This document shows positions 1 through 64,000 of a DNA stretch of 64,000 nucleotides, piece after piece. Source of the DNA: Cohnella herbarum (GTDB lineage: Bacteria > Bacillota > Bacilli > Paenibacillales > Paenibacillaceae); the NCBI RefSeq assembly GCF_012849095.1, contig NZ_CP051680.1, positions 3,100,001 to 3,164,000 on the forward strand, in the 5' to 3' direction. The first letter of the stretch is position 1; every line of letters begins with the position of its first letter. The notes below the pieces were generated by a model. That model was not told the origin of the DNA, searched no databases, and was given only the letters and a program-made list of their open reading frames with translations. The position numbers and the translations under genes are program-made.

Positions 1-16
1 TCCCGTATTGAAGGGA

Positions 17-964
17 TCACGATCCCCGATGATTCCTGCCTCTAACATGGATCACGTCGACGAAAGGACGCACGCGATCCATCAGCCGCTGACCTTTGTG
101 CATTTCTTCGCCTTCCTTGTGCGTGAAGCTGAAATGCCTCTCCAAGTCGTCAAGGTCGTGGTTCGACGTGTAGAAGGTCGGCTTGCGATTCATCCGATGA
201 TTCAGTATCGCTCCGAGCACGTGATCTCTGACCCACGGGGTCAAATTCTCGGCGCCGATATCGTCGAAGACGAGAAGGTCGGCGTCCTTCATAAGCGTAA
301 TCGTTTCTTTGAGCTTTTGCGGCTCGAACATGAGCGCTTTGGCATCCTCAACGAACTCCGGCATGTACACGATTACGCCCGAGAAGCCTTCCTTCGCTAG
401 CCTCTGAAGCAAGTAACCTGCCAAGTAGGTTTTGCCCGTGCCGAAGTCTCCGTTTAAGTATAACCCTTGCTTCTGTAAGCCTTGATTAATCGTCGTGCTG
501 ACGTAATTCTGCAATTTATTAACGGCAAGAATCCGATTGGCGTCGAGCTTTATCATTTCCGCTTCGTCGTAATGTTCTCCCAATACGGTTTCATCGACGT
601 AGAAGCTCGTAATCCTGCGACGAATCTGCTCCTGCTGCTCGTTGGCCGTCCATTTGGAGCAAGCGGTTTTGTAATCGTTGATTTGCCAACGTCCGTTGAT
701 TTCAACGCAATTGATTCCAGTAGAATGGCCTTGCATATCGTTCGGGCACTTGGCAAGTCCCGGACATTCCTTGCAAGCCCGATATTCGGTAGTCATCTGA
801 TATAACCGGTTTAAGTTAGAGCGCAGCACCGTTTCGTCCAGTTCGGGATAACGGGAACGCAGCTTTAGTACGAGCGGGTCGTTGAGTACCTGATTCGCGA
901 TTTGTTCCGCGTTGCCACGCTGCAAGCTTGGCATGCGGCGGAGCGCCTCTCCCAAAGATTCCAT
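17..964 (-). CDS. dnaI: Primosomal helicase loader DnaI
   Basis: Loads the replicative helicase at origins and restarted forks together with DnaB and DnaD. The 315-residue length is normal for the family. An N-terminal helicase-binding region carries cysteines at 64, 67, 73 and 102 with His80, like the DnaI zinc-binding domain. The C-terminal AAA+ ATPase has Walker A GDFGTGKT at about 172-179 and Walker B LLVFDDIG at about 230-237. The ATG is preceded by a G-rich ribosome site. It lies downstream of dnaB on the same strand with about 155 bases between them, the standard Firmicute dnaB-dnaI order. The gene is complete, ending 17 bases from the window edge. Confidence 0.95.
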   Translation of the reverse strand: MESLGEALRRMPSLQRGNAEQIANQVLNDPLVLKLRSRYPELDETVLRSNLNRLYQMTTEYRACKECPGLAKCPNDMQGHSTGINCVEINGRWQINDYKTACSKWTANEQQEQIRRRITSFYVDETVLGEHYDEAEMIKLDANRILAVNKLQNYVSTTINQGLQKQGLYLNGDFGTGKTYLAGYLLQRLAKEGFSGVIVYMPEFVEDAKALMFEPQKLKETITLMKDADLLVFDDIGAENLTPWVRDHVLGAILNHRMNRKPTFYTSNHDLDDLERHFSFTHKEGEEMHKGQRLMDRVRPFVDVIHVRGRNHRGS

Positions 965-1119
965 TTCCCGTTCCCCCTTTTTGTTTAGTCATTCAGACAA
1001 ACATGCCGCCGTGGCACCATTCTTTTCTGAAGTACCTCCGTCATAAACGTTCCTTCGCCGTCTAAACCGACGATAGCCGTTTAGGCTTGGTCGTTCGGCT
1101 CATCCGCATCATCGGCGAA

Positions 1120-2634
1120 TTAGCTTTTCCCCTTGAGCTCCCTAGCAAGCTCAAGCATTTTCTCTAACTCTTCCGGCGTGACCTGTTGAGTCGGTCCGGT
1201 ATCCTTAACGACCGACATGGCGGGTTTTCTCCGCGTATTCCGTCCTTGCGAGCCGAATGAATTCCCGCCCGCGCGCGCAGGCTCTTCGCCCCGACGCTTT
1301 CGTTCCAACGCAGCATTCAGTTTTTCTTGCTCGCGTATGTATTGAACCGCCCTATCCAACGTGTCGATCCCCTTGGCCAACATGTTGGATGCTATGGAAT
1401 CGACGAAAGATTTCGTTAAGCGCTGGGCATGCCCCATAGAAAAGACGTAATGAATAAGAACGTTAATGACAGGCTCGGGCAGCTTGTAATTGATATCTAT
1501 CCGCTCGAAAATCCCGACGAAAGCATCCGGAACGGCCCCCGGAAAATAGCGTTCGAGCATCCTCGTGTAGGGTTCCCGCAGAAGCATCTCGTTATAGCGT
1601 TCGACGGAGACGTCCGTCTGAAACCGTTTCGGGATTTCCAGCTGCAATTCGGAGCTTACCTGCCCCGTTTCGCCAGCGTCGGAAGGCTTGCGTTCCTCCC
1701 CGCGGGACAAGTAACGTTCGCGCTCTTCGTCTCGCTTCCGATCTTGGCGATACATCAGATTCGCCCGGTTCTGAAGCTCGTCCCAATTTAACGTCCCGTC
1801 GGGATGAAAGATCCCGTCCTCATCGAGAAGGCGGCAAATTTCGGGAACTTCCAAATTAAATTTATAGGCCAGATAGTTCAGTTGGGCCATCGATTCAGGC
1901 GCTCGGTTAAGTCGCTCCACATAGCCGCGATTAGCGGAGCCTCGCGGAAACCTCAGCATCATCTCGCTATGTCGTATCCGTTCCTGTTGCTTAGTGGCAG
2001 GCGTTCGTTCTCGCGCGCTCGCGCTCTCCGCCCAACCGATCTCAAGCTCCGGATCCGTGGCGCCCGAACTGATGCGGAACATTTCGTAGAAGGGCACGGT
2101 CGCCTCTTCGCGGTTAACGAACCGGGCTAATTCCGGCGGTTGCTCGATCGCGAGCTCTTCGCGAAGCTCTAAGAGGGCGCTCTTGCCAATTTTATCTCTT
2201 AGCAGAAGCGTTAGATGATAGTTGGAGAAAAATTCGGCCGAGCTTAACGGCTTCAGAAGCACGTACTCGTACAGCGATTCTTCCGTTAATGGATTATGAT
2301 TGCGGTATACCTGTAGCAGTCCGACGGCTTCCAGCCGGGAAGCCGCATCGATCGCCGTTTGGCGACCGGCCGCGTTAAGTTCCAATCCGAGCCCTAGGAA
2401 CAATCCGCGCTGCGGTTCGGGCGAGGAATACCCCGTGCAATCTTCCGCAAACCGATGATAGAGCAAATGATAAAAAGCGGCCGAAATCGCCCCCACCATC
2501 GGTTGATAGAGGGAGACAAACAATTTACGATCCAATCCGCTGAGAGCAAAATCACGACTGGTAAAATAACGATGATTCTCCGTAAACTCCATAATATTCG
2601 ACACGCGCATAGCGGGACCGACAACTCTTTTCAC
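1120..2634 (-). CDS. dnaB: Replication initiation and membrane attachment protein DnaB
   Basis: Firmicute DnaB (unrelated to E. coli DnaB helicase) helps DnaI load the helicase and links the origin to the membrane. At 504 residues it has the usual size. The N-terminal segment around residues 25-60 (LDRKLFVSLYQPMVGA) is the typical winged-helix start, and a DnaD/DnaB-type helical domain lies near residues 350-430 before a charged tail. The start is uncertain: the GTG at 2634 lacks a clear ribosome site and lies close to a possible TACAAT -10 box, so the in-frame ATG at 2610 or 2592 may be used. It is followed by dnaI, consistent with co-transcription. Confidence 0.92.
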   Translation of the reverse strand: MKRVVGPAMRVSNIMEFTENHRYFTSRDFALSGLDRKLFVSLYQPMVGAISAAFYHLLYHRFAEDCTGYSSPEPQRGLFLGLGLELNAAGRQTAIDAASRLEAVGLLQVYRNHNPLTEESLYEYVLLKPLSSAEFFSNYHLTLLLRDKIGKSALLELREELAIEQPPELARFVNREEATVPFYEMFRISSGATDPELEIGWAESASARERTPATKQQERIRHSEMMLRFPRGSANRGYVERLNRAPESMAQLNYLAYKFNLEVPEICRLLDEDGIFHPDGTLNWDELQNRANLMYRQDRKRDEERERYLSRGEERKPSDAGETGQVSSELQLEIPKRFQTDVSVERYNEMLLREPYTRMLERYFPGAVPDAFVGIFERIDINYKLPEPVINVLIHYVFSMGHAQRLTKSFVDSIASNMLAKGIDTLDRAVQYIREQEKLNAALERKRRGEEPARAGGNSFGSQGRNTRRKPAMSVVKDTGPTQQVTPEELEKMLELARELKGKS

Positions 2635-2745
2635 AAATGAATGATTGTTCTATTGTAGCATAAAACAACCCTCCCGGAGAGATGTAAAATAAGTCTTCTC
2701 CTTGCGGTGGACCGAACGAAATCGCCCATAGCCCGCGTGATCCGA

Positions 2746-3150
2746 CTAGACGGAGTCCATCCTCCGAGCTTGAAACACCCATAATCGGTAGCCGACGTAA
2801 TTGACGACGAGCGAACACGCGACCGATACGATCTTCGCCAGCGCGGACTCGGCACCCCACTGCTCCAAACCGAGCAACAGCGCCGTAGCCGCGGCGAAGG
2901 AAAGGATGTTGATCACGATAAATCGAACCAGCTCCGCCATATTCCGCTTGCTTTTCACTTGAAACGTCCAATATCGGTTCAACAAATAGCTATTCGCCAC
3001 GCCCGCTAGATAAGATACCGTCTGCGCCGCGATCGATCCTATTCCAAACCCGTATACGAATGCACAAAAAACGGCGAAATCCACCCCCGTGTTCAAACCG
3101 CCCACGAGCGCGTATTTCGCCAACTTCATGCGTTCAGATAATCGGAGCAT
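2746..3150 (-). CDS. GtrA-family membrane protein
   Basis: A 134-residue integral membrane protein with four predicted transmembrane helices and the GtrA signatures ALVGGLNT near the N-terminus and NYVGYRLWVF near the C-terminus; NRYWTF in the middle is the partner motif. GtrA proteins are thought to take part in moving undecaprenyl-phosphate-linked sugars or in teichoic acid and polysaccharide glycosylation. No glycosyltransferase partner is adjacent, so its substrate cannot be inferred here. It is separated from dnaB by about 110 bases and follows yuiB on the same strand. Confidence 0.85.
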   Translation of the reverse strand: MLRLSERMKLAKYALVGGLNTGVDFAVFCAFVYGFGIGSIAAQTVSYLAGVANSYLLNRYWTFQVKSKRNMAELVRFIVINILSFAAATALLLGLEQWGAESALAKIVSVACSLVVNYVGYRLWVFQARRMDSV

Positions 3151-3169
3151 TCGACTCCTCCTTATCTTA

Positions 3170-3481
3170 TTAGAACATTTTGTACCCGCCGCGCCGTAGC
3201 GCCCTGATCGCCCAGCCGCTTAAATAAGCGCCGACCGCTCCAGCCACGATCAATATCATATCCGATACGAGCAGCGATTGTATATTGTCCGTGACGGTCA
3301 GGTCATCCTGCCATAATTGCCAGATGCCCAGAGGCGTTATGATGATCAGGAACAACCATAGCGGAAACCAGGTTGTTTTGATAAGCATGTTCAATATGAA
3401 ACCGATACCGAAAAAGAGTACCAGGCATAGTAACGAGCCGACGATTCCGAATAATATCCCGCCGAGTATTCCACCGGTCAT
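3170..3481 (-). CDS. yuiB: YuiB-like membrane protein
   Basis: A small membrane protein of 103 residues with three hydrophobic helices; the core LVLFFGIGFILNML matches my memory of Bacillus YuiB. The function is unknown. I place the start at the ATG at 3481, which has GGAGGG six bases upstream, rather than at the longer reading frame that opens at 3541 with a non-membrane leader. In B. subtilis yuiB lies near yumB and yumC, both present a few kb away here, which supports the assignment. Confidence 0.7.
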   Translation of the reverse strand: MTGGILGGILFGIVGSLLCLVLFFGIGFILNMLIKTTWFPLWLFLIIITPLGIWQLWQDDLTVTDNIQSLLVSDMILIVAGAVGAYLSGWAIRALRRGGYKMF

Positions 3482-3615
3482 TGTGCGTCCCTCCAAAATA
3501 GTGTACTTATCCAGTTTACAAGTTGGTTCCGCGCCAGTCAACGAGCAGGGTGTGAATGGGATGTGAACAATAAGCGGAAGTGATCTATTTTACGGAACAT
3601 AGCGAAGTCTACGGT

Positions 3616-3645
3616 TTGCCCCCTCCCTTCCGATTGGGCTACAAT
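3616..3645 (+). promoter_or_regulatory. SigA-type promoter for hemQ
   Basis: TTGCCC (3616-3621) and TACAAT (3640-3645) are separated by 18 bases, and the predicted start of transcription lies about 27 bases before the hemQ start codon. It is the only good promoter candidate in the 198 bases between the divergent yuiB and hemQ genes. Confidence 0.55.
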
Positions 3646-3679
3646 GGGAGAAAACAGGTTGGACAAGGAGAGATTATAG

Positions 3680-4426
3680 ATGAGTGAAGCAGCTCAAACG
3701 TTGGATGGCTGGTATGTATTGCACGACTTGCGCAGTATCGATTGGCAAGCTTGGAATGCCGCTACTCCGGCAGAGAAGGATACCGCATTAAACGAGCTTT
3801 CGAATTTGGTGGCCGATTGGGAAGCCGTCGAAGCGCGGAAAGAAGGAAGCTTGGCACTCTATTCTATCGTAGGGCAGAAAGCAGACCTCATCTTCATGCA
3901 TCTTCGGGAAACGCTGGAAGAGCTGAATGCGATCGAGAACTCGTTCAACCGTTCAAGCTTTGCCCGATTTACCCGCAAGGAGTATTCATACGTTAGCGTA
4001 GTGGAGCTTAGCAACTATATGGCCGCACCCGGCGTCGATCCGTTGCAGGTTCCCGAGATTGTCGCCCGTCTCAAACCGATCCTGCCTAAGAGCAAGCACA
4101 TCTGTTTCTATCCGATGAACAAGAAACGCGACTTGCAAGATAACTGGTACATGCTCCCGATGGAAGATCGTAAAACGCTGATGAGAAGCCACGGCATGAT
4201 CGGTCGCGGGTATGCCGGAAAAGTGAAGCAGATCATTTCCGGTTCGGTCGGGTTCGACGATTGGGAATGGGGCGTGACGTTGTTCGCCGACGATGCTTTG
4301 CAATTCAAGAAACTCGTTTACGAAATGCGCTTCGATGAAGTGAGCGCCCGTTACGGCGAGTTCGGCGCGTTCTACGTCGGCAATCTTCTGACCGGCGAAT
4401 CGCTGACTCGGCTGCTGCAACAATAA
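3680..4426 (+). CDS. hemQ: Coproheme decarboxylase HemQ
   Basis: Last enzyme of the coproporphyrin-dependent haem pathway of Gram-positive bacteria; it oxidatively decarboxylates coproheme to haem b and belongs to the chlorite-dismutase fold. The 248 residues match the family. CFYPMNKKR around residue 142 contains the catalytic Tyr144 and the lysines, and [12 protein letters not shown] holds the proximal His171. An AAGGAGAG ribosome site precedes the ATG. It is monocistronic, with its own promoter and a strong terminator. Haem made here would feed CtaB and CtaA, also in the window. Confidence 0.95.
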
Positions 4427-4436
4427 ATTCCGAATA

Positions 4437-4482
4437 AAAGACCGTGTTTGCTCCGAATACGAGAGCTTCCACGGTCTTTTTT
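4437..4482 (+). terminator. Rho-independent terminator after hemQ
   Basis: Inverted repeat AAAAGACCGTG / CACGGTCTTTT with a 23-base loop, followed by more T residues. It starts about 10 bases after the hemQ stop codon. Confidence 0.8.
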
Positions 4483-4529
4483 GCGATCATAACTTCTCTC
4501 ATGACCGATATATTATGCCCGGCTCGCGC

Positions 4530-5948
4530 CTAATCTTGATCCTTCAGCAATCTTTCCCCCGCGATTCCCGGAGACGTCATCTGCACCGGATCCAGAATTT
4601 CGTTCATTTCATCCCGAGTCAGCAAGTTCCTTTCCAGAATGAGCTCCTTAATCGTCATTCCGGTCGCCGTCGCTTCCTTCACCAGTTGCGCCGCGACATC
4701 GTAACCGAGATGAGGATTCAATGCCGTCACGATTCCGAAGCTTTGATCGACGTAAGCTTGGCATCTGGCCCTATTCGCTTCCATGCCTTCCAGCGCGAAC
4801 CGGTTAAAGACGTCTAGCGCCCTTTGCATCACCTGAAGCGATTGCAGCAGGTTAAAGGCGATAACCGGCCCCATGACGTTGAGCTCGAATTGGCCGGCTT
4901 CGGAAGCCATGCAGATCGTAAGATCGTTGCCCATGACCTGGAAGGCCACTTGGTTAACGACCTCAGCCATGACAGGGTTGACTTTACCCGGCATGATCGA
5001 AGATCCGGGCTGCCTGGCGGGTAAAGAAATTTCGTTCAGTCCGACATGAGGACCGGAAGCCATCAAACGGATATCGTTGCAAATTTTAGACAAATTAACC
5101 GCGCACACTTTAAGCGCCGCGGAAAGCTCGGTATACGCGTCCGTGTTCTGGGTCGCATCGACTAAATCGGCTGCTGAATGTATCGGGAGATCCAAATCTG
5201 TCGCTAAATGTTTAACGACGAGTTCAATGTATTCAAGTGACGCGTTCAGCCCCGTCCCGACCGCCGTCGCTCCCATATTAACGGAGAGCAAACCCTCCGC
5301 GGCTCTATGAATCCGGCCGATGTCCCGATCCAATACTTTAGCGTACGCGCCGAACTCTTGTCCCATCCGGATCGGAACCGCATCCTGAAGATGGGTTCTC
5401 CCCATCTTAATGACGTCATCGAATTCGGTTCTTTTACGCTCGAAACCTTGGCGTACTTCCCTCATCGTCGCGAGCAGTTGGTCGGTCAGAACGTGCGCCG
5501 CGATTCTTAACGCGGTCGGAATCGCATCGTTGGTCGATTGCGACATGTTCACGTGATTGTTCGGGCTGCAATGGAAGTAATCTCCCTTTCGATGCCCCAT
5601 GATCTCCAATGCCCGATTGGCGAGAACCTCGTTCATATTCATATTGATGGACGTCCCGGCTCCGCCCTGAATGGAATCGACGATAAATTGGTCAGCCCAT
5701 TGTCCTTGCGCCACCTCGTCGGAGGCTTGCACGATAGCTTGTCCGATAGAATGAGGAAGCCGCTTCAACTCCATGTTCGCCAGTGCGGCGGATTTCTTCA
5801 CTCGAGCCAGCGCGATAACGAGCTCGGGGTGCACGGCTACGCCGGTAATCGGAAAATTCTCGACGGCTCTTAGCGTCTGAATGCCGTAATAAACCGAATT
5901 CGGCACCTCTTTGCTTCCAATGGAATCCTTCTCGACTCTGGATGACAA
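4530..5948 (-). CDS. aspA: Aspartate ammonia-lyase
   Basis: Converts aspartate to fumarate and ammonia; a member of the fumarase/aspartase superfamily. The signature GSSIMPGKVNP is intact, as are TSINMNMNEVLANRA, which favours aspartase over fumarase, and GRTHLQDAVP. The start is set at the TTG at 5948, which has AGGAGAG six bases upstream and gives 472 residues; an in-frame opening at 6014 adds an unrelated leader. A class II fumarase remains a less likely alternative. It is probably transcribed alone, since a terminator lies between it and the upstream gene. Confidence 0.88.
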   Translation of the reverse strand: MSSRVEKDSIGSKEVPNSVYYGIQTLRAVENFPITGVAVHPELVIALARVKKSAALANMELKRLPHSIGQAIVQASDEVAQGQWADQFIVDSIQGGAGTSINMNMNEVLANRALEIMGHRKGDYFHCSPNNHVNMSQSTNDAIPTALRIAAHVLTDQLLATMREVRQGFERKRTEFDDVIKMGRTHLQDAVPIRMGQEFGAYAKVLDRDIGRIHRAAEGLLSVNMGATAVGTGLNASLEYIELVVKHLATDLDLPIHSAADLVDATQNTDAYTELSAALKVCAVNLSKICNDIRLMASGPHVGLNEISLPARQPGSSIMPGKVNPVMAEVVNQVAFQVMGNDLTICMASEAGQFELNVMGPVIAFNLLQSLQVMQRALDVFNRFALEGMEANRARCQAYVDQSFGIVTALNPHLGYDVAAQLVKEATATGMTIKELILERNLLTRDEMNEILDPVQMTSPGIAGERLLKDQD

Positions 5949-6017
5949 CGTTATCTCTCCTCTTCGAAATGCGGTTTGTATCTCTATTCTACACCGAATG
6001 CAGTGCCATAACACGTC

Positions 6018-6056
6018 GAAAAACCCCTTAACGAGCTTATGCTGCTCGTTAAGGGG
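6018..6056 (-). terminator. Rho-independent terminator after the ndh operon
   Basis: A perfect 13-bp inverted repeat, CCCCTTAACGAGC with its complement, a 7-base loop and a run of five T on the minus strand. It ends the ndh and 91-residue gene transcript ahead of aspA. Confidence 0.88.
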
Positions 6057-6098
6057 CTGGATTGAATCATGAGAGCTTCGTAATCCGAAATTGTAGAC

Positions 6099-6374
6099 TT
6101 AATCTTCGTTATCCAATTCGCGCATCTGAGCTTCCCATTCCGCGAGTCGTTTTTCTTCCAAATACTCCTGGGTCATCCGATCCCGCGCCCGGCCTTTCTC
6201 CTTCAACCGTTCAATACCGGGTTGAATGAGAAGATCCACTTCCGCTTGGACCGTCGCGACAAGATCGTATCGGTTCTGCGATTCCAGGAATGAGCCCACT
6301 TCCATCAGCGCATTGTAACGGTCCAGTTCATTTCGTGTTAACAGGCCCCGCACTTGCACGCTGCAGTGTCTCAT
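6099..6374 (-). CDS. Conserved hypothetical protein, 91 residues
   Basis: I do not recognise the family. The protein is short, charged and mostly helical, with an acidic C-terminus (LRELDNED-like end) and no membrane segment or cysteine motif beyond one Cys near the start. Its start overlaps the ndh stop by one base and the pair shares one terminator, so it is co-expressed with the NADH dehydrogenase and may be an accessory factor. The coupling is the only functional hint. Confidence 0.7.
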   Translation of the reverse strand: MRHCSVQVRGLLTRNELDRYNALMEVGSFLESQNRYDLVATVQAEVDLLIQPGIERLKEKGRARDRMTQEYLEEKRLAEWEAQMRELDNED

Positions 6375-7579
6375 TAGAAGAATTTACCTTTGCGCAGCAC
6401 TAACGGAATTCCGCCGATGATGAACAGGTAACGAATGTCGATCGCTTTTTTCAACCATGCAGCTACGCGGCCTTTATACTTCTTGCCGAAAGCTACGCCG
6501 ATCGCTTCGCCTTTACCAAGCGAGGCAACCGTACCTTTGTTAGAGAACGCGTAAGTTTTCAACGGTTGGTTACGGATAGACGCAACCAGGTTATGCGCGC
6601 AATTAACGCCTTGTTGCATAGCCATTTGCGCGGTTGGCGGATAAGGACGTCCCTCCGGATTAAATACGAGGGAGTTATCGCCCAGGATATAGACGTTCTC
6701 GTGGCCAGGAGCGCGCAAGAATTCGTCTACTTTCACGCGGCCTCTCATCGTTTCGAAGCCCGCTTCTTCGATGAGGCGGTTACCGCGTACGCCACCGGTC
6801 CAGATTACCGTTTGCGATCTGATTTCTTCTCCTTCGCCGACGATTACGCCGTCCGGAGTACATTCTTTGATCGCCGTTCCGATGCGGAACGTAACGCCTT
6901 TTTTCTGCAACACTTGCATAGCGTACTCGACCAACTCCGGATCGAAACCGGGAAGAGCCGTAGGAGCCGCTTCGATGTTGATGATCTTAACGAGCGATGG
7001 ATCCACGTCGAATTGTTTGCACAGTTCAGGTACGCGATCGGCAAGCTCGCCGATAAACTCGATACCTGTAAACCCGGCTCCGCCGATGACGAAAGTCAGG
7101 TAATCCGTACGGTGCGGTTCGCGTTTGAAACGAGCGAATTGGTATTCGATATGCTCGCGAATCAAACGAACGGAGTTAATGCTCCGGATGTTCATCGCGT
7201 AATCGCCCAATCCCGGAATTCCGAACGTTTCGGATTCGCCGCCGAGACCGATGATCAAATAATCGTAAGAGAGCGTTCCGTCTTCGAGAATGACTTTGCG
7301 GTCTTGCGGACGAATTTGCACGACCGTCGATTTCACGAAGTCGATTTTGAATTCGTCGATCAATTTGGAGATGTTCACTCTCGCATTTTCCGGATTGTCC
7401 GTCCCTGCTGCCGGCATATGCAAGTGAGTCGTGATGTAATGGTAATCATGTTTGTTGACCAATGTTACATCGGCTTCATTATAATTTAACTCCTTCTGCA
7501 GTCGAAGCGAGGTGAGTACGCCGCCGTAGCCTGCTCCCAGGATAACAATTTTCGGTATACTGCTCATTGATGATCCCAT
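6374..7579 (-). CDS. ndh: Type II NADH dehydrogenase
   Basis: A single-subunit, non-proton-pumping flavoprotein that passes electrons from NADH to menaquinone at the membrane face. It has 401 residues with the FAD-binding GAGYGG at about 14-19, the NADH-binding GGAGFTG at about 166-172, and the second FAD motif NVYILGD. The C-terminal region IRYLFIIGGIP is the usual amphipathic membrane anchor. It resembles B. subtilis YumB/Ndh. A Rex-type operator lies 22 bases upstream, so NADH level probably controls it. The ATG at 7579 is used, with an AAGGA-type site; a second ATG at 7567 is possible. It is divergent from yumC. Confidence 0.93.
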   Translation of the reverse strand: MGSSMSSIPKIVILGAGYGGVLTSLRLQKELNYNEADVTLVNKHDYHYITTHLHMPAAGTDNPENARVNISKLIDEFKIDFVKSTVVQIRPQDRKVILEDGTLSYDYLIIGLGGESETFGIPGLGDYAMNIRSINSVRLIREHIEYQFARFKREPHRTDYLTFVIGGAGFTGIEFIGELADRVPELCKQFDVDPSLVKIINIEAAPTALPGFDPELVEYAMQVLQKKGVTFRIGTAIKECTPDGVIVGEGEEIRSQTVIWTGGVRGNRLIEEAGFETMRGRVKVDEFLRAPGHENVYILGDNSLVFNPEGRPYPPTAQMAMQQGVNCAHNLVASIRNQPLKTYAFSNKGTVASLGKGEAIGVAFGKKYKGRVAAWLKKAIDIRYLFIIGGIPLVLRKGKFF

Positions 7580-7601
7580 CCAATCCTTGTGTGTGTTTAG
7601 T

Positions 7602-7619
7602 TTGTGAAAAATTACACAA
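7602..7619 (-). promoter_or_regulatory. Rex-type operator upstream of ndh
   Basis: TTGTGAAAAATTACACAA differs at one position from the Firmicute Rex consensus TTGTGAANNNNTTCACAA. It lies 22 bases before the ndh start codon. Rex releases DNA when NADH rises, and in B. subtilis it represses ndh. The rex gene itself is not in the window. Confidence 0.7.
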
Positions 7620-7800
7620 TGTTCTTCGTTAAGTCACTTTAACGGAGATTTACAAAGTAATCATATAAGCTTTTCCAACAATTTTCAAGGTTCATTTTCA
7701 CGAATTAATTTGGACATCTCTACAAATGACTTTCCATGGTTCGAACACAAGTTTATAATGAAAACGAAGATTCGGCATCAATAACGGAGGTGTCACCCCA

Positions 7801-8796
7801 TTGAACCAAAGTATCGAACCTGCCGTAGACGTTGCCATTATCGGCGGAGGCCCCGCCGGGATGTTCGCGGCCTTCTATGGCGGAATGCGGCAAATGTCCG
7901 TAAGTCTTATCGAAAGCATGCCACAACTCGGCGGTCAACTCGCAGCCCTCTACCCCGAGAAATATATTTATGACGTCGCGGGGTTTCCGAAAATAACGGC
8001 TCAAGAGTTGGTCAATAACTTGAAAAGCCAAATGGAGCATTTTCAATCCCGACTGTATTTGGAAGAAAAAGTCGTTCGAGTCGCCAAGCTCGAGGAACGC
8101 CTATTTGAAATTGTTACCGATAAACGCGTCCATCATGCACGCGCCGTTATTATAACGGCTGGAGTCGGGGCATTCGAGCCTCGTCGGTTGGAATTACCGG
8201 AAGCGGCACAATACGAGAAATCCAATTTGCACTATTTCGTTAGCGATCTGGAACGTTACCGCGATCAGAAAGTTCTCATCAGCGGCGGCGGAGATTCCGC
8301 GCTCGATTGGGCATTAATGCTCGAACCGATAGCCGAAGAAGTCATCTTGGTTCATCGCAGGGATAAATTCCGCGCTCACGAGCATAGCGTCGAATTATTA
8401 ATGAAGTCTAAAGTAAAAGTCATTACTCCGACCGAGATCACCGCGCTTCACGGAGAAGAATCGATTCAAAGGGTAACGCTAACCGACGTGAAATCCGGTG
8501 CCGTTACCGAGCATCCGGTCGACGCCGTCATTATCAACTTCGGTTTCGTTAGCTCGCTTGGCCCGATCGCCGAATGGGGGCTTAGCATCGAAGGCGGATC
8601 GATTATCGTCGATTCCAGGATGGAGACGAATATCCCGGGCATTTTCGCCGCGGGAGATATTACGACCTATCCCGGTAAACTTAAACTCATTGCCGTCGGA
8701 TTCGGGGAGGCGCCAACTGCGATCAACAACGCTAAAGTATACGTAGATCCGAATGCGAAGCTGTCTCCCGGACATAGCAGTAATATGAAATTATAA
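7801..8796 (+). CDS. yumC: Ferredoxin/flavodoxin-NADP reductase, YumC type
   Basis: A thioredoxin-reductase-like flavoprotein without the redox cysteine pair, which moves electrons between NADPH and ferredoxin or flavodoxin; YumC is essential in B. subtilis. The 331 residues include FAD motif [14 protein letters not shown] at about 14-27, NADPH motif [11 protein letters not shown] at about 160-170 and [16 protein letters not shown] near the end. The TTG start at 7801 has GGAGGTG eight bases upstream and gives the family's N-terminus. It is divergent from ndh. Confidence 0.94.
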
Positions 8797-8803
8797 ACGA
8801 CAA

Positions 8804-8861
8804 AAGGGCATCCTACCTGAGGTAAACCGGAGTAATTCCGGCTCCTAAGGAGGATGCCCTT
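8804..8861 (+). other. Stem-loop covering the ribosome site of the zinc-ribbon gene
   Basis: AAGGGCATCCT (8804-8814) pairs perfectly with AGGATGCCCTT (8851-8861), which ends directly at the ATG of the next gene. The ribosome site AAGGAGG (8847-8853) overlaps the right arm and is also part of an inner palindrome CTCCTAAGGAG (8842-8852); another small hairpin CCGG/CCGG lies inside. There is no T run on the plus strand. On the minus strand the stem is followed by TTTT, so it may also stop transcripts coming from sda. Confidence 0.6.
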
Positions 8862-9107
8862 ATGATTTGTCCAGTCTGCAATGCCTTAAACCCCCTAGAG
8901 GTTTCTTGTCCGAATTGCGGTTCCGCAGCCGAAGACGAAGGTCGTTGGAACGATTGGAGCGGTCCGTATTCCCCCTATGAACCCTTCCTCCCCATATCGA
9001 ACGCCGCAACAACCGCAATCTCCGACCAGACAGCCTGTCAGCATTCCGTTCGCTGCAGCGCGTGCCATTTCTCTTTTACAGTAGAAATAACCGCTTGGCA
9101 TATCTAG
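8862..9107 (+). CDS. Small zinc-ribbon protein, 81 residues
   Basis: The protein opens with MICPVCN and CPNCGS, two CxxC knuckles, and a later C-x-x-C (RCSACHF); it probably binds one or two zinc ions. The middle is rich in Trp, Pro and Tyr (RWNDWSGPYSPYEPF). I recognise no named family and no function. A perfect AAGGAGG ribosome site is present but is buried in the preceding hairpin. The stop overlaps the end of sda by four bases in a tail-to-tail arrangement. Confidence 0.7.
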   Translation: MICPVCNALNPLEVSCPNCGSAAEDEGRWNDWSGPYSPYEPFLPISNAATTAISDQTACQHSVRCSACHFSFTVEITAWHI

Positions 9108-9247
9108 AAACCCCGTTCTTCCGGAACGAACAGTTTTCTCCGTTTAATCTCGGACCTAAGCATCCGTACAAACTCTCTTTCTAATTGCAAACGAATCGCG
9201 CTTTGATAGGCATCCAATAGCAGGTCATCGGACAGTAAAGGCAACAT
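9104..9247 (-). CDS. sda: Sporulation histidine kinase inhibitor Sda
   Basis: Sda is a small helical-hairpin protein that blocks autophosphorylation of sporulation kinase KinA when replication initiation or DNA integrity is disturbed. The 47-residue product has the family pattern LLSDDLLLDAYQSAIRL followed by EFVRMLRSEIKRRKL. I use the ATG at 9247, with AAAGGG about eight bases upstream; a GTG at 9256 is possible. Its promoter region carries three DnaA boxes, the arrangement known for sda in B. subtilis, where DnaA controls its pulses. Confidence 0.9.
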   Translation of the reverse strand: MLPLLSDDLLLDAYQSAIRLQLEREFVRMLRSEIKRRKLFVPEERGF

Positions 9248-9289
9248 CGCGCACACCCTTTCCTTCTTTATTGGGAGCTTTGTGAAGGC

Positions 9290-9319
9290 ATCATAGCATG
9301 TCCCCAACTTCACGGACAA
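9290..9319 (-). promoter_or_regulatory. SigA-type promoter for sda
   Basis: On the minus strand TTGTCC (9319-9314) and TATGAT (9295-9290) are 18 bases apart. The start of transcription would fall about 35 bases before the sda ATG. The nearest DnaA box lies ten bases upstream of the -35 element. Confidence 0.6.
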
Positions 9320-9328
9320 GCTTGCCGG

Positions 9329-9427
9329 TTATCCACAGAAGGGTGTGCGCAATATGTGTGCAATTTGTTGAAAAATGCCTGTAGACCTTTGTCAGCTTTG
9401 TGCGGTTTGTGGATGAAGTTATACACA
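9329..9427. promoter_or_regulatory. Three DnaA boxes upstream of sda
   Basis: TTATCCACA, the exact consensus, is at 9329-9337 on the plus strand. TTATACACA, which fits the relaxed consensus TTATNCACA, is at 9419-9427. TCATCCACA, one mismatch, is at 9408-9416 on the minus strand. All lie within 180 bases upstream of sda, with no replication-origin genes near, so they fit a DnaA-controlled promoter better than an origin. Confidence 0.75.
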
Positions 9428-9529
9428 GTTTACAAGAAAGCTTCCCTTCAAATCGAGGATAAATAACTTTCATGACCGCAAATTATTCAATTAGAGGAAT
9501 CTATAGAAAAGACTGTCGTTTCAAGACAA

Positions 9530-10201
9530 CTACTGCGGTCGTGTATTGACCTCCAGCATCCAAATATGTCCGTTTCGGTCGATTCCGTAATCGTAGCCTA
9601 GCGACCCGATACCCGGATAACGACTCTCCAGTAGCGCCGTTGAAGCATTCGTCAATTGTCGCATTTGTCGTTTCTTCGGTCCGACAAGCCGTGACGAGAG
9701 CGAACGCCTTATTCCCTGAGCGGCGGTCATCTGAGTTCCGCCCCGGCACAGATTCGTGACGAACAATCCCCTTCTGGCCAAACGGCCAACCATCGAACGA
9801 TAAGTCCATGTTCCGTTCATTTTGACGTATTTAACCCGATAATCGATCGGCCGTCCGCCGATCGTGGCTAGATGTATCCCTTTCTGAATCAAATAAGAGC
9901 GTTTCCTTCGGGAGGCGTTCAGTGCGCGCATAAGTCCATCGAAGCTGGAAAACGTCCGTTTGGATGATTTATGTGTGAGCCTATACGATCTGCCTATGCT
10001 TTCGACTTTCATAACGCCGATTCCCCCTGCTCCGCGAACCGGCTTCACGACAACCATCCCGTAACGCGACAGCATCGTGCGCAAATTCCCCGCGTTAAAC
10101 AACCGCGAAGGCGGAATATGCCGGGCAATGTATGGATTGGAAAGCAAAGTGTTGGTCTTCAGCCACTTGCTGGCCAATTGCCTGCTAATCGTAACTTCCA
10201 T
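9530..10201 (-). CDS. YheC/YheD-family ATP-grasp protein
   Basis: A 223-residue protein with the ATP-grasp features of the endospore coat-associated YheC/YheD family: VVVKPVRGAGGIGV (ATP-binding lysine and glycine loop) at about 50-63, YLIQKGI, and a C-terminal metal-binding LEVNTRPQ. It is at the short end of the family, most members being 250-450 residues, and may represent the compact form common in Paenibacillaceae. The substrate of these enzymes is unknown. The ATG follows AAGGAG at nine bases. It lies between sda and a spo0E-like gene, both sporulation genes. Confidence 0.75.
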   Translation of the reverse strand: MEVTISRQLASKWLKTNTLLSNPYIARHIPPSRLFNAGNLRTMLSRYGMVVVKPVRGAGGIGVMKVESIGRSYRLTHKSSKRTFSSFDGLMRALNASRRKRSYLIQKGIHLATIGGRPIDYRVKYVKMNGTWTYRSMVGRLARRGLFVTNLCRGGTQMTAAQGIRRSLSSRLVGPKKRQMRQLTNASTALLESRYPGIGSLGYDYGIDRNGHIWMLEVNTRPQ

Positions 10202-10409
10202 CCATTGAGGCTCCTTTCCTGAGGGTATACTTATACATACTCTCTAAAGCGGACAGGTTCTTGGATGGATGTCGCCGGAGATTCGCCTCTATTTGTTTTC
10301 AAGCGTTAACCATTCGACTATCGCCTTGAACATGGATAGCCTATTGTGCCGAACGATTGGGATAACGCTTCAACGATGGTTACGATTGCCTATGGCAGCA
10401 AATCATCGA

Positions 10410-10673
10410 TTAGAAGCAATGACCGGATTGGCTTACGACATGGGGATTGCGGAAAATAAATAGCGGTGACTTCACGGTCGGACTAGAACTGCCGGACTTT
10501 ATTTCGCGTTTACAGCGTTCGTATTTATTTAGCTGATCGTCGAGTAGCCGAGACAGACGAAGCACTTGCGGGTTGCTCATATCGGTGCCGTTCTGCAAAA
10601 AGCTTTGAACCATCTCATTTCGCAAATTCTCGATTCTCCGCATGATTATTGATAATTTCGTTTTACTCTCCAT
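10410..10673 (-). CDS. Spo0E-like aspartyl-phosphate phosphatase
   Basis: Small phosphatases of this family remove the phosphate from Spo0A-P and so hold back sporulation. The 87 residues include the family helix-turn-helix core IENLRNEMVQSF then VLRLSRLLDDQLNKYER. The ATG at 10673 has AGGAGG seven bases upstream; a longer frame starting at 10694 would put that site inside the gene. The tail after residue 60 is not conserved in memory. With sda nearby, two brakes on the sporulation phosphorelay are clustered. Confidence 0.8.
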   Translation of the reverse strand: MESKTKLSIIMRRIENLRNEMVQSFLQNGTDMSNPQVLRLSRLLDDQLNKYERCKREIKSGSSSPTVKSPLFIFRNPHVVSQSGHCF

Positions 10674-10822
10674 TTCGCTACCTCCTCCCTGCAATCAATT
10701 TCAAGCGAATATTCCGGTTTTCTGGATTGTATATCGATCATAATCGCCAATCTTTTGGAAAGTTCATGGAAAACTATTAAGCAATTGTTAGTTTTTATTG
10801 AACAAGGCGTGAATTCCATAAA

Positions 10823-10872
10823 AATAAAACCTCCCGATCGACGAGACATTCGCTCGCCGTTCAGAAGGTTTT
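10823..10872 (-). terminator. Rho-independent terminator after the ErpA-type gene
   Basis: On the minus strand AAAACCT pairs with AGGTTTT around an inner imperfect hairpin (CGGCGAG / CTCGTCG), followed by ATTTTTA. It lies about 30 bases beyond the stop of the Fe-S carrier gene. Confidence 0.6.
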
Positions 10873-10899
10873 TATCTTAAGTCATTCCTTCGCTGTCAA

Positions 10900-11259
10900 T
10901 TAGCAAGGATCAGCAGCCGGATTACCCGCAGCGGTTGCCGTACGGAAGCTAGATCCGCAGCCGCAAGTCGCGGTGGCATTCGGATTGTTGATGGTGAAGC
11001 CCCCGCCCATGGCTGATTCTTTCCAATCGATCTGAAGTCCGTTCAAATACTTCATGCTATCTCCGTCAACGACGACCTTAACGCCGTGAATATCCATCTC
11101 ATTGTCGCCTTCGTGAAGCTCGTCGTCGAAACCCATGCCGTACGAGAACCCGCTGCATCCGCCTTCTTGGACGCCAATGCGCAAGAACATATTCGGCATC
11201 TCTTCCGCCGCCAGCATTTCTTGAATTTTGCCTGTTGCAGACTCGCTAATGTTGACCAT
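10900..11259 (-). CDS. erpA: A-type iron-sulfur carrier protein (ErpA/HesB)
   Basis: Delivers Fe-S clusters to apoproteins. The 119-residue protein has the three conserved cysteines in GGCSGFSY (about residue 35) and CGCGSSF (about 99 and 101). It corresponds to B. subtilis YutM. The C-terminus is longer than usual by some 13 residues (TATAAGNPAADPC) and ends in an extra cysteine. ATG at 11259 follows a G/A-rich site. It would serve the radical-SAM enzymes MqnE and LipA encoded in the same window. Confidence 0.92.
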   Translation of the reverse strand: MVNISESATGKIQEMLAAEEMPNMFLRIGVQEGGCSGFSYGMGFDDELHEGDNEMDIHGVKVVVDGDSMKYLNGLQIDWKESAMGGGFTINNPNATATCGCGSSFRTATAAGNPAADPC

Positions 11260-11310
11260 TATCGGTTCCTCCCCCTTGCGTGTACTCTCTTCAGTATACC
11301 CTAGAGAGTG

Positions 11311-11745
11311 TTAAGCCTCAAGAGAGGTATCGCCCGCAATTTGTTGGGCGAGTGCTTTCAGCTCTATTCGGCAACGAAAGTGCCCCATTTCATTCTGAAG
11401 GAAATCGGCTAACCGCCGGAATACCATCGCAAGTTCGGGTCCTGTAGAATCGGTATCCAGCATGTAGCGAAATTGATCCGCGGACAAATCCCTTAACCGG
11501 CTTCTCTCGATTTCCCGTCCTTCCGACTCCTGCATTCTCTTCCATTCCTTCGAAGGCTCGAATTTATCCGCTCGACGGACGATTTGCTCGTATATTCTTT
11601 GTTTCTTCAGCCACATGTAATATTGAATCGGATTGGACAAGCTCCAAGCTTGACTTAAATCTTTAATCGTATATGCCGCCCGATACTGCTGTAATGTTTG
11701 AATTTTCTCTGCCTCGTCCAGCTTTTCAAGTTCGCTAAGTGGCAA
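11311..11745 (-). CDS. Conserved hypothetical protein, about 144-149 residues
   Basis: I do not recognise a named family. The protein is charged and helical; residues 25-52 (YTIKDLSQAWSLSNPIQYY) look like a helix-turn-helix. No membrane segment or metal motif is visible. The start is uncertain: the TTG at 11745 lacks a ribosome site, whereas a CTG at 11760 follows AAGGCGGTG at a suitable distance and would give a natural MKPEILPLSELE start. It is divergent from mqnE. Confidence 0.65.
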   Translation of the reverse strand: MPLSELEKLDEAEKIQTLQQYRAAYTIKDLSQAWSLSNPIQYYMWLKKQRIYEQIVRRADKFEPSKEWKRMQESEGREIERSRLRDLSADQFRYMLDTDSTGPELAMVFRRLADFLQNEMGHFRCRIELKALAQQIAGDTSLEA

Positions 11746-11869
11746 AATTTCGGGTTTCAGGTTAATACACCGCCTTGTTCAATATTTTCACTACTAACAT
11801 AACCATAATTTGTTTATTATTCAAGTTCATTCCCGATTTTGCCAACCTTTATACGTTTTCTATTTCCAG

Positions 11870-11898
11870 TTGCCGAGGTTAACGTTCGGGTTTATAAT
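11870..11898 (+). promoter_or_regulatory. SigA-type promoter for mqnE
   Basis: TTGCCG (11870-11875) and TATAAT (11893-11898) are 17 bases apart, with a leader of about 115 bases before the mqnE ATG. The leader is AT-rich and shows no strong hairpin. Confidence 0.55.
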
Positions 11899-12018
11899 AT
11901 TTACAGTTGTTCACGAAGGATTTGTACGCATTTATACTAGTTATTTTTTTCACAAACTTATGCGACATTATTCGTACTTACTAAGAATCAGAATAATGGG
12001 TTACAGGAGGCGCATCTT

Positions 12019-13122
12019 ATGACGCTCGTTACGACGCACCCCGATCGCCAAATGGCCGAAATCGCCGATAAAGTCAGGAACGGCGAACGGCTATCTTTCG
12101 AGGATGGCGTATTTCTTTACCGTTCCGATGATTTGTTGACAATCGGGCAATTGGCCAACGAGGTTAATTTAAGAAAGAACGGCAAGAAGGTTTATTTTAT
12201 CGAAAACATGAGTCTCTACTTCACGAACGTCTGCGAAGCTCATTGCGCGTTTTGCAACTTCCGTAAAGATGAGGGACAAGAAGGCTCTTATACGTTATCC
12301 CCGCAGGAAATGATCGATTACGTGGAACAGCACATTCATCCTGGCGTTCGCGAATTCCATATCGTCGGCGGACATAACCCGAACGTACCGTTCGAGTATT
12401 ACGTGGAGTCTATTCGGGCGCTCAAGGCGAAGTATCCGAACGTGACGATCAAAGCGTATACCGCGGCGGAAATCGAATTTTTCTCCCGTATTTCCGGTTT
12501 AAGCTTCAAGGAAGTCCTAGAACGCCTGATCGAAGCCGGACTGGAAACCTTAACGGGCGGCGGAGCAGAAATTCTGTCCGATCAATATCGCAAAAAAATG
12601 CGCGTAACCAAAGCGAACATCGAGCAGTATCTGGACGTTCATCGTACGGCTCATCAACTTGGATTACGTACGCACACGACGATGCTATACGGATCGATCG
12701 AATCGCTGGAAGAACGAGTCCAGCATATGATTCATATCCGGGATTTGCAAGACGAGACGAACGGGTTCCAAGTGTTCATCCCGCTGTCCATGCAACCGAT
12801 CAGTCCTAAAGCAAGCATTCGCCGGCGAAATTCCGCTTACGACGATCTTAAAGCCATTGCGATCAGCCGATTGATGCTTGATAACATTCAGCACATTAAA
12901 GCCTACTTCATCAATATCGGTACCCAATTGACGCAGGTAGCGCTTACAATGGGGGCATCCGACGCTCATGGCACGATCGTTCGCGAGAAAATCAGCCATG
13001 CGGCGGGGGCTTTGACGCCAGCCGGCATTACCAGAGAGGATCTGGTCTGGTTGATCAAAGGCGCCGGGCGTATCCCGGTCGAACGCGACACATTCTATAA
13101 CGAGATGAAAATATACGAATAA
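12019..13122 (+). CDS. mqnE: Aminofutalosine synthase MqnE
   Basis: A radical-SAM enzyme that makes aminofutalosine from the enolpyruvyl ether of benzoate made by MqnA, an early step of the futalosine route to menaquinone. The 367 residues contain the cluster-binding CEAHCAFC (Cys72, 76 and 79) and GGHNPNVPFEYY. A perfect AGGAGG precedes the ATG. B. subtilis uses the classical Men pathway, so this gene marks the Paenibacillus-like lineage. The UbiD-type decarboxylase about 4 kb away could act late in the same route. mqnA, C and D are not in the window. Confidence 0.93.
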   Translation: MTLVTTHPDRQMAEIADKVRNGERLSFEDGVFLYRSDDLLTIGQLANEVNLRKNGKKVYFIENMSLYFTNVCEAHCAFCNFRKDEGQEGSYTLSPQEMIDYVEQHIHPGVREFHIVGGHNPNVPFEYYVESIRALKAKYPNVTIKAYTAAEIEFFSRISGLSFKEVLERLIEAGLETLTGGGAEILSDQYRKKMRVTKANIEQYLDVHRTAHQLGLRTHTTMLYGSIESLEERVQHMIHIRDLQDETNGFQVFIPLSMQPISPKASIRRRNSAYDDLKAIAISRLMLDNIQHIKAYFINIGTQLTQVALTMGASDAHGTIVREKISHAAGALTPAGITREDLVWLIKGAGRIPVERDTFYNEMKIYE

Positions 13123-13133
13123 TCCCCTGAGTT

Positions 13134-13159
13134 CCCCGTCGGGTAGACGGGGGCTCTTC
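13134..13159 (+). terminator. Probable terminator after mqnE
   Basis: CCCCGTC and GACGGGG (7-bp stem, 5-base loop) just after the mqnE stop, followed by CTCTTCTGT rather than a clean T run. It is a weak terminator by appearance. Confidence 0.5.
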
Positions 13160-13193
13160 TGTGTCATACTAAGGCAAACCGACATAAAAGATT

Positions 13194-13242
13194 GTTCAAA
13201 AAGCCTCCCTCTTGTCCGATGCTGGATACCGGCTTTTTGAAC
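13194..13242. repeat. Short palindromic element with TTCAAAAAG ends
   Basis: GTTCAAAAAGCC (13194-13205) is the perfect inverted repeat of GGCTTTTTGAAC (13231-13242), enclosing 25 bases. The right arm shares GGCTTTTTGAA and the left arm TTCAAAAAG with the 167-bp element at 16541-16707, so it may be a shortened relative. It sits between mqnE and yutJ, 23 bases before the yutJ start, and the CTTTTTG arm could also act as a terminator. Confidence 0.6.
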
Positions 13243-13265
13243 ACACGATAAAAGGAGATCAACGT

Positions 13266-14324
13266 ATGAGTAAGGTCGTCGTATTAGGCGGAGGTTACGG
13301 AGGACAAATGGTCATTCAGGAGCTGATTGAGCATCTCCCGGCCGATGTCCAATTATTTCTCGTGGATCGCATGCCTTATCAAGGCTTAAAAACGGAATAT
13401 TATGCTTTAGCGGCAGGAACCGTAGCCGACTTGGAAATTCGCGTGAATTTCCCCGCCCATCCGCAATTGCAAATGGTTTACGGGAATATTCTCGATGTCG
13501 ATTTGGAAAATAAACTCGTTCATATCTCGGAACAAGAGCCGCTGTCTTACGATTCGTTGGTCATCGCTCTCGGTTGCACGGACAATCACCATGGCATTCT
13601 CGGCGCTGCGGATTATTCCTGTAGCATCCAGTCCCTATCGGCTACAAGACGTACCTTTCAACAAATTAACGACATCCGTCCCTACGGTCAATTATCGATC
13701 GTCGGCGGCGGTTTAAGCGGCGTCGAGATCGCCGCCGAGCTGCGTGAAGCCCGCTCGGATATCAATATCCGCATTCTCGATCGCGGGAATAGCGTCATGT
13801 CCGCGTTTCCGGGAAAATTGCAGCAATACGTTGCCGACTGGTTTCGTCAACACGACGTGGAAATGCGTTCCCACATCGGAATTACCGCATTGGAAAATGG
13901 CGTCATTCATAACGGCAACGAATCGATCATCACGGATGTGACCGTATGGACGGCCGGTATTCAACCCGTAGAGCTTGTGCAAAAAATGTCGCTTCCGAAA
14001 GATGCCCAAGGTCGTCTGATCGTTAATGAATGGCACGAATTGCCGGACGCGCAGCATGTGTACGTGATCGGAGATTGCTCCAGTCAACCATTCTCCCCTA
14101 GCGCGCAGCTTGCGGGAGCGCAAGGCAAGCAGGTTGCCGAAGTCATTCGTACCCGCTGGGACAATAAAGAACCGAAGCTCCCTCGAATTAAGCTTAAGGG
14201 CGTGCTCGGTTCTCTAGGAAAAAAAGCCGGTTTCGGTTTAATGGGAGCAACTCCGCTTCTCGGCCGAATTCCGCGTATGCTCAAGTCCGGAGTGCTCTGG
14301 AAGAGCAAACGCCACTTCGGTTAA
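13266..14324 (+). CDS. yutJ: NADH dehydrogenase-like flavoprotein YutJ
   Basis: A pyridine nucleotide-disulfide oxidoreductase family protein of 352 residues with FAD motif VVLGGGYGGQ at the N-terminus, a second dinucleotide motif IVGGGLSGVEIA at about 142-153 and VYVIGD near 260. It is homologous to type II NADH dehydrogenases but shorter at the C-terminus; the physiological acceptor is unknown. The ATG at 13266 follows AAAGGAGAT, so the longer frame from 13212 is not used. Its stop overlaps yuzB, on the other strand, by four bases; yutJ and yuzB are also neighbours in B. subtilis. Confidence 0.88.
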   Translation: MSKVVVLGGGYGGQMVIQELIEHLPADVQLFLVDRMPYQGLKTEYYALAAGTVADLEIRVNFPAHPQLQMVYGNILDVDLENKLVHISEQEPLSYDSLVIALGCTDNHHGILGAADYSCSIQSLSATRRTFQQINDIRPYGQLSIVGGGLSGVEIAAELREARSDINIRILDRGNSVMSAFPGKLQQYVADWFRQHDVEMRSHIGITALENGVIHNGNESIITDVTVWTAGIQPVELVQKMSLPKDAQGRLIVNEWHELPDAQHVYVIGDCSSQPFSPSAQLAGAQGKQVAEVIRTRWDNKEPKLPRIKLKGVLGSLGKKAGFGLMGATPLLGRIPRMLKSGVLWKSKRHFG

Positions 14325-14587
14325 AGATCGTCCAGAAGCTTATCCATAGCGCTTCTGTTATGCTCTTGTTCTTCAATGGCGCTAAGTACCAAACCATATA
14401 GCTGATCAGCCGTTTCCGCGACGATGCTCTCCCCGTTCACCAGAGCGTAAGGGGATAAGTAACATTCGCCGCAGTTGCCTAAGCAACCATACTCGATAAC
14501 TTCGATATGAGGAAGCTTTTCCAGCTCTTTAAGCACCCCATCGGTTCCATGGTGCATATTACTTACGCAGAACTCCACGATATGCAT
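14321..14587 (-). CDS. yuzB: YuzB-family protein (DUF1450)
   Basis: An 88-residue protein with cysteines in IEYGCLGNCGECYLSPYALV, the DUF1450 pattern, plus Cys8. The layout resembles a thioredoxin-fold ferredoxin or metal-binding site; the function is unknown. It lies tail-to-tail with yutJ and head-to-head with the NifU-like gene, so it sits inside an Fe-S and redox group that is conserved in Bacillus. Confidence 0.85.
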   Translation of the reverse strand: MHIVEFCVSNMHHGTDGVLKELEKLPHIEVIEYGCLGNCGECYLSPYALVNGESIVAETADQLYGLVLSAIEEQEHNRSAMDKLLDDL

Positions 14588-14632
14588 AGGTTCTATTTCC
14601 TTTCCTTAAGCATAATGCTAACAAGCGTCTGT

Positions 14633-14660
14633 TTGAAAACTCGACTTTTTGTACTATAAT
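14633..14660 (+). promoter_or_regulatory. SigA-type promoter for the NifU-like gene
   Basis: TTGAAA (14633-14638) and a perfect TATAAT (14655-14660) are 16 bases apart, with a leader of about 18 bases to the start codon. Confidence 0.7.
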
Positions 14661-14684
14661 AGAAGTTGAAAGGAGTTGATGATC

Positions 14685-14930
14685 ATGAGTACAAATGCTC
14701 CAAGCACGCAGTATGATGAGGTCATTGACGTTCTCGATAAATTGCGTCCGTTCTTGCAACGCGACGGCGGGGACGTTGAACTGGTCGACATCGAGGACGG
14801 TATCGTCAAATTGCGCCTTATGGGTGCATGCGGTAGTTGCCCTAGCTCCACGATCACGCTCAAAGCGGGTATCGAGCGCGCTCTGCTGGAAGAAGTCGAA
14901 GGCATTCAGGAAGTCGTTCAAGTGTTCTGA
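14685..14930 (+). CDS. yutI: NifU-like Fe-S scaffold protein
   Basis: An 81-residue NifU C-terminal domain protein that carries a 4Fe-4S cluster at a dimer interface and passes it to target enzymes. [17 protein letters not shown] and [10 protein letters not shown] (CxxC) are the family signatures. It corresponds to B. subtilis YutI. The ATG at 14685 is preferred over one at 14676 because of its spacing to GGAG. It is monocistronic with a clear promoter and terminator. Confidence 0.93.
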
Positions 14931-14952
14931 TTCTTCTTATCCAGAAGTGAAG

Positions 14953-14982
14953 AAGGTCCTGCCCTCGCGGCAGGGCCTTTTG
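14953..14982 (+). terminator. Bidirectional terminator between yutI and the SDR gene
   Basis: AAGGTCCTGCC and GGCAGGGCCTT form an 11-bp stem with one G-T pair and a 5-base loop, then TTTTG. It lies between convergent genes and can serve both. Confidence 0.75.
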
Positions 14983-15759
14983 TCATCTCTTAAGATGGGT
15001 ACGAATGGGATCCAATCCTCCGGATACGTCGATCGTGTTGCCCGTAATAAAATCCGACTCGGGCAAACATAGGAACGCGATCATTCTGGCGACGTCTTCG
15101 CCGGTACCCGGACGTCCGCGCGGGGATTCGTCGTCCAGTATCCCGGCAACGTCCACGATGCTCTTCTCCTTGTTCCCGCCCCGGATATCCCCCGGGCAAA
15201 TCATGTTGACGGTGATCCCGCTGGCGGCCTCCTCGACCGCGAGCGTCTTCGTGAACGAGACGAGCCCGACCTTCGCCGCCGCGTATACCGCGCGATGAGG
15301 CCACGAACGCGCCTCGGAAGCATGCCCGAATCCAAAATGAATGATTCTGCCCCATTGCCTGCTTCTCATTCCCGGTAACACCCGATGATCCATGAGCATC
15401 GTGCCGACCAGGTTTCCGTTCATTAAATAATGGATATCTTCCGTTTTATAGTCTGCGAACAGGCGTCGCTCCCGAATGAACGGCCCCGCGTTATTGATTA
15501 AAATATCAACGCCGCCGAGTTTGTTCTCCACTTCGGAAACGAGCCGCTCGGCATCGTCGGCTTTGGCGATATCCGCTTGAATCGCATGGGCTTTGCGTCC
15601 CATCGCGGTAATTTCGTATACGAGTTCCTCCGCTTCTTCGCGGCTGGTCACGTAATTAATGGCTAAATCGCAGCCGTGAGAAGCCAACTCGAATGCCGTC
15701 CGTCTTCCCAATCCTTTGGCGCTCCCCGTAATCAGTGCCGTTCTGCCCAACAGCTTCAC
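14983..15759 (-). CDS. Short-chain dehydrogenase/reductase
   Basis: A 258-residue classical SDR. The cofactor loop TGSAKGLGRRTA is near residue 10, NNAG near 85, and the catalytic Tyr and Lys in AVYAAAK near 155-160; GFGHAS supplies the Ser. The GTG at 15759 follows GGAGGG at eight bases and gives the proper N-terminus KLLGRTALITG. The substrate cannot be told; FabG-like ketoreductases are the closest in pattern. The gene starts 36 bases after the stop of the upstream HEPN-like gene and is probably co-transcribed with it. Confidence 0.85.
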   Translation of the reverse strand: MKLLGRTALITGSAKGLGRRTAFELASHGCDLAINYVTSREEAEELVYEITAMGRKAHAIQADIAKADDAERLVSEVENKLGGVDILINNAGPFIRERRLFADYKTEDIHYLMNGNLVGTMLMDHRVLPGMRSRQWGRIIHFGFGHASEARSWPHRAVYAAAKVGLVSFTKTLAVEEAASGITVNMICPGDIRGGNKEKSIVDVAGILDDESPRGRPGTGEDVARMIAFLCLPESDFITGNTIDVSGGLDPIRTHLKR

Positions 15760-15794
15760 CCAGCCATCCCTCCACCCATGATCCCATGACAAGC

Positions 15795-16505
15795 TTAATC
15801 GTAATTACGTAACCAATTGCATGCATAACGGAACGAATGGTTTAACGAACCCACCACCATGTCCAAGCTTTGCTCCAAATCGGCCATATTGGCAATCAAG
15901 TCCTCTATCGTCCTCCGTGCCCCGCCGTTGGCAAGACTCTGGTTAAGATCGTCCTTAAGCTCGGCATTCATTTGATGAATTTCCAAGTTCCGTCGATTGC
16001 GAAGCCTGCTCATCGCGACCTGGCTGCGCTCTTTTAATTCGTTGAGCGGTTTCATCAAGTCCATATGCAGATGATTCTCGCGTAAATTTCTGAGCACCGT
16101 AAAATAGGAAAAATGAGCTTTTATTCGTTCGGTACGAAGTTTCAGGAGATGATTTAACAATGTTCCGAGCTTATCGAGCAACGCAAAAACCCGGATATAG
16201 GCGTTCTTATCGAAATAAACGTGCCTATTATAGCTAAGGATTTCTTCATCCGATAGTTCGTCCATATGATTATGGCGGATAAGTTCGGCATAACGTTTGG
16301 CCGCGAAGCAGCTTTGCTCAAGCTCGTCCAAGGAACGCAGCAGCCCCTCCGCCCAGATCGCGTACGTGCGGAATTTCTCGGAATGCTCCGGCAATCGGTC
16401 GGCGATCTCGGTCGTTCGCAATCCGAAACGCTCTATCAGTTGTACCGTGTCGAGCGATATGCCCGTCCACTCTTTCGGCTGTTCTCCGAACAACAATCTC
16501 AGCAA
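15795..16505 (-). CDS. HEPN-like helical protein
   Basis: A 236-residue all-helical protein. RLRNRRNLEIHQM near residue 165 contains an R-x4-6-H pattern, the HEPN signature, and the overall look recalls the Cthe_2314-like HEPN family. HEPN proteins are often RNases, but housekeeping members of unknown function exist, and I see no partner nucleotidyltransferase. The start is set at TTG 16505, which has a perfect AGGAGG seven bases upstream; the longer frame from 16523 would place that site inside the coding region. Confidence 0.65.
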   Translation of the reverse strand: MLRLLFGEQPKEWTGISLDTVQLIERFGLRTTEIADRLPEHSEKFRTYAIWAEGLLRSLDELEQSCFAAKRYAELIRHNHMDELSDEEILSYNRHVYFDKNAYIRVFALLDKLGTLLNHLLKLRTERIKAHFSYFTVLRNLRENHLHMDLMKPLNELKERSQVAMSRLRNRRNLEIHQMNAELKDDLNQSLANGGARRTIEDLIANMADLEQSLDMVVGSLNHSFRYACNWLRNYD

Positions 16506-16540
16506 TTCCGTTCCTCCTGCCACGATTTATATAGATCAGG

Positions 16541-16707
16541 TTCAAAAAGTCAGGTTTTCAGCACCGAGAAGGTTGGAAGAAGCCAGGGCATGAGGAGCGG
16601 AGCGTAGGCGAAACCTACGTGAGCACCGGAAGGCCCGGCTGAATCCAAGATTCGATGTCGAACACGCTTCCTTGCATGACTTCGTGATCAGAAGATGGCT
16701 TTTTGAA
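16541..16707. repeat. Structured 167-bp intergenic element with inverted ends
   Basis: The ends TTCAAAAAG and CTTTTTGAA are inverted repeats. Inside are CGTAGG-CGAAA-CCTACG (16603-16619), GAATC-CAA-GATTC around 16630-16643, and near-complementary AGCCAGGGC / GCCCGGCT. There is no reading frame of note. It fills most of the 290-base gap between two minus-strand genes, so it would be transcribed as an untranslated segment. I have a memory of similar sequences scattered in Paenibacillus genomes, which was not checked. Confidence 0.65.
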
Positions 16708-16797
16708 TTACTTTTATAAACTCATTGTTCCATTGTAACGCAAAAGAGACGGCACGCTCAACCAATAACGATTGCGCAGACGCCGTCTCCTCCGTGA

Positions 16798-18579
16798 TTA
16801 ACCTTTCCAATTCGCGGATTGGAAATATTCCTTCCACCGGTCATCGACCAGTTTAACGATATCCTCGCGCGGAAACAACTCGTCCGGATATCCCGGTTTC
16901 ATCCGCGCATCGATCACGATCGGCAACCTGTAGCCGATATGATGTCTTCCCGCATCGCTAACCGCGTAAATGTCCGCGGCCGGATTAAAGCGCGTAAACG
17001 TCGCCCACAAGAATGCGGTTTGGCCGTCGGCAATATCCGCGTCATCCGCGATAACGATTAAAGGCCAAGGACTGTTTTCCTCGGATAATCGCTCCGCAAG
17101 TCTCGAGCCTAGCTCCGGATCGTCCGCATAGGAAGCCCCCTCGACGACCAGACAGCCGCGACAATACGGCTTAACCTTGTGAATACCCGGTATCGTGCCT
17201 CCCGTATATTCTCCCGGAAGCTGGCGTACGGGATCTCCGACGCCGAGCAGAACGGCTTTGCTTCCGTGGTTTAATCGAGGCCCCGTATAGTCCAACGTAT
17301 CGTGCGAAGTTTGATCGAATACGAACAAATCCTTGAACGGATCGAATCTCTCCAGAACCGTTTCCAACAGCAACGGGAAATCGGCTAAATCCATCGGCTT
17401 GTCCGTCAAGATCAAGAACTTGGTCAACGATAGCTGACCCTCTCCGAGAATCCGGAAGGCGGTGCCCAGCGCTTCCCTGGAATAGCTCTCGCGTACGACC
17501 GCTGCCGCCAACGCATGAACGCCGGTTTCCGCGTAGGCCCATAAGCTGCGCACCCCTGGCATAACCATCGGGAACGCCGGAGACAACAGTCTCTGAAGAT
17601 ATTCGCCGAGGAAATAATCTTCTTGCTTGGGTTTGCCGACAATCGTCGCCGGGTAAATCGCGTCTTTCCGGTGCCAAACGTGGTCGACTTGAAACACTGG
17701 AAAATCGTGCACCAAGGAATAGTAACCGAAATGATCTCCGAACGGACCTTCCGGTCTCCTTTCGTGAGGAAGAACCCTCCCTACGATGGCAAACTCCGCT
17801 TCCGCCGGAATCCGATGACCGCCGAGAGGGTTGTCCGCCATCGGGAGTTTCCCTCCCATAATCAATGAAGCAAGCATCAATTCGGGCATATTTTCCGGCA
17901 TCGGCGCGATTGCCGAAGCGATTAACGCCGGAGGGCCGCCTAAGAATACGGTCACGGGTAAGGCTTCTCCCCGCTTCTCCGCTTCGTGGTAATGGAATCC
18001 TCCGCCTTTATGTATTTGCCAATGCATGCCCGTCGTCCGGTCATCGAAGATTTGCATCCGATACATGCCAAGGTTATGGTTCTTGCGGTTATGCGGATGC
18101 TCCGTATAGACGAGCGGCAACGTAACGAACGGCCCTCCGTCCTCTTGCCAGCTCGTGATCGCGGGGATGCCCTCCAGGGGGCGCTCCCTCCGCGACACTT
18201 GAAGAACGGGAGCGCGTTCGCCAGGAACCTTCTTAAACCCGACCTTCATCAAGTCGAGGAACATATTCTTCTGCCCCCACAAGGCGGAGAAGGAGGGCGG
18301 CAACAACGAATCCACGGAACCGATCAATTGTTGTACCAATTGTTCCGGACGCGGCCCGAACGCGAGATCTACCCTTTTTTGGGTACCGAACAAATTCGTA
18401 ACGACGGGAAAGGTGCTTCCCTTCACGTTCGTGAACAGCAAAGCAGGACCTTCCCGCTCGATGACGCGGCGATGGATTTCCGCGATTTCCAACACGGGGT
18501 CGACGGGTGCCTCTATGATGACAAGTTCATTATTCTGACGTAATACTTCAATAAACGGCCTTAAAGAATCGAATATCAT
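16798..18579 (-). CDS. UbiD-family decarboxylase, probably for menaquinone synthesis
   Basis: A 593-residue UbiD-type decarboxylase, an enzyme class using prenylated FMN made by a UbiX partner. GMYRMQIFDDRTTGMHWQIHKGGG near 170-195 and the E/R-rich segments (RRPEGPFGDHFGYY) are typical UbiD. In organisms with the futalosine pathway such a protein (MqnL) decarboxylates the prenylated dihydroxynaphthoate; mqnE in the same window supports that role, but UbiD relatives for other aromatic acids cannot be ruled out. No ubiX or prenyltransferase gene is adjacent. A probable operon partner, ctaA, is upstream by 23 bases. Confidence 0.85.
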   Translation of the reverse strand: MIFDSLRPFIEVLRQNNELVIIEAPVDPVLEIAEIHRRVIEREGPALLFTNVKGSTFPVVTNLFGTQKRVDLAFGPRPEQLVQQLIGSVDSLLPPSFSALWGQKNMFLDLMKVGFKKVPGERAPVLQVSRRERPLEGIPAITSWQEDGGPFVTLPLVYTEHPHNRKNHNLGMYRMQIFDDRTTGMHWQIHKGGGFHYHEAEKRGEALPVTVFLGGPPALIASAIAPMPENMPELMLASLIMGGKLPMADNPLGGHRIPAEAEFAIVGRVLPHERRPEGPFGDHFGYYSLVHDFPVFQVDHVWHRKDAIYPATIVGKPKQEDYFLGEYLQRLLSPAFPMVMPGVRSLWAYAETGVHALAAAVVRESYSREALGTAFRILGEGQLSLTKFLILTDKPMDLADFPLLLETVLERFDPFKDLFVFDQTSHDTLDYTGPRLNHGSKAVLLGVGDPVRQLPGEYTGGTIPGIHKVKPYCRGCLVVEGASYADDPELGSRLAERLSEENSPWPLIVIADDADIADGQTAFLWATFTRFNPAADIYAVSDAGRHHIGYRLPIVIDARMKPGYPDELFPREDIVKLVDDRWKEYFQSANWKG

Positions 18580-18602
18580 ACGCTAACCTCCGAGTCGAGT
18601 AA

Positions 18603-19559
18603 CTAATCGCGAGAAGATTGCCTCGTTCGAATCGCCAATAATACCAGCATGCTGAAAAGCGCCGAAATGATGATCGTGTGCAATAACCCGGTAAAAATAT
18701 AGACGTCTTCATCGGTCAATGTGAACGATAGCAAACCGCCGCTGAGCACTTGCAGGAATACGAGCAATAGCGATTTGTTCGCGATCGACGTAAGCTCCGA
18801 AGCGGTTCCTGCGACTTTACGGACATAGAAAGCCAAGATCGCGACGAAGATCAGCATTAATAACGCCGCCACCCGATGAGCGAAAGCGACTCCCGTCGTG
18901 CCCGATAACTCGGGAACGATCGCGCCGTTGCACAACGGCCAGCCTTCGCAGGCGCCTCCGGCGCTCGTATGCCTGATGTAGGCTCCTAAATAGACGACGA
19001 CATAACAATAGATAAGCAAAGCTAACATGCTGCGATACAAGGCTTTAGGCAAGCTGACGGCGGCATGTTGGCCGAAACTCTTGCCTTGCGAGCTGGATTG
19101 TCCCGATTGCGGTAACGTTTGTCGTTTCGCAAGCTTATATAACAACCAGGTACAGGTGAAGGCTAACAAGGAAATTCCGAAATGGAGCGCCAAAACGAGC
19201 GATGATTGTTCCCACACGACTGCCATCGCACCCAATATGGCTTGCATGATCGTAAACAACAACGCGCCGCCCGCATATAACAAGTTTTCCTTATGGCGAG
19301 CCGGCTTCCAGAAGCGCGTAACGAGATAAGTGGCGCCGACCAGCAATCCGACAAGTCCGCTGATCATCCGATGGCTATATTCGACCATGGACTCTACCGT
19401 ATACGCGGGAACGAACTTTCCGTTGCACAAAGGCCAGTCCGTGCCGCAGCCTCGTCCGGAATCCGTGTTCGTTACTAACACGCCCGCAATAAGCACCAAA
19501 AACATTCCTATACAACTTAATAAGGTCAATAATCGATATCTCTGTGAAGTCATGCCCAT
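18603..19559 (-). CDS. ctaA: Haem A synthase
   Basis: Oxidises the C8 methyl of haem O to give haem A for the cytochrome aa3 oxidases. The protein has 318 residues and eight hydrophobic helices, with the duplicated motifs GCGTDWPLCNG near 38-48 and GGACEGWPLCNG near 190-201, and the haem-ligand histidines in EYSHRM, ALHFG, AFAHR and LLHT. The ATG at 19559 or the one at 19553 is the start. The partner ctaB lies 17 kb away instead of next to it, as it is in many Bacillales. A dyad operator lies just upstream of its promoter. Confidence 0.94.
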   Translation of the reverse strand: MGMTSQRYRLLTLLSCIGMFLVLIAGVLVTNTDSGRGCGTDWPLCNGKFVPAYTVESMVEYSHRMISGLVGLLVGATYLVTRFWKPARHKENLLYAGGALLFTIMQAILGAMAVVWEQSSLVLALHFGISLLAFTCTWLLYKLAKRQTLPQSGQSSSQGKSFGQHAAVSLPKALYRSMLALLIYCYVVVYLGAYIRHTSAGGACEGWPLCNGAIVPELSGTTGVAFAHRVAALLMLIFVAILAFYVRKVAGTASELTSIANKSLLLVFLQVLSGGLLSFTLTDEDVYIFTGLLHTIIISALFSMLVLLAIRTRQSSRD

Positions 19560-19600
19560 CCCCGATTTCTTGTGAAAGTTGGCGCAAGGGGCCAGTTCCC

Positions 19601-19646
19601 ATTATACCGAACCCCAACTTTCAAAGCCATGTTCAATATGTGAACA
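19601..19646 (-). promoter_or_regulatory. ctaA promoter with upstream dyad operator
   Basis: A perfect TATAAT (19606-19601, minus strand) has no good -35 box; the 17-base position reads TGGCTT. Directly upstream lies the dyad TGTTCA-N5-TGAACA (19630-19646), centred near -44 from the predicted start. The placement suggests an activator site. The regulator is unknown; ResD is a candidate because it activates ctaA in B. subtilis, though this is not its known motif. Confidence 0.5.
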
Positions 19647-19705
19647 ATGGAAGCTCGCAGGGTTTAGCCATATTATTGCCTAATTTGGCTTTAACGCTCC
19701 CCCTA

Positions 19706-19745
19706 GACAAAGAACCTCTCTTATCGCCGATGCGGTAAGAGAGGT
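19706..19745 (-). terminator. Terminator after the thioredoxin-like gene
   Basis: ACCTCTCTTA pairs with TAAGAGAGGT (10 bp, 12-base loop), followed on the minus strand by TCTTTGTCT. It lies 17 bases beyond the stop of the thioredoxin gene. Confidence 0.65.
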
Positions 19746-19761
19746 CTTATGTTTTCGATTC

Positions 19762-20112
19762 TTATTTGTTGCTCGCCAACGCAGCCGATACCTCGACCGC
19801 CCTGTCCAAAAATCGTTCGATTTCTTCGCGGGTTTTGCGAAGCTTGCTGACGAACCTGACGAGTTCCTCGCCTTTACGAAATGCGATAAAACTCGGAATG
19901 CCTAGAATATTCAGTTCGCTGCATAGGGCCTCCATATCGTCGCGGTCGATTTCCACCATTTTCAACCTGTCCGCGTACGCAGCCTCAACGTCGGCGATGA
20001 AGGGATCGATAAAGTGACAATCCTTACACCATGTCGTCTTAAAAATAGCGACCGTCAACCGGTCCTCAGCGATTTGTTCCCGAAACGCGGCTTCATCCGT
20101 AATCCGTTGCAT
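19762..20112 (-). CDS. Thioredoxin-family protein
   Basis: A 116-residue cytoplasmic thioredoxin-fold protein with active site TTWCKDCHFIDP (CxxC with Lys-Asp between) near residues 27-37 and the cis-proline loop LGIPSF. It resembles the YtpP/YdbP class rather than TrxA. There is no signal peptide. The start is the ATG at 20112, with AAAGGTGG upstream; an in-frame GTG at 20124 overlaps that site. It follows the lipoprotein gene by 70 bases and ends at a terminator. Confidence 0.85.
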   Translation of the reverse strand: MQRITDEAAFREQIAEDRLTVAIFKTTWCKDCHFIDPFIADVEAAYADRLKMVEIDRDDMEALCSELNILGIPSFIAFRKGEELVRFVSKLRKTREEIERFLDRAVEVSAALASNK

Positions 20113-20181
20113 CGTTTTCCCCACCTTTCATTCACTCTTGACGTCATTATAATCGCTTGCGCCGGGTTGATCAAAAAGCCG

Positions 20182-21741
20182 TTACAAATCCCTTGTCACC
20201 TTCAGGATAAGCTCGCCGTCCTCGAGCTCCTCAATCGTGTATTCCGCGCCAAGAATACCTAATAAATCATCTGCCGACATATAGGAGATCGGCCCGTCCG
20301 CGAACACCTCATGCGCCAGCGTTATCGGCTTTTCGTTAACCTTCGCCTCCGCCGAACCTAAATGAAGATCGATCGCTTGCCCCGTCGCGGGATCGTGGAC
20401 GCGAATTTCCCCTTTGCCGGAAGTTACGATTAGTCGCCCCCCGAAGTCCTCCATAATCGCTCTTATCGGCACGAACGCAATTCCGTCCGAATCGACAATG
20501 AAGGGGATCCCCCACTCGCTGCTTAGTTCGAACGATTGATCGTCCGCTTTGAAATCGTTTTTGAGAATCCCGTACAGCGCAGAATCTTCCTCGAACAGCC
20601 TTACGACTTGGAACGGCTCCATTCCAAACAGGGAGTCAAACGTCAGGGCGTTCAACGGAATCTGTACTGCTGGAATATCTATCTCCCCGTTCACGTTCCA
20701 CATCTCGTTGTCGCTGCGAATCCGAATACTCTTCACGGGACTTTCTTCATCCAAGAAAGCCGCCGGAGCGATAATGATTTCTATCGAGGATTTACGCAGG
20801 CGCAACGAATCGTCGACGAACAGATCCGCTTTAGCCGTTATTCCTTTATCGAAGATTTCTTTCCATTCTTCTTGCTTGCTCGCTTCCGTCAATTCTTTCT
20901 GCGCTTCCTCCATTAGCGGGAATAGCTCGTTCACGGCTTCTTCGATCGCCGCTTCGCTATCGAATTGTTCTTCGAGCAATTCTTCTCCGCCGAACGCTTC
21001 TTTTATCTCGGGCGGGAGCTCCTTCATCCATTGAAGCACCCCCTGCAACGTCGCGCGGAAACCTTCCTTGTCCTTGATCAGATTGTCGAGATAGACGGGA
21101 ATCCATTCGCCGAGCTGTTCACCGTTTATCTCCGCGTGAACCTTCGTTAAGTCCGTCGATACGCCGTGAATCGGCAAAGATATCCGATCTACGGAAATAA
21201 CCGGCGGATTCGGCAGCCCCTTCACGAAATATGCCCCGACGTTCTTGATCAGTTGGCGCGCGGAATCCGTTAACGCCTGTTCCAGATTATCCGAATCGCT
21301 TCCGAACGCGGAGCCCAATCCCAAAGTCGAACCCAGTTGGGAAATGTCCAAGACAAACGGGCGTTTCGCGCCTCCTATATCGAATCTTAAAGCCTTCTTG
21401 TCCGTATGCAGCGTAAACGGAATATCCCCTTTACCGAAGCTAAATACTCCGGTCATCCATAGGTTTCCTTTGTCGTCGGTTTTGGAATGGGAAATATTCA
21501 ATGAGATCTTCTTCATTGCATTTAATAAAGCGGTTACCTCGGCATCCTCTTCGGACAACAGCTTATCGTTAAACTCCAGCTCCAGCTCGAATAGCTGCGA
21601 CTGCTCTTGCCCCGAAACATCCAACTGCTTCATAATCATATCGTTGAGGTTTAACCCTCCGACCGATTGGCAACCGACGATGATGGCTAACAATAACGTA
21701 CCCAGCAAAACTCCGAATTTCTTGACGGACCGTCTACTCAC
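20182..21741 (-). CDS. Secreted lipoprotein with copper-amine-oxidase-like domain
   Basis: A 519-residue protein with a lipoprotein signal (LLLAIIVGC, lipid Cys24). The middle is long, acidic and helical (LLEEQFDSEAAIEEAVNELF region). The C-terminal 100 residues (VPIRAIMEDFGG and later YMSADDLLGILGA) match the copper-amine-oxidase N-terminal-like stalk domain that is very common on Paenibacillus surface proteins. It is not an oxidase. The function is unknown; a cell-surface or wall-interaction role is inferred. The gene is flanked by a MurJ-type flippase gene on the same strand. Confidence 0.75.
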   Translation of the reverse strand: MSRRSVKKFGVLLGTLLLAIIVGCQSVGGLNLNDMIMKQLDVSGQEQSQLFELELEFNDKLLSEEDAEVTALLNAMKKISLNISHSKTDDKGNLWMTGVFSFGKGDIPFTLHTDKKALRFDIGGAKRPFVLDISQLGSTLGLGSAFGSDSDNLEQALTDSARQLIKNVGAYFVKGLPNPPVISVDRISLPIHGVSTDLTKVHAEINGEQLGEWIPVYLDNLIKDKEGFRATLQGVLQWMKELPPEIKEAFGGEELLEEQFDSEAAIEEAVNELFPLMEEAQKELTEASKQEEWKEIFDKGITAKADLFVDDSLRLRKSSIEIIIAPAAFLDEESPVKSIRIRSDNEMWNVNGEIDIPAVQIPLNALTFDSLFGMEPFQVVRLFEEDSALYGILKNDFKADDQSFELSSEWGIPFIVDSDGIAFVPIRAIMEDFGGRLIVTSGKGEIRVHDPATGQAIDLHLGSAEAKVNEKPITLAHEVFADGPISYMSADDLLGILGAEYTIEELEDGELILKVTRDL

Positions 21742-21849
21742 TTATAATCTCTCCCCTTTACACTTCTGTAAGACTTATGCATAGTCCGAAGACTTGTGCC
21801 CTTTAATTTCGACGCGGGTAATGAAAATCCTGCCATACCTATCCGTTAA

Positions 21850-21896
21850 CAAACAAAACCGGCTGTAAGTCCGCGAATCGGACTTTACCGCCGGTT
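21850..21896 (-). terminator. Rho-independent terminator after the flippase gene
   Basis: AACCGGC and GCCGGTT flank an inner stem GTAAAGTCCG / CGGACTTAC; TTTTGTTTGTT follows on the minus strand. Confidence 0.8.
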
Positions 21897-21917
21897 ATAG
21901 ATGTTCCGTTATATGGC

Positions 21918-23543
21918 TTAACCTGCCGTGCTTTTTGAGCGAAGCTTCATGAAAGGCGCCAATAAACGGCGGACGGGACGAGGATAAGTCGCGACCTCCT
22001 CGGCGGTTACGACGCGCATGTACACGAGCAACGCCGGATAGAGCACCGCTAGTACGCCTCCCATCACCGCGCACGAGAGGAAGAACGCCAGCTTGTCAGG
22101 GAGTCCCTCGCCGATGGCCAGTATCGCCCACTCTACGAAAGCAATAGCGGCCGCTACGATCCCCGAAGCCGACAGGAAGCCGATCCAACGCCCACCGAGC
22201 AACTTGAACTTGGATCTCTTGCGCAAGCTGAGAATGTTGAAGGACAAAGCCCATATAAAACATAGGGTCGTTCCGGCGATAATTCCGTATACCCCGAACA
22301 CCGGGGCTAGCGCGAAGCTCAGAACGATCTTAAGAAGTACCCCGGTAATCGCATGCATAGTTGCTTTCTTCGGTTCCCCGATTCCCAGCAAAATCGAGTT
22401 CGTTACCATCATGCCGATCTGGAATAACGTACCTAAAGTCAGCATCGCGACGACCGCGCTTCCGGTCGCGTTCTCGAACAATAAACCGTTAACGCTATAA
22501 GCACCGATACCGAGCAGCAACACGACCGGCATTCCGCTGAAGAGAGCGATTCTGACCGCAAGCGAAGCTTGATGGCCGACCCGAGCACTATCTCCTACCG
22601 CGTGGGCGGACGAGATGAGCGGAATGATCGACTGGCTGAGCGCCACGGCTAGGATGATCGGGATACCCGCGATCGATTGCGCGTTCATTCCGTACACCGC
22701 GGTCCAATGGTTAATCGTCTCCGCATCGTAATGTCCGACCGTTAGCGATTTGATCATAAAATTGTCCATCGTGTATAACAACTGAACCGTAATCGCGGTC
22801 ATGACGATCGGAATGGACAAGTTGAAGAGCTCGCGATAAATCGTCCGCAAACGGAGTCTTTTCGAAGTATCCTTCTGAATTTGCGGCTCAAGCCGGTCGC
22901 TGACTTTTAGTTTTCGAGCGTAATACAGCATAACCGCAAATGCCCCGATGCTTCCGAACACGCTGCCTAACGAAGCTCCGGATGCGATTCCTTGCTGATC
23001 CGTCTTGTCTATGGAATATAAGGCATAAGCGATAATAACCGCGGCGAATACCCGAAGGATCTGTTCTACGATTTGCGAAATCCCGCCAGCGGTCATGAAC
23101 TGACGCCCTTGGAAATAGCCTCTCATCATGGCGATCATCGGGAACAGGAGCAAAGAGGGCGCTATCGCCCTGATCGCCGACGCGGCCTCGGGCTCTTTCA
23201 GAATCGTATCCGCGACGAAAGGAGCGACTACCCATAATCCGATCGTAATGATTACGCCCGCCGCCGCTCCGAACAGCATCGCGGCGCGATAAACCTGTTG
23301 CGCCTCCATCACGCGGCCTACGGCATACCGACCGGACACCATTTTGCTTACGGCGCTAGGAATGCCGGCAGTCGCCACGATAAGCAATAATAAATAAATG
23401 TTGTTCGCGACGTTGTAATAAATATTTCCTAAGTCGTTCAGAAGATAATCGAGCGGTACGCGTTGGAAAATGCCCAACGCCCGCGCCACGAGCGCGGCAG
23501 CCGCGAGGATAAGCGTACTTTTGAGTAACGTGTCTTTTTTCAA
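21918..23543 (-). CDS. MurJ/YtgP/SpoVB-family lipid flippase
   Basis: A 541-residue polytopic protein of about 14 helices in the MVF/MOP exporter superfamily. The start (LLKSTLILAAAALVARALGIFQRVPLD), GIPSAVSKMVSGRYA and MRGYFQGRQFMTAGGISQIVEQ are typical of YtgP/SpoVB proteins, which flip lipid II or related wall precursors across the membrane. I cannot decide between a general lipid II flippase (YtgP) and the sporulation-specific SpoVB; the genomic context favours YtgP. It lies upstream of the lipoprotein gene on the same strand, with a terminator between. Confidence 0.85.
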   Translation of the reverse strand: MKKDTLLKSTLILAAAALVARALGIFQRVPLDYLLNDLGNIYYNVANNIYLLLLIVATAGIPSAVSKMVSGRYAVGRVMEAQQVYRAAMLFGAAAGVIITIGLWVVAPFVADTILKEPEAASAIRAIAPSLLLFPMIAMMRGYFQGRQFMTAGGISQIVEQILRVFAAVIIAYALYSIDKTDQQGIASGASLGSVFGSIGAFAVMLYYARKLKVSDRLEPQIQKDTSKRLRLRTIYRELFNLSIPIVMTAITVQLLYTMDNFMIKSLTVGHYDAETINHWTAVYGMNAQSIAGIPIILAVALSQSIIPLISSAHAVGDSARVGHQASLAVRIALFSGMPVVLLLGIGAYSVNGLLFENATGSAVVAMLTLGTLFQIGMMVTNSILLGIGEPKKATMHAITGVLLKIVLSFALAPVFGVYGIIAGTTLCFIWALSFNILSLRKRSKFKLLGGRWIGFLSASGIVAAAIAFVEWAILAIGEGLPDKLAFFLSCAVMGGVLAVLYPALLVYMRVVTAEEVATYPRPVRRLLAPFMKLRSKSTAG

Positions 23544-23624
23544 GGGAACCTCTTCGGAATGAGTTAATTATTCGGTTCAAAGCGGAATTTATTGCCTCTC
23601 GCGGAATATCGGGCGGGAAACCTC

Positions 23625-24110
23625 TTAATTCGTAACTAACCAAATGACGAAGATTACGATCATTCCCGCTTGCAAGAAGATCTTGACGATCGTGCTCGTG
23701 AATAAGCCGACCAGCGAGCCCCAGCCGACTTTGACCGACCGGCTCATGTCCGAGCCATGGATCAATTCGCCTAGCACCGCTCCGGCAAACGGACCGATAA
23801 TCAGACCGAACGCCGGAATCACGAACGGACCGATCAGAATTCCGATCGTGCTTCCGATGACGGATGCCCGGGAGCCCCCGAACTTCTTGACGCCCCAGGC
23901 GTTGACCATGTAATCGGCCACGAACAGAATAACGACGATAATCGTTTGAATGCACCAGAACCAGAATCCGAACGGCTCGAATGAGAAGAACCAACCATAG
24001 ATGAAAAAAGCCGCATAAATCGCTAAAGCACCCGGTAAAATGGGGTAAACCGCTCCGGCCATCCCTACTACGAACAATGCCGAAATGATGACCCAACCCA
24101 ATATGTCCAT
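23625..24110 (-). CDS. DUF456 membrane protein
   Basis: A 161-residue membrane protein with four or five helices. The pattern GMAGAVYPILPGALAIYAAFF at the N-terminus and GIIIGPFAGAVLGELIHG-like segment near residue 110 fit DUF456 (B. subtilis YqgC). The function is unknown. It begins four bases after the HAD phosphatase stop, so the two are translationally linked. Confidence 0.82.
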   Translation of the reverse strand: MDILGWVIISALFVVGMAGAVYPILPGALAIYAAFFIYGWFFSFEPFGFWFWCIQTIIVVILFVADYMVNAWGVKKFGGSRASVIGSTIGILIGPFVIPAFGLIIGPFAGAVLGELIHGSDMSRSVKVGWGSLVGLFTSTIVKIFLQAGMIVIFVIWLVTN

Positions 24111-24114
24111 TCGA

Positions 24115-24870
24115 TCACTTCCTCAGTACATAGTTCTGGATGACCTGCGCAACGCCATGCTCTTGGTTGCTTCCCGTTACGACGTTAGCCGCAAGCTTGA
24201 CTTCGTCTTGAGCGTTCCCCATCGCTACGCCGAGACCGACGGCGCGAATCGCGGCAATATCGTTTAAGCTATCTCCGACGGCAACCACTTCGGACATTTC
24301 ATAACCTAACATCCGGCAAACTTCCATAAGCGCGGTCGCTTTCGATACCCCGGTCGGGTTGATTTCGATGTTGAACGGAGAAGAGTTGGTAAGCTCCAGG
24401 CCGTCCCAAGTTTGGATCTCCTTCAGGATTTCGCCAAGGCTTTGCACGTCCTCGGTATAATAGCCGAATTTCAACCAATCGCTCGCAATGGTGTCTCCGA
24501 CCCAACGTTCCTTATTATAAATATCCACGGTCGTATAACCCCAATACCAGACATCGGGATATTGCTCCGCGAGCGCGTGAAGCTTCATCACCTTACTGGA
24601 GTCAAGCAACGTTCGCCGGTGCAACGAATGGGGCTTCGTCCAAATTTCTCCCCCGTTCACCGTAATCATCGGCGATTCCAAACCGAGCTTCTCCGCGATC
24701 GGAAGCGCGCTATTGAACCCGCGCCCCGTCGACACGCACACGGTAACGCCTGCGTCTACGGCATGCTTCACCCATTCCGCGTTCGTATCGCTGATCTCGC
24801 TTGATTCGTTCAATAAAGTGCCGTCTAAATCCAAAGCCAATAAGCGGTATTGTCCTCTCTCGTATGCCAA
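24115..24870 (-). CDS. Cof-type HAD-IIB phosphatase
   Basis: A 251-residue haloacid dehalogenase-type phosphatase, class IIB. Motif I is LLALDLDGTLLN near residue 10-21, motif II VCVSTGRGF, motif III Lys before ATALMEVCR, and motif IV VVAVGDSLNDIAAI near 205. Substrates of Cof proteins are usually sugar phosphates or flavin nucleotides and cannot be predicted. The start is TTG at 24870 with a weak GGAG upstream. It follows the metal transporter operon but is separated from it by a strong terminator. Confidence 0.85.
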   Translation of the reverse strand: MAYERGQYRLLALDLDGTLLNESSEISDTNAEWVKHAVDAGVTVCVSTGRGFNSALPIAEKLGLESPMITVNGGEIWTKPHSLHRRTLLDSSKVMKLHALAEQYPDVWYWGYTTVDIYNKERWVGDTIASDWLKFGYYTEDVQSLGEILKEIQTWDGLELTNSSPFNIEINPTGVSKATALMEVCRMLGYEMSEVVAVGDSLNDIAAIRAVGLGVAMGNAQDEVKLAANVVTGSNQEHGVAQVIQNYVLRK

Positions 24871-24948
24871 CTTTCATTCCACTCCCTGCTGCCGTCATCC
24901 ATATGTAATTCAACGTCATTCTATCACATTTCGACCCCGAATCGAAAT

Positions 24949-24985
24949 TTAAAAGGCTGAACGGAAACGTTCTCCGTTCAGCCTT
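24949..24985 (-). terminator. Rho-independent terminator of the mnt operon
   Basis: AAGGCTGAACGG and CCGTTCAGCCTT form a perfect 12-bp stem with a 9-base loop, followed by TTTT on the minus strand, eight bases after the last permease gene. Confidence 0.9.
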
Positions 24986-24992
24986 AAGGCTA

Positions 24993-25877
24993 TTAATAAG
25001 CTTCGCCGGCTACGGACGCCCGTTGCCTTAGCTTGCGAGTAACGAACCCGTGCGATGGCGAGAAGAGGAATGCGAGCAAGAAGATAAGTCCGGCAACGCA
25101 GACCATACAGCCCGCGATCGAAGCATCCAGCATAGCCGCGACGTAATAACCCGCAACGGAGCTGATGACTCCGATAACCACGCTTAAACCGATCATCGTG
25201 CCTAATCTGTCCGTTAACAAGTAAGCGGCGGATGGAGGAACGATAAGCAAGCCGACCACGAGGATGGCTCCTACGCTTTCGAAAGAGCTTACCGTTGCCA
25301 TGGAAACCAATCCCATGAGTACGTAATGGAACAAAGCAACCGGTATGCCGATCGCCGCCGCCAGTGCCGGATCGAAAGCGCATATCTTAAATTGCTTGTA
25401 GAACAACCCGATAAGCGCCACGATAATGAACAACGTAATTCCAAGCAGCCAGACGGCTTTCGGTCCTAGCTCCACGCCGCCCAGGATTAACGGGTTCCAC
25501 TGAACATAAGCGATTTCCCCATAAAGCACGCAATCCAGATCCAAATCGACCTGTTGAGCGTTGAGGCTAACAAGAAGCACGCCCGCGGCGAACATCGAGG
25601 TAAAGACGACTCCGATGGACGCGTCGTTCTGAACGCCGCTCTGCTGGAACATCTGGATCAGGAACACCGTCACGAAACCGATGAGCGCCGCCCCGAACAG
25701 CATGAAGAAGGAATCCCTGGAACCGCTGACCAAGAACGCGATCACGATGCCCGGAAGCACGGAATGGCTAATCGCGTCTCCGATGAGAGCCATGCGGCGC
25801 AAAATAAGGAAGCATCCTAGAATCCCGCAACACGTTGCGACCAAGGCTCCCGTCAACATAATCCAAAATCCGCTCAT
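24993..25877 (-). CDS. mntD: Manganese/zinc ABC transporter permease MntD
   Basis: A 294-residue permease of the ABC-3 (metal) family with about eight helices; GDAISHSVLPGIVIAFL near residue 33 and the loop GVQNDASIGVVFTSMFAAG are family signatures. The ATG at 25877 overlaps the mntC stop in an ATGA arrangement, so the longer frame to 26087 is not used. It pairs with MntC as a heterodimeric channel. Confidence 0.9.
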   Translation of the reverse strand: MSGFWIMLTGALVATCCGILGCFLILRRMALIGDAISHSVLPGIVIAFLVSGSRDSFFMLFGAALIGFVTVFLIQMFQQSGVQNDASIGVVFTSMFAAGVLLVSLNAQQVDLDLDCVLYGEIAYVQWNPLILGGVELGPKAVWLLGITLFIIVALIGLFYKQFKICAFDPALAAAIGIPVALFHYVLMGLVSMATVSSFESVGAILVVGLLIVPPSAAYLLTDRLGTMIGLSVVIGVISSVAGYYVAAMLDASIAGCMVCVAGLIFLLAFLFSPSHGFVTRKLRQRASVAGEAY

Positions 25878-26824
25878 GCCGACACCTCGCTTTCCTTCGA
25901 GCGAGAACCCGAATCCGTTTGTTTTCCGTTCTCCTCCGACCATTCGCGTTTGGCGGCATAACGTCTTGCCACCTTGGCAACGATGCCTCTGCGCGGTCCG
26001 AAGAGCACGGAAGCCGTAAACAAAGCCGTAGCGGTTAATACGCTTAACGGGCCCGTAGGCAGGTTCTGCGTCCCTGCGCTGATCCATGTTCCTATCGCTC
26101 CGCTAAGCGCTCCGAAAACCCCGGAGAGGAAAGTCATCATTCCCAGACGATCCGTCCAATAGCGGGCCGAAACGGCCGGCGTAATGAGCAATGCGGCAAC
26201 GAGAACGACTCCGACCGCTTGAATCCCGACCACGACGGCGATCGTTACGAGCCATAGCAGCAATTGCTCCAAGGTCGATACGGAGAAACCCAGCCCCCGT
26301 GCGTAGCCGGAGTCGAAGCTGATCAGTTTGAATTCCTTGAACAGCAAAACGCAGGCAACGATCAGAACGATCGCGACTCCCATCATCGTATAGACGTCGT
26401 TAGCCGTCATCGATGCCGCTTGCCCGAATAGAAACTTATCCAACCCGCTTTGGTTGCCATAGGAACTATGCTGAATTTGCGTAAGCAATACGATGCCCAG
26501 CCCGAAAAATACCGATAAAACGATACCCATCGCGGCATCCTGTTTGATTCTCGAGTGACGGGTAATCCAACTGATTCCTACCGTCGCGATCATCCCCGCT
26601 ACGATCGCCCCTATCATGAAGAACGCTACGTTTTTGACGCCGGTCAGCATGAAAGCAATGCAAATCCCCGGCAATGCCGCATGAGCTAAGGTATCTCCAA
26701 TTAAGCTTTGTTTGCGCAAATACGCGAACGTGCCGATGACTCCCGTGCTTAATCCGAGCAGCATGCTGCCGATCAGTATCCATTGTAAATTCGGATCGGT
26801 AAACAGGTTCAACATCACGATCAC
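25874..26824 (-). CDS. mntC: Manganese/zinc ABC transporter permease MntC
   Basis: A 316-residue ABC-3 family permease with eight or nine helices, GDTLAHAALPGICIAFM near residue 40 and KQDAAMGIVLSVFFGLG. The C-terminal tail after residue 290 is charged and cytoplasmic. It overlaps mntB and mntD by four bases each, so the three genes are translationally coupled. Confidence 0.9.
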   Translation of the reverse strand: MIVMLNLFTDPNLQWILIGSMLLGLSTGVIGTFAYLRKQSLIGDTLAHAALPGICIAFMLTGVKNVAFFMIGAIVAGMIATVGISWITRHSRIKQDAAMGIVLSVFFGLGIVLLTQIQHSSYGNQSGLDKFLFGQAASMTANDVYTMMGVAIVLIVACVLLFKEFKLISFDSGYARGLGFSVSTLEQLLLWLVTIAVVVGIQAVGVVLVAALLITPAVSARYWTDRLGMMTFLSGVFGALSGAIGTWISAGTQNLPTGPLSVLTATALFTASVLFGPRRGIVAKVARRYAAKREWSEENGKQTDSGSRSKESEVSA

Positions 26825-27609
26825 CTTCCCATTCCCGCGAGAACGATCGGCTCTTCGGCTGGGCTGGTCTTGAGAAAGGTCAATCTTCCCCCGTACGTTT
26901 CTTGCAGCCTTTGTTCGGTGAACGTCGTGCGGGTAGGACCGAATGCGATCAATTCTCCGTTTAGCAGCATGACGGAATCGAAGTATTGTTCTACGGTCGC
27001 GAGGTCATGGTGTACGACGAGCACCGTCTTTCCTTGCCGCTTTAATTCGCCAAGCAGCGTAATAATCGCCTTCTCGGTCGCCGCATCCACGCCCGCGAAC
27101 GGTTCGTCCATGAAATACAGCGTAGCGTCTTGGGCCAGGGCGCGGGCTAGAAACACCCTCTGCTGCTGGCCGCCCGACAGCTGGCTAATCTGGCGGCCGG
27201 CGAAATCCGCCATGCCGACCTTAGCCAAGCACTCCATCCCGATCGCTTTTTCTTTGGCCCCCGGTCGTCTCAATAAGCCGAGATGACCGTATCTGCCCAT
27301 CATGACGACATCCAGCGCGTTCGTCGGAAAATCCCAATCGACCGATTCCCGTTGCGGCACGTATCCGACCAGTTTGCGTTGCGACTTATAAGATTTTCCA
27401 TAAACAAGCGTCTCGCCCGTAAGGGTCGGTTGTAATCCGAGCACGGCCTTGATCAAAGTCGATTTGCCTGCGCCGTTCGGTCCGATGATACCGATCAGTT
27501 CGCCTTCCGTGACTTCGAAAGACACATTCCTTACGACGGGTTTTTTCTGATAAGCTACCGTTAAATCTTTAACCGACAACGGAGATATAAGTTCAGTTTG
27601 CATGGACAT
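26821..27609 (-). CDS. mntB: Manganese/zinc ABC transporter ATP-binding protein MntB
   Basis: A 262-residue ATPase with Walker A GPNGAGKST near residue 42-50, signature LSGGQQQRV near 148-156, Walker B LYFMDEPF and switch His in VVHHD. It has the FAGVDAATEKAII D-loop typical of metal-type ATPases. AAGGAG precedes the ATG at nine bases. Confidence 0.92.
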   Translation of the reverse strand: MSMQTELISPLSVKDLTVAYQKKPVVRNVSFEVTEGELIGIIGPNGAGKSTLIKAVLGLQPTLTGETLVYGKSYKSQRKLVGYVPQRESVDWDFPTNALDVVMMGRYGHLGLLRRPGAKEKAIGMECLAKVGMADFAGRQISQLSGGQQQRVFLARALAQDATLYFMDEPFAGVDAATEKAIITLLGELKRQGKTVLVVHHDLATVEQYFDSVMLLNGELIAFGPTRTTFTEQRLQETYGGRLTFLKTSPAEEPIVLAGMGR

Positions 27610-27625
27610 TTGAATTGTCTCCTTC

Positions 27626-28570
27626 CTATTTCAAAGCGTCGACGATCGTATCGACGTTGTGCCTAACCATTCCAATGTATGTGCCTTCCACCGTTCCTGC
27701 TTTCCCCATCGCATCGGAGAACAGCTCTCCACCGATCTTTATTTCATGTCCCTTTTTCTTGGCGCCCTCGATGACGGCTTCGATCGATTTCTTCGGAACG
27801 CTCGATTCGACGAAAACGGCCTTAATCCCTCTTTCCACCAGCATATCCCGCAAACCGGTCACGTCCTTGGAGCCGTATTCCGCGGCGGTGCTAATCCCTT
27901 GCAACCCTACCACCTCTATGTCGTACGCATCTCCGAAATAACCGAAAGCATCATGTGCGGTAACGAGAACGCGTCCTTGCTTCGGTATCGTGGCGATTTG
28001 CGTCTTCGCATATTGGTCAAGCTCTTCCAGCTTCGTCAGATAAGCTTCAGCGCGCGCCCGATAATCGTCTTGATGCTCCGGGTCCTTCTCGATCAACGTA
28101 TCCCGTATCGTCTCGGTCGCGCTCATCCACAGCTGTACGTTAAACCACACGTGAGGATCGTGCGTTCCGTCGGCAACCAACCTCAACCGTTGCTCGGGAA
28201 TATTCTTCGTAACGGCGACGACCGTTTTCTTATGGCTCATTTTCTCGAATATTTCCGTCATTTTCCCTTCCAGATGCAAGCCGCCGTAAAAAATGATTTC
28301 AGCGTGTTCCAGCTTGCTTATGTCCCCCTGCGAAGCTTTGTATAAGTGCGGATCGACGCCAGGCCCCATTAATCCGACGACTTCCACTTGTTCGCCGCCG
28401 ACTTCCTTAACGACGTCGGAGATCATCCCGATCGTCGCGGTCACGTGTAATTTATCCTTATCGCGAAATGCATTCTGCGTTCCGCACCCCGCAAGGATGA
28501 ACATTGTCGCGGTTAGAAATACGAGAACCCAAATCAGTCTTTTTATCGATGATGCCTTACCTCTTTTCAT
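27626..28570 (-). CDS. mntA: Metal-binding lipoprotein of the mnt ABC transporter
   Basis: A 314-residue cluster A-I substrate-binding lipoprotein (lipobox ILAGC). Likely metal ligands are His in DPHLYKAS, His in DPHVWF, His in TAHDAFGYF and Asp in SDAMGKAG, a His3-Asp set as in TroA and B. subtilis MntA. The His-rich loop of zinc-specific ZnuA is absent, and GLQGISTAAEYG is MntA-like, so manganese is the more likely cargo. Start: the ATG at 28570, with AGGAG nine bases upstream. First gene of the four-gene operon. Confidence 0.88.
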   Translation of the reverse strand: MKRGKASSIKRLIWVLVFLTATMFILAGCGTQNAFRDKDKLHVTATIGMISDVVKEVGGEQVEVVGLMGPGVDPHLYKASQGDISKLEHAEIIFYGGLHLEGKMTEIFEKMSHKKTVVAVTKNIPEQRLRLVADGTHDPHVWFNVQLWMSATETIRDTLIEKDPEHQDDYRARAEAYLTKLEELDQYAKTQIATIPKQGRVLVTAHDAFGYFGDAYDIEVVGLQGISTAAEYGSKDVTGLRDMLVERGIKAVFVESSVPKKSIEAVIEGAKKKGHEIKIGGELFSDAMGKAGTVEGTYIGMVRHNVDTIVDALK

Positions 28571-28665
28571 GCGCAAGCGCTCCTCTCCAACTCTCTCTAC
28601 TAGTTGTGTGAAAACAATTTTTTTGTACTAGAGACTAACAATTTCCCGAATGACTCTTTTTTTAT

Positions 28666-28693
28666 ATTATACAACAAAGTTTACCTTGTGCAA
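28666..28693 (-). promoter_or_regulatory. mnt operon promoter with overlapping imperfect dyad
   Basis: TTGCAC (28693-28688) and TATAAT (28671-28666) are 16 bases apart on the minus strand. The -35 box and spacer contain GTTGCACAAGGTAAAC, an imperfect dyad placed where a DtxR-type repressor such as MntR would block RNA polymerase. The match to MntR sites is only partial. Confidence 0.5.
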
Positions 28694-28702
28694 CAAATAA
28701 AT

Positions 28703-28740
28703 TAAAAAAAATGCCGCGCTTCTTTTGGGAAGGCGACATT
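28703..28740 (-). terminator. Rho-independent terminator after the PBP gene
   Basis: AATGTCGCCTTC and GAAGCGCGGCATT form a stem with minor mismatches, followed by eight T on the minus strand, 14 bases past the PBP stop. Confidence 0.78.
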
Positions 28741-28753
28741 CTGTTTTGCAATG

Positions 28754-30847
28754 CTATTGTTGTTCCCCATTGGCATTCTCGCCTTGAGCGTTTGCATTTA
28801 CGGCATTGACGCCGAATGGTTCACCGACTTCGCCGTTAGCGGGGTTTGAAGATACGCTGTTCGGGTGAGGCTTGCCATCCAATCCCACCTTCGCATCGTA
28901 CGCATCGAATATTTTGCGTGCGATCGGAGCGGCTCCCCAGCCGCCATATCCGCCTTCAGGCACGACTACGGCGACGGCAAGCGTTGGATTCTCCGCAGGC
29001 GCGTAGGCGATAAATACGGCGTTCTCGACGGTTTTTCCGCCGACATCCTGCTGCGATGTTCCCGTTTTCCGGTAGAAGTTATACTTGAAATCATCGAAGC
29101 CCCGTACTCTAACCTGCGCCATTCCGGCTTCGATCGTTTGCCAGTAAGAGTCGGGGAAGCTGACCGTGTTCAGCACTTCCGATTGGTAAGGCTGAACGAT
29201 GTTTCCGTCCGTATCCTCGATTCTATCGACGAATTGAGGTTTCATTCGTTTGCCATGGCTAGCCAAGGTCGAAGCATATTGAGCCAGTTGCAAAGCCGAA
29301 TACTTGGCTTGTTGACCGAATGATGCATAGATCAAGGCGGATTGAGCGCTCCCCGTCTTGATCTCCTTGAAATAATCGATGATGCCGCTAGACTCCAGCG
29401 GCAGCCCGCTTCCGGTCGTCACGCCGAGACCGAATTGCTTCATGTAGCTGTCCCATATATCGACGCCTTCGCTACCGTCGCGCATATAGAGCCTGTTCCC
29501 GATCATCCCGGCCATATAGGCATTCGAAGACTTGGCGATCGCGGTTACCGGCTTTAGCAATCCGTTCGCCGCACTGCTGGCGTTACGAACCCGCGTTTCG
29601 TGTCCTTTGCCTCCGAACGCGAAGTATCCAGGATCGATAAACTCGGATTGCGTCGTTATTAATTTCTCGTTCAAACCGACCAGAATCGTTAGCGGCTTCT
29701 GCGTCGACCCCAGATTAACCAACGAGGACGGATGCTTCATCCGTTCTTTGTCGTCTTTATATGGCGGCTGCGCGTCCCGAATGGCTCCGTTACTCATGTA
29801 ATAAGTGATGGAGTCTAAATCATCCTGACTGATCCCGCCTTGCCAAACCGCAGGATCGTAATCCGGCATGCTGGCCATGGCCACGACTTTTCCGGTTTTG
29901 ACCTCCATCGCGACCGCATATCCGGTTTTGGCGTTGGCCGCCCTCTCTTGCTTATCCGATGAAGTTCGAATTTTCTCCAAGTGCTCCGTTATCGCGTTCT
30001 GGGTCGCCAATTGTATGTCTTTGTTGATGGTCAAAATAATATTGTCGCCCTTAATCGGCTTCGTCAACTTCATCGGACCGATAATCTCGCTCTGATTGTT
30101 AACCGGATACTCCTTAATTCCGTTTCTGCCTCTAAGTTCGTCCTGGTACATAAACTCCAGTCCGTCAAACCCGACCTCTTCATCCTTGAGATATTCCAGC
30201 GTTTTGTCCGTTTGTTTCTCGGCATCCTTGTATTTCGATAGGGAAGTCGCCCCGCTCATCTTCTTCATGTAACCGACGAGTTGTACGGCGACCCGATCCT
30301 TATCGTATTGACGGACGCTTTCTTCTACGACCTCGATGCCCGGAAATTGATCTTTGTGTTCGGAAAAATACGCGATCTCTTCTTTCGTTAATCCGGATTT
30401 TATTCTCCGCGGCTGATAAGAATAATACACTCTTCCCTTGAAATCCATGTACTTGAAAACTTCTTCCACCGTTAGAGGTTTGGCCGTCTTGAGTCCGAGC
30501 TCGTTAAATTTGGCGACCAATTCCGCCGCAAGCGCCTTGCCGTCTTCCTCGCTCATTTTCGTATCGTGCGTGTAGTACAGCGATTGCGTTGAGGTGGAGT
30601 ACGCAAGGGCTCTCTTCTCCGAATCGTAAATATTGCCCCGGATCGGAGGTACGGCGACCGGTCTCGTCCCGATCTCATGTTCTCGCGCGCGAAGGGAATC
30701 TCCCTCCACGAACTGCAAATAGGCCAATCTCACGATCAAGACCGAAAATACGAAAAAAGTAATAAAGAAAAAAACATTGAGTCGGAAACTGAAATGCCTC
30801 CGGTTTTTGATTTCCCGTTTCTGGGCTTCTTCCGTAAGGTTACTCAC
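28754..30847 (-). CDS. Class B penicillin-binding protein (transpeptidase)
   Basis: A bitopic peptidoglycan transpeptidase of 697 residues: one membrane helix at about 23-45, a dimerisation domain with RGNIYDSEKRALAYS, and a transpeptidase domain with S381-T-Q-K384, S440-S-N442 and K594-T-G596, all intact. It is closest in pattern to the elongation PBPs (PBP2/PbpA group) rather than FtsI: there are no PASTA repeats. The last 45 residues are a low-complexity Asn/Gly/Ala tail. Its start overlaps the stop of the upstream transglutaminase-like gene by four bases. Confidence 0.92.
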   Translation of the reverse strand: MSNLTEEAQKREIKNRRHFSFRLNVFFFITFFVFSVLIVRLAYLQFVEGDSLRAREHEIGTRPVAVPPIRGNIYDSEKRALAYSTSTQSLYYTHDTKMSEEDGKALAAELVAKFNELGLKTAKPLTVEEVFKYMDFKGRVYYSYQPRRIKSGLTKEEIAYFSEHKDQFPGIEVVEESVRQYDKDRVAVQLVGYMKKMSGATSLSKYKDAEKQTDKTLEYLKDEEVGFDGLEFMYQDELRGRNGIKEYPVNNQSEIIGPMKLTKPIKGDNIILTINKDIQLATQNAITEHLEKIRTSSDKQERAANAKTGYAVAMEVKTGKVVAMASMPDYDPAVWQGGISQDDLDSITYYMSNGAIRDAQPPYKDDKERMKHPSSLVNLGSTQKPLTILVGLNEKLITTQSEFIDPGYFAFGGKGHETRVRNASSAANGLLKPVTAIAKSSNAYMAGMIGNRLYMRDGSEGVDIWDSYMKQFGLGVTTGSGLPLESSGIIDYFKEIKTGSAQSALIYASFGQQAKYSALQLAQYASTLASHGKRMKPQFVDRIEDTDGNIVQPYQSEVLNTVSFPDSYWQTIEAGMAQVRVRGFDDFKYNFYRKTGTSQQDVGGKTVENAVFIAYAPAENPTLAVAVVVPEGGYGGWGAAPIARKIFDAYDAKVGLDGKPHPNSVSSNPANGEVGEPFGVNAVNANAQGENANGEQQ

Positions 30848-31989
30848 CCCGTTATGCCTCCTTTCCGTATATGCGTATCGGTAAAGCCCGGAGAATCAAA
30901 CCAATCGCCCGTCTTTGCCCAAGTCGAATCCAATGAAATCCAACGGTCTTGCTCGGTCAAATAAACTTCGTTCCACGCATGTGCCCCGTAACCTCCGCGA
31001 CCGTCATATCCTAGGCCGGTTACGACCCGAACGTCCAAATCGACGGCTCTAGCCATTGCCGCATATAATCGGGCATAGTCGATGCAGACGCCTTTTCGAG
31101 TCTCGAACGTATGCTCGGGATTCTGCTCTAGCCAATCGCCGCGTTCTTCGTACGCCTTTACTTTATCGTCGTCATACGCGATTCGGCTGCCGACCCAATC
31201 GTACAGGGCTCGAGCTTTCGCCTGCTCGCCGTCTTTGCCTTCGGTAACGGATACGGCGGCTCGCACGATATCCTCGGGCAGTTCCGCGTCGATGATGTCG
31301 TATCGTTTCAGCCATAGCTGATCAAGCTCTCCGGACATTTCCCGGGCAAAAACCGGCAACCGCTCTTCGATGAGACCTCCCGTTGCCGGGCGGATCACTT
31401 GCGCGGCGACTTCCCGGTACAAGCCAGATTGCTGGATGTAATCCGTCATCGGTCCTTGCGGGAATAACGCGCAATAAGCGAACAGAACGGCCGTAAATAA
31501 CAGCGCCCTACCTGTCCCTAGCGCGGTTCCGATAATTCCGCCGAACGATCGGCTCACGGCCCCCCCGCCAGGCACTATGGCGAAGGGGAACGATATGACG
31601 GAAGCCAACACGCGCGTCGCCAGTCCCGTAACAACCCGAATGACCGTATGAAACACAAGGAATAAAACCGCAAAACGGAACAAAGACAAATCTCGAAGCC
31701 CCGTTATGGCAGTATAGCCGAATTGCGCGAAGAAGTTAGCATCCGGTTCCGGTCGCCCGATGTTTCGGTCCGTTAACCAAATCTGTAAGTGCGGAGAAAC
31801 GGAGGATGCGGCCCATGCCGCAACAATAACGGCCGTTACGGCCACTACAGCTCCTACGAGAAAAAAGAGAAGCTGTTTGACGGAGCCTGAAGCTCCTCGC
31901 CGGAAGCCTTGAAACAAGGAGAATGCCACGACGGCCAATATCATCCACGTTACGAGATTGGCATCCAGGACGGTCCAATTGCCGCTCAT
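30844..31989 (-). CDS. CvpA-like membrane domain fused to transglutaminase-like domain
   Basis: A 381-residue protein. Residues 1-215 hold about five hydrophobic helices with a CvpA-like opening (LFQGFRRGASGSVKQLLFFLVG) and SFGGIIGTALGTGRALLF. Residues 295-365 are a transglutaminase-like core with Cys302 in KGVCIDYA, His337 in GAHAWNEVY and Asp354 in SLDSTW, a complete triad. Such domains usually cleave or rearrange peptides. The catalytic part would lie outside if the last helix exits. It is coupled to the PBP gene, which suggests a wall-related role. Confidence 0.8.
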   Translation of the reverse strand: MSGNWTVLDANLVTWMILAVVAFSLFQGFRRGASGSVKQLLFFLVGAVVAVTAVIVAAWAASSVSPHLQIWLTDRNIGRPEPDANFFAQFGYTAITGLRDLSLFRFAVLFLVFHTVIRVVTGLATRVLASVISFPFAIVPGGGAVSRSFGGIIGTALGTGRALLFTAVLFAYCALFPQGPMTDYIQQSGLYREVAAQVIRPATGGLIEERLPVFAREMSGELDQLWLKRYDIIDAELPEDIVRAAVSVTEGKDGEQAKARALYDWVGSRIAYDDDKVKAYEERGDWLEQNPEHTFETRKGVCIDYARLYAAMARAVDLDVRVVTGLGYDGRGGYGAHAWNEVYLTEQDRWISLDSTWAKTGDWFDSPGFTDTHIRKGGITG

Positions 31990-31994
31990 CCTGC

Positions 31995-32429
31995 TTATTT
32001 AGCCGCAGCTCGCGCTTTTACGACAAATTCGCGCACGGCGCCTTCCAATTTCCAAGTTCCGAGCGAAATGCCTCTCAGCTTGACGGTGACTTCGCCGGAA
32101 TTGGGAACGCCGACAAGCTCCAAATTCGTCGTCGTAATCGAATACGTACCGTCCGCGTTATCCACGTACGTCGCATCGCCCGCTTCCCCGGCCATCGCTT
32201 TGATCGCTTGGTCTTTCGCTTCTTCCGTTACTTTGGATCCTACGTCTTTAATATCTTCGATGCTGTATCCGCCGTAAGTCGCGATACCGATGACGATTGC
32301 CGCCACGAGTATCCACTTCATGACCGTTTTGACGACTTTCATAATAATAAAAATAGCTACGATAGCAACCACAATAATAATCCAGTTATCTTGCGCGAAC
32401 TGTAACCAGGCATCCGTATCGAAATTCAT
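31995..32429 (-). CDS. Hypothetical membrane-anchored protein, 144 residues
   Basis: I do not recognise the family. One or two N-terminal hydrophobic helices (NWIIIVVAIVAIFIIM and WILVAAIVIGIATYGGY) are followed by an extracytoplasmic or cytoplasmic domain of about 90 residues rich in beta-strand pattern. Start at the ATG 32429, with GGAG six bases upstream. It lies six bases before the transglutaminase fusion gene, so three genes (this one, the fusion and the PBP) form one operon ending at the terminator at 28703. Confidence 0.7.
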   Translation of the reverse strand: MNFDTDAWLQFAQDNWIIIVVAIVAIFIIMKVVKTVMKWILVAAIVIGIATYGGYSIEDIKDVGSKVTEEAKDQAIKAMAGEAGDATYVDNADGTYSITTTNLELVGVPNSGEVTVKLRGISLGTWKLEGAVREFVVKARAAAK

Positions 32430-32595
32430 TCCATTCTCCCCCATTAACATAAGACTCCGTCCATAATAAGCTTCGCGAACATAATCGGACATAAATGAAC
32501 TGCCCCTATTATACCGTAACGCGATAACCTCCGTAAACGACCGTCATATCCGAGACCGATAGCACGTACAAGTAGGATAGGCCGTTGAATTGGAC

Positions 32596-32615
32596 GAGGG
32601 GTGCCGACACCCCTC
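32596..32615 (+). other. Hairpin just before the MFS gene ribosome site
   Basis: GAGGGGTG-CCGA-CACCCCTC, an 8-bp perfect stem with a 4-base loop, ends six bases before AGGAGG. No T run follows, so it is not a normal terminator. It could stabilise the mRNA 5' end or affect translation. Confidence 0.5.
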
Positions 32616-32635
32616 ATAGGAGGAGGTTGCGGAAA

Positions 32636-33853
32636 ATGAAAACCGCCGTCTGGCTTTATTTGTTTTTGTTCGTCGCATTTTTCGATTTGCATGCCCAATA
32701 TCCGATGCTGACGCCGTTCGCCGTGTCGTTAGGAGCAGCGCCATCGTTCATCGGGCTTGTCATGGGCATGTATTCGCTGACCCATCTGCCCGGGAATCTA
32801 ATCGCGGGCGTCGCGGTAGACCGATTCGGCAGCCGCTTGTTTATTGCCGCCAGCTTGGTCGGCGCCGGAATACTATTGCTCTTCCAAGCTCGGGTGACGG
32901 ATCCTTGGCAGCTCTTATACATCCGCTCCATCAGCGGATTCGTTCTAGCGTTCTTATCTCCGGCTTGCATGTCGCTGCTCGCAAGACTCGCTAAAGATCA
33001 TATCCACCAAGGCAAGCTGATGGCCGGCAACGGACTTGTCCATACGATCGCGTCGGTGATTTCCCCCGCGGCCGGGGCTTACTTGGCCGCCTCGATCGGC
33101 TTTAGCCAATCCTTCGCCATGCTCGGCTGGATTCTCCTCCTGACCGGTATATTGTCCCTGTGGTTCGTGAAAGAACCAGCGAGATCGCCGGAAGAAATAG
33201 CCGAACTCAAAAAGAAACCGATCGTTCCTGCAATAGAATCAGGCAAACCGGACAGCTTAAAGGAACAATCGTCGCCTTCCCGTTTTCCTTGGACGATATT
33301 CTCTTTACCGATCGGAATGGCGTGCGCGCAAGGGATACTCGCATTCGAATTGCCCCTTCGCGGCACGGATGCCGCGACAATCATGAGCACGGGGATTTTG
33401 TTCTCGATCGTCAGCCTCGGCGCGCTCGTTACTTTGGGGCTGCTGTTCTTAAACCGCTATTTGCCCTATTCCCGTACGCTTGTCGGCTTACTTCTGCTTG
33501 CCATCTGCTATTACGGACTAGCATCCGATTGGCCGGTTCCCATGGTTGCTCTGCTTTTCGTCATCGGGATGGCGAAAGGAGTCATTTTTCCCGCTATGAC
33601 TTCTTTCTTGTTGCAGCTTAGCGGGCCGTCGCGCTATGGAAGAACGTTTTCGCTGCTGTCCATATCCCTATCGATCGGCTCTTTCCTGGGCCCGGTGGCC
33701 GCAGGGGCGGTCAGAGAGCACTTCTCGCCGTACTTCCTTTCCTTCCTTGCCTTGATGATCGCCCTTGCCTTGCTTTTCCCGCGCCCTTCCTTTCGCGATA
33801 ATTGGAATCCGCGTGGACCTATCCCCTTGCATCAGGAAATCAACGCGAAATAG
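32636..33853 (+). CDS. Major facilitator superfamily transporter
   Basis: A 405-residue protein with about 11-12 helices and MFS loop features (GVAVDRFGSRLFI between helices 2 and 3). The substrate is unknown; drug or sugar efflux proteins look like this. The ATG at 32636 has AGGAGG nine bases upstream. It is divergent from the operon at 32429 and monocistronic. Confidence 0.85.
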   Translation: MKTAVWLYLFLFVAFFDLHAQYPMLTPFAVSLGAAPSFIGLVMGMYSLTHLPGNLIAGVAVDRFGSRLFIAASLVGAGILLLFQARVTDPWQLLYIRSISGFVLAFLSPACMSLLARLAKDHIHQGKLMAGNGLVHTIASVISPAAGAYLAASIGFSQSFAMLGWILLLTGILSLWFVKEPARSPEEIAELKKKPIVPAIESGKPDSLKEQSSPSRFPWTIFSLPIGMACAQGILAFELPLRGTDAATIMSTGILFSIVSLGALVTLGLLFLNRYLPYSRTLVGLLLLAICYYGLASDWPVPMVALLFVIGMAKGVIFPAMTSFLLQLSGPSRYGRTFSLLSISLSIGSFLGPVAAGAVREHFSPYFLSFLALMIALALLFPRPSFRDNWNPRGPIPLHQEINAK

Positions 33854-34004
33854 CCATGATTTTTTTCTTTTTCCTTCATCATCTAGGTACTCGCACAAGT
33901 CAAGAGCGGCAATGGGGCATAACATGCATAATAGCCTATGCCCGGAACGGCGAATATCCCTGACCGCTGGCTCAAACTTAGGCTGTTGAAGAGGGGTGAC
34001 GCGG

Positions 34005-34097
34005 ATGTCCCAAAGCGGTGTCGGAGGTTCTAATATAACAACGACGATGGTGCTCGTTTTGTTCATTTTGCTTGTAATCGTATTACGCGCCTGTTAG
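34005..34097 (+). CDS. 30-residue membrane microprotein (YjcZ-like)
   Basis: The reading frame MSQSGVGGSNITTTMVLVLF continues into a hydrophobic helix and ends LRAC. GAGGGGTG lies six bases before the ATG. The layout, a short Gly/Ser head and a single C-terminal helix, recalls the YjcZ/SscA group of tiny spore proteins, but the similarity is loose. It is too short for usual gene callers. Confidence 0.55.
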   Translation: MSQSGVGGSNITTTMVLVLFILLVIVLRAC

Positions 34098-34272
34098 CCA
34101 ATCCGCAGGCGATTCGGCAGGGCTGCCTTACCGATGCTTAGCGGCCCTGCGATTTCCATTTCGACACCATGTTGGACAAGCCCGAATAAGAATGCCTGAA
34201 CTAAGCGCATACTCAACAAATTCCGCAATCATGGTACAATATCGTTATAGCTGTCGAATCGAGGTGGTCTCT

Positions 34273-34620
34273 ATGGATATTGCCATTATCGTCGAAGGAA
34301 AAAACGACAAAAGCAGGCTCTCCCGCGTACTTTCTTCCGATATTCCCATCCATTGCACTTTCGGTACGTTGAATACGAACCGGATCGAAGCGCTGCGTAA
34401 AGCAGTCGGCGATCGTCACGTTTACTTGTTCACGGATCCCGACTCGTCCGGCCGCAGAATAAGAGGCATGCTTCGCGACGTATTCCCCGACGCCGACCAT
34501 ATCTATACTCGCCGAGGGTATAGCGGAGTCGAAGGTACGCCTGAAGAGTATTTGATCCAGCAATTGGAGAAGGCCGGATTGGAAGAATTCATTTTATACC
34601 CGGATCCGACGATTGGTTGA
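34273..34620 (+). CDS. Toprim-domain protein (YusF-like)
   Basis: A 115-residue protein made of one toprim domain: IIVEGKNDKSRL at the start supplies the catalytic Glu and YLFTDPDSSGRRIRG the Asp-x-Asp motif. It resembles B. subtilis YusF and the catalytic half of ribonuclease M5 or DnaG-type primases; the function is unknown. The ATG at 34273 follows GAGGTGG, so the upstream part of the frame (from 34192) is not used. Confidence 0.82.
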   Translation: MDIAIIVEGKNDKSRLSRVLSSDIPIHCTFGTLNTNRIEALRKAVGDRHVYLFTDPDSSGRRIRGMLRDVFPDADHIYTRRGYSGVEGTPEEYLIQQLEKAGLEEFILYPDPTIG

Positions 34621-34634
34621 AAAAGCGGTAAGAA

Positions 34635-34663
34635 AACAGCAGTGCCGACTCGCGGCACTGCTG
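34635..34663 (-). terminator. Terminator after the Rpn-like remnant
   Basis: CAGCAGTGCC pairs with GGCACTGCTG (10 bp, 7-base loop) and on the minus strand TTTTCTT follows. It is also well placed to end the toprim gene transcript, whose stop is 17 bases away. Confidence 0.75.
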
Positions 34664-34677
34664 AGGGGGATGGTTCG

Positions 34678-35184
34678 TTAAGTTTTCGCCAATCTCCGAA
34701 CTTCGTCAAGCGACAAATCGATCGTTTCCGCCACTTCTTCCGGCGAAAAGCCTTTGCCTAGAAGCTTGCGAACGATAAGTTGATTTGCTTTTTCCATGCC
34801 TTTTTCCATGCCTTTTTCCATGCCTTTTTCCATGCCTTTTTCCATGCCCTCTTCGATGCCTTCCTCGTATCCCCAACGTTTCCATGCTGGCATTAGCTCC
34901 ATAATAACCGCTCCTCCCTCCTCGTTTTCTCGTTTAAGCTCACGAATAATGACGTCATCTTCTTCTTTGTCTGGATTAAAGTACAAGTCTGCTACCGACA
35001 TAATAAGCGCTAATCTCGCGTCGTCCAGTTTATTGCGTAAACGTAAAACCATCCGTAAGTATGCGAAACGCATCTCTCTCTTTTCCCTTTTATTATACCC
35101 CATCTTAGCCAGCAATGCAGCGGCAACCGGATTGTCGGAATCGATAAATCTACGCCATTCCAATTTTTTAAGCTCGACCTTCAA
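34678..35184 (-). pseudogene. Truncated Rpn/PD-(D/E)XK transposase-like protein
   Basis: The 168 residues match only the C-terminal part of Rpn-type recombination-promoting nucleases: LRLRNKLDDARLALIMSVADLYFNP and a terminal helix-turn-helix-like GFSPEEVAETIDLSLDEV. The N-terminal nuclease domain, normally about 150-200 residues, is missing upstream; the region beyond 35184 instead holds the sco1 terminator. A five-fold GMEK repeat lies in the middle. Most likely a decaying remnant, although a shortened expressed product cannot be excluded. Confidence 0.72.
34789..34848. repeat. Five tandem copies of a 12-base unit
   Basis: TTTTTCCATGCC is repeated five times without change, encoding GMEK repeats on the minus strand; a sixth degenerate copy (CTCTTCGATGCC) follows. 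Being in-frame, changes of copy number by slippage would keep the reading frame. Confidence 0.92.
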
Positions 35185-35212
35185 AATTTGAAATCGTAAA
35201 ATAGGGTGGACA

Positions 35213-35251
35213 CAAAAAAACCGCTCAAACCTCCCAAAGGAGGAAGAGCGG
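35213..35251 (-). terminator. Rho-independent terminator after sco1
   Basis: CCGCTC and GAGCGG flank an inner CCTCC/GGAGG stem, with a run of eight T on the minus strand. It is about 75 bases after the sco1 stop. Confidence 0.8.
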
Positions 35252-35325
35252 CGCGTGCTTCGCGTCCGGATATGGTAATTGATGTAAGTATGGCAGATCC
35301 AGCTCGCGTTGGCAAGCCCTCTCAG

Positions 35326-36060
35326 TTAAAGCAAGCTTTTGATTTTCTTCGCCATATCGCTCGGACTTAGCCTATCTTCTTCATCGGCGTAACCTTCGAT
35401 GTAGTCGTTCGCGGAAATCCAATCGCGGATTTGACCGTCTTTATCGAGCAAAACGATCAGGTTCATATGTCCGAAGTTACCGTCTTTGTCCTTATTGACA
35501 AGAATCGAATACTCCCGGGCCAATTCGGCCGTCGCCTTCTCGTCTCCCCGCAAAAATTTCCAACCGTTCGGATCGGCATCGAATCGTTCCGCGTAATCCT
35601 TCAACACTTCGGGAGTATCGTTGGTCGGATCGATCGTAACGGACAAGAATTGAACCTTGTCGCCGAATACGCCGTCTTCCTTCAGTTCATCCTGAACTTG
35701 GGACATGATGAACGTCGTCGGAGGACAGACGTCCGGACAGTTCGCGAAGAAGAAATAGAGCAGACGCGCTTTGCCGTTCGTTCCGCTCAAAGTAACGTTC
35801 TCGCCATTCATATCGGTATAGGAGAATTCCGCTCCTTTGCCCTGTACCGGCAATTCATCCTCTTTGTTCTGTTGCATGAGAATGAAATAACCCATCACGA
35901 TACATAATCCGAGTACGAGCAGGGAAAATCCATAACGTTTTAACCAGGAGCTCTGCTGCTTAACGGGTTCGACCGCCACGTCCGCATTCGCGTTCTGATT
36001 AACGGAGAGGTTACCCTCGACATGCGCCTGTGATTGTTCATCCTTATTATTTTGATCCAT
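35326..36060 (-). CDS. SCO1/SenC-family copper chaperone
   Basis: A membrane-anchored thioredoxin-fold protein that delivers copper to the CuA centre of cytochrome c oxidase. The 244 residues include an N-terminal cytoplasmic tail of about 40 residues rich in Asn and Gln, a single helix (FSLLVLGLCIVMGYFI), the copper ligands in CPDVCPP (about 114-118) and the conserved His in FGHMNL (about 200). Six bases separate it from ctaB upstream, so the two are co-transcribed. Confidence 0.92.
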   Translation of the reverse strand: MDQNNKDEQSQAHVEGNLSVNQNANADVAVEPVKQQSSWLKRYGFSLLVLGLCIVMGYFILMQQNKEDELPVQGKGAEFSYTDMNGENVTLSGTNGKARLLYFFFANCPDVCPPTTFIMSQVQDELKEDGVFGDKVQFLSVTIDPTNDTPEVLKDYAERFDADPNGWKFLRGDEKATAELAREYSILVNKDKDGNFGHMNLIVLLDKDGQIRDWISANDYIEGYADEEDRLSPSDMAKKIKSLL

Positions 36061-36066
36061 CTTTCC

Positions 36067-36927
36067 TTACACCCCGTTCGTATCCAAGATCATCGTTAGA
36101 AACATAATCATTAAATAGTTAATCGAAATCATAAAATCGGCTTTCGCCCACTTCTCGTCGTTCTTTGTTCTCAATCCGGAAAGCGCATGGACGAACCATA
36201 CGATAGCTATCCCGACGGAAAATACAAGAAAATAAATTCCAACGTATTCGTAACGAAACATAAGTACGGAAGCCGGTATAAGCAACAATATGTAAGGAAG
36301 CATTTGCCATTTCGTGCGAGTAACGCCTTTAACGACCGGCAATAGCGGAAACCCAGCGGCCCTATACTCCTCTTTGCGCCTGATCGCGAGCGACCAGAAA
36401 TGAGCAGGCTGCCATAAGAAGAGCAATGCGAACAGAATCCAGGCTCCCGCGTCGACCTCGTTCGTAACCGCGCAGTACCCGATCACCGGCGGCATCGCTC
36501 CGGAGATTCCTCCGATCGAGGTGCTCCAAGTCGAACTGCGTTTCAACCACATCGTGTAAATCACGACGTAAACGAACATTCCGAGCAATCCCAACCAACC
36601 GGACAATACGTTCACCAAGGCGAATAAAACGATCAAACCGACAACGCCCAATACGACGCCGTAACCGAAAACGAATTTAGGAGTCATTCTGTTCTGAGGA
36701 AGCGCGCGATCGCGTGTCCGTTCCATTTTCATATCGAGCTCGCGATCCAAATAATTATTGAAAACACAAGCGGAAGCCATGGTTAGCGCGGATCCGACCA
36801 GCATCCAAAGCAAGGACCAACTGAGGATATTTTCCCATTTGGATGCGACCCAATAACCACCGAAAGCCGCGATTAGATTTAATCGAATAATGCGTGGCTT
36901 CGTTAAAGCCACAAGATCTTTAAACAC
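36067..36927 (-). CDS. ctaB: Protohaem IX farnesyltransferase (haem O synthase)
   Basis: Adds a farnesyl chain to haem B, giving haem O for CtaA. A UbiA-superfamily membrane prenyltransferase of 286 residues with the aspartate-rich motif NNYLDRELDMKMERT near residue 57 and KRSSTWSTSIGGISGAMPP. The start is GTG at 36927, preceded by GGAGG. It and sco1 form a two-gene operon for oxidase maturation; no oxidase structural genes are in the window. Confidence 0.95.
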   Translation of the reverse strand: MFKDLVALTKPRIIRLNLIAAFGGYWVASKWENILSWSLLWMLVGSALTMASACVFNNYLDRELDMKMERTRDRALPQNRMTPKFVFGYGVVLGVVGLIVLFALVNVLSGWLGLLGMFVYVVIYTMWLKRSSTWSTSIGGISGAMPPVIGYCAVTNEVDAGAWILFALLFLWQPAHFWSLAIRRKEEYRAAGFPLLPVVKGVTRTKWQMLPYILLLIPASVLMFRYEYVGIYFLVFSVGIAIVWFVHALSGLRTKNDEKWAKADFMISINYLMIMFLTMILDTNGV

Positions 36928-36976
36928 GGAGTTCCTCCTTTATGCAAGTAAAGCGGCATAACCTGACGTCTGTTCA

Positions 36977-37006
36977 ATGATACCGCAAATCTTCAAGCAT
37001 TGACAA
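36977..37006 (-). promoter_or_regulatory. SigA-type promoter for ctaB-sco1
   Basis: TTGTCA (37006-37001) and TATCAT (36982-36977) on the minus strand are 18 bases apart, giving a leader of about 45 bases. Confidence 0.5.
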
Positions 37007-37086
37007 TGTTCGCCTCGCCGAGTTCATCAAATCGCCACCACTGTTGAATAAGACCGATTTTCCAATAAATTCGAATCTTCCGGCAG

Positions 37087-37115
37087 TCACAAAAATCGGG
37101 CTGCCTAAATACACT
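37087..37115 (+). promoter_or_regulatory. Possible SigE-type promoter for gerQ
   Basis: TCACAAA (37087-37093) and AATACACT (37108-37115) with 14 bases between resemble the mother-cell SigE pattern (-10 CATACANT, one mismatch). The rest of the 354-base gap between ctaB and gerQ holds an 8-bp inverted repeat TCGCCTAA / TTAGGCGA (37128-37159) of unknown meaning and nothing else I can name. Confidence 0.4.
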
Positions 37116-37281
37116 GTATTGCGACAATCGCCTAATGCCGAAGCCAGAGGTTTAGGCGACTTGACTAAGAAAGGGTGGCATGCGATAAATATTCGCTCGA
37201 TTTTTTTCCGCCCTGCCGGAGGCTATTGCCCCGTCAGCCGCAAATTGTCCGTCCGTTTATTAATTTAAGGGAGGATTTACG

Positions 37282-37761
37282 ATGTTAAACAACAACAAAA
37301 TGCCTTGGCCGTCCTATCAGCAAAATCAAATGCCGAGCGCGGTAATGCCGAGCTCCGTGATGCCGAACTCGGTAATGCCGATGAGTATGCCTGCCGCTAA
37401 TATGATGCCCAATATGATGATGCAAGGCACAATGCCCCCTCCGGTCACCAACGGCGTACCGATCCTGCCGAACGGAACGACGCTTCCCGGCATACCGACC
37501 CAAGAAGAATCGTACGTGGAAAATATTTTGCGCATGAACTTGGGTAAAGTCGCTACGTTATACATGACTTACGAGAACAATTCCGAGTGGAACGCCAAAA
37601 TCTTTAAAGGCGTTCTCGAAGCTGCCGGTCGCGATCACATAATCATAAGCGACCCGACAACGGGCAAGCGCTACTTATTGCTGACTCTGAACTTGGATTA
37701 CATTACTTTCGACGAACCGATCAATTATACGCTTCCGTTCGGTTCGATGCCTACCCGTTAA
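37282..37761 (+). CDS. gerQ: Spore coat protein GerQ
   Basis: An inner coat protein needed to localise the germination lytic enzyme CwlJ; in B. subtilis it is crosslinked by transglutaminase. The C-terminal half of the 159 residues is the conserved domain: ESYVENILRMNLGKVATLYM, EAAGRDHIIISDP and PFGSMPTR. The N-terminal 70 residues are unusual, with repeated Val-Met-Pro units (AVMPSSVMPNSVMP) and few glutamines. GGGAGG precedes the ATG. The end overlaps the convergent 94-residue gene by 11 bases. Confidence 0.92.
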   Translation: MLNNNKMPWPSYQQNQMPSAVMPSSVMPNSVMPMSMPAANMMPNMMMQGTMPPPVTNGVPILPNGTTLPGIPTQEESYVENILRMNLGKVATLYMTYENNSEWNAKIFKGVLEAAGRDHIIISDPTTGKRYLLLTLNLDYITFDEPINYTLPFGSMPTR

Positions 37762-38035
37762 TCTTCACGGGACGGAACGTCCAGATTCTAACGCCTTCTT
37801 TGCCCCCTTTAACCCATTGCTCCATCTCGTTCCAGGAACGTCCTTCGCGGCGTTCCTTTTCGCGTTTGGCGGCTTCCTCCTCGGTGGAAGCATATTGAAT
37901 TTCTACATAGACCCCCGGTTGAACGGTGTTCTCGGCGATTTCGATTTCCCGCCAACGTTCCGGCTCGGCTTGAACCCATGCCCTGAACGCTGCGCGATGC
38001 TCTTCAGGTATGACATATTCGCAAAAAACGATCAT
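37751..38035 (-). CDS. Hypothetical protein, 94 residues
   Basis: I recognise no named family. The alternation of strands and helices (MIVFCEYVIP, HRAAFRAWVQAEP, PGVYVEIQYAS, RIWTFRPV) suggests a ferredoxin-like alpha-beta barrel as in small NIPSNAP or monooxygenase-like proteins, an inference from pattern only. It is charged and soluble. Convergent with gerQ and divergent from yfhP. Confidence 0.65.
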   Translation of the reverse strand: MIVFCEYVIPEEHRAAFRAWVQAEPERWREIEIAENTVQPGVYVEIQYASTEEEAAKREKERREGRSWNEMEQWVKGGKEGVRIWTFRPVKING

Positions 38036-38107
38036 AGTCTCGACCTCGCATTTTCATATTTTATCGGCAAGACGACCATACTGTAACAAAAAAGGGGGAC
38101 TGGTTAT

Positions 38108-39091
38108 ATGGACACCGGCACGCATTTCGTGTTCGGATTGGGTTTAGGCGGACTTGCCATGGTCGATCCGGTCATCACTTCTCATGCCTTCGGCCCCGTC
38201 GCCATCCTTATTGGCACGATTGCAGGCTCTAATGCGCCTGACTTGGACGGTTTACTGAGATTTAAGAGCAATGCCGATTATATCAAAAATCACCGCGGAC
38301 TGTCCCACTCTTTTCCTGCGATTATCGGCTGGGCTGCCTTGATTACGACTGTCGTTTCCCTTTTGTTCCGGAATATTCCCTGGTGGCATATCGGATTCTG
38401 GGTATTGCTAGCTGTCGTCGTCCACGTCATCTCCGATTTATTCAATTCCTATGGTACGCAGGCATTTCGTCCGGTTAGCAAGCAATGGGTCGCCTGGAAT
38501 ATTATCCATATATTCGACCCGTTTATTTTTTTCAGCCACTTGCTCGCCATTCTGCTTTGGATATCAGGCGTTGCGGCCCCTCAGGTCGTTTTTCCGGTCC
38601 TCTACGCGATGCTCGGTATATATTACGGATGGAGAACGCTCGTTCACCGAAGATTGTCGCGGAAAATCGCGAAACAAGATCCGGAAAGCCAACCTGGAGA
38701 CCGATATACGTTACTTCCTACCGTCTCCTTATACCGTTGGAATCTGGTGAGATTGTCCGCGGATTGCACTTACGGAATCGGCGAGTGGGATCATGGCCGA
38801 CTTAAATGGATAGACGTCCTGAAATGCGACGACCATCCCGCAATCGACGCATCCAAGCGGCACCAAGACGTTATAGCCTTCCTAAGCGTCACTCCGTTTC
38901 CTTGCGGTCACGTGAAACCGCAAACCTGGGGCTATGAAGTACGCTGGGTCGACGTCCGCTACCGTTACCGCAGGCAATATCCCTTCGTAGCCGTCGTACT
39001 GATGGATTTGTCCTACGAACCGCTGCAATCTTATGTAGGCTGGTTAAGCGACGAGCGTTTGGAAAAGAGACTGCGTATGAATACGTATTAA
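38108..39091 (+). CDS. yfhP: YfhP-type membrane-bound metal-dependent hydrolase family protein
   Basis: A 327-residue protein with an N-terminal membrane domain of about five helices and the motifs MDTGTHFVFGLGL, APDLDGLLRF and NHRGLSHSF, whose Asp and His residues suggest a metal site. The C-terminal 130 residues are soluble. In B. subtilis YfhP is a membrane protein of unclear function near the DNA repair gene yfhQ; that neighbour is absent here. AAGGGGG lies before the ATG. Confidence 0.85.
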   Translation: MDTGTHFVFGLGLGGLAMVDPVITSHAFGPVAILIGTIAGSNAPDLDGLLRFKSNADYIKNHRGLSHSFPAIIGWAALITTVVSLLFRNIPWWHIGFWVLLAVVVHVISDLFNSYGTQAFRPVSKQWVAWNIIHIFDPFIFFSHLLAILLWISGVAAPQVVFPVLYAMLGIYYGWRTLVHRRLSRKIAKQDPESQPGDRYTLLPTVSLYRWNLVRLSADCTYGIGEWDHGRLKWIDVLKCDDHPAIDASKRHQDVIAFLSVTPFPCGHVKPQTWGYEVRWVDVRYRYRRQYPFVAVVLMDLSYEPLQSYVGWLSDERLEKRLRMNTY

Positions 39092-39121
39092 CCTCATCTT
39101 ATCGAATAGCTTTCCAACAAC

Positions 39122-39155
39122 AAGCGGGATCGTCTTCTCATAGACGATCCCGCTT
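39122..39155 (+). terminator. Terminator after yfhP
   Basis: AAGCGGGATCGTC and GACGATCCCGCTT form a perfect 13-bp stem with an 8-base loop. The T run is poor on both strands (GACGTTTGTC on plus), so efficiency is uncertain. Confidence 0.65.
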
Positions 39156-39185
39156 GACGTTTGTCATCCTTAAGCGCACAATATG

Positions 39186-39212
39186 AAAAGCCCGAGGGCA
39201 AGCCTCGGGCTT
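39186..39212 (-). terminator. Rho-independent terminator after SASP gene 1
   Basis: AAGCCCGAGG and CCTCGGGCTT (10 bp, 5-base loop) then TTTTCAT on the minus strand, 21 bases after the SASP stop. Confidence 0.82.
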
Positions 39213-39232
39213 TCGGTGCCGGACTAATGTCC

Positions 39233-39436
39233 TTAGCGACCGGAAAGTTGTTGCTCAGCCATTTGAACAAGTTTCTTGGTGATATAACCACCGAGGGAAC
39301 CTGCATCGCGGGATGTTACGTTACCGTAATATCCGTCCGCCGGGATTTGCACCCCTAAAGATTGAGCTGCTTCTACTTTCATGCTTTGCAATGCTGCTTT
39401 TGCTTGCGGTACGACTAATTGGTTACTTGACGCCAT
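39233..39436 (-). CDS. Alpha/beta-type small acid-soluble spore protein 1
   Basis: Binds and protects spore DNA, then is degraded at germination as an amino acid store. The 67 residues include the family signatures KVEAAQSLGV (with the GPR cleavage region around Glu-Ala) and [22 protein letters not shown] SigG-type promoter lies 50 bases upstream. A second copy lies at 43383. Confidence 0.96.
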   Translation of the reverse strand: MASSNQLVVPQAKAALQSMKVEAAQSLGVQIPADGYYGNVTSRDAGSLGGYITKKLVQMAEQQLSGR

Positions 39437-39485
39437 GAGTAAATTCTCCCTTCGACTAAATGATTGGTTTGCAAGCTTGCCAACT

Positions 39486-39515
39486 TAGTATGCTAGAAAC
39501 GAAGAAAAATATGCG
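39486..39515 (-). promoter_or_regulatory. SigG-type promoter for SASP gene 1
   Basis: CGCATA (39515-39510) and CATACTA (39492-39486) on the minus strand, 17 bases apart, fit the forespore consensus (-35 TGNATA, -10 CATWMTA). The -35 box is 11 bases upstream of the start codon of the divergent small gene and next to its ribosome site. Confidence 0.72.
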
Positions 39516-39525
39516 AGGTGAAATC

Positions 39526-39711
39526 ATGAGTAAAACTTTATCGCTTTTTTTTGCGATTGCATCCATAGTTCTAATGCTCGCGACCGCTTTTTCCCTCAGC
39601 CATAACGGCTGGCTCGCGTTGCTATTCGGCGTTCTCACGCTTGGAATGACCGGAGCTGGTTTCGTCGTTAAAGCCAAGTTAAGACGAAACCGCCCGGATT
39701 CCAACGGTTAA
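39526..39711 (+). CDS. Small membrane protein (possibly YlaF/DUF5325)
   Basis: A 61-residue protein with two hydrophobic helices (SLFFAIASIVLMLATAFSL and LALLFGVLTLGMTGAGFVV) and a positively charged end. The size and layout fit YlaF/DUF5325 proteins, an uncertain match. The ATG at 39526 follows GAGGTG; the longer frame from 39460 is not used. It ends three bases before the convergent trpS stop. Confidence 0.65.
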   Translation: MSKTLSLFFAIASIVLMLATAFSLSHNGWLALLFGVLTLGMTGAGFVVKAKLRRNRPDSNG

Positions 39712-39714
39712 CCT

Positions 39715-40719
39715 TTACCGGCCTCTAGGCAAGAACCCCATCGCGTCCTTCACCGAATGCAACGTAACTTCCGCAACGGCGGAAGCGCGTTCCGCTCCGT
39801 CGCGAAGAATGTTATGAATTTCGCCGGAGGAACGAATGTCCGCGTACTTTTGCTGCAGCGGTTCTAACGCCTGAACGACGACCTCTGCCAAATCTTTCTT
39901 GAACGCTCCGTATCCTTGACCGTCGTATGCCGCTTGAACTTGCTCGATCGACAGTCCGGAACATTGCGCGTAGATCGTCATTAAATTGCTGACTTCGGGT
40001 TTATTCTGAACGTCGAATACGATTTCCCGGCCCAAGTCCGTCTTGGCCCGGGATATTTTTTTGCGAATTTCGTCCGGCGTATCCAACAGCGTAATGAAGC
40101 TTCCGGCGTTCGGACTGCTCTTGCTCATCTTCTTCGATGCATCGTCCAGCGACATGATTCTTGCTCCAACTTTAGGAATGAACGGTTCCGGAATAACGAG
40201 CGTATCGCCGTATCTGTGATTAAATCGTCCCGCCAAGTCGCGAGTCAGCTCTAAATGCTGTTTCTGGTCGTCTCCGACGGGCACGAGATCCGATTTGTAG
40301 AGCAAAATATCAGCCGCCATCAGCGAAGGATAGACGAACAGACCTGCCCCGACGGCCTCTTTCCCCTCGGATTTATCCTTGAACTGGGTCATCCGTTCCA
40401 ACTCGCCCATGTAAGTCATCGTAGTCAACAACCAACCCAGCTCGGCGTGGGCAGGCACGTGGGACTGCATGAAGATAGCCGCTTGCGCAGGCTCTAACCC
40501 CGCCGCTATGAACAACGCGGCTACCGCTTCGCTCTGCTCCCGCAATGCTGCCGGATCCTGAGGTACCGTAATCGCGTGTAGATCGACGACCATGAAAAAG
40601 CATTCATGTTCGTGCTGCAGGGCTACGAAGTTTTTCATCGCGCCGATATAATTCCCGAGAGTCAATTTTCCGCTAGGTTGTATTCCGGACAATACGCGTT
40701 GTTGTTTAGTCATTGTCAT
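39715..40719 (-). CDS. trpS: Tryptophanyl-tRNA synthetase
   Basis: Charges tRNA-Trp. A class I synthetase of 334 residues with the HIGH-equivalent PSGKLTLGNYIGA near residue 15 and KMSKSSP near 200, both intact; GDDQKQHLELTRDLA is also typical. The ATG at 40719 or the one at 40713 is the start, both after AAGGGG; the longer open frame to 40956 is leader RNA containing a T-box. Control is by uncharged tRNA-Trp through that leader. Confidence 0.96.
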   Translation of the reverse strand: MTMTKQQRVLSGIQPSGKLTLGNYIGAMKNFVALQHEHECFFMVVDLHAITVPQDPAALREQSEAVAALFIAAGLEPAQAAIFMQSHVPAHAELGWLLTTMTYMGELERMTQFKDKSEGKEAVGAGLFVYPSLMAADILLYKSDLVPVGDDQKQHLELTRDLAGRFNHRYGDTLVIPEPFIPKVGARIMSLDDASKKMSKSSPNAGSFITLLDTPDEIRKKISRAKTDLGREIVFDVQNKPEVSNLMTIYAQCSGLSIEQVQAAYDGQGYGAFKKDLAEVVVQALEPLQQKYADIRSSGEIHNILRDGAERASAVAEVTLHSVKDAMGFLPRGR

Positions 40720-41025
40720 CGAACCCCTTTTTTTGAAAATAAAAAAAGCCTTCCTCCGCAAGGGACGAGAAAGCCGTGGTACCACCCTTATTCGTATCGC
40801 GATTAACGCTTCGCGATACCTTATGATCCTGTAACGGGGAACGGTCGGAGAGCATGGGACGGGTTTGCTATAGGTAAGGGCCCTTACCTCGCGCTCGTCG
40901 TTTCGCTCTCGGCTCCAAGATCCATTCCGCAAGGCAAGCGTACCGGCTTCCAGCAATCACCGGCTCTCTGGGAGCGCTTAATCCAAGCGTACTTGTTCTC
41001 TTCATCGCCGAATATACTTGATTTG
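40720..41025 (-). promoter_or_regulatory. T-box riboswitch leader of trpS
   Basis: On the minus strand the T-box AGGGTGGTACCACG (40788-40775) is followed by a terminator stem (GGCTTTC to GGAAGGC) and seven T. Upstream lies a long Stem I region; the likely specifier is UGG at 40924-40922 in GAATGGATC, the tryptophan codon. The about 300-base leader runs from the promoter at 41032 to the trpS start. Confidence 0.93.
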
Positions 41026-41031
41026 TTAATC

Positions 41032-41059
41032 ATTATACCCCTCGCAACGGCTTTGTCAA
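41032..41059 (-). promoter_or_regulatory. Consensus SigA promoter for trpS
   Basis: TTGACA (41059-41054) and TATAAT (41037-41032) on the minus strand are both perfect, with a 16-base spacer. Confidence 0.88.
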
Positions 41060-41134
41060 CCGAGCGAAATGACGATTTTCACATTAATCTCGTCGATTAT
41101 GGATGTTCTGATAGGCTACCGGCCAAGCATAAGG

Positions 41135-41157
41135 TATAATAATCGTAATGATTACTA
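41135..41157 (+). promoter_or_regulatory. Zur-box-like operator overlapping a -10 box
   Basis: TCGTAATGATTACTA (41143-41157) differs at one position from the Zur 7-1-7 consensus TCGTAATNATTACGA. It begins two bases after a perfect TATAAT (41135-41140), so a bound repressor would cover the start of transcription. The -35 is weak. A related Fur-family regulator such as Fur or PerR is the alternative. Confidence 0.68.
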
Positions 41158-41179
41158 TTTGAAGCAAGGAAGTGATAAG

Positions 41180-42250
41180 TTGCCTAATCTTCTCGCGCGA
41201 TGGATGACGGGAGCCGCTACGGTTGGCTGTGCTGTTTTGCTAGCCCTCATTTTTTTCGGCAGAGACCTCGAGCAATGGAGTTTCGATTCTTCGAAGCTGC
41301 AAAACTTCAAGATCATCTTTCTGAGCATTATCCTCGAAGCGCTGCCTTTCCTTCTCATCGGAGTATTTATTTCGGCGCTTCTGCAGGCTTTCGTATCGGA
41401 CAAACTCATCCAGAAGCTCACTCCTCGAAATCCCGTCGCGGGAGTGTTATTCGGAAGCCTGCTCGGCATTATTTTGCCGTTATGCGAATGCGGCATGATC
41501 CCCATCGTGCGCAGATTGATCCGCAAAGGATTACCGGCATACATAGGAATCATCTATATCGTTGCGGGGCCGATCATTAATCCCGTCGTCTTCGGGGCGA
41601 CATTCGCGGCGTTTCGGACGAACAAGGAGCTTGCGTATTCGAGATTTTATTTGGCGTTTTTGGTCGCGGTCTCCCTAGGCTTCGTTCTTTATTATTTCAT
41701 GAAACGTAACCCTCTGAAAACGGGATCGCAAAGCCTACCGATAGCCGCGTCGCCGCTTCGCGAGCCTCAACATGAGCATGGACATGCTCATCATCATCAT
41801 CATCATCATCATCATGAGCACGAATCCCAAGGCAACGCTTTTAAGAAGCTGGCCGAGACTCCGGCGCACGCGGCGGAGGAATTTTTCGATATGGGCAAAT
41901 ATTTGATACTCGGCTCGCTGATCACCGCGCTTCTGCAAACGACGATCTCGAGAGCCTCCTTCGCGGCCGTGGCGGATCAAGAGCTGTTTTCCCATTTGTT
42001 CATGATGAGCTTCGCCTACGCATTGTCGCTTTGTTCAACGTCGGACGCATTCGTCGCGGCATCCTTCTCCGGCATGTTTCCTCCTGCCGCGCTTCTGTCC
42101 TTCCTCGTCTTCGGACCGATGCTCGATTTGAAAAACACGATTATGATGCTAGCGGTGTTTCGCAAAAAATTCGTCTTGAAATTTAGCTTGCTCATTGCTT
42201 TTCTCGTACTTATCGGCTCTATCCTGTTTGATCATCTTGGATTCGTATAA
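41180..42250 (+). CDS. DUF318/UPF0718 permease (YcgR-like) with His-rich loop
   Basis: A 356-residue membrane protein in two halves of about four helices. The motif LPLCECGMIPIVRRLIRKGLP near residue 100 is the DUF318 signature with a conserved Cys-x-Cys, repeated as LSLCSTSDAFVAASF in the second half. Between them is a cytoplasmic or external loop with nine histidines in a row within 17 residues (EHGHAH to HEHE), a likely metal-binding segment. The start is TTG at 41180 after AAGGA. It is the first gene of a pair with the DUF1980 gene, 15 bases apart. Function unknown; metal transport is the inference. Confidence 0.85.
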   Translation: MPNLLARWMTGAATVGCAVLLALIFFGRDLEQWSFDSSKLQNFKIIFLSIILEALPFLLIGVFISALLQAFVSDKLIQKLTPRNPVAGVLFGSLLGIILPLCECGMIPIVRRLIRKGLPAYIGIIYIVAGPIINPVVFGATFAAFRTNKELAYSRFYLAFLVAVSLGFVLYYFMKRNPLKTGSQSLPIAASPLREPQHEHGHAHHHHHHHHHEHESQGNAFKKLAETPAHAAEEFFDMGKYLILGSLITALLQTTISRASFAAVADQELFSHLFMMSFAYALSLCSTSDAFVAASFSGMFPPAALLSFLVFGPMLDLKNTIMMLAVFRKKFVLKFSLLIAFLVLIGSILFDHLGFV

Positions 42251-42265
42251 GGGAGGTACCCCGCC

Positions 42266-43291
42266 ATGAATAGTCAGAAAGTCGCGACAGCCGCACATTA
42301 TTTAACGAGAGCCATAATACTCGCGGGATTCGCGTTCTTCATCGTCCATCTTGTCCGTTCCGGCAACTTGAATCTCTATATTGCCAACCGCATGCAGTTC
42401 ATCGTGAAATTATCCGCCTTGGGTTTGTACGCCGTCGCCGCGCAACAACTGTATTCCGCTATTCGCACCGGTTTCGAGAAAGCCGACGAGCATCTTGCCT
42501 GCGATTGTAACCATGAAATGCCCGCCACTTGGGGGAAAAGCCTTCTATTATACGGATGGTTCGCGATTCCGTTGGTGATCGGCTTCACGGTGCCCGACGG
42601 GCTTCTGGGAAGCAGCATGGCATCGGCCAAGGGCGTCCAGTTCACCCCCCAGCAAATCGTAAAGCCTTACGAAAGCTCTCCGTCCGGAGCAGTCCCTAAC
42701 GATCGGAACGGTCAGAACGAACCGATCGTCGCAGAGGAGCAGCCCAACGAGGAGGGGAGTGCCCTAACGAATCCTATCGGATCCGACGAAACCGCCGAGA
42801 AGAGCGTTAAACCTTCGCCTTCTGAGCTATCCGAAGCGGCATTAGATCTCATGTTCCCTACCGATGAATTTACGGAAATCTATGCCGCTTTCGGCAAACG
42901 GCTCGTACGGCAAGATGTCGTTAACGTTACGGAGAAGCAGTTCATCGAAACCTTGACGACCATCGATCTGTATCGTACGGCTTTTATCGGCAAGACGATC
43001 AAGCTTAGCGGATTCGTATATCGCGAAGAGACGATGGGCAGAACGCAGTTCGGAGTCAGCCGGTTCGCGATCAATTGTTGCTCGGCCGACGCCTCGCCTT
43101 ACGGAATCATGGTGACTTACGGCCGAGCGGATACGCTGGCGACGGATGAATGGGTGACCGTTACAGGCAAGCTCGGGACGACTTCATACAATGGCATCGA
43201 AATCATTGAGATCGACGTGTCTAAAGTAGTCAAAATCGCGCCTCCGGATGACCCTTACGTGTCTCCCGACTTGGATTTCGGATTAGAGTAA
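42266..43291 (+). CDS. TIGR03943/DUF1980 family protein (YcgQ-like)
   Basis: A 341-residue protein. Two or three N-terminal helices lead to a Cys pair in HLACDCNHEMP near residue 80, then a low-complexity acidic linker (about 130-180), and a C-terminal domain with FAINCCSADASPYG (adjacent cysteines) and EWVTVTGKLG. This family almost always follows a DUF318 permease, as here. GGGAGG precedes the ATG. The cysteines and the Zur-like operator point to metal, probably zinc, handling, but no biochemical function is established to my knowledge. Confidence 0.86.
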   Translation: MNSQKVATAAHYLTRAIILAGFAFFIVHLVRSGNLNLYIANRMQFIVKLSALGLYAVAAQQLYSAIRTGFEKADEHLACDCNHEMPATWGKSLLLYGWFAIPLVIGFTVPDGLLGSSMASAKGVQFTPQQIVKPYESSPSGAVPNDRNGQNEPIVAEEQPNEEGSALTNPIGSDETAEKSVKPSPSELSEAALDLMFPTDEFTEIYAAFGKRLVRQDVVNVTEKQFIETLTTIDLYRTAFIGKTIKLSGFVYREETMGRTQFGVSRFAINCCSADASPYGIMVTYGRADTLATDEWVTVTGKLGTTSYNGIEIIEIDVSKVVKIAPPDDPYVSPDLDFGLE

Positions 43292-43329
43292 GCCGGATTT
43301 TAATTTTCCTTGGAATCGTTACCTTCAAA

Positions 43330-43359
43330 TGCATAGCCCTCCCAATAACGTCCATACTA
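43330..43359 (+). promoter_or_regulatory. SigG-type promoter for SASP gene 2
   Basis: TGCATA (43330-43335) and CATACTA (43353-43359) with a 17-base spacer fit the forespore SigG consensus exactly. Confidence 0.78.
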
Positions 43360-43382
43360 CGTTCAAAAGGAGGTGAGCGATA

Positions 43383-43604
43383 GTGGCATCACGTTCACGC
43401 AGCAATTCTCTCGTCGTTCCTCAAGCTGCCCAGGCGTTGGAACAGCTTAAATTCGAAGTCGCGCAGGAGCTTGGCATCCAGCTTCCTGCGGACGGTTACT
43501 ACGGAAACCTGCTAACAAGCGAAGCAGGCTCCATCGGCGGTCAAATTACGCGCAGGCTCGTTCAAATGGCCGAGCAGCAGCTTGCAGGCCGCTCCAGCCG
43601 TTAA
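43383..43604 (+). CDS. Alpha/beta-type small acid-soluble spore protein 2
   Basis: A 73-residue paralogue of the SASP at 39233. [19 protein letters not shown] and [21 protein letters not shown] are intact. It uses GTG at 43383 after AAGGAGGTG. Compared with copy 1 it has an Arg/Ser-rich extension at both ends and Arg in place of Lys in the helix. Confidence 0.96.
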
Positions 43605-43645
43605 TTCACCGCTCTTAATCCAACCTCAGATATTGAGCAATTACC

Positions 43646-43688
43646 GAAAAATCCGGCATCCTCTCGATGGAGAATGCCGGATTTTTAT
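43646..43688 (+). terminator. Bidirectional terminator after SASP gene 2
   Basis: AAAAATCCGGCAT and ATGCCGGATTTTT form a 13-bp stem with further pairing inside (CCTCTC/GGAGA region); T runs on both strands serve the convergent gene as well. Confidence 0.88.
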
Positions 43689-43700
43689 TATGTAGCCCTT

Positions 43701-44102
43701 CTATTCGTTCGAAACATCCCTTCGATCACGCTTCTTAGGGGAATACCTGAACAGAACATTCGCCATATTGTAGTTGGATTCGAACTGTACGCTAACGAAC
43801 ACGCGCCCCTGCTTCAACACGAAATCGTAAGAAATCTCGCCGTGCGTCCAACCGCTCTTGTGCCGAAGCGCCTGTACCGCCAGTCTTCTTAGCTCAAGCA
43901 CTTGTTCCGTCGACAGACCTTTAGATCCTTGCTCCTTATCTTGGCAGTCGACCGGTAAATGACGAATACCGAATCTGCCGACCGCATCGTCGCGAATTTG
44001 CAACACGATCGTACCCGCAGACATCCCCTTCAACTCGCCCCCCAATTTCTCTAATGCGACGTCCACTTGACGTCCCAAAGGAATTTGCTGCTCCAAAGTC
44101 AT
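43701..44102 (-). CDS. Hypothetical protein, 133 residues
   Basis: I do not recognise the family. It is a soluble, mixed alpha-beta protein; HGEISYDFVLKQGRVFVSVQFES in the second half looks like consecutive beta-strands. The start is one of two adjacent ATGs (44105 or 44102) after AGGAGG; the second has better spacing. Monocistronic, between terminators. Confidence 0.65.
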   Translation of the reverse strand: MTLEQQIPLGRQVDVALEKLGGELKGMSAGTIVLQIRDDAVGRFGIRHLPVDCQDKEQGSKGLSTEQVLELRRLAVQALRHKSGWTHGEISYDFVLKQGRVFVSVQFESNYNMANVLFRYSPKKRDRRDVSNE

Positions 44103-44250
44103 CATTTTCCTCCTTTATGCTTAATATTGAATAATTTCTAGGTATTACCTAACGCGACTTCGGACTCAGTATAATTGAATATTTTGAATATTTCAATGAT
44201 TTTGTCTATATTTGGTTTATTTTGTATTATCACGCCTATCAACATGCCAA

Positions 44251-44284
44251 ATAACCTCCAGCTCTGACTACGAGCTGAAGGTTT
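44251..44284 (-). terminator. Terminator after pepF
   Basis: AACCTCCAGCT and AGCTGAAGGTT form a stem with one mismatch around a 9-base loop; TTATTTGG follows on the minus strand, 15 bases beyond the pepF stop. Confidence 0.65.
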
Positions 44285-44298
44285 TCGTTAAATTTTCG

Positions 44299-46086
44299 TT
44301 ATTCCTTACACAATTCAGCGAACGCTTCTACGTCAGCGATGACTCTAGATACGGCATCTTGCCAAAAATCCGGTCGGTCTAAATGAACTCCGAGGTGGCT
44401 GACTCCCAATTGCTCCACGGTCATCATCCCGGTATCCCTAAGCAAATCGTCGTACCGTTTGCTGAACGCGGCGCCTTCCCGTTCCGCTACGGCGACTAAT
44501 CCCGTGCTGAACAAGTAACCGAACGTGTAAGGGAAATTATAGAACGGCATTTCCGTAATATAAAAATGAAGCTTTGACGCCCAAAAATGCGGATGCCAGC
44601 TACCTAAGGCATTGCCGAATGCTTCCTTCTGCGCTTCCACCATCAATTCGCTTAAATCGGCGGCTTCCAGCATCCCCTGGGTACGGCGATCGTAGAACCG
44701 CGTTTCGAATAAGAATCTTGCGCGAATATTCATGCAGAACGCAACCGCGCGCTGCAAGCGGTCATCCAATAACGCAAGCTTCTCTTCATCGCTAGCGGCT
44801 CTGCGGAGAAGGGCATCGCTCACGAGCGCCTCCGCGAAAGTAGACGCCGTCTCGGCGACGTTCATCGCATAATCTTGGGCCAGCGGCGGCAACCCTTCAA
44901 CCAGATTCCCATGATACGCGTGACCAAGCTCATGCGCCAGCGTAGAAACGTTACCCGGAGTTCCCGAGTACGTCATGAAGATTCGGCTTTGTTTGCTGAT
45001 CGGCGCGCTTGTGCAGAAGCCTCCGGGTCTTTTCCCTTTGCGATCCTCGGCTTCTATCCATTGCTCGTTAAATGCCTTCCGGGCTAGCTTCGCCATATCC
45101 GGCGAAAATTGTTCGAAAGCATCCGTAATGATCTTCGCGGCTTCCTCAAAAGGAATTTTCGCCTGACTGGTCGCGATCGGTGCATCTACGTCATGCCATG
45201 ACAGCTTATCTTTGCCTAACCGGCGAGCTTTCAATGCCAAATAACGCTTAAGCGGTTCTAATCCGTCTTCGACGGCCGACCACATGGCGTCTAGCGTTTC
45301 CCTGCTCATTCGATTAAGCCGCAGCGGCTCCCTGAGCGGATCGTTCCAGCCCCTCATGCCGTATAGCTTCAACCGAAATCCGGCTAAACGATTCAGAGTA
45401 TCCGCCCCTAAATCCGCTTGCCCTGCCCATGCTTCCTCCCACTTGATCGCCATAAGGTCCCTAATCGCGGGAACAGGATCGTCAAGCTTATTCGCGGCTT
45501 GACCAACCGAAAGCTGAGCGGTGACGCCGTTCTCTTCCCATGGGATCGCAATGCGGCCTACAATCGTATTGTAATGCTCTCCCCAACCATGATAACCGTC
45601 AACCGCAAGCTCGCTGGCTACAGCCTCCAAAGCCGGGGGCAGCTTATCCTTGGCGGAGTCCCTTCGCTCATTCAACGGAAACAGAACCGCGGATCTAGCT
45701 GAATGTCCGCTCCACTCCTGCCAAATCGGATCCGGTACTGAAGCTAGCTTAGCATCGAATAAATCGGCTGCTTGCTTAAATTTGGCGGAAAGGGTCTGAA
45801 TCCGTTCCGTCCATGCTACGGCTCGTTTGTCGCCCATATCCTGCGAGGTTAAGCAAGATACGAAGGCATCCGCTTCCCTTAAACGGGAAACGATCGTCTG
45901 CAATCGTTCCGTCCATCCGGACAGTTTCCCGACATCCGGCGCTACCTCCCCATCCGCTTGCAATTGTTGCAACCAAGCGGCGCAAAGCGTTTCCGATTCC
46001 CCGACGAATGTCGCGAATTGCGGCGATGCGGAGCCTCCGGGAAACAGGGACTCCAAATTCCATTTTAACGACAAGGATTGATTCAT
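44299..46086 (-). CDS. pepF: M3-family oligoendopeptidase (PepF type)
   Basis: A cytoplasmic zinc peptidase of 595 residues that degrades oligopeptides. The active site HELGHAYH (HExxH) is near residue 388, with the downstream Glu in MNVAETASTFAEALV. N-terminal helical domain and the C-terminal FPYTFGYLFSTGLV are as expected. GGAGAGGTG precedes the ATG. Monocistronic. Confidence 0.93.
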   Translation of the reverse strand: MNQSLSLKWNLESLFPGGSASPQFATFVGESETLCAAWLQQLQADGEVAPDVGKLSGWTERLQTIVSRLREADAFVSCLTSQDMGDKRAVAWTERIQTLSAKFKQAADLFDAKLASVPDPIWQEWSGHSARSAVLFPLNERRDSAKDKLPPALEAVASELAVDGYHGWGEHYNTIVGRIAIPWEENGVTAQLSVGQAANKLDDPVPAIRDLMAIKWEEAWAGQADLGADTLNRLAGFRLKLYGMRGWNDPLREPLRLNRMSRETLDAMWSAVEDGLEPLKRYLALKARRLGKDKLSWHDVDAPIATSQAKIPFEEAAKIITDAFEQFSPDMAKLARKAFNEQWIEAEDRKGKRPGGFCTSAPISKQSRIFMTYSGTPGNVSTLAHELGHAYHGNLVEGLPPLAQDYAMNVAETASTFAEALVSDALLRRAASDEEKLALLDDRLQRAVAFCMNIRARFLFETRFYDRRTQGMLEAADLSELMVEAQKEAFGNALGSWHPHFWASKLHFYITEMPFYNFPYTFGYLFSTGLVAVAEREGAAFSKRYDDLLRDTGMMTVEQLGVSHLGVHLDRPDFWQDAVSRVIADVEAFAELCKE

Positions 46087-46161
46087 TATTCACCTCTCCG
46101 TTTCCATTGCGTTGATCCGTCTCCCTGATGTATGTTTATATACGTGAAAGGGGACTTATCC

Positions 46162-46401
46162 ATGATTCCATTACGAAATAGTTTACCCTACGATATTGTC
46201 AGAAACGATGTCTTCGCGCAAGATTGCCCGTTCTGTCGCAGCTCGCACGTTCATCTTCCGATAAAGCCCGACGATGTCAAAAGTATGTACGGGGGCGCCC
46301 GTAAGCTTACGCTGATCTTTCCTTGCTGCCACGGCAGCCTCCGCATTATCGACGCCGACCAGGATTACTTGCTAGCCAACCGTCCGATCCGCGGAAAATA
46401 A
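46162..46401 (+). CDS. Small Cys-containing hypothetical protein, 79 residues
   Basis: Not recognised. Cysteines in DCPFCRSSHVHL and FPCCHGSL, with histidines beside them, could form a zinc site. Start at ATG 46162 after AAGGGG; the longer frame from 46132 is unlikely. It ends 12 bases before the convergent DUF2225 gene. Confidence 0.65.
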   Translation: MIPLRNSLPYDIVRNDVFAQDCPFCRSSHVHLPIKPDDVKSMYGGARKLTLIFPCCHGSLRIIDADQDYLLANRPIRGK

Positions 46402-46412
46402 CAAGCGCGTAT

Positions 46413-47114
46413 TTAAGCGCCGCTTTGCTGCATTTCTTCCGGAAGCTCGAGCCCCCTGCCGGTCATCACCTCGCGGATTTGCTGCCATTGCTCGCGGGAT
46501 GCGCGAATCATGGCGGCGTCCACGATTTTCTTATCGTGAATAACCCGCCCGAACCATCTTACCGCATCGTTATAATTGCCTAACCGATTGTTAAGCTCGC
46601 CGATCAAATACATTAAGCGGGCATTGCTGATGGAATCCGTCTCCGTTTCGTAAACGCGCAAATAGGCATCGTGAGCGAACTGAATGAACCGGTTCTCCTG
46701 ATCCTTCTTCCCTTCATAACGGTAAAGCCAAGCGATATGATGCAGCAAAGCCGCGATAACGCGGTCCTTCTCCCCGATCGCTTGGGCCGTTAGCAACGCC
46801 AGCTTGTAACATTCCATTGCCGAAGCCGCCGTTCGTTCCCCCCCGTAATCGCGGTACTGCCATTGACTTCCGACCTTCTCGTAATAAGCCGCCCTTTGCT
46901 TATCGTTGATTTTTCCCACGAAATTTTCCGTCGTCGAGAACCCGCAAAACGGACAAACCCGAACGACGTAATGATCGGGATTAACGGTTTTAAAATAAGA
47001 GCAAAAGTCGGAATCCGTCTTTATGGCCTTCTTCAAGCTCGGTCTGACCCGGGAAGTTTTGAAGCTTTCATCGCAACAAATACAATCGATTTTAATTTGA
47101 AAAAGCGGTTCCAC
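46413..47114 (-). CDS. DUF2225 family protein
   Basis: A 233-residue protein with an N-terminal zinc-binding part (CICCDESF near 11-14 and CPFCGFST near 54-57) and a helical TPR-like C-terminal part (AMECYKLALLTAQAIG, YNDAVRWFGRVI). This matches DUF2225, common in Bacillales and clostridia and of unknown function; a scaffold role is plausible. It follows the truncated haemoglobin gene by 12 bases, in one operon. Confidence 0.85.
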   Translation of the reverse strand: MEPLFQIKIDCICCDESFKTSRVRPSLKKAIKTDSDFCSYFKTVNPDHYVVRVCPFCGFSTTENFVGKINDKQRAAYYEKVGSQWQYRDYGGERTAASAMECYKLALLTAQAIGEKDRVIAALLHHIAWLYRYEGKKDQENRFIQFAHDAYLRVYETETDSISNARLMYLIGELNNRLGNYNDAVRWFGRVIHDKKIVDAAMIRASREQWQQIREVMTGRGLELPEEMQQSGA

Positions 47115-47126
47115 TTTACGGCCTCC

Positions 47127-47522
47127 TTATTGGGCGGATGGATCGGAATCGGTATTGACGAAATGATTCGCGGGGCCGGACAATCTCTCGATCGTCAACT
47201 TCCGAAGCGGTTCAGGTACGGAAAGCTCGACGAGCGCTGCGGACATGCAATCTAACCATGCTGCAGCCCTTTCGGGCGTAATCGGAAAAGGCAAATGACG
47301 CGCCCTCATCATCGGATGGCCGTATTCGTCCGAATACAGGGAAGGACCGCCCAAAAATTGCGTCAAAAATAAGATTTGCTTCTCCATGACCGGAACGATA
47401 TCTTCCGGAAACAACGGAGCCAACAGCGGATGAGCCTGAACCTTGGGATAAAATCTATTAACCAAGTCGCGGATGGCTTCGGCGCCACCAAGCGCTTCGT
47501 AAAGTGTAGCGTAACTGGACAA
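47127..47522 (-). CDS. Group II truncated haemoglobin
   Basis: A 131-residue 2-over-2 globin of the GlbO/YjbI group. Landmarks are YATLYEALGGAEAIRDLV at the start, FLTQFLGGPSLY, the proximal His in RARHLPFPI and the Trp in AAAWLDCM (G8). Proteins of this group bind oxygen or protect against NO and peroxide. The TTG at 47522 with AGGAGG seven bases upstream is clearly the start; the frame continues open to 47588. Confidence 0.9.
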   Translation of the reverse strand: MSSYATLYEALGGAEAIRDLVNRFYPKVQAHPLLAPLFPEDIVPVMEKQILFLTQFLGGPSLYSDEYGHPMMRARHLPFPITPERAAAWLDCMSAALVELSVPEPLRKLTIERLSGPANHFVNTDSDPSAQ

Positions 47523-47662
47523 GTGGTACCTCCTATAATGAGATCCTGGGAGCGATGGCCCCCCGATTTCTTCTATGCTGGTGGGCATCAGGCCCTATGC
47601 GACTAAGCCCCGATGTGCATGTCTATTATACCATAAAGCCGTACGGGGACTTCTGCAAAATA

Positions 47663-47686
47663 AAAAATCGCCCATAAGGGCGATTT
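47663..47686 (-). terminator. Terminator after the 28-residue membrane gene
   Basis: AAATCGCCC and GGGCGATTT with an ATAA loop, then TTTTATTTTG on the minus strand. Confidence 0.82.
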
Positions 47687-47719
47687 AAATCGGCGAACCG
47701 CCGACGCTGAAATATAGGC

Positions 47720-47806
47720 TTACGCTTCTTCCTCTGGGCTAACCAAAGATTCTCGAATGACATACACGAAAGCGCATACAATCAATCCTGCAACGATTCC
47801 CGCCAT
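47720..47806 (-). CDS. 28-residue single-helix membrane microprotein
   Basis: The frame reads MAGIVAGLIVCAFVYVIRES followed by an acidic tail LVSPEEEA. GAGGTG lies six bases upstream of the ATG and a terminator follows within 34 bases, which together support a real gene. It belongs to no family I can name. It would sit in the membrane with an acidic cytoplasmic or external tail. Confidence 0.6.
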   Translation of the reverse strand: MAGIVAGLIVCAFVYVIRESLVSPEEEA

Positions 47807-47901
47807 TCTCATCACCTCGGCATCGATGAATTTGACCCCCGCTGTCTCTTCAGTAATATCTAGTTCCATTGTATCACAACCGATCCCAGACTTCACGAAC
47901 T

Positions 47902-47921
47902 TTTTGTAAACGATTACAAAA
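47902..47921. promoter_or_regulatory. Catabolite-responsive element (CcpA site)
   Basis: TTGTAAACGATTACAA fits the cre consensus WTGNAANCGNWNNCAW at every position, and the arms extend to TTTTGTAA / TTACAAAA. It lies about 95 bases upstream of the microprotein gene and 140 bases upstream of ylbJ, which diverge here. Confidence 0.65.
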
Positions 47922-48060
47922 GGTAAAATGACTTCTGCGCCTTTGGATTTACTTTAATATGTCGTGTTGAAAAAATTGTCCTCTCCGTCGATCGGCAAGT
48001 TTGTCCGAATCTTCACATATATTGTGGACAGACGCTGTTCCGCGATTGGAGGAAAAATCA

Positions 48061-49347
48061 ATGACTATCTTAGGGCATAAGGGGGAAAAAACGTCGCGAA
48101 GGCTCGCGCTGGCGAGCATGTTCGCGCTCGGCGGAACCTCATTATGGATAGGGTGCTTGGCCATTACGGATACTCAAACGGCCTTGAGCGCTTCTTTGCG
48201 GGGAGTAATGGTATGGTGGGAGGTATTGTTTCCCGCCTTGTTTCCGTTTTTCGTCTTATCCGAACTATTGCTCGGGTTCGGGATCGTTCACTTGGCGGGT
48301 ACGTTACTTGATCCGTTCATGCGCCCCTTGTTCCGGCTACCGGGCGTCGGCGGTTTTATCGTCGCCATGGGTTTCGTGTCGGGCTATCCCGTAGGTGCCC
48401 GCCTCTCTTCGCGCCTAATGGAGCAAAAATTGATCACTCGCAATCAAGGCGAACGCCTGGTAGCCATGACGACGACATCCGATCCCATTTTCCTGATCGG
48501 AGCCGTCTGCATCGGTTTTTTCGGAAGCCTGCAGGCCGCTCCCATCCTTGCCGTAGCGCATTATAGCGGAGCGTTGCTGCTTGGAATAGGTTCCCGCTTC
48601 CGGGTAAGGAAGTCTGAAGAACTGGAGGATGTAAAGGCCCCCTCCCCTCAAGGCAATCGTTTCCGCGCCGCGTTAGCGGCTATGCATAAAGCCCGTATCG
48701 CGGACGGACGGCCCTTCGGAATTTTGCTGCAGCAATCTCTGACCTCTTCCCTGGCGCTCATGATGATCGTCGGAGGTTTGGTCGTATTCTTCTCCGCGAC
48801 GTTGGATCTCTTGGTCAACAGCGGAATGTTGAACCTGTTCCGCGATGCGACCGCTTCGCTCCTCCAACTGTTTGGCTTAGCTCCGAATTTATCCCTTGCT
48901 TTCATGAACGGAACTTTCGAAGTCACTCTCGGAGCAAAGGCGGCCGCCTCCGACTCGGGTCTCCCGTTAATCGATCGGGTCGCGGTAGCCGCGTTCGTAC
49001 TTTCCTGGGCAGGGCTATCCGTTCATGCCCAAGTCGCGGGATTGATGAGCCGAACGGCTTGGCGCTATATTCCTTTCGCACGGGCACGACTAATTCACGG
49101 GCTTCTGGCCATGCTGATCGTCTATCTCGCATGGCCTCTGTTTCGGGTCGGGAAGACAGCCGATACTTCCTTGCCCGCTTGGTCGCCATGGTTTTCTTGG
49201 TCCGTCACGGAATCTGGGAAAAGCTTTCCGATTGTCCCGGCGGCATGGCCTCCGATTCTATTTCTTGTCATAATAGCGGCGATGGTCATAACGGGAACGA
49301 TTGCGATCGGAATACGCAACTTTCGCATAAGACGGGAAACACGTTGA
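48061..49347 (+). CDS. ylbJ: Sporulation integral membrane protein YlbJ
   Basis: A polytopic protein of 428 residues with gate-type (nucleoside recognition) domains: GGFIVAMGFVSGYPVGARLSSRLME in the first half and NGTFEVTLGAKAA in the second. In B. subtilis it is a mother-cell SigE gene required for proper spore envelope formation. Start at ATG 48061 after GGAGG. It is followed by nadK at 65 bases. Confidence 0.92.
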   Translation: MTILGHKGEKTSRRLALASMFALGGTSLWIGCLAITDTQTALSASLRGVMVWWEVLFPALFPFFVLSELLLGFGIVHLAGTLLDPFMRPLFRLPGVGGFIVAMGFVSGYPVGARLSSRLMEQKLITRNQGERLVAMTTTSDPIFLIGAVCIGFFGSLQAAPILAVAHYSGALLLGIGSRFRVRKSEELEDVKAPSPQGNRFRAALAAMHKARIADGRPFGILLQQSLTSSLALMMIVGGLVVFFSATLDLLVNSGMLNLFRDATASLLQLFGLAPNLSLAFMNGTFEVTLGAKAAASDSGLPLIDRVAVAAFVLSWAGLSVHAQVAGLMSRTAWRYIPFARARLIHGLLAMLIVYLAWPLFRVGKTADTSLPAWSPWFSWSVTESGKSFPIVPAAWPPILFLVIIAAMVITGTIAIGIRNFRIRRETR

Positions 49348-49412
49348 ATTTCGAACCGTTATTGTTTATGATCGAATCAGTAACAGGGTTTAATCGGAAG
49401 GAGCGGCCAGGT

Positions 49413-50204
49413 TTGAAGTATGCATTGCTTGACCGGGGAGACCGATTATCCCGGGCATTATCGGAAGAGTTCCACTCGCTAGCGAAAGCCAAAGGGTTTC
49501 AGGTAGATGATCAATCCCCGGAAATCGTCGTTTCGATCGGAGGAGACGGAACGCTTCTCCAAGCCTTTCACCGTTTCGAAGACCAGTTGGAACAAGTTTC
49601 TTTTATCGGAATACATACCGGTCATCTCGGTTTCTATGCCGACTGGAAGAAGGACGAGCTGTCCGAGCTATTGCACCTGATGGCGACTTCGGAACCGCGT
49701 AAAGTACAGTATCCTTTGCTGCATGTGGAGATAACGTCCAGAGAAGGAAAAAGCAAATATCTGGCGCTTAACGAATTTACGTTAAAGAGCGTAGATAGCA
49801 CGTTGGTATCGGCCGTTCACATTAACGACGAACCGTTCGAGATGTTCCGCGGCGACGGCATCGTAATCTCCACCCCTACGGGAAGCACGGGCTACAATAA
49901 GAGCTTGGGCGGGGCCGTGATCCATCCCTCCCTTGAAGCTCTGCAGATTGCGGAAATCGCGTCCATCAACAATCGCATTTATCGAACGCTTGGTTCCTCG
50001 GTCATATTGCCGAAGCATCACCATTGCGATATCGTACCGAATTTGGATGATGAGCTGTTCATCGGCATCGACCACCAGGTACTGCAAATGTCGGGAGTAA
50101 CCTCGATCACATGCAAAGTGGCGGATTGCAAAATCACGTTCGCCAGACACCGCCCCTTCCCCTTCTGGAATCGCGTGAGGGAAGCGTTCATCGGATCGGT
50201 ATAG
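49413..50204 (+). CDS. nadK: NAD kinase
   Basis: Phosphorylates NAD to NADP. The 263-residue protein has the family motif SIGGDGTLLQAFHRFE near residue 32 and the NAD-binding TPTGSTGYNKSLGGAVIHP near 150-168. The start is TTG at 49413, with AAGGAG nine bases upstream; the frame is open to 49059 but that part overlaps ylbJ and shows no relation. It resembles the shorter NadF/YtdI-type of Bacilli. Confidence 0.93.
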   Translation: MKYALLDRGDRLSRALSEEFHSLAKAKGFQVDDQSPEIVVSIGGDGTLLQAFHRFEDQLEQVSFIGIHTGHLGFYADWKKDELSELLHLMATSEPRKVQYPLLHVEITSREGKSKYLALNEFTLKSVDSTLVSAVHINDEPFEMFRGDGIVISTPTGSTGYNKSLGGAVIHPSLEALQIAEIASINNRIYRTLGSSVILPKHHHCDIVPNLDDELFIGIDHQVLQMSGVTSITCKVADCKITFARHRPFPFWNRVREAFIGSV

Positions 50205-50244
50205 ATCGTAATCGTAGATCGTATTTCACCCTTGTAAGCGTCAA

Positions 50245-50280
50245 GAAGCTGCCCCCGGATTCAAGGGCAGCTTCTTTCTG
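50245..50280 (+). terminator. Bidirectional terminator between nadK and yutD
   Basis: GAAGCTGCCC and GGGCAGCTTC (10 bp, 10-base loop) followed by TTTCTGTTT on the plus strand. Confidence 0.8.
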
Positions 50281-50287
50281 TTTATCT

Positions 50288-51211
50288 CTATTCGCCTGAT
50301 CTCGGGGTACCCGCTTCCGGTCTCGAAGCCGTTCCGTCCGAACGGTGGTTCGGTTTACCTCCGAAGCTTTTGCGACGGCGATTTTTCCCTTGCCACCGGT
50401 TATCGTTGCGGGCGGCGCCATCGTTGCGGGCATTCGCGTTGCCCGCATCCGTCATCCGATTATCCTCGGCGACGCGATTGGTTTGATCGCCCCCTTGCGG
50501 ACGCGGACCTCTAGGCGGATAAGGCTGCTTGTTCGATGTCTGGCCGCCGACTTGACCTTGCTGCTGAGGACGGCGTTCTCCGTTGGACGAACCGTTGTTG
50601 TTGTAAGGGCGTCCTTGCCGGTTGTTATTCGGTCCCTCATTGTTTTGGCGCGAATGACCTCCGCGCGATTGCGAGCCGGAGGACGTATTCGCATTCGAGT
50701 TTGCATTGCCGCTAGCGTTGCGTCGTTCGGCGTCCGCCGCGGCTCTTGCCACCGCGGATACGGTTACATTAGGAACGCGCACGGGACCGCCCGCTCTTTC
50801 TTTAAGCGGCCATCGCATAATCGGTCCGCTCAGAGCCGCAGCCGTCTCGGCTACCTGCTCGCCCGTTTCGTTCCGCGCCACGATCGCTTCCGGAGATTCC
50901 TCCTTCGAGATTTCCTCGTCGGGCGGCAACGCGTTGCTATCCAATTTGGTCAGCACGAAATGAGCGCAACCGAAATTGCAGTACTCGTTAATATAGTCGA
51001 CGAAACTGGAAATGACGCTTTCTTTGGTCGCTCGCGGATGCCCATCCCGGTAAAAGCCCCGGAGGCGAAGCTGGTTGTAGCCCCAGTCCCCGACGATATA
51101 GTCGAAACGCTCCAATACATCGCTGTATCTTTCGCGGAATGCATCCGGATTCCATCCGCTTTTATGCTCGTGCATTAGCGAGTACGCGTTGCCTCCTGCC
51201 ATGAAAATCAT
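50288..51211 (-). CDS. yutD: YutD-family protein with long low-complexity tail
   Basis: The first 100 residues of 307 are the YutD domain (DUF1027): [30 protein letters not shown] and [16 protein letters not shown]. From about residue 165 the protein is a disordered tail of Asn, Gly, Arg, Gln and Ser, ending in a basic stretch ([12 protein letters not shown]). B. subtilis YutD is only about 100 residues. The tail could bind nucleic acid. It overlaps lipA by four bases, as part of the conserved yutD-lipA neighbourhood. Confidence 0.88.
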
Positions 51212-52113
51212 GTTAGGCTCTCCTCCCGAACACTGTTCGTTCTGGCTTCCGCCGATTTAACCTGCTCATGCGCATGATAAGAGCTGCGTACGAACGGAGC
51301 AGATTCCACATGGGAAAATCCGCGTTTCAAACCTTCTTCCTTCAGTGCGGCGAATTCATCCGGATGTACGTAACGGAAGACGTCCAAGTGCGAGGATGAC
51401 GGTTGCAAATATTGGCCTAACGTCAAAATATTGCAATCTACGGCCCGAAGATCATCCATCGCTTGCAGAATCTCCTCGTAAGTTTCCCCGAGTCCGAGCA
51501 TGATACTCGACTTCGTCGGAATGTCCGGTTTCATTTCCTTGGCGCGCCTAAGCAGTTCCAACGAACGTGGATACTTCGCCTTAGCCCGCACGCGATTGGA
51601 AAGCCGAGCAACCGTCTCGATGTTATGATTAAGAATATCCGGGTTTACGTCCATTACGGTCTGCAAAGAATCGCTGTTCCCCAAGAAATCGGGAATCAAC
51701 ACTTCCACGCTGCAGAAAGGCAGACGTTTGCGGATCGCTTTCACGGTAGCCGCGAAGATCGACGCGCCTCCGTCCTTCAGGTCGTCCCTGGCAACGGATG
51801 TGACTACGCAATGCTTTAAGCCCATTTGTTCGGCAGCTTCGGCGACCCGTTCCGGCTCTTGCAGATCAAGTTCCGTCGGTAAGCCGGTTTTTACCGCGCA
51901 GAAGCGGCAAGCCCTTGTGCAAATATCGCCCAAAATCATAAAGGTAGCCGTTCGATTCGCCCAGCATTCATATATATTCGGACAACGCGCTTCTTCGCAA
52001 ACCGTATGAAGCGTCTTGCTCCGCATCACTTGTTTGAGCTCTTGATAGGGCTCTCCTGTTGTCAATTTAATTTTCAACCACTCAGGTTTGCGCGGTTTAG
52101 CGCTAGTCGTCAT
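51208..52113 (-). CDS. lipA: Lipoyl synthase
   Basis: Radical-SAM enzyme that inserts two sulfurs into protein-bound octanoate. The 301-residue protein has both cluster sites: [12 protein letters not shown] for the auxiliary 4Fe-4S and CTRACRFC for the SAM cluster, and the terminal RSSYHAHE with its Ser ligand. ATG at 52113 follows GAGGGG; the open frame to 52263 is not coding. Divergent from the M23 peptidase, as is lipA from yunA in B. subtilis. Confidence 0.96.
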
Positions 52114-52217
52114 CGTAATTCCCCTCTTTCTGTCCCCTTTATTATAGCATGATTCGGATAAAAACCAATGATCTGCAAACCCTACTTCTACATGTTGACA
52201 TCGAAGGGGGAGCCAAG

Positions 52218-53276
52218 TTGCGATACGATTGGCGTAATTACCGGACCGGAATAACATTCGCATCCCGAATTTCGTTCATGGTCATCCTTATCGCGCTATG
52301 CACGAACGGATTTGATTTTAAGGCCTATGGTCATAGCAAAGAAAAACCGTCCGAAGTAAACGATGATAAACAGAGGATCAGATTATATGAGGCGATCAGC
52401 CTTAAAACCGGCATCGAATGGCAACGGATCGCCGCAATCGACCAATACGAACGAACGTTGTCCCGAGCCCATCCGAAAACGAGACCGATACGGGATAACG
52501 CGATTGCGGGAGTTTATGTTTCCGAAAACGATTGGGTCGGACGATTAAATCCGGAGATAGCGGACACCAATCCGGCTTCCATCCAGTTTTTCCATGGCGT
52601 GGGCAAAGACGGATCCGGAGACGGAATCGCGGACCGCAATAAGGACGAAGACCTGTTGTACGCTGTGACGACACAAGTACTTAAATACGGGAGCGCGGGG
52701 GACGACTTCAGCATCGGGCTGTGGGAGTATTATCATAATACCCGCGCCGTTCAGCGGGTATTGCAGTTCGCCAAGCTGTACGACCATTTCAATCGGCTGG
52801 ACTTGTCCGGCCATGCTTTTCCTCTTCCTCTAAAGAGCACGTACTCATTCAGAAGCACATGGGGAAATAGCCGCGGATGGGGAGGCAAAAGAATACATGA
52901 AGGAACGGATATTTTCGCAGGCCATGGAGTTCCCGTGCGCAGCACTTGTTACGGGGTTATCGAGATTAAGGGGTGGAACGCGTTCGGAGGATGGCGGATC
53001 GGGATACGGGACCTGAACAGCTTGTACCATTATTACGCGCATCTATCCGGCTTCGATAAAAAACTAAAAGCCGGAGATATCGTCCGGCCAGGTCAAACGA
53101 TCGGATGGGTCGGCAGCTCCGGTTATGGCAAACCGGGTACGCAAGGAAAATTCCCTCCCCATCTGCATTACGGCGTATACCGCGACAGAGGACTCGTGGA
53201 ATGGGCATTCGACCCCTACCCGTTGCTTCGCCGATGGGAACGCGAGGAGCGCAAGTCTCTTCGCGTTAGCCATTAA
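52218..53276 (+). CDS. Secreted M23-family peptidase (YunA-like)
   Basis: A 352-residue exported peptidase, probably acting on peptidoglycan. An N-terminal hydrophobic segment ([13 protein letters not shown]) near residue 22-34 targets it outside. The C-terminal LytM domain has [21 protein letters not shown] and HLHYGVYRD, the zinc-binding His and Asp residues. The TTG at 52218 after GGGGGAG is the start. The middle 150 residues are not a known domain to me. Position next to lipA supports orthology to yunA. Confidence 0.85.
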
Positions 53277-53296
53277 CGGCAACGGATGTAGAGCTG

Positions 53297-54067
53297 TTAA
53301 CGATTCATCCAGCCGCCATCCACGCACAGGATGTGCCCGTTCATGTAATCGGATGCTTCCGAAGCTAAGAAAATCGCAGGTCCGATCATATCCTCGTCGG
53401 ATCCCCAGCGGCCCGCCGGGATTCGATCGAGAATTTGGCGGCTGCGGACCGGATCGTTACGAAGCGCTTCCGTATTATCGGTAGCCATATATCCCGGAGC
53501 GATGGCGTTCACTTGAACGCCTTTGGACGCCCATTCGTTGGCAAGCGCTTTGGTCAGACCCGCGACCGCGTGTTTGCTCGCCGTATAGCCGGGAACGTTG
53601 ATTCCGCCTTGGAAAGAAAGCATGGATGCAATGTTGACGATCTTGCCCGAGCCTTGCTCGAGCATGAACTCGCCGGCTAACTGGCTAAGGACGAAAACCG
53701 AATTCAAGTTGACGTCCAGCACTTCCTGCCAATCGGAATACGCATGCTCGGCGGCGGGAGTACGTCGAATGATCCCGGCATTGTTCACGAGAATATCAAT
53801 GCCTCCGAACGTCTCGATCGCCGCGTCGATGATCGTCGGAAGTTGGCTGCGATCGGCGACGTCGACTTGAACGATGCGCGCTTTCCTGCCATAGGCTTCG
53901 ACTTTCGCTTTCGTCTCCTCCGCGGAAGTACGATTCGTGACGAGCACGAGGTTCGCGCCCGCTTCGGCCAAACCCGCTGCGATCGCTTGTCCTAAGCCCC
54001 GTCCCGCTCCGGTAACGATGGCCGTTTTACCCGATAGATCAAACAAATTCCGTTGATGCTCTTTCAA
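53297..54067 (-). CDS. kduD: 2-deoxy-D-gluconate 3-dehydrogenase KduD
   Basis: An SDR of 256 residues that reduces 3-deoxy-D-glycero-2,5-hexodiulosonate to 2-keto-3-deoxygluconate with NADH. TGAGRGLGQAI, NNAG, and catalytic Ser, Tyr and Lys in IVNIASMLSFQGG and GYTASKHAV are intact. LFDLSGKTAIVTGAGRGLG at the start is typical of KduD. Partner of KduI in the same operon. The start lies inside the upstream deoR gene (29-base overlap). Confidence 0.9.
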   Translation of the reverse strand: MKEHQRNLFDLSGKTAIVTGAGRGLGQAIAAGLAEAGANLVLVTNRTSAEETKAKVEAYGRKARIVQVDVADRSQLPTIIDAAIETFGGIDILVNNAGIIRRTPAAEHAYSDWQEVLDVNLNSVFVLSQLAGEFMLEQGSGKIVNIASMLSFQGGINVPGYTASKHAVAGLTKALANEWASKGVQVNAIAPGYMATDNTEALRNDPVRSRQILDRIPAGRWGSDEDMIGPAIFLASEASDYMNGHILCVDGGWMNR

Positions 54068-54812
54068 TTTTCACCGAACCTCCCTCTTCGTACCGACGGA
54101 GCGTCTCGTCATCGAGCCCGTCGTCCGTAATAAGCACGTGCAAATCCTGCAAAGTGGCGAACGTCTGTAGCGCCGCTCGATCGAACTTGCTATGATCCGC
54201 TACGCCGTAGATTTCTTTCGCGCCGGAAAGGTATGCCCTCTTCAACTCAAGCAACTCGCCCGTAAATACCGATAAACCGAATTTATCGTGTACGCCCGTT
54301 GCCGATAAAAACAACTTCTGGACATTAAGTCGCGTAAGCCATTCTAAAGCTTCGTTGCCGATTAGCACGTTGCGATGGCGATACCCTCCGGGTACGACAA
54401 GACGAATGTTTTCCTTCATTATAAGTTCGCGAATGATATGCAGATCGTTAGTCAGTACGGTAAGCGGAATATTCGGAAGCCGTTTGGCGATCTCCAGCGT
54501 CGTGCTTCCCGCATCAAGCGCGATTACGTCATCATGCTCGATATATCGAAGGGCATGGAGCGCGATCGCTTCCTTTTCTCTGGAATGCTTCGTATTCGGA
54601 ATCTGCAATGGCAGCAACGGCTCGGCTTGATCGCTTCGGCTTACCGCTCCTCCATGGATTCTCGTCAGAAGTCCCTTTTCCTCGAGCTTCTCTAAGTCCT
54701 CGCGGATCGTCTTCGGCGTAACCGAGAGACGTTCGCTTAATTCGGAAACCTGAACGGTTCCTTGATTCTCAAGCAGTTCCAGTATCGATTGATGACGCGT
54801 TACGGCAAGCAT
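54039..54812 (-). CDS. DeoR-family transcriptional regulator
   Basis: A 257-residue repressor of the DeoR type: N-terminal winged helix (RHQSILELLENQGTVQVSELSERLSVTPKTIREDLEKLEEKGLLTRIHGGAV pattern, DNA-recognition helix near residues 30-40) and a sugar-phosphate sensing domain with DAGSTTLEIAK and TNDL. It probably senses a phosphorylated pathway intermediate such as KDG-6-phosphate and regulates the kdu operon in which it lies, between kduI and kduD. Confidence 0.85.
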   Translation of the reverse strand: MLAVTRHQSILELLENQGTVQVSELSERLSVTPKTIREDLEKLEEKGLLTRIHGGAVSRSDQAEPLLPLQIPNTKHSREKEAIALHALRYIEHDDVIALDAGSTTLEIAKRLPNIPLTVLTNDLHIIRELIMKENIRLVVPGGYRHRNVLIGNEALEWLTRLNVQKLFLSATGVHDKFGLSVFTGELLELKRAYLSGAKEIYGVADHSKFDRAALQTFATLQDLHVLITDDGLDDETLRRYEEGGSVKIERASTEFV

Positions 54813-54843
54813 GATGGGTCCTCCCGACGATCGCTTTGAAGCT

Positions 54844-55674
54844 TTATTTTAACGCATCCATAGGGACGACATCCATATCTTTGAACGTATAATTTTCTCC
54901 GGCCATCGCCCAGATAAACGCATAGCTGCTCGTGCCTGCTCCGGAATGGATCGACCAAGCCGGCGAGATGATCGCCTGTTCGTTAGCGACGACCAAATGG
55001 CGGGTTTCGTTCGCTTCGCCCATAAAATGAAACACTCTGGCGTCGGCATTCATATCGAAATACAAGTAAGCTTCCATGCGGCGGTCATGAAGATGTGCGG
55101 GCATCGTGTTCCATACGCTTCCCGGCTTAAATAAAGTAACGCCCAGCATCAACTGGCAGCTCTGTACGCCATTTTCGTGAATGATCTGATGGATCGTACG
55201 TTCATTAGAGGATTCAAGCGAACCTAGATTAAGCGTATTCGCTTCTTGCACGGATACTTTACGCGTTGGATACGTCGCATGAGCGAGCGCGGAGGTAAAA
55301 TAAATTTTTGCCGGATCGGAAGCGTCGCCGCTGGAAAGCTTTAGTTCGCGTGCTCCTTTGCCTACATACAACGTATCCAGCTTACCTAACGCGTAACGCT
55401 CCCCGTCCACTTCGATAACCGCTTCGCCGCCGATGTTAATAAAGCCGACCTCTCTACGCTCCAAGAAATATTCCGTTTTGAGCACGTCCGCCGCTTCGAT
55501 CGTCAGTGTTTCCTTGATCGGCAATGCTCCTCCGATGATCATACGATCGTCATGGGCGTACACCATCTTAATTCGTTCCGCTACGAATAAGCTTTCGATT
55601 AAATATTGTTGGCGTAATCTCGCGGTATCATAATGCTTGGCATCTGCCGGATTCGTTGAATGTCTGATTTCCAT
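54844..55674 (-). CDS. kduI: 5-dehydro-4-deoxy-D-glucuronate isomerase KduI
   Basis: A cupin-fold zinc isomerase of 276 residues converting 4-deoxy-L-threo-5-hexosulose uronate to 3-deoxy-D-glycero-2,5-hexodiulosonate. Landmarks: MEIRHSTNPADAKHYDTARLR, GKLDTLYVGKG, MPAHLHDRRMEAYLYF (metal ligands His, His, Glu) and AWSIHSGAGTSSYAFIWAMAGEN. First gene of the kduI-deoR-kduD operon; a possible operator lies in its 5' region. Confidence 0.95.
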   Translation of the reverse strand: MEIRHSTNPADAKHYDTARLRQQYLIESLFVAERIKMVYAHDDRMIIGGALPIKETLTIEAADVLKTEYFLERREVGFINIGGEAVIEVDGERYALGKLDTLYVGKGARELKLSSGDASDPAKIYFTSALAHATYPTRKVSVQEANTLNLGSLESSNERTIHQIIHENGVQSCQLMLGVTLFKPGSVWNTMPAHLHDRRMEAYLYFDMNADARVFHFMGEANETRHLVVANEQAIISPAWSIHSGAGTSSYAFIWAMAGENYTFKDMDVVPMDALK

Positions 55675-55692
55675 ATCGTAAATCCCCCAATC

Positions 55693-55744
55693 GTTCGTTT
55701 ATGTTCGAATTTATTTTAACACACATTTTAGAACATTTGTGAAC
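55693..55744. promoter_or_regulatory. Two pairs of direct repeats upstream of kduI
   Basis: GTTCG occurs at 55693 and 55703 (10 bases apart); its complement-oriented partner GAAC occurs at 55731 and 55741 (again 10 bases). The pairs face each other across 23 bases, with a weak TAAAAT-type -10 box between. Direct repeats on one face of the helix suit a DeoR-family dimer or tetramer. Confidence 0.4.
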
Positions 55745-55857
55745 TCTATTTTTATTTCACCTATTAAGGCACATTTTTGGCCTACATTTTCTAGCCAAGA
55801 TGCAAGCTTATGTCCGGAGCGGTCGAAAAAGATCAGCCTCTTCCCAATATTCGCAAA

Positions 55858-57003
55858 CTACCAGATTAGAAAATCTTGCCCCCTTAATCTGAGCACGGCC
55901 TCAATGAAGAAATAATCACCGTAGATGATTGGCACCTCGAAGTCTCCGTTTCTTCCATGGTAAGATCCCGTCCCGCCTGCCACTATGGAATCTTCATCGC
56001 TGTTCCAATTGCAGAAGCGACGATCCGTCGCTCGCAAGATATTAACAGCTGCATTCAAGTATAGAGGCTTTTCCAATTCACCCACCGCGTTCGCGATTTC
56101 CAACAACCCGCAGGCGGCGCAGACGCCGGCCGTCGTATCCCATACGACAGGCTCGGCCGGAGCGCGAAAATCCGCCAATGGCACGAAGTCGGTCCCCGAC
56201 ACATTCGCGATGAAATAGTGTGCTATCCGTTTGGCAGCATCCAGATATCGACCCTCTTGAGTATGGTTATAGCTTAGAGCGAAGCCATACAAAGCCCAAG
56301 ACTGGCCTCGAGACCATGACGAACCAGGCTCATAGCCTTGTCCTCCGGGGGCTTCCACAAAATCACCGTTTTCCGGTTTCAGAATCACGATGTGATTACA
56401 GGAGCCATCTGAACGCAAGGTGTTCGTTAAGGTCGTATCCGCATGGTCCTTTGCGATATAAGTAAATCTCGGATCCTTGGTTTGCTCGCTAGCCCAATAG
56501 AGTAGCGGAATATTCATCATGCAATCCACGATCGTCCAGCCGATGCAGTCATCATTCCATGCCCGAATGAATTTCCCCCGGGGATTATATCTGCCCGCTA
56601 GCAAGTTAGCGGCATGCATCCCTCTAGCTCTCGCTCTTTCATTCCCCGTTAGACGATAATTGGCTACCGCGGAATGGAGCCACATGAAACCCACGTCGTG
56701 ATGCAGTCCATCATATCCCTCGAACGCCTTATCGAGACGCAGCTCAACGCCTTCGGCAGCGGTTCTATATTTCTCAACTCCGGTCGCATGAAACATCTGC
56801 CATAACATTCCCGGCCAGAAGCCGTTCGTCCACCAATAAATATCCGTTTCGCTCTTATCTTCCCGATACTTGCCATCAACAGGAATGTAAGGAATCCTAT
56901 CTCCTACCCGATCCACTTCCGCCGACATCTTCGCTTGCAGCTTGTTCCAAACCTCGTCCAACCACGCTTTGTTTTCATTGTTTAACGAATATGTCATTTT
57001 CAT
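55858..57003 (-). CDS. Unsaturated glucuronyl hydrolase, GH88 family
   Basis: Releases the 4,5-unsaturated uronic acid from the non-reducing end of lyase products by vinyl ether hydration. The 381 residues fit GH88; the acidic pair is Asp103 in GLHHDVGFMW and Asp160 in WTIVDCMMN. WWTNGFWPGMLW near 57-68 and SWSRGQSWALYGF near 240 are family signatures. No signal peptide, so it acts on imported oligosaccharides. It ends 184 bases before kduI and follows the ABC permeases by seven bases. Confidence 0.93.
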   Translation of the reverse strand: MKMTYSLNNENKAWLDEVWNKLQAKMSAEVDRVGDRIPYIPVDGKYREDKSETDIYWWTNGFWPGMLWQMFHATGVEKYRTAAEGVELRLDKAFEGYDGLHHDVGFMWLHSAVANYRLTGNERARARGMHAANLLAGRYNPRGKFIRAWNDDCIGWTIVDCMMNIPLLYWASEQTKDPRFTYIAKDHADTTLTNTLRSDGSCNHIVILKPENGDFVEAPGGQGYEPGSSWSRGQSWALYGFALSYNHTQEGRYLDAAKRIAHYFIANVSGTDFVPLADFRAPAEPVVWDTTAGVCAACGLLEIANAVGELEKPLYLNAAVNILRATDRRFCNWNSDEDSIVAGGTGSYHGRNGDFEVPIIYGDYFFIEAVLRLRGQDFLIW

Positions 57004-57009
57004 TGCCCC

Positions 57010-57840
57010 TTATCCTTTAATCGCTCCGGCGGCGACGCCTTTAACGAAATACTTTTGCAACAACAGGAACACGATTAGAATCGGCACGACCGACATCGCG
57101 GTTCCGGCGAAAATCATATCCCAACGGGAAGAAAATTCACCGATATAATAGAAAATTTCGACGACCATCGTCTTCGGTTTGCCCGAAGGAAGCACCAGCA
57201 TCGGCATCAGGAAGTCATTCCAGATGCCTAGTCCTTGCAGTACCACCATGGAAGCCGTACAAGGTCCAAGCAGCGGAAACACGATTCGCCAGAAAATTCC
57301 GACCTTCGTACACCCGTCGATTTCTGCCGATTCTTCGATTTCCCTGGGAATCCCTTTCAGGAAACTGGTGTACAGAAGCACCCCAAAACCGACTGAGCCC
57401 GCAATGTAGATCAAAATCGGACCGGATAAACTCCCATAAATCCCGAACATCTTCAGTTCCTTGAATAACGGGATCATGTAAGCTTGGAATGGAATCATCA
57501 TCCCTGCCAAGTAATAAACATAGACCAAGTAAGTCCATTTCTTATTCGTTCGTTCAATGGCGTATGCAGCCATTGGAATGAGCAGAATCATGAACAGAAT
57601 CGAACCTACCGTTAGAATGAAGCTATTGCCAATGGCCGCAGGAAAGTCCGTCTTGAACAATAGATGCTTGAACGATTCCAGATACAGCCCTTTAGGGAAA
57701 GCGATTGCGTCCCTCAAGATTTCTCCGTTGCTCTTGAAAGCGGACATCAAGTTAAAGAAAATGGGGAAAAAGAAGATCACGGCCAGCAACAGAGTAACAG
57801 CGAATACGATAACGTCATTCCATGTTTTCCGCTTCCGCAT
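57010..57840 (-). CDS. Sugar ABC transporter permease, MalG type
   Basis: A 276-residue permease with six helices and the EAA loop in EIEESAEIDGCTKVGIFWRIVFP near residue 180; the C-terminus YFVKGVAAGAIKG is typical of carbohydrate uptake family 1 transporters. Cargo is inferred to be unsaturated oligosaccharides, because the GH88 gene follows directly. One-base overlap with the partner permease. Confidence 0.93.
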   Translation of the reverse strand: MRKRKTWNDVIVFAVTLLLAVIFFFPIFFNLMSAFKSNGEILRDAIAFPKGLYLESFKHLLFKTDFPAAIGNSFILTVGSILFMILLIPMAAYAIERTNKKWTYLVYVYYLAGMMIPFQAYMIPLFKELKMFGIYGSLSGPILIYIAGSVGFGVLLYTSFLKGIPREIEESAEIDGCTKVGIFWRIVFPLLGPCTASMVVLQGLGIWNDFLMPMLVLPSGKPKTMVVEIFYYIGEFSSRWDMIFAGTAMSVVPILIVFLLLQKYFVKGVAAGAIKG

Positions 57841-58745
57841 TATAGCTGCACCTCTCTTCTGCGAAGCACTTTAATCTGGATGATCGAAACAATAAGGATA
57901 AGCAAGAAGAGGACGAGCGCCATTGCCGTACCGAAGCCTTGTCTTAATTCTCCAAAACCGACTTTATAGACGATATAAGTCAAAGTTTCCGTAGCGAAAC
58001 CTGGCCCGCCATCGGTCATGACGGCGATTTGGTCGAATATTTTAAGCGATCCAATCATGGAAAGCATCATGCACACGGTTACCGCACCCGCCAACAGTGG
58101 GAAGGTGATATGACGGAATTGTTGCCATTTATTCGCACCATCGATGCTTGCTGCCTCGTTCAGTTCTGGAGGAACGCCCTGCAAAGCAGCCAAGTAAATG
58201 ATCATATAATACCCAGCCGACTTCCATACGGTAGATAGGATAATGGACACGAGAGCATAATCCGGATTGCCTAGCCAATCGGTCTTCAGAGAATCGAGGC
58301 CTGCTAGCTCTAATAAACGATTCAGAACGCCGAAGTTATAATTCAGAATGATTGTCCATACAAAACCCATGACAAGCCCGCTCAGCAATACAGGGAAATA
58401 AAAAATACTGCGAAAAAAATTTTTGAACCAGCGTACTTGATCGACGAGCATAGCCAAAGCCAATGCCAAGACGTTTTCTAAAATCACCAGCGCGATCGTA
58501 AGTAGAATCGTATTTTTCAATGCATTGTGAACCCGTTCGCTGTTCCATATTTCTTCGAAATTCGCCATTCCGATATATCGCGCCTCGGGACTAACGCCAT
58601 CCCACGAGGTAAAGCTTAGATAAAAACTGCTGATCGTTGGCCCGATCACGAATAACGTATAAATAAGCAACGACGGCAGGATGAATAGAAACGAGTAGGA
58701 TACCCACTTTTTCTTTTTTTTCTTGGGTACTAATGCTGATGTCAT
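57840..58745 (-). CDS. Sugar ABC transporter permease, MalF type
   Basis: A 301-residue permease with six helices, an N-terminal lysine stretch (KKKKKK) before helix 1, and the EAA loop ELNEAASIDGANKWQQFRHITFP. The ATG at 58745 follows GGGAGTG, so the in-frame extension to 58793 is not used. Forms the channel with the MalG-type partner; the ATPase (MsmX-like) is not in the cluster, as is usual for this transporter class. Confidence 0.93.
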   Translation of the reverse strand: MTSALVPKKKKKKWVSYSFLFILPSLLIYTLFVIGPTISSFYLSFTSWDGVSPEARYIGMANFEEIWNSERVHNALKNTILLTIALVILENVLALALAMLVDQVRWFKNFFRSIFYFPVLLSGLVMGFVWTIILNYNFGVLNRLLELAGLDSLKTDWLGNPDYALVSIILSTVWKSAGYYMIIYLAALQGVPPELNEAASIDGANKWQQFRHITFPLLAGAVTVCMMLSMIGSLKIFDQIAVMTDGGPGFATETLTYIVYKVGFGELRQGFGTAMALVLFLLILIVSIIQIKVLRRREVQL

Positions 58746-58773
58746 GCTCTCACTCCCTCGATAGCGGCTGTAT

Positions 58774-58814
58774 AAAAGGAGAACCTCCGCCAATCAGCAG
58801 AGGTCTCTCCTTTT
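58774..58814 (-). terminator. Terminator-like hairpin between binding protein and permeases
   Basis: AAAAGGAGA and TCTCCTTTT (9-bp stem with an inner CCTC/GAGG pair), then TTTTATAC on the minus strand. Partial termination here would give more binding protein than permease mRNA. Confidence 0.7.
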
Positions 58815-58845
58815 GTTCCGTCGTGCTGGCGAAACTCCTAGCTGA

Positions 58846-60198
58846 TTACTGCTGGTTTGCCTTGACTTCATTGTCGTATTCTTCGTCCGCTTTTTTCATG
58901 AATTCGGTCACGTCGCCATTCTTAAGCACCAAATCCTGCATCAGCTTATAGTACCAGTTGCGGAATTGCGGCGGAATGAGGTTCTCGCCCCACCAGTTAT
59001 TGATCGCAAGCGATTTGGTAATGCTAGGATCGGCCATGATGTCAAGTACGGTTTGCATTTGTTCCGTAGCCTTGTAGCTAACCGGCTCCTTAGTCGAAGG
59101 AATGCCGTTGGACACTTCAAGAAATTTGGAATATTGCTCTTGAGCAAAGAAGAACCGAATGAATGCGTTAAAGGCTTCGACCTTATCTGCATCTTTGGCA
59201 GCTTCGGCGGACAGTGACCATCCGGCAGGAGAAGGCAAGCCGATGACGCTTATTTTGCCTTGACGATCCGGTAAAGCGTAGAAGCCGAATTCGAAGCTCG
59301 GATCCGCTTCTTTAATTTGCGTGAACATCCAAGGCCCGGAGAACAATTGTGCTGCCTTGCCGGAAACGAGGATGGAAGCGGTTTGGTTATCCGCCGTGCT
59401 GAGCCAGCCCTTGTCCACGTATTTGGAGAATAGCTCTTTGTAATCACTCATCGCGGAAACGACGTTCGCGTCCGTGAAGCTGACGGTTTTCGCCGTGCGT
59501 TTGGAGTTCCAATCCGGATCAACCGCATAAACCTGATCGATCAGAAATTTATTAAGCCAGAAGCCCATATGGAAAATATCTTTGCCGCCGACGACGATCG
59601 GAGTAATACCGGATGTTTTCAGCTTTTCCTGGATCGCTAAAAATTCGTCGTATGTTTTAGGAAGATCGGTTACACCGGCATCCGCATAAGCTTTTTTGCT
59701 GTAAATGATCCCTTGAGGTGCGTTTAACGTAATAGGTGCGTTATATTTTTTGCCGTCAACTTCCGGAAGAGTGCTGAATAGTTCAACCAGATTCGCTGGA
59801 AGCTCCGCGATTTTACCCGCATCGGCAAATACTTTCGTATCTCTCATCTCGACGATATCCGGAAACTCGCCTACCGCGTCTTTGGTTTTCAACCAATCGA
59901 GGTAGGATGACGTCGTTCCTTCGCTCGTATCTACGATTTTGATGTTCGGGTTTGCGGTAGTGAAAGCTGCTATCGTATCGCTGATCGCTTTCTTGCCCGC
60001 AGGATCTCCAGTCGCATACCCGATCGTTAGCTTAACTTCTTTCTTCGCTTCGGAAGGGGAAGCGCTTTCGGTTCCCGCCGGCTGAGATCCGGTTGCGGCA
60101 GGCGATGCATTGTTGTTTTTATTTCCTCCGCAAGCGGATAGAACGAGAGATAGAACGAGCATTAGAGAAAACAGTTGAAACACCCATTTCTTAGCCAT
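58846..60198 (-). CDS. Extracellular sugar-binding lipoprotein
   Basis: A family 1 solute-binding protein of 450 residues with lipobox LVLSAC (lipid Cys23) and a Ser/Ala/Gly-rich linker behind it. Tight carbohydrate-binding proteins of the Paenibacillus YtcQ/LplA sort look like this. The ATG at 60198 follows GGGAGG at ten bases; the longer open frame to 60405 is 5' leader. It would capture unsaturated uronate-containing oligosaccharides for the two permeases downstream. Confidence 0.92.
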   Translation of the reverse strand: MAKKWVFQLFSLMLVLSLVLSACGGNKNNNASPAATGSQPAGTESASPSEAKKEVKLTIGYATGDPAGKKAISDTIAAFTTANPNIKIVDTSEGTTSSYLDWLKTKDAVGEFPDIVEMRDTKVFADAGKIAELPANLVELFSTLPEVDGKKYNAPITLNAPQGIIYSKKAYADAGVTDLPKTYDEFLAIQEKLKTSGITPIVVGGKDIFHMGFWLNKFLIDQVYAVDPDWNSKRTAKTVSFTDANVVSAMSDYKELFSKYVDKGWLSTADNQTASILVSGKAAQLFSGPWMFTQIKEADPSFEFGFYALPDRQGKISVIGLPSPAGWSLSAEAAKDADKVEAFNAFIRFFFAQEQYSKFLEVSNGIPSTKEPVSYKATEQMQTVLDIMADPSITKSLAINNWWGENLIPPQFRNWYYKLMQDLVLKNGDVTEFMKKADEEYDNEVKANQQ

Positions 60199-60403
60199 GT
60201 AGGTAGAACCTCCCTTTATATGTTCGAGCCTGTCGGAATTGCCGTATGATGTGCGCATCATCATCGATCTAACATTTCCTTGGTCTAACTTTAACATCGA
60301 TGCTAAATCCGATGAATGAAGTTTTTTAAGACCCGTATGATAGTAATTTAAGGTGTATGCACCGGGCGAGCAAGAACGCCATCGGAATCCAAAACAGGAA
60401 TGC

Positions 60404-60427
60404 AAAAGACCGGTTTCCCGGTCCTTT
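60404..60427 (-). terminator. Terminator after the response regulator
   Basis: GACCGG-GAAA-CCGGTC on the minus strand, a 6-bp GC-rich stem with a stable tetraloop, then TTTTGC. It ends the two-component transcript before the transporter operon. Confidence 0.65.
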
Positions 60428-60429
60428 GG

Positions 60430-62022
60430 TTATTTCCTAAGGGCTTGCTTAAATTCCATCGGCAATTTGCCGTAATGCTTTTTGAACATATCGCTAAAAT
60501 GCCTCGCGTTATTGTAGCCTACTTTTTCCGCGATCTCATACACCATCAGATCCGTCTGGCTGAGCAAGGATACGGCTTGCTTCATCCGAATCTCCGTCAC
60601 GTATTGCTTAAAGTTCTGATCCGTGTGCTTCTTGAAGAAGCTGCTAAAGTAGTAGGGATTCATAAAAGCGATGGCCGACACCGACTCCAAGGAAATTTCT
60701 TCGCTATAATTCTCCTCGATATATTGCTTGATCTTGGTCAAAACAAGCTTCTCCTTGTTGCCGCTCTTATCATCTATCCTCTGATAAAGCTCCTCGACAA
60801 TATGGTAAATCCCGCGCTCCATTTCGTCGAACGTTTCATATTCCCCCAGCAAGCTCTGCAGACCGTGAATGTCGAATCCCCAATCCGGCAATTGCACTCC
60901 TGATTTCTTGATTTCTTGGACGATAAACAAAATCGTGGAGAAGCACGTCGACACCGCTAACGAGACATTACCGGTCGTCGCCGAACGAATAGCCTTCAGC
61001 AAAGGAGTAAGTCCCGACTTCACGTCATCCCATGCGTGGTTCGTTAAACCGCGAATGATCTCTACCTGCAGGGAGTATAGCTCGCTCTCTACGGAAATCT
61101 TCGCGCTATGCGCTTCGGAAGGAATCACTCGGTTTAATCCGACGAAATATTTCAATTGCAGCGCCTGTCCGGCTTGCACGTAGGCTTGCGCCAGTTCTGC
61201 TCCGGTCGCGACAGGCTTGCTTAATCCGATGGATACGTTAAGCTTAAGGAACGAACCGATCTTCTCCTTGATCTCATATGCGATCTGCATCGGTTCGTCC
61301 GGATCAGCATGCTCGATCAAGACGACGTGCAAACTGTTTTTCATGAATACTTGTCCCCTACCCGTACCTGCAACGATTTCATTCAGAATATTCTCGATCG
61401 CAAAGGCAATTAACCTTTGCTGTTGCCCGGGCCATCTGTCCGAGTGCGCATCTATACGGTCCAGTTCGATAAGGCCGATCGTAAATAGCGGACCTTGAAG
61501 CTGGGCGATCAACTGCCTATAGGCCTCCGTACCGGTAGACAAAGATCCGTCGGTAAGCCTAATGAAACGCTCCTGCGTTTCCTCGGTTTGTTTGGCCCGT
61601 TCGAAGCGCTGCAGATCGATCTTGCTCCTGGACTTCTCGCTTTCTTCCTTAATCAGGGAAGCCGCTTTAAGCAAGACATCCTCCAACTGCTGCTTGACTA
61701 CCGGCTTCACCAAATAATCAACGGCTCCGAACGCGACCGCATCCCTCGCATAAGAAAACTCCTGATAGGCGCTAATGAAAATGACCTTAACGGCAAGGTG
61801 ACGGCTGTTGATTTCCTTAATAATATCGATGCCCGTTAGGAATGGCATACTGATATCGCTAATGACGATATCGGGTGAATGCGTGCCGATGACCTCCAAC
61901 AACTCTTGACCGTCATAAGCTTGCGCAACGATTTCCATCCCCAGTTGTTCCCACTGAATGAGCTTTCGAAGCCCTTTGATAATAAGCGGCTCGTCATCCG
62001 CCAGAATGACTCGTATCGTCAT
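60430..62022 (-). CDS. YesN-type response regulator with AraC output domain
   Basis: A 530-residue regulator: receiver domain with acidic pocket Asp9-Asp10 and phosphorylation site Asp56 (VISDISMP), a central region of about 250 residues, and two AraC helix-turn-helix motifs at the C-terminus (ISLESVSAIAFMNPYYFSSFFKKH and VYEIAEKVGYNNARHFSDMFKKHYG parts). Start at ATG 62022 after GGGGGG. It probably activates the adjacent sugar transporter in response to the histidine kinase. Confidence 0.93.
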   Translation of the reverse strand: MTIRVILADDEPLIIKGLRKLIQWEQLGMEIVAQAYDGQELLEVIGTHSPDIVISDISMPFLTGIDIIKEINSRHLAVKVIFISAYQEFSYARDAVAFGAVDYLVKPVVKQQLEDVLLKAASLIKEESEKSRSKIDLQRFERAKQTEETQERFIRLTDGSLSTGTEAYRQLIAQLQGPLFTIGLIELDRIDAHSDRWPGQQQRLIAFAIENILNEIVAGTGRGQVFMKNSLHVVLIEHADPDEPMQIAYEIKEKIGSFLKLNVSIGLSKPVATGAELAQAYVQAGQALQLKYFVGLNRVIPSEAHSAKISVESELYSLQVEIIRGLTNHAWDDVKSGLTPLLKAIRSATTGNVSLAVSTCFSTILFIVQEIKKSGVQLPDWGFDIHGLQSLLGEYETFDEMERGIYHIVEELYQRIDDKSGNKEKLVLTKIKQYIEENYSEEISLESVSAIAFMNPYYFSSFFKKHTDQNFKQYVTEIRMKQAVSLLSQTDLMVYEIAEKVGYNNARHFSDMFKKHYGKLPMEFKQALRK

Positions 62023-63790
62023 GTAGGTCCCCCCCTTTCCGAATGGGTATAAGCAAGCGCACCGAAGTTCCGACATGCTCTCGACTGCTGATGTTCAACC
62101 CATAGGGCTCGCCGCACACCACTCTGATGCGTTCGTGAACGTTTTTCATTCCTACGTTCTTGGATGGCGCCTTCGGGTCGTGAAGCATGGAATTAAGTCT
62201 CTCAAGCGTGTCCGAATCGATGCCGACTCCATCATCATATACTGTAATTCCTAGCATATCCTCCAAAGTCTCGATCGTAACCCATACGGTTCCTTTGCCG
62301 CCTTTCGGACGTATCCCATGCTGAATGGCATTCTCGACGATCGGCTGCAAGCTTAGCTTAAGCATTGACCAGTCCAAATCTACGGGATCCGCTACATCGC
62401 AGCGTAGCTCGATCCGATTCTCGAAACGGACTTTAATAATATAAAAATAATCTTTGAGGTGCTCCAATTCCCGCCGGATCGTTACCCATTCCTCGCCATA
62501 GTCGATGACGTATTTTAATTGGTTAGACAGAGAAAGAATCATATCGGCAACTTCATTGTCGTCGTTATGAACGGCATTCATCCGTATAACCTCTAAAGTG
62601 TTATAAAGATAATGGGGTCTAATCTGACTCTTAAGGGCGTTCAGTTCGGCCTGTTTCTGCTTGATTTCCGCTACGTACGCATCATTAATAAAGCTTCTTA
62701 ACCTGTCCACCATCCGATTAAACCCGTGGGCCAATCGTCCGATCTCATCCTGATTCTTAACGACGAGATTCGATTCCAGATGACCTGACTCGACTCTAAT
62801 CATCTGTTTAATAACGCTCATGATCGGTGACGACAATCGGCGCGAGAACCATATCCCCATTACGACGAGCACCAAGGCGCAGATCACGATGGCCGTATAT
62901 ACCGTGGATCGAATGGAAGTCAATTGCTCGTACAAATCGCTTTTGGACACTCGAACGACAACCTGCCCTTTCAGAAAAGGAACCTCTTCACTGAGAACGA
63001 GAACTTTACGGTTCGAAGCTTCTGATATGAAAACTTGGTCCTCTTCCATGTCCTTGTTCGTGTAATATACGGAATTGTTCGCATCCAGTACATATAATTC
63101 GTCTTTATTTCCAAGTCGCATTTCCCGGAATAGATTCACGAACACGGCAATATCCACGTCGAAATACAAGGTGCCTACAATTTTCGGAGTTGACGTAATA
63201 AGGCCGGCAGTATCGATCAAATTTCTTCCTAAAGTCATTACCCGAATCTTGGAGTTTTTATAATAGGACTCCTCGTGAACCGGGAATATGGCTAGCTGTT
63301 TTGGCTGTACCTTGAGAGGGATCTTCCAATCCTCAAGCGGGAGCGCATCGGGCAGGAACGACTTGTTGTCCTTCGTTTGAGAGTACAGCTTGTTATCTTT
63401 GCTTCTCACGAAATAAGCATTGCGGATGAAATTATCGCTGTATAGAACCGTCGTCAGAAAATCGTCGATCGACATTTCATTGATCCGTTCCTCTTCATTC
63501 ACGCTAATGCTTCGGTTCGAGGAAGCGCCTTGGGTCTCCAAATTACTGCTTCCGTAGTACATCAGCTTGGATACTTTGTCGTAATCCGAAAATAGATTAT
63601 CCAAGTTGTACCCCATGAAAAGAACCATCTGTTCCATGTTGTTATTCGTATTTCGCTCTACGTGATCCGTAAAGGTCTGGAGCGAGAAGAGGCTGAGCGC
63701 AAATAAGGGAATCAGACCGACCACGATGAACGCAGCGGAAAATTTAACGAAGACGCTTCTCCAGATTCGTTGCCAGCCACTCACACGCAT
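61994..63790 (-). CDS. YesM-type sensor histidine kinase
   Basis: A 598-residue membrane kinase: helix near residue 10-30, a large extracellular sensor of the dCache type, a second helix near 300-320, HAMP domain, His_kinase domain with phospho-acceptor His in IRPHYLYNTLEVIRM and N-box IVENAIQHGIRP, then GVGIDSDTLERL. Start: ATG 63790, though a nearby GTG is possible. It overlaps the response regulator by 29 bases, so the pair is co-expressed. The ligand is likely the sugar-bound binding protein or sugar itself. Confidence 0.93.
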   Translation of the reverse strand: MRVSGWQRIWRSVFVKFSAAFIVVGLIPLFALSLFSLQTFTDHVERNTNNNMEQMVLFMGYNLDNLFSDYDKVSKLMYYGSSNLETQGASSNRSISVNEEERINEMSIDDFLTTVLYSDNFIRNAYFVRSKDNKLYSQTKDNKSFLPDALPLEDWKIPLKVQPKQLAIFPVHEESYYKNSKIRVMTLGRNLIDTAGLITSTPKIVGTLYFDVDIAVFVNLFREMRLGNKDELYVLDANNSVYYTNKDMEEDQVFISEASNRKVLVLSEEVPFLKGQVVVRVSKSDLYEQLTSIRSTVYTAIVICALVLVVMGIWFSRRLSSPIMSVIKQMIRVESGHLESNLVVKNQDEIGRLAHGFNRMVDRLRSFINDAYVAEIKQKQAELNALKSQIRPHYLYNTLEVIRMNAVHNDDNEVADMILSLSNQLKYVIDYGEEWVTIRRELEHLKDYFYIIKVRFENRIELRCDVADPVDLDWSMLKLSLQPIVENAIQHGIRPKGGKGTVWVTIETLEDMLGITVYDDGVGIDSDTLERLNSMLHDPKAPSKNVGMKNVHERIRVVCGEPYGLNISSREHVGTSVRLLIPIRKGGDLHDDTSHSGG

Positions 63791-63829
63791 TCCCCCCCTA
63801 TTCCTAGCCTCGCCCATCTAAGGCAAGAA

Positions 63830-63856
63830 GAAGCCTTCTAACTGATGGAAGGCTTC
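63830..63856 (-). terminator. Terminator upstream of the sensor kinase
   Basis: GAAGCCTTC and GAAGGCTTC, 9-bp stem with a 9-base loop, followed by TTCTTGCC on the minus strand; it follows the partial permease gene at the window end. Confidence 0.6.
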
Positions 63857-63947
63857 TCCTACTATATTAGATCGAATCCACGTTCGTCCAGCTTGTATCC
63901 CTGGTTAACTGTACGAATGATCGCCTCTCCGCCTTAATGTGTTTTAT

Positions 63948-64000
63948 TTATCCTTTAACTCCGGTCATCGCAATCCCTTCTACGAAATAACGCTGCGCGA
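63948..64000 (-). CDS. Sugar ABC permease, C-terminal fragment (window edge)
   Basis: The last 17 codons before the stop read QRYFVEGIAMTGVKG at the C-terminus, the ending typical of MalG-type permeases. The rest lies outside the window. It suggests a second sugar transporter upstream of the two-component genes. Confidence 0.75.
   Translation of the reverse strand, partial: AQRYFVEGIAMTGVKG

Follow-up and report, generated by a model that had tools for sequence, protein, structure and literature searches.

The DUF318 (ArsP_1) permease gene of Cohnella herbarum and the DUF1980 gene behind it follow a Zur-type operator, and the pair is read here, with modest confidence, as a zinc-starvation operon under Zur repression that most likely moves zinc inward. 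The locus lies in the window, which is the whole 64-kb stretch of DNA that was analyzed. Conserved operators and a znuA-znuC-znuB-zur-DUF318-DUF1980 gene run in relatives tie the family to the zinc-starvation regulon, and this recurring arrangement in many related bacteria points to a metal-handling job for a pair of unclear role. The Zur link, in combination with a candidate metal site in a predicted elevator-type transporter, opens the way to simple tests for a widespread pair.

The original prediction described the pair as a zinc-repressed metal uptake or metal-delivery system. The zinc link is borne out by Zur-like sites elsewhere in the same genome, by conservation in relatives and by znu/zur neighborhoods; the Zur operator is supported, while repression is argued from promoter geometry. 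The core interpretation is strengthened. New here are an argument on the sign of regulation, the breadth of the conservation, the znu-zur run, the occurrence of two copies, the predicted fold and a candidate site for metal. The pair had also been called one of the least described systems in the window, which needs correcting because the available portion of PMC6336718 already links Zur to a DUF318 gene in B. anthracis, with binding of Zur to BAS1632/yciC DNA. No link between DUF1980 and Zur was found among published zinc data in the literature searched.

The operator and Zur-like sites in the genome

The features of the locus are collected in Table 1. As had been proposed, the Zur-like operator lies just past a perfect -10 hexamer, the two being separated by two bases, AA. 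The operator differs from the TCGTAATNATTACGA-type Zur box by one mismatch, and its 9-1-9 arm, AATCGTAATGATTACTATT, features a single mismatched pair. The promoter of the pair is not a textbook sigma-A promoter, since no hexamer at 15–19 bp spacing matches TTGACA at more than three of six bases. The sole further match in the window with up to two mismatches is located at 23243, within a coding ORF.

Table 1. Features at the DUF318-DUF1980 locus, in positions of the window
Feature	Position	Strand	Basis or remark
trpS	upstream of DUF318, divergent		gene call by eye
T-box leader of trpS	40758-41014		
Upstream element TTGTCCTAT-N13/14-GCATAnnnTATA, window version (part in the operon's control uncertain)	41104..41134	+	likeness to relatives
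Presumed -10, TATAAT	41135..41140	+	hexamer read in sequence
Zur-type operator, TCGTAATGATTACTA	41143..41157	+	sequence, genome scan, relatives
DUF318/ArsP_1 permease	41180..42250	+	TTG start, Pfam, NCBIfam
DUF1980/TIGR03943 partner	42266..43291	+	N-terminal helices, linker, C-terminal OB-fold domain

The 8.5-Mb genome (two contigs) was scanned for the Zur pattern with up to two mismatches, and the surroundings were read for sites with up to one. A zero-mismatch TCGTAATNATTACKA occurs at three places, the operator of the pair and two positions before a ZagA-like gene, and the exact palindrome TCGTAATNATTACGA occurs at two places compared to none for the backwards control. At up to two mismatches there are 102 forward and 110 reverse matches; the pattern read backwards, as a control, itself gives 47 and 46, so that loose matches alone mean little. 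The genome counts, the shuffles described below and the backwards control rule out that the operator is a chance box.

The two perfect boxes precede a gene for a COG0523 ZagA-like GTPase (539.6 bits with the ZigA model, below the cut-off of 600). One Zur-like site is located upstream of znuA-znuC-znuB, and a one-mismatch Zur-type box is located upstream of a gene whose product scores 1014 bits as a CntA-type binding protein, over the cut-off of 800. Behind that box (L026 1362-7594, -), the CntA-type gene is accompanied, by eye, by two permeases, two ATPases and an MFS exporter; reading of 8 kb there brought no opine-synthesis gene to notice. The remaining sites that were read lie in coding ORFs (L010-L013 and window 23243) or, in the case of L007, behind a fur-type gene and not 5' of a gene start. 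The genome contains five Fur-family genes. Three of the encoded proteins served as queries, and of these L025, at 766.7 kb, gave the best match to Fur-family proteins within Bacilli znuABC operons and is therefore taken as Zur; none of the NCBIfam Zur models scored it over cut-off. The window itself also features, at 24993-28576 (-), consecutive genes for a ZnuA/MntC-type binding protein, an ATPase and two ABC-3-type permeases. This system has no promoter Zur-like box in the window and is perhaps the manganese system of the genome.

The position of the box relative to the promoter bears on the sign of regulation. Of 86 boxed Paenibacillales promoters, 63 have a TATAAT-like hexamer (up to one mismatch) whose start falls between -20 and +4 relative to the box, compared to 7 of 86 for a control window 40–64 bases upstream. 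Among these 63 hexamers, 18 share a single base with the box and 15 share more than one. In most boxed promoters the box thus adjoins the -10 or overlaps it, which is a repressor position. This geometry, together with the established action of Zur, suggests that the pair is repressed by Zur.

An additional element, TTGTCCTAT-N13/14-GCATAnnnTATA[AC]T, is common to many Paenibacillus pair promoters just 5' of the box (e.g. L031, L127, L134), and may either belong to the promoter or be bound by a further regulator. A GCATA-n2-4-TATA (or TAGA) pattern is found in 55 of 114 Paenibacillales promoters with up to three mismatches, drawn from overlapping sets. The strict element matches at the pair's own promoter only in all four genomes scanned, and it matched nothing in 25 relatives. 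The looser element is not enriched in the four genomes (8, 12, 7 and 5 matches versus 7, 16, 13 and 6 for the backwards control). The sigma-E/K consensus is CATAnnnTA, and a sporulation-type promoter was rejected on the grounds that the strict element is restricted to the pair and the looser one is no commoner than the control; for the latter reason a sporulation claim is withheld. By eye, two small alpha/beta-type spore protein lookalikes flank trpS and DUF318, at 39233-39436 (-) and 43383-43604 (+).

Conservation and gene context in relatives

Of 149 Paenibacillales genomes, 122 encode DUF1980; in a sample of 250 Bacilli genomes that includes Paenibacillales, 100 do. Three sets of loci were compiled, none of them a random sample. 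The order set (92 loci) consists of the 30 best-scoring loci, 60 hand-picked loci and the two own copies, and the class set (70 loci) of the 30 best-scoring and 40 hand-picked loci. The named set of Cohnella and Paenibacillus is the best 80 of 157 loci and shares organisms with the order set. A DUF318 match is found at 91 of the 92 order-level DUF1980 loci, which agrees with the expectation that the two proteins nearly always occur together. Four loci of the order set (L036, L076, L102, L110), four of the named set (L129, L133, L152, L182) and six of the class set were dropped before the boxes were counted. These six (L255, L257, L258, L259, L263, L265) feature the reversed gene order, with DUF318 after DUF1980.

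A scan of relatives for Zur boxes, as the original prediction had proposed, showed that the operator is kept; the refuting outcome named with that prediction, an operator without conservation in relatives, did not arise. At up to two mismatches, a box precedes 43 of the 88 order-level pairs, 44 of the 76 named pairs and 7 of the 64 class-level pairs, compared to 0.2, 0.1 and 0.2 for dinucleotide shuffles. The first counts were 43 of 91 for the order level (shuffles 0.15) and 44 of 75 for the named set, the latter by another adjacency rule that counted 75 of the 80 loci. In the order, named and class sets, respectively, the Fur consensus with up to two mismatches gave 5, 5 and 1 matches, the PerR consensus 8, 10 and 1, and the backwards Zur pattern 0, 0 and 0. 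At three mismatches similar palindromes rise, to 29 of 88 for Fur and 38 of 88 for PerR, where 3.5 and 6.3 are expected. That the boxes are generally Fur or PerR sites was rejected because the excess of these patterns at two mismatches is smaller than that of Zur. Fur-like TGAGAATnATTATCA sites are located upstream of DUF318 in two relatives without a Zur-type box (L130 and L159). No AdcR box was found upstream of the 13 evaluated g64 pairs, the closest being off at 3 of 10 specified bases, and the best Zur matches of the same pairs have 5–6 mismatches, or 3 in L224.

A quick tree of 214 unique pairs, which does not distinguish gain from loss, requires at least 27 changes of box state among the 89 boxed and 90 unboxed pairs; the other 35 pairs, with three mismatches, did not enter this count. 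The box is therefore not one inherited accident.

A further pair of DUF318 and DUF1980 genes lies at 8.03 Mb in the genome (L021 2836-4718, -), beside an ORF that by eye resembles a uracil-type permease. This pair has no Zur box; the nearest Zur-like match has three mismatches and lies inside the neighboring ORF. Additionally, its His-rich stretch is in DUF1980 and not in DUF318, and HC replaces CC. A boxed pair together with at least one unboxed pair is found in Cohnella panacarvi and eight other genomes (G326, G226, G342, G126, G118, G094, G098, G005). C. endophytica and bin.153 have a box at each of their two pairs, no pair is boxed in G074, G082, G286 and G305, and one pair has three mismatches in G136, G122 and G140. 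In view of the genomes with both or no pairs boxed, the boxed-unboxed split is not general. With the three-mismatch class excluded, the box is present for 84 of 139 pairs in which the OB domain of DUF1980 has CC and for 4 of 39 with HC; this tracks kinship and is a correlation only.

The neighborhoods of the pair in other Bacilli feature zinc genes. In four loci (L276, L278, L281, L282) znuA, znuC, znuB, zur, DUF318 and DUF1980 form a run on one strand, and all six genes of the L281 run were confirmed by Pfam. L275 has znuC, two znuB-like stretches and zur on the same strand within 3 kb. A znuA-like gene is at most about 350 bp from the pair in L189, L289, L294, L299, L302, L303 and L305, and weakly in L306; three of these znuA-like proteins were checked by Pfam (as L260, L263, L264). 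In 40 wide Bacilli loci, hand-picked from the order and class sets, 19 zur, znuA or COG0523 genes were counted in 239 kb within 3 kb of the pair (15 of 40 loci) versus 3 in 248 kb farther out. In the 80 named loci the counts are 17 zinc genes in 461 kb near the pair (11 of 80 loci) versus 4 in 363 kb farther out. The score thresholds for all of these counts were chosen after a first look. In the 64-kb window itself no zinc gene was seen adjoining the pair. A second, CobW-like COG0523 GTPase is found near several Paenibacillus-type pairs (L057, L087, L116, L185 and others).

The two proteins

The DUF318 reading frame starts with a TTG preceded by AAGGAAGTG, which replaces the start of the mechanical ORF at 41069, and DUF1980 is preceded by AAGGGAGG. 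DUF318 scores 224.6 bits with the Pfam ArsP_1/DUF318 family (PF03773), above the gathering cut-off of 32.3. It is below cut-off for three NCBIfam efflux-related or SaoE models, with 101.6 bits for the SO_0444 Cu/Zn efflux equivalog NF033936 (cut-off 300), 57.5 bits for SaoE NF040736 (cut-off 325) and 31.2 bits for arsenic efflux NF037962 (cut-off 100). The N and C domains of DUF1980 score 77.6 and 116.5 bits in Pfam, both above cut-offs of 25.9, and the protein scores 157.5 bits with the TIGR03943 equivalog of NCBIfam, above the cut-off of 88.8.

The motifs that had been read in the two proteins are confirmed. The CxC of DUF318 is C102-E-C104, a second motif is C285-S-T-S-D289, and the nine histidines are residues 204-212 within a longer H/E-rich loop (198-214). 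The CDC and CC of DUF1980 are C79-D-C81, which is followed by H83, and C271-C272. The nine-His run is present as described, but its exact length is not kept in relatives and is not special; a role for exactly nine histidines was rejected because the His count in the loop varies among pairs. At least five histidines are found in the DUF318 loop of 63 of 89 boxed pairs versus 30 of 90 unboxed pairs.

A sequence search against solved structures gave no match for DUF1980 and only weak matches for DUF318. The latter mostly overlap the His run and are taken for His tags. The predicted fold of DUF318 is of the elevator type of the ion transporter superfamily, the structural match extending over most of its length, and the closest fold match is ArsB (10tp) with 12% identity. 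The model of DUF318 is transporter-like and places invariant soft-metal ligands in this predicted fold. The helix pattern and charges suggest that the protein is built of two inverted repeats. The DUF1980 model features a predicted OB domain C-terminal to the membrane helices, and its cysteines are near-invariant in relatives.

Proposed function and comparison with known systems

With ample zinc, zinc-loaded Zur would occupy the operator adjoining the -10 and block transcription. Under zinc shortage, the two proteins would be made together with ZnuABC, the ZagA-like GTPase and the CntA-type metallophore importer. DUF318 would consist of two inverted repeats and act as a secondary transporter of the elevator type, in which the helix breaks at the CEC and CSTSD motifs would meet and form a site for a soft or borderline metal in mid-membrane. 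DUF1980 would be its membrane-anchored partner, and the OB domain (CC) and the inter-helix loop (C79, C81, H83) would receive or hand over metal. Judging by charges, the OB domain probably faces the outside of the cell and the His-rich loop of DUF318 probably faces the cytoplasm. Movement or delivery of metal by the pair is suggested by the family, the invariant residues and the predicted fold. The net effect would be entry of zinc into the starved cell in parallel to ZnuABC. An importer would suit this regulation. Uptake is ranked ahead of the export of wrong metals, with outward delivery in third place.

It is unlikely, though conceivable, that the pair is a Zur-controlled exporter of copper or other wrong metals that enter through derepressed ZnuABC and metallophore importers. 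ArsB, the closest fold match, is an exporter, and a CntA-type importer lies behind a Zur-like box in the same genome. In the available text of PMC3219624, SO_0444, an ArsP_1 protein, is needed under zinc and copper stress, and uptake of non-cognate metal via a metallophore is the subject of PMC10653882, as far as its accessible part goes. Against this, DUF318 scores far under the SO_0444, SaoE and arsenic-efflux cut-offs, and the pair stands within a zinc-import gene run in the four Bacilli loci. A related and rather unlikely scheme makes the pair a Zur-run counter-transporter, for copper above all, in starvation; the box-free second pair would serve housekeeping metal proofreading, and ScfAB-type pairs would be the sole form where the boxed copy is absent.

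Outward delivery is improbable. Here DUF318 would move scarce zinc or another metal outward and the OB domain of DUF1980 would load secreted or cell-wall metalloenzymes, which would account for a constant partner with a predicted OB domain and near-invariant cysteines. The infection phenotypes reported for homologues in PMC5584981 (available text), and the acid-stress and biofilm phenotypes cited there, also speak for delivery and do not settle the metal. An outward flow of zinc would be costly during starvation, no client enzyme was seen, and the topology is argued from charges. Zur as an activator that switches on an efflux pair in zinc excess, as suggested for BAS1632 from a predicted promoter (PMC6336718, available portion) and with a parallel in the Zur-dependent induction of a zinc exporter in S. 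coelicolor (PMC5472717, available portion), is very improbable given that 63 of 86 boxed promoters have the box adjoining or overlapping the -10, which is unexpected for an activator, and that the B. anthracis fragment is shared with the divergent yciC.

The preferred reading, uptake under Zur repression, differs from known systems in several respects. ArsB (10tp) and other elevators of the ion transporter superfamily have other ligand residues and no DUF1980 partner. SO_0444 of Shewanella oneidensis is likewise ArsP_1-type, linked to zinc and copper and adjacent to a metal-responsive regulator gene; however, the available text of PMC3219624 describes an efflux logic with a ZntR-like regulator. 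ScfA-ScfB of S. pyogenes and YcgR-YcgQ of B. subtilis are homologous linked membrane pairs of unknown function, and ScfAB is needed for fitness in soft-tissue infection. For YcgR-YcgQ, the same available text (PMC5584981) reports control by ECF sigma factors and contains no zinc control. The closest parallel in regulation is the BAS1632 operon of B. anthracis, a DUF318-family gene with upstream Zur boxes. According to the available portion of PMC6336718, Zur binds by EMSA to DNA that BAS1632 has in common with the divergent yciC, the BAS1632 fragment primers are the yciC primers reversed, and BAS1632 is absent from the zinc-depletion expression figure as given in the Figure 6 legend. This is the one published Zur-binding result for such a gene found in the literature searched, and the place of the box in the promoters studied here argues against the activation suggested for it. 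In contrast to the shared B. anthracis fragment, the Cohnella pair has a single box beside its own -10, and the divergent gene is trpS; this arrangement fits repression.
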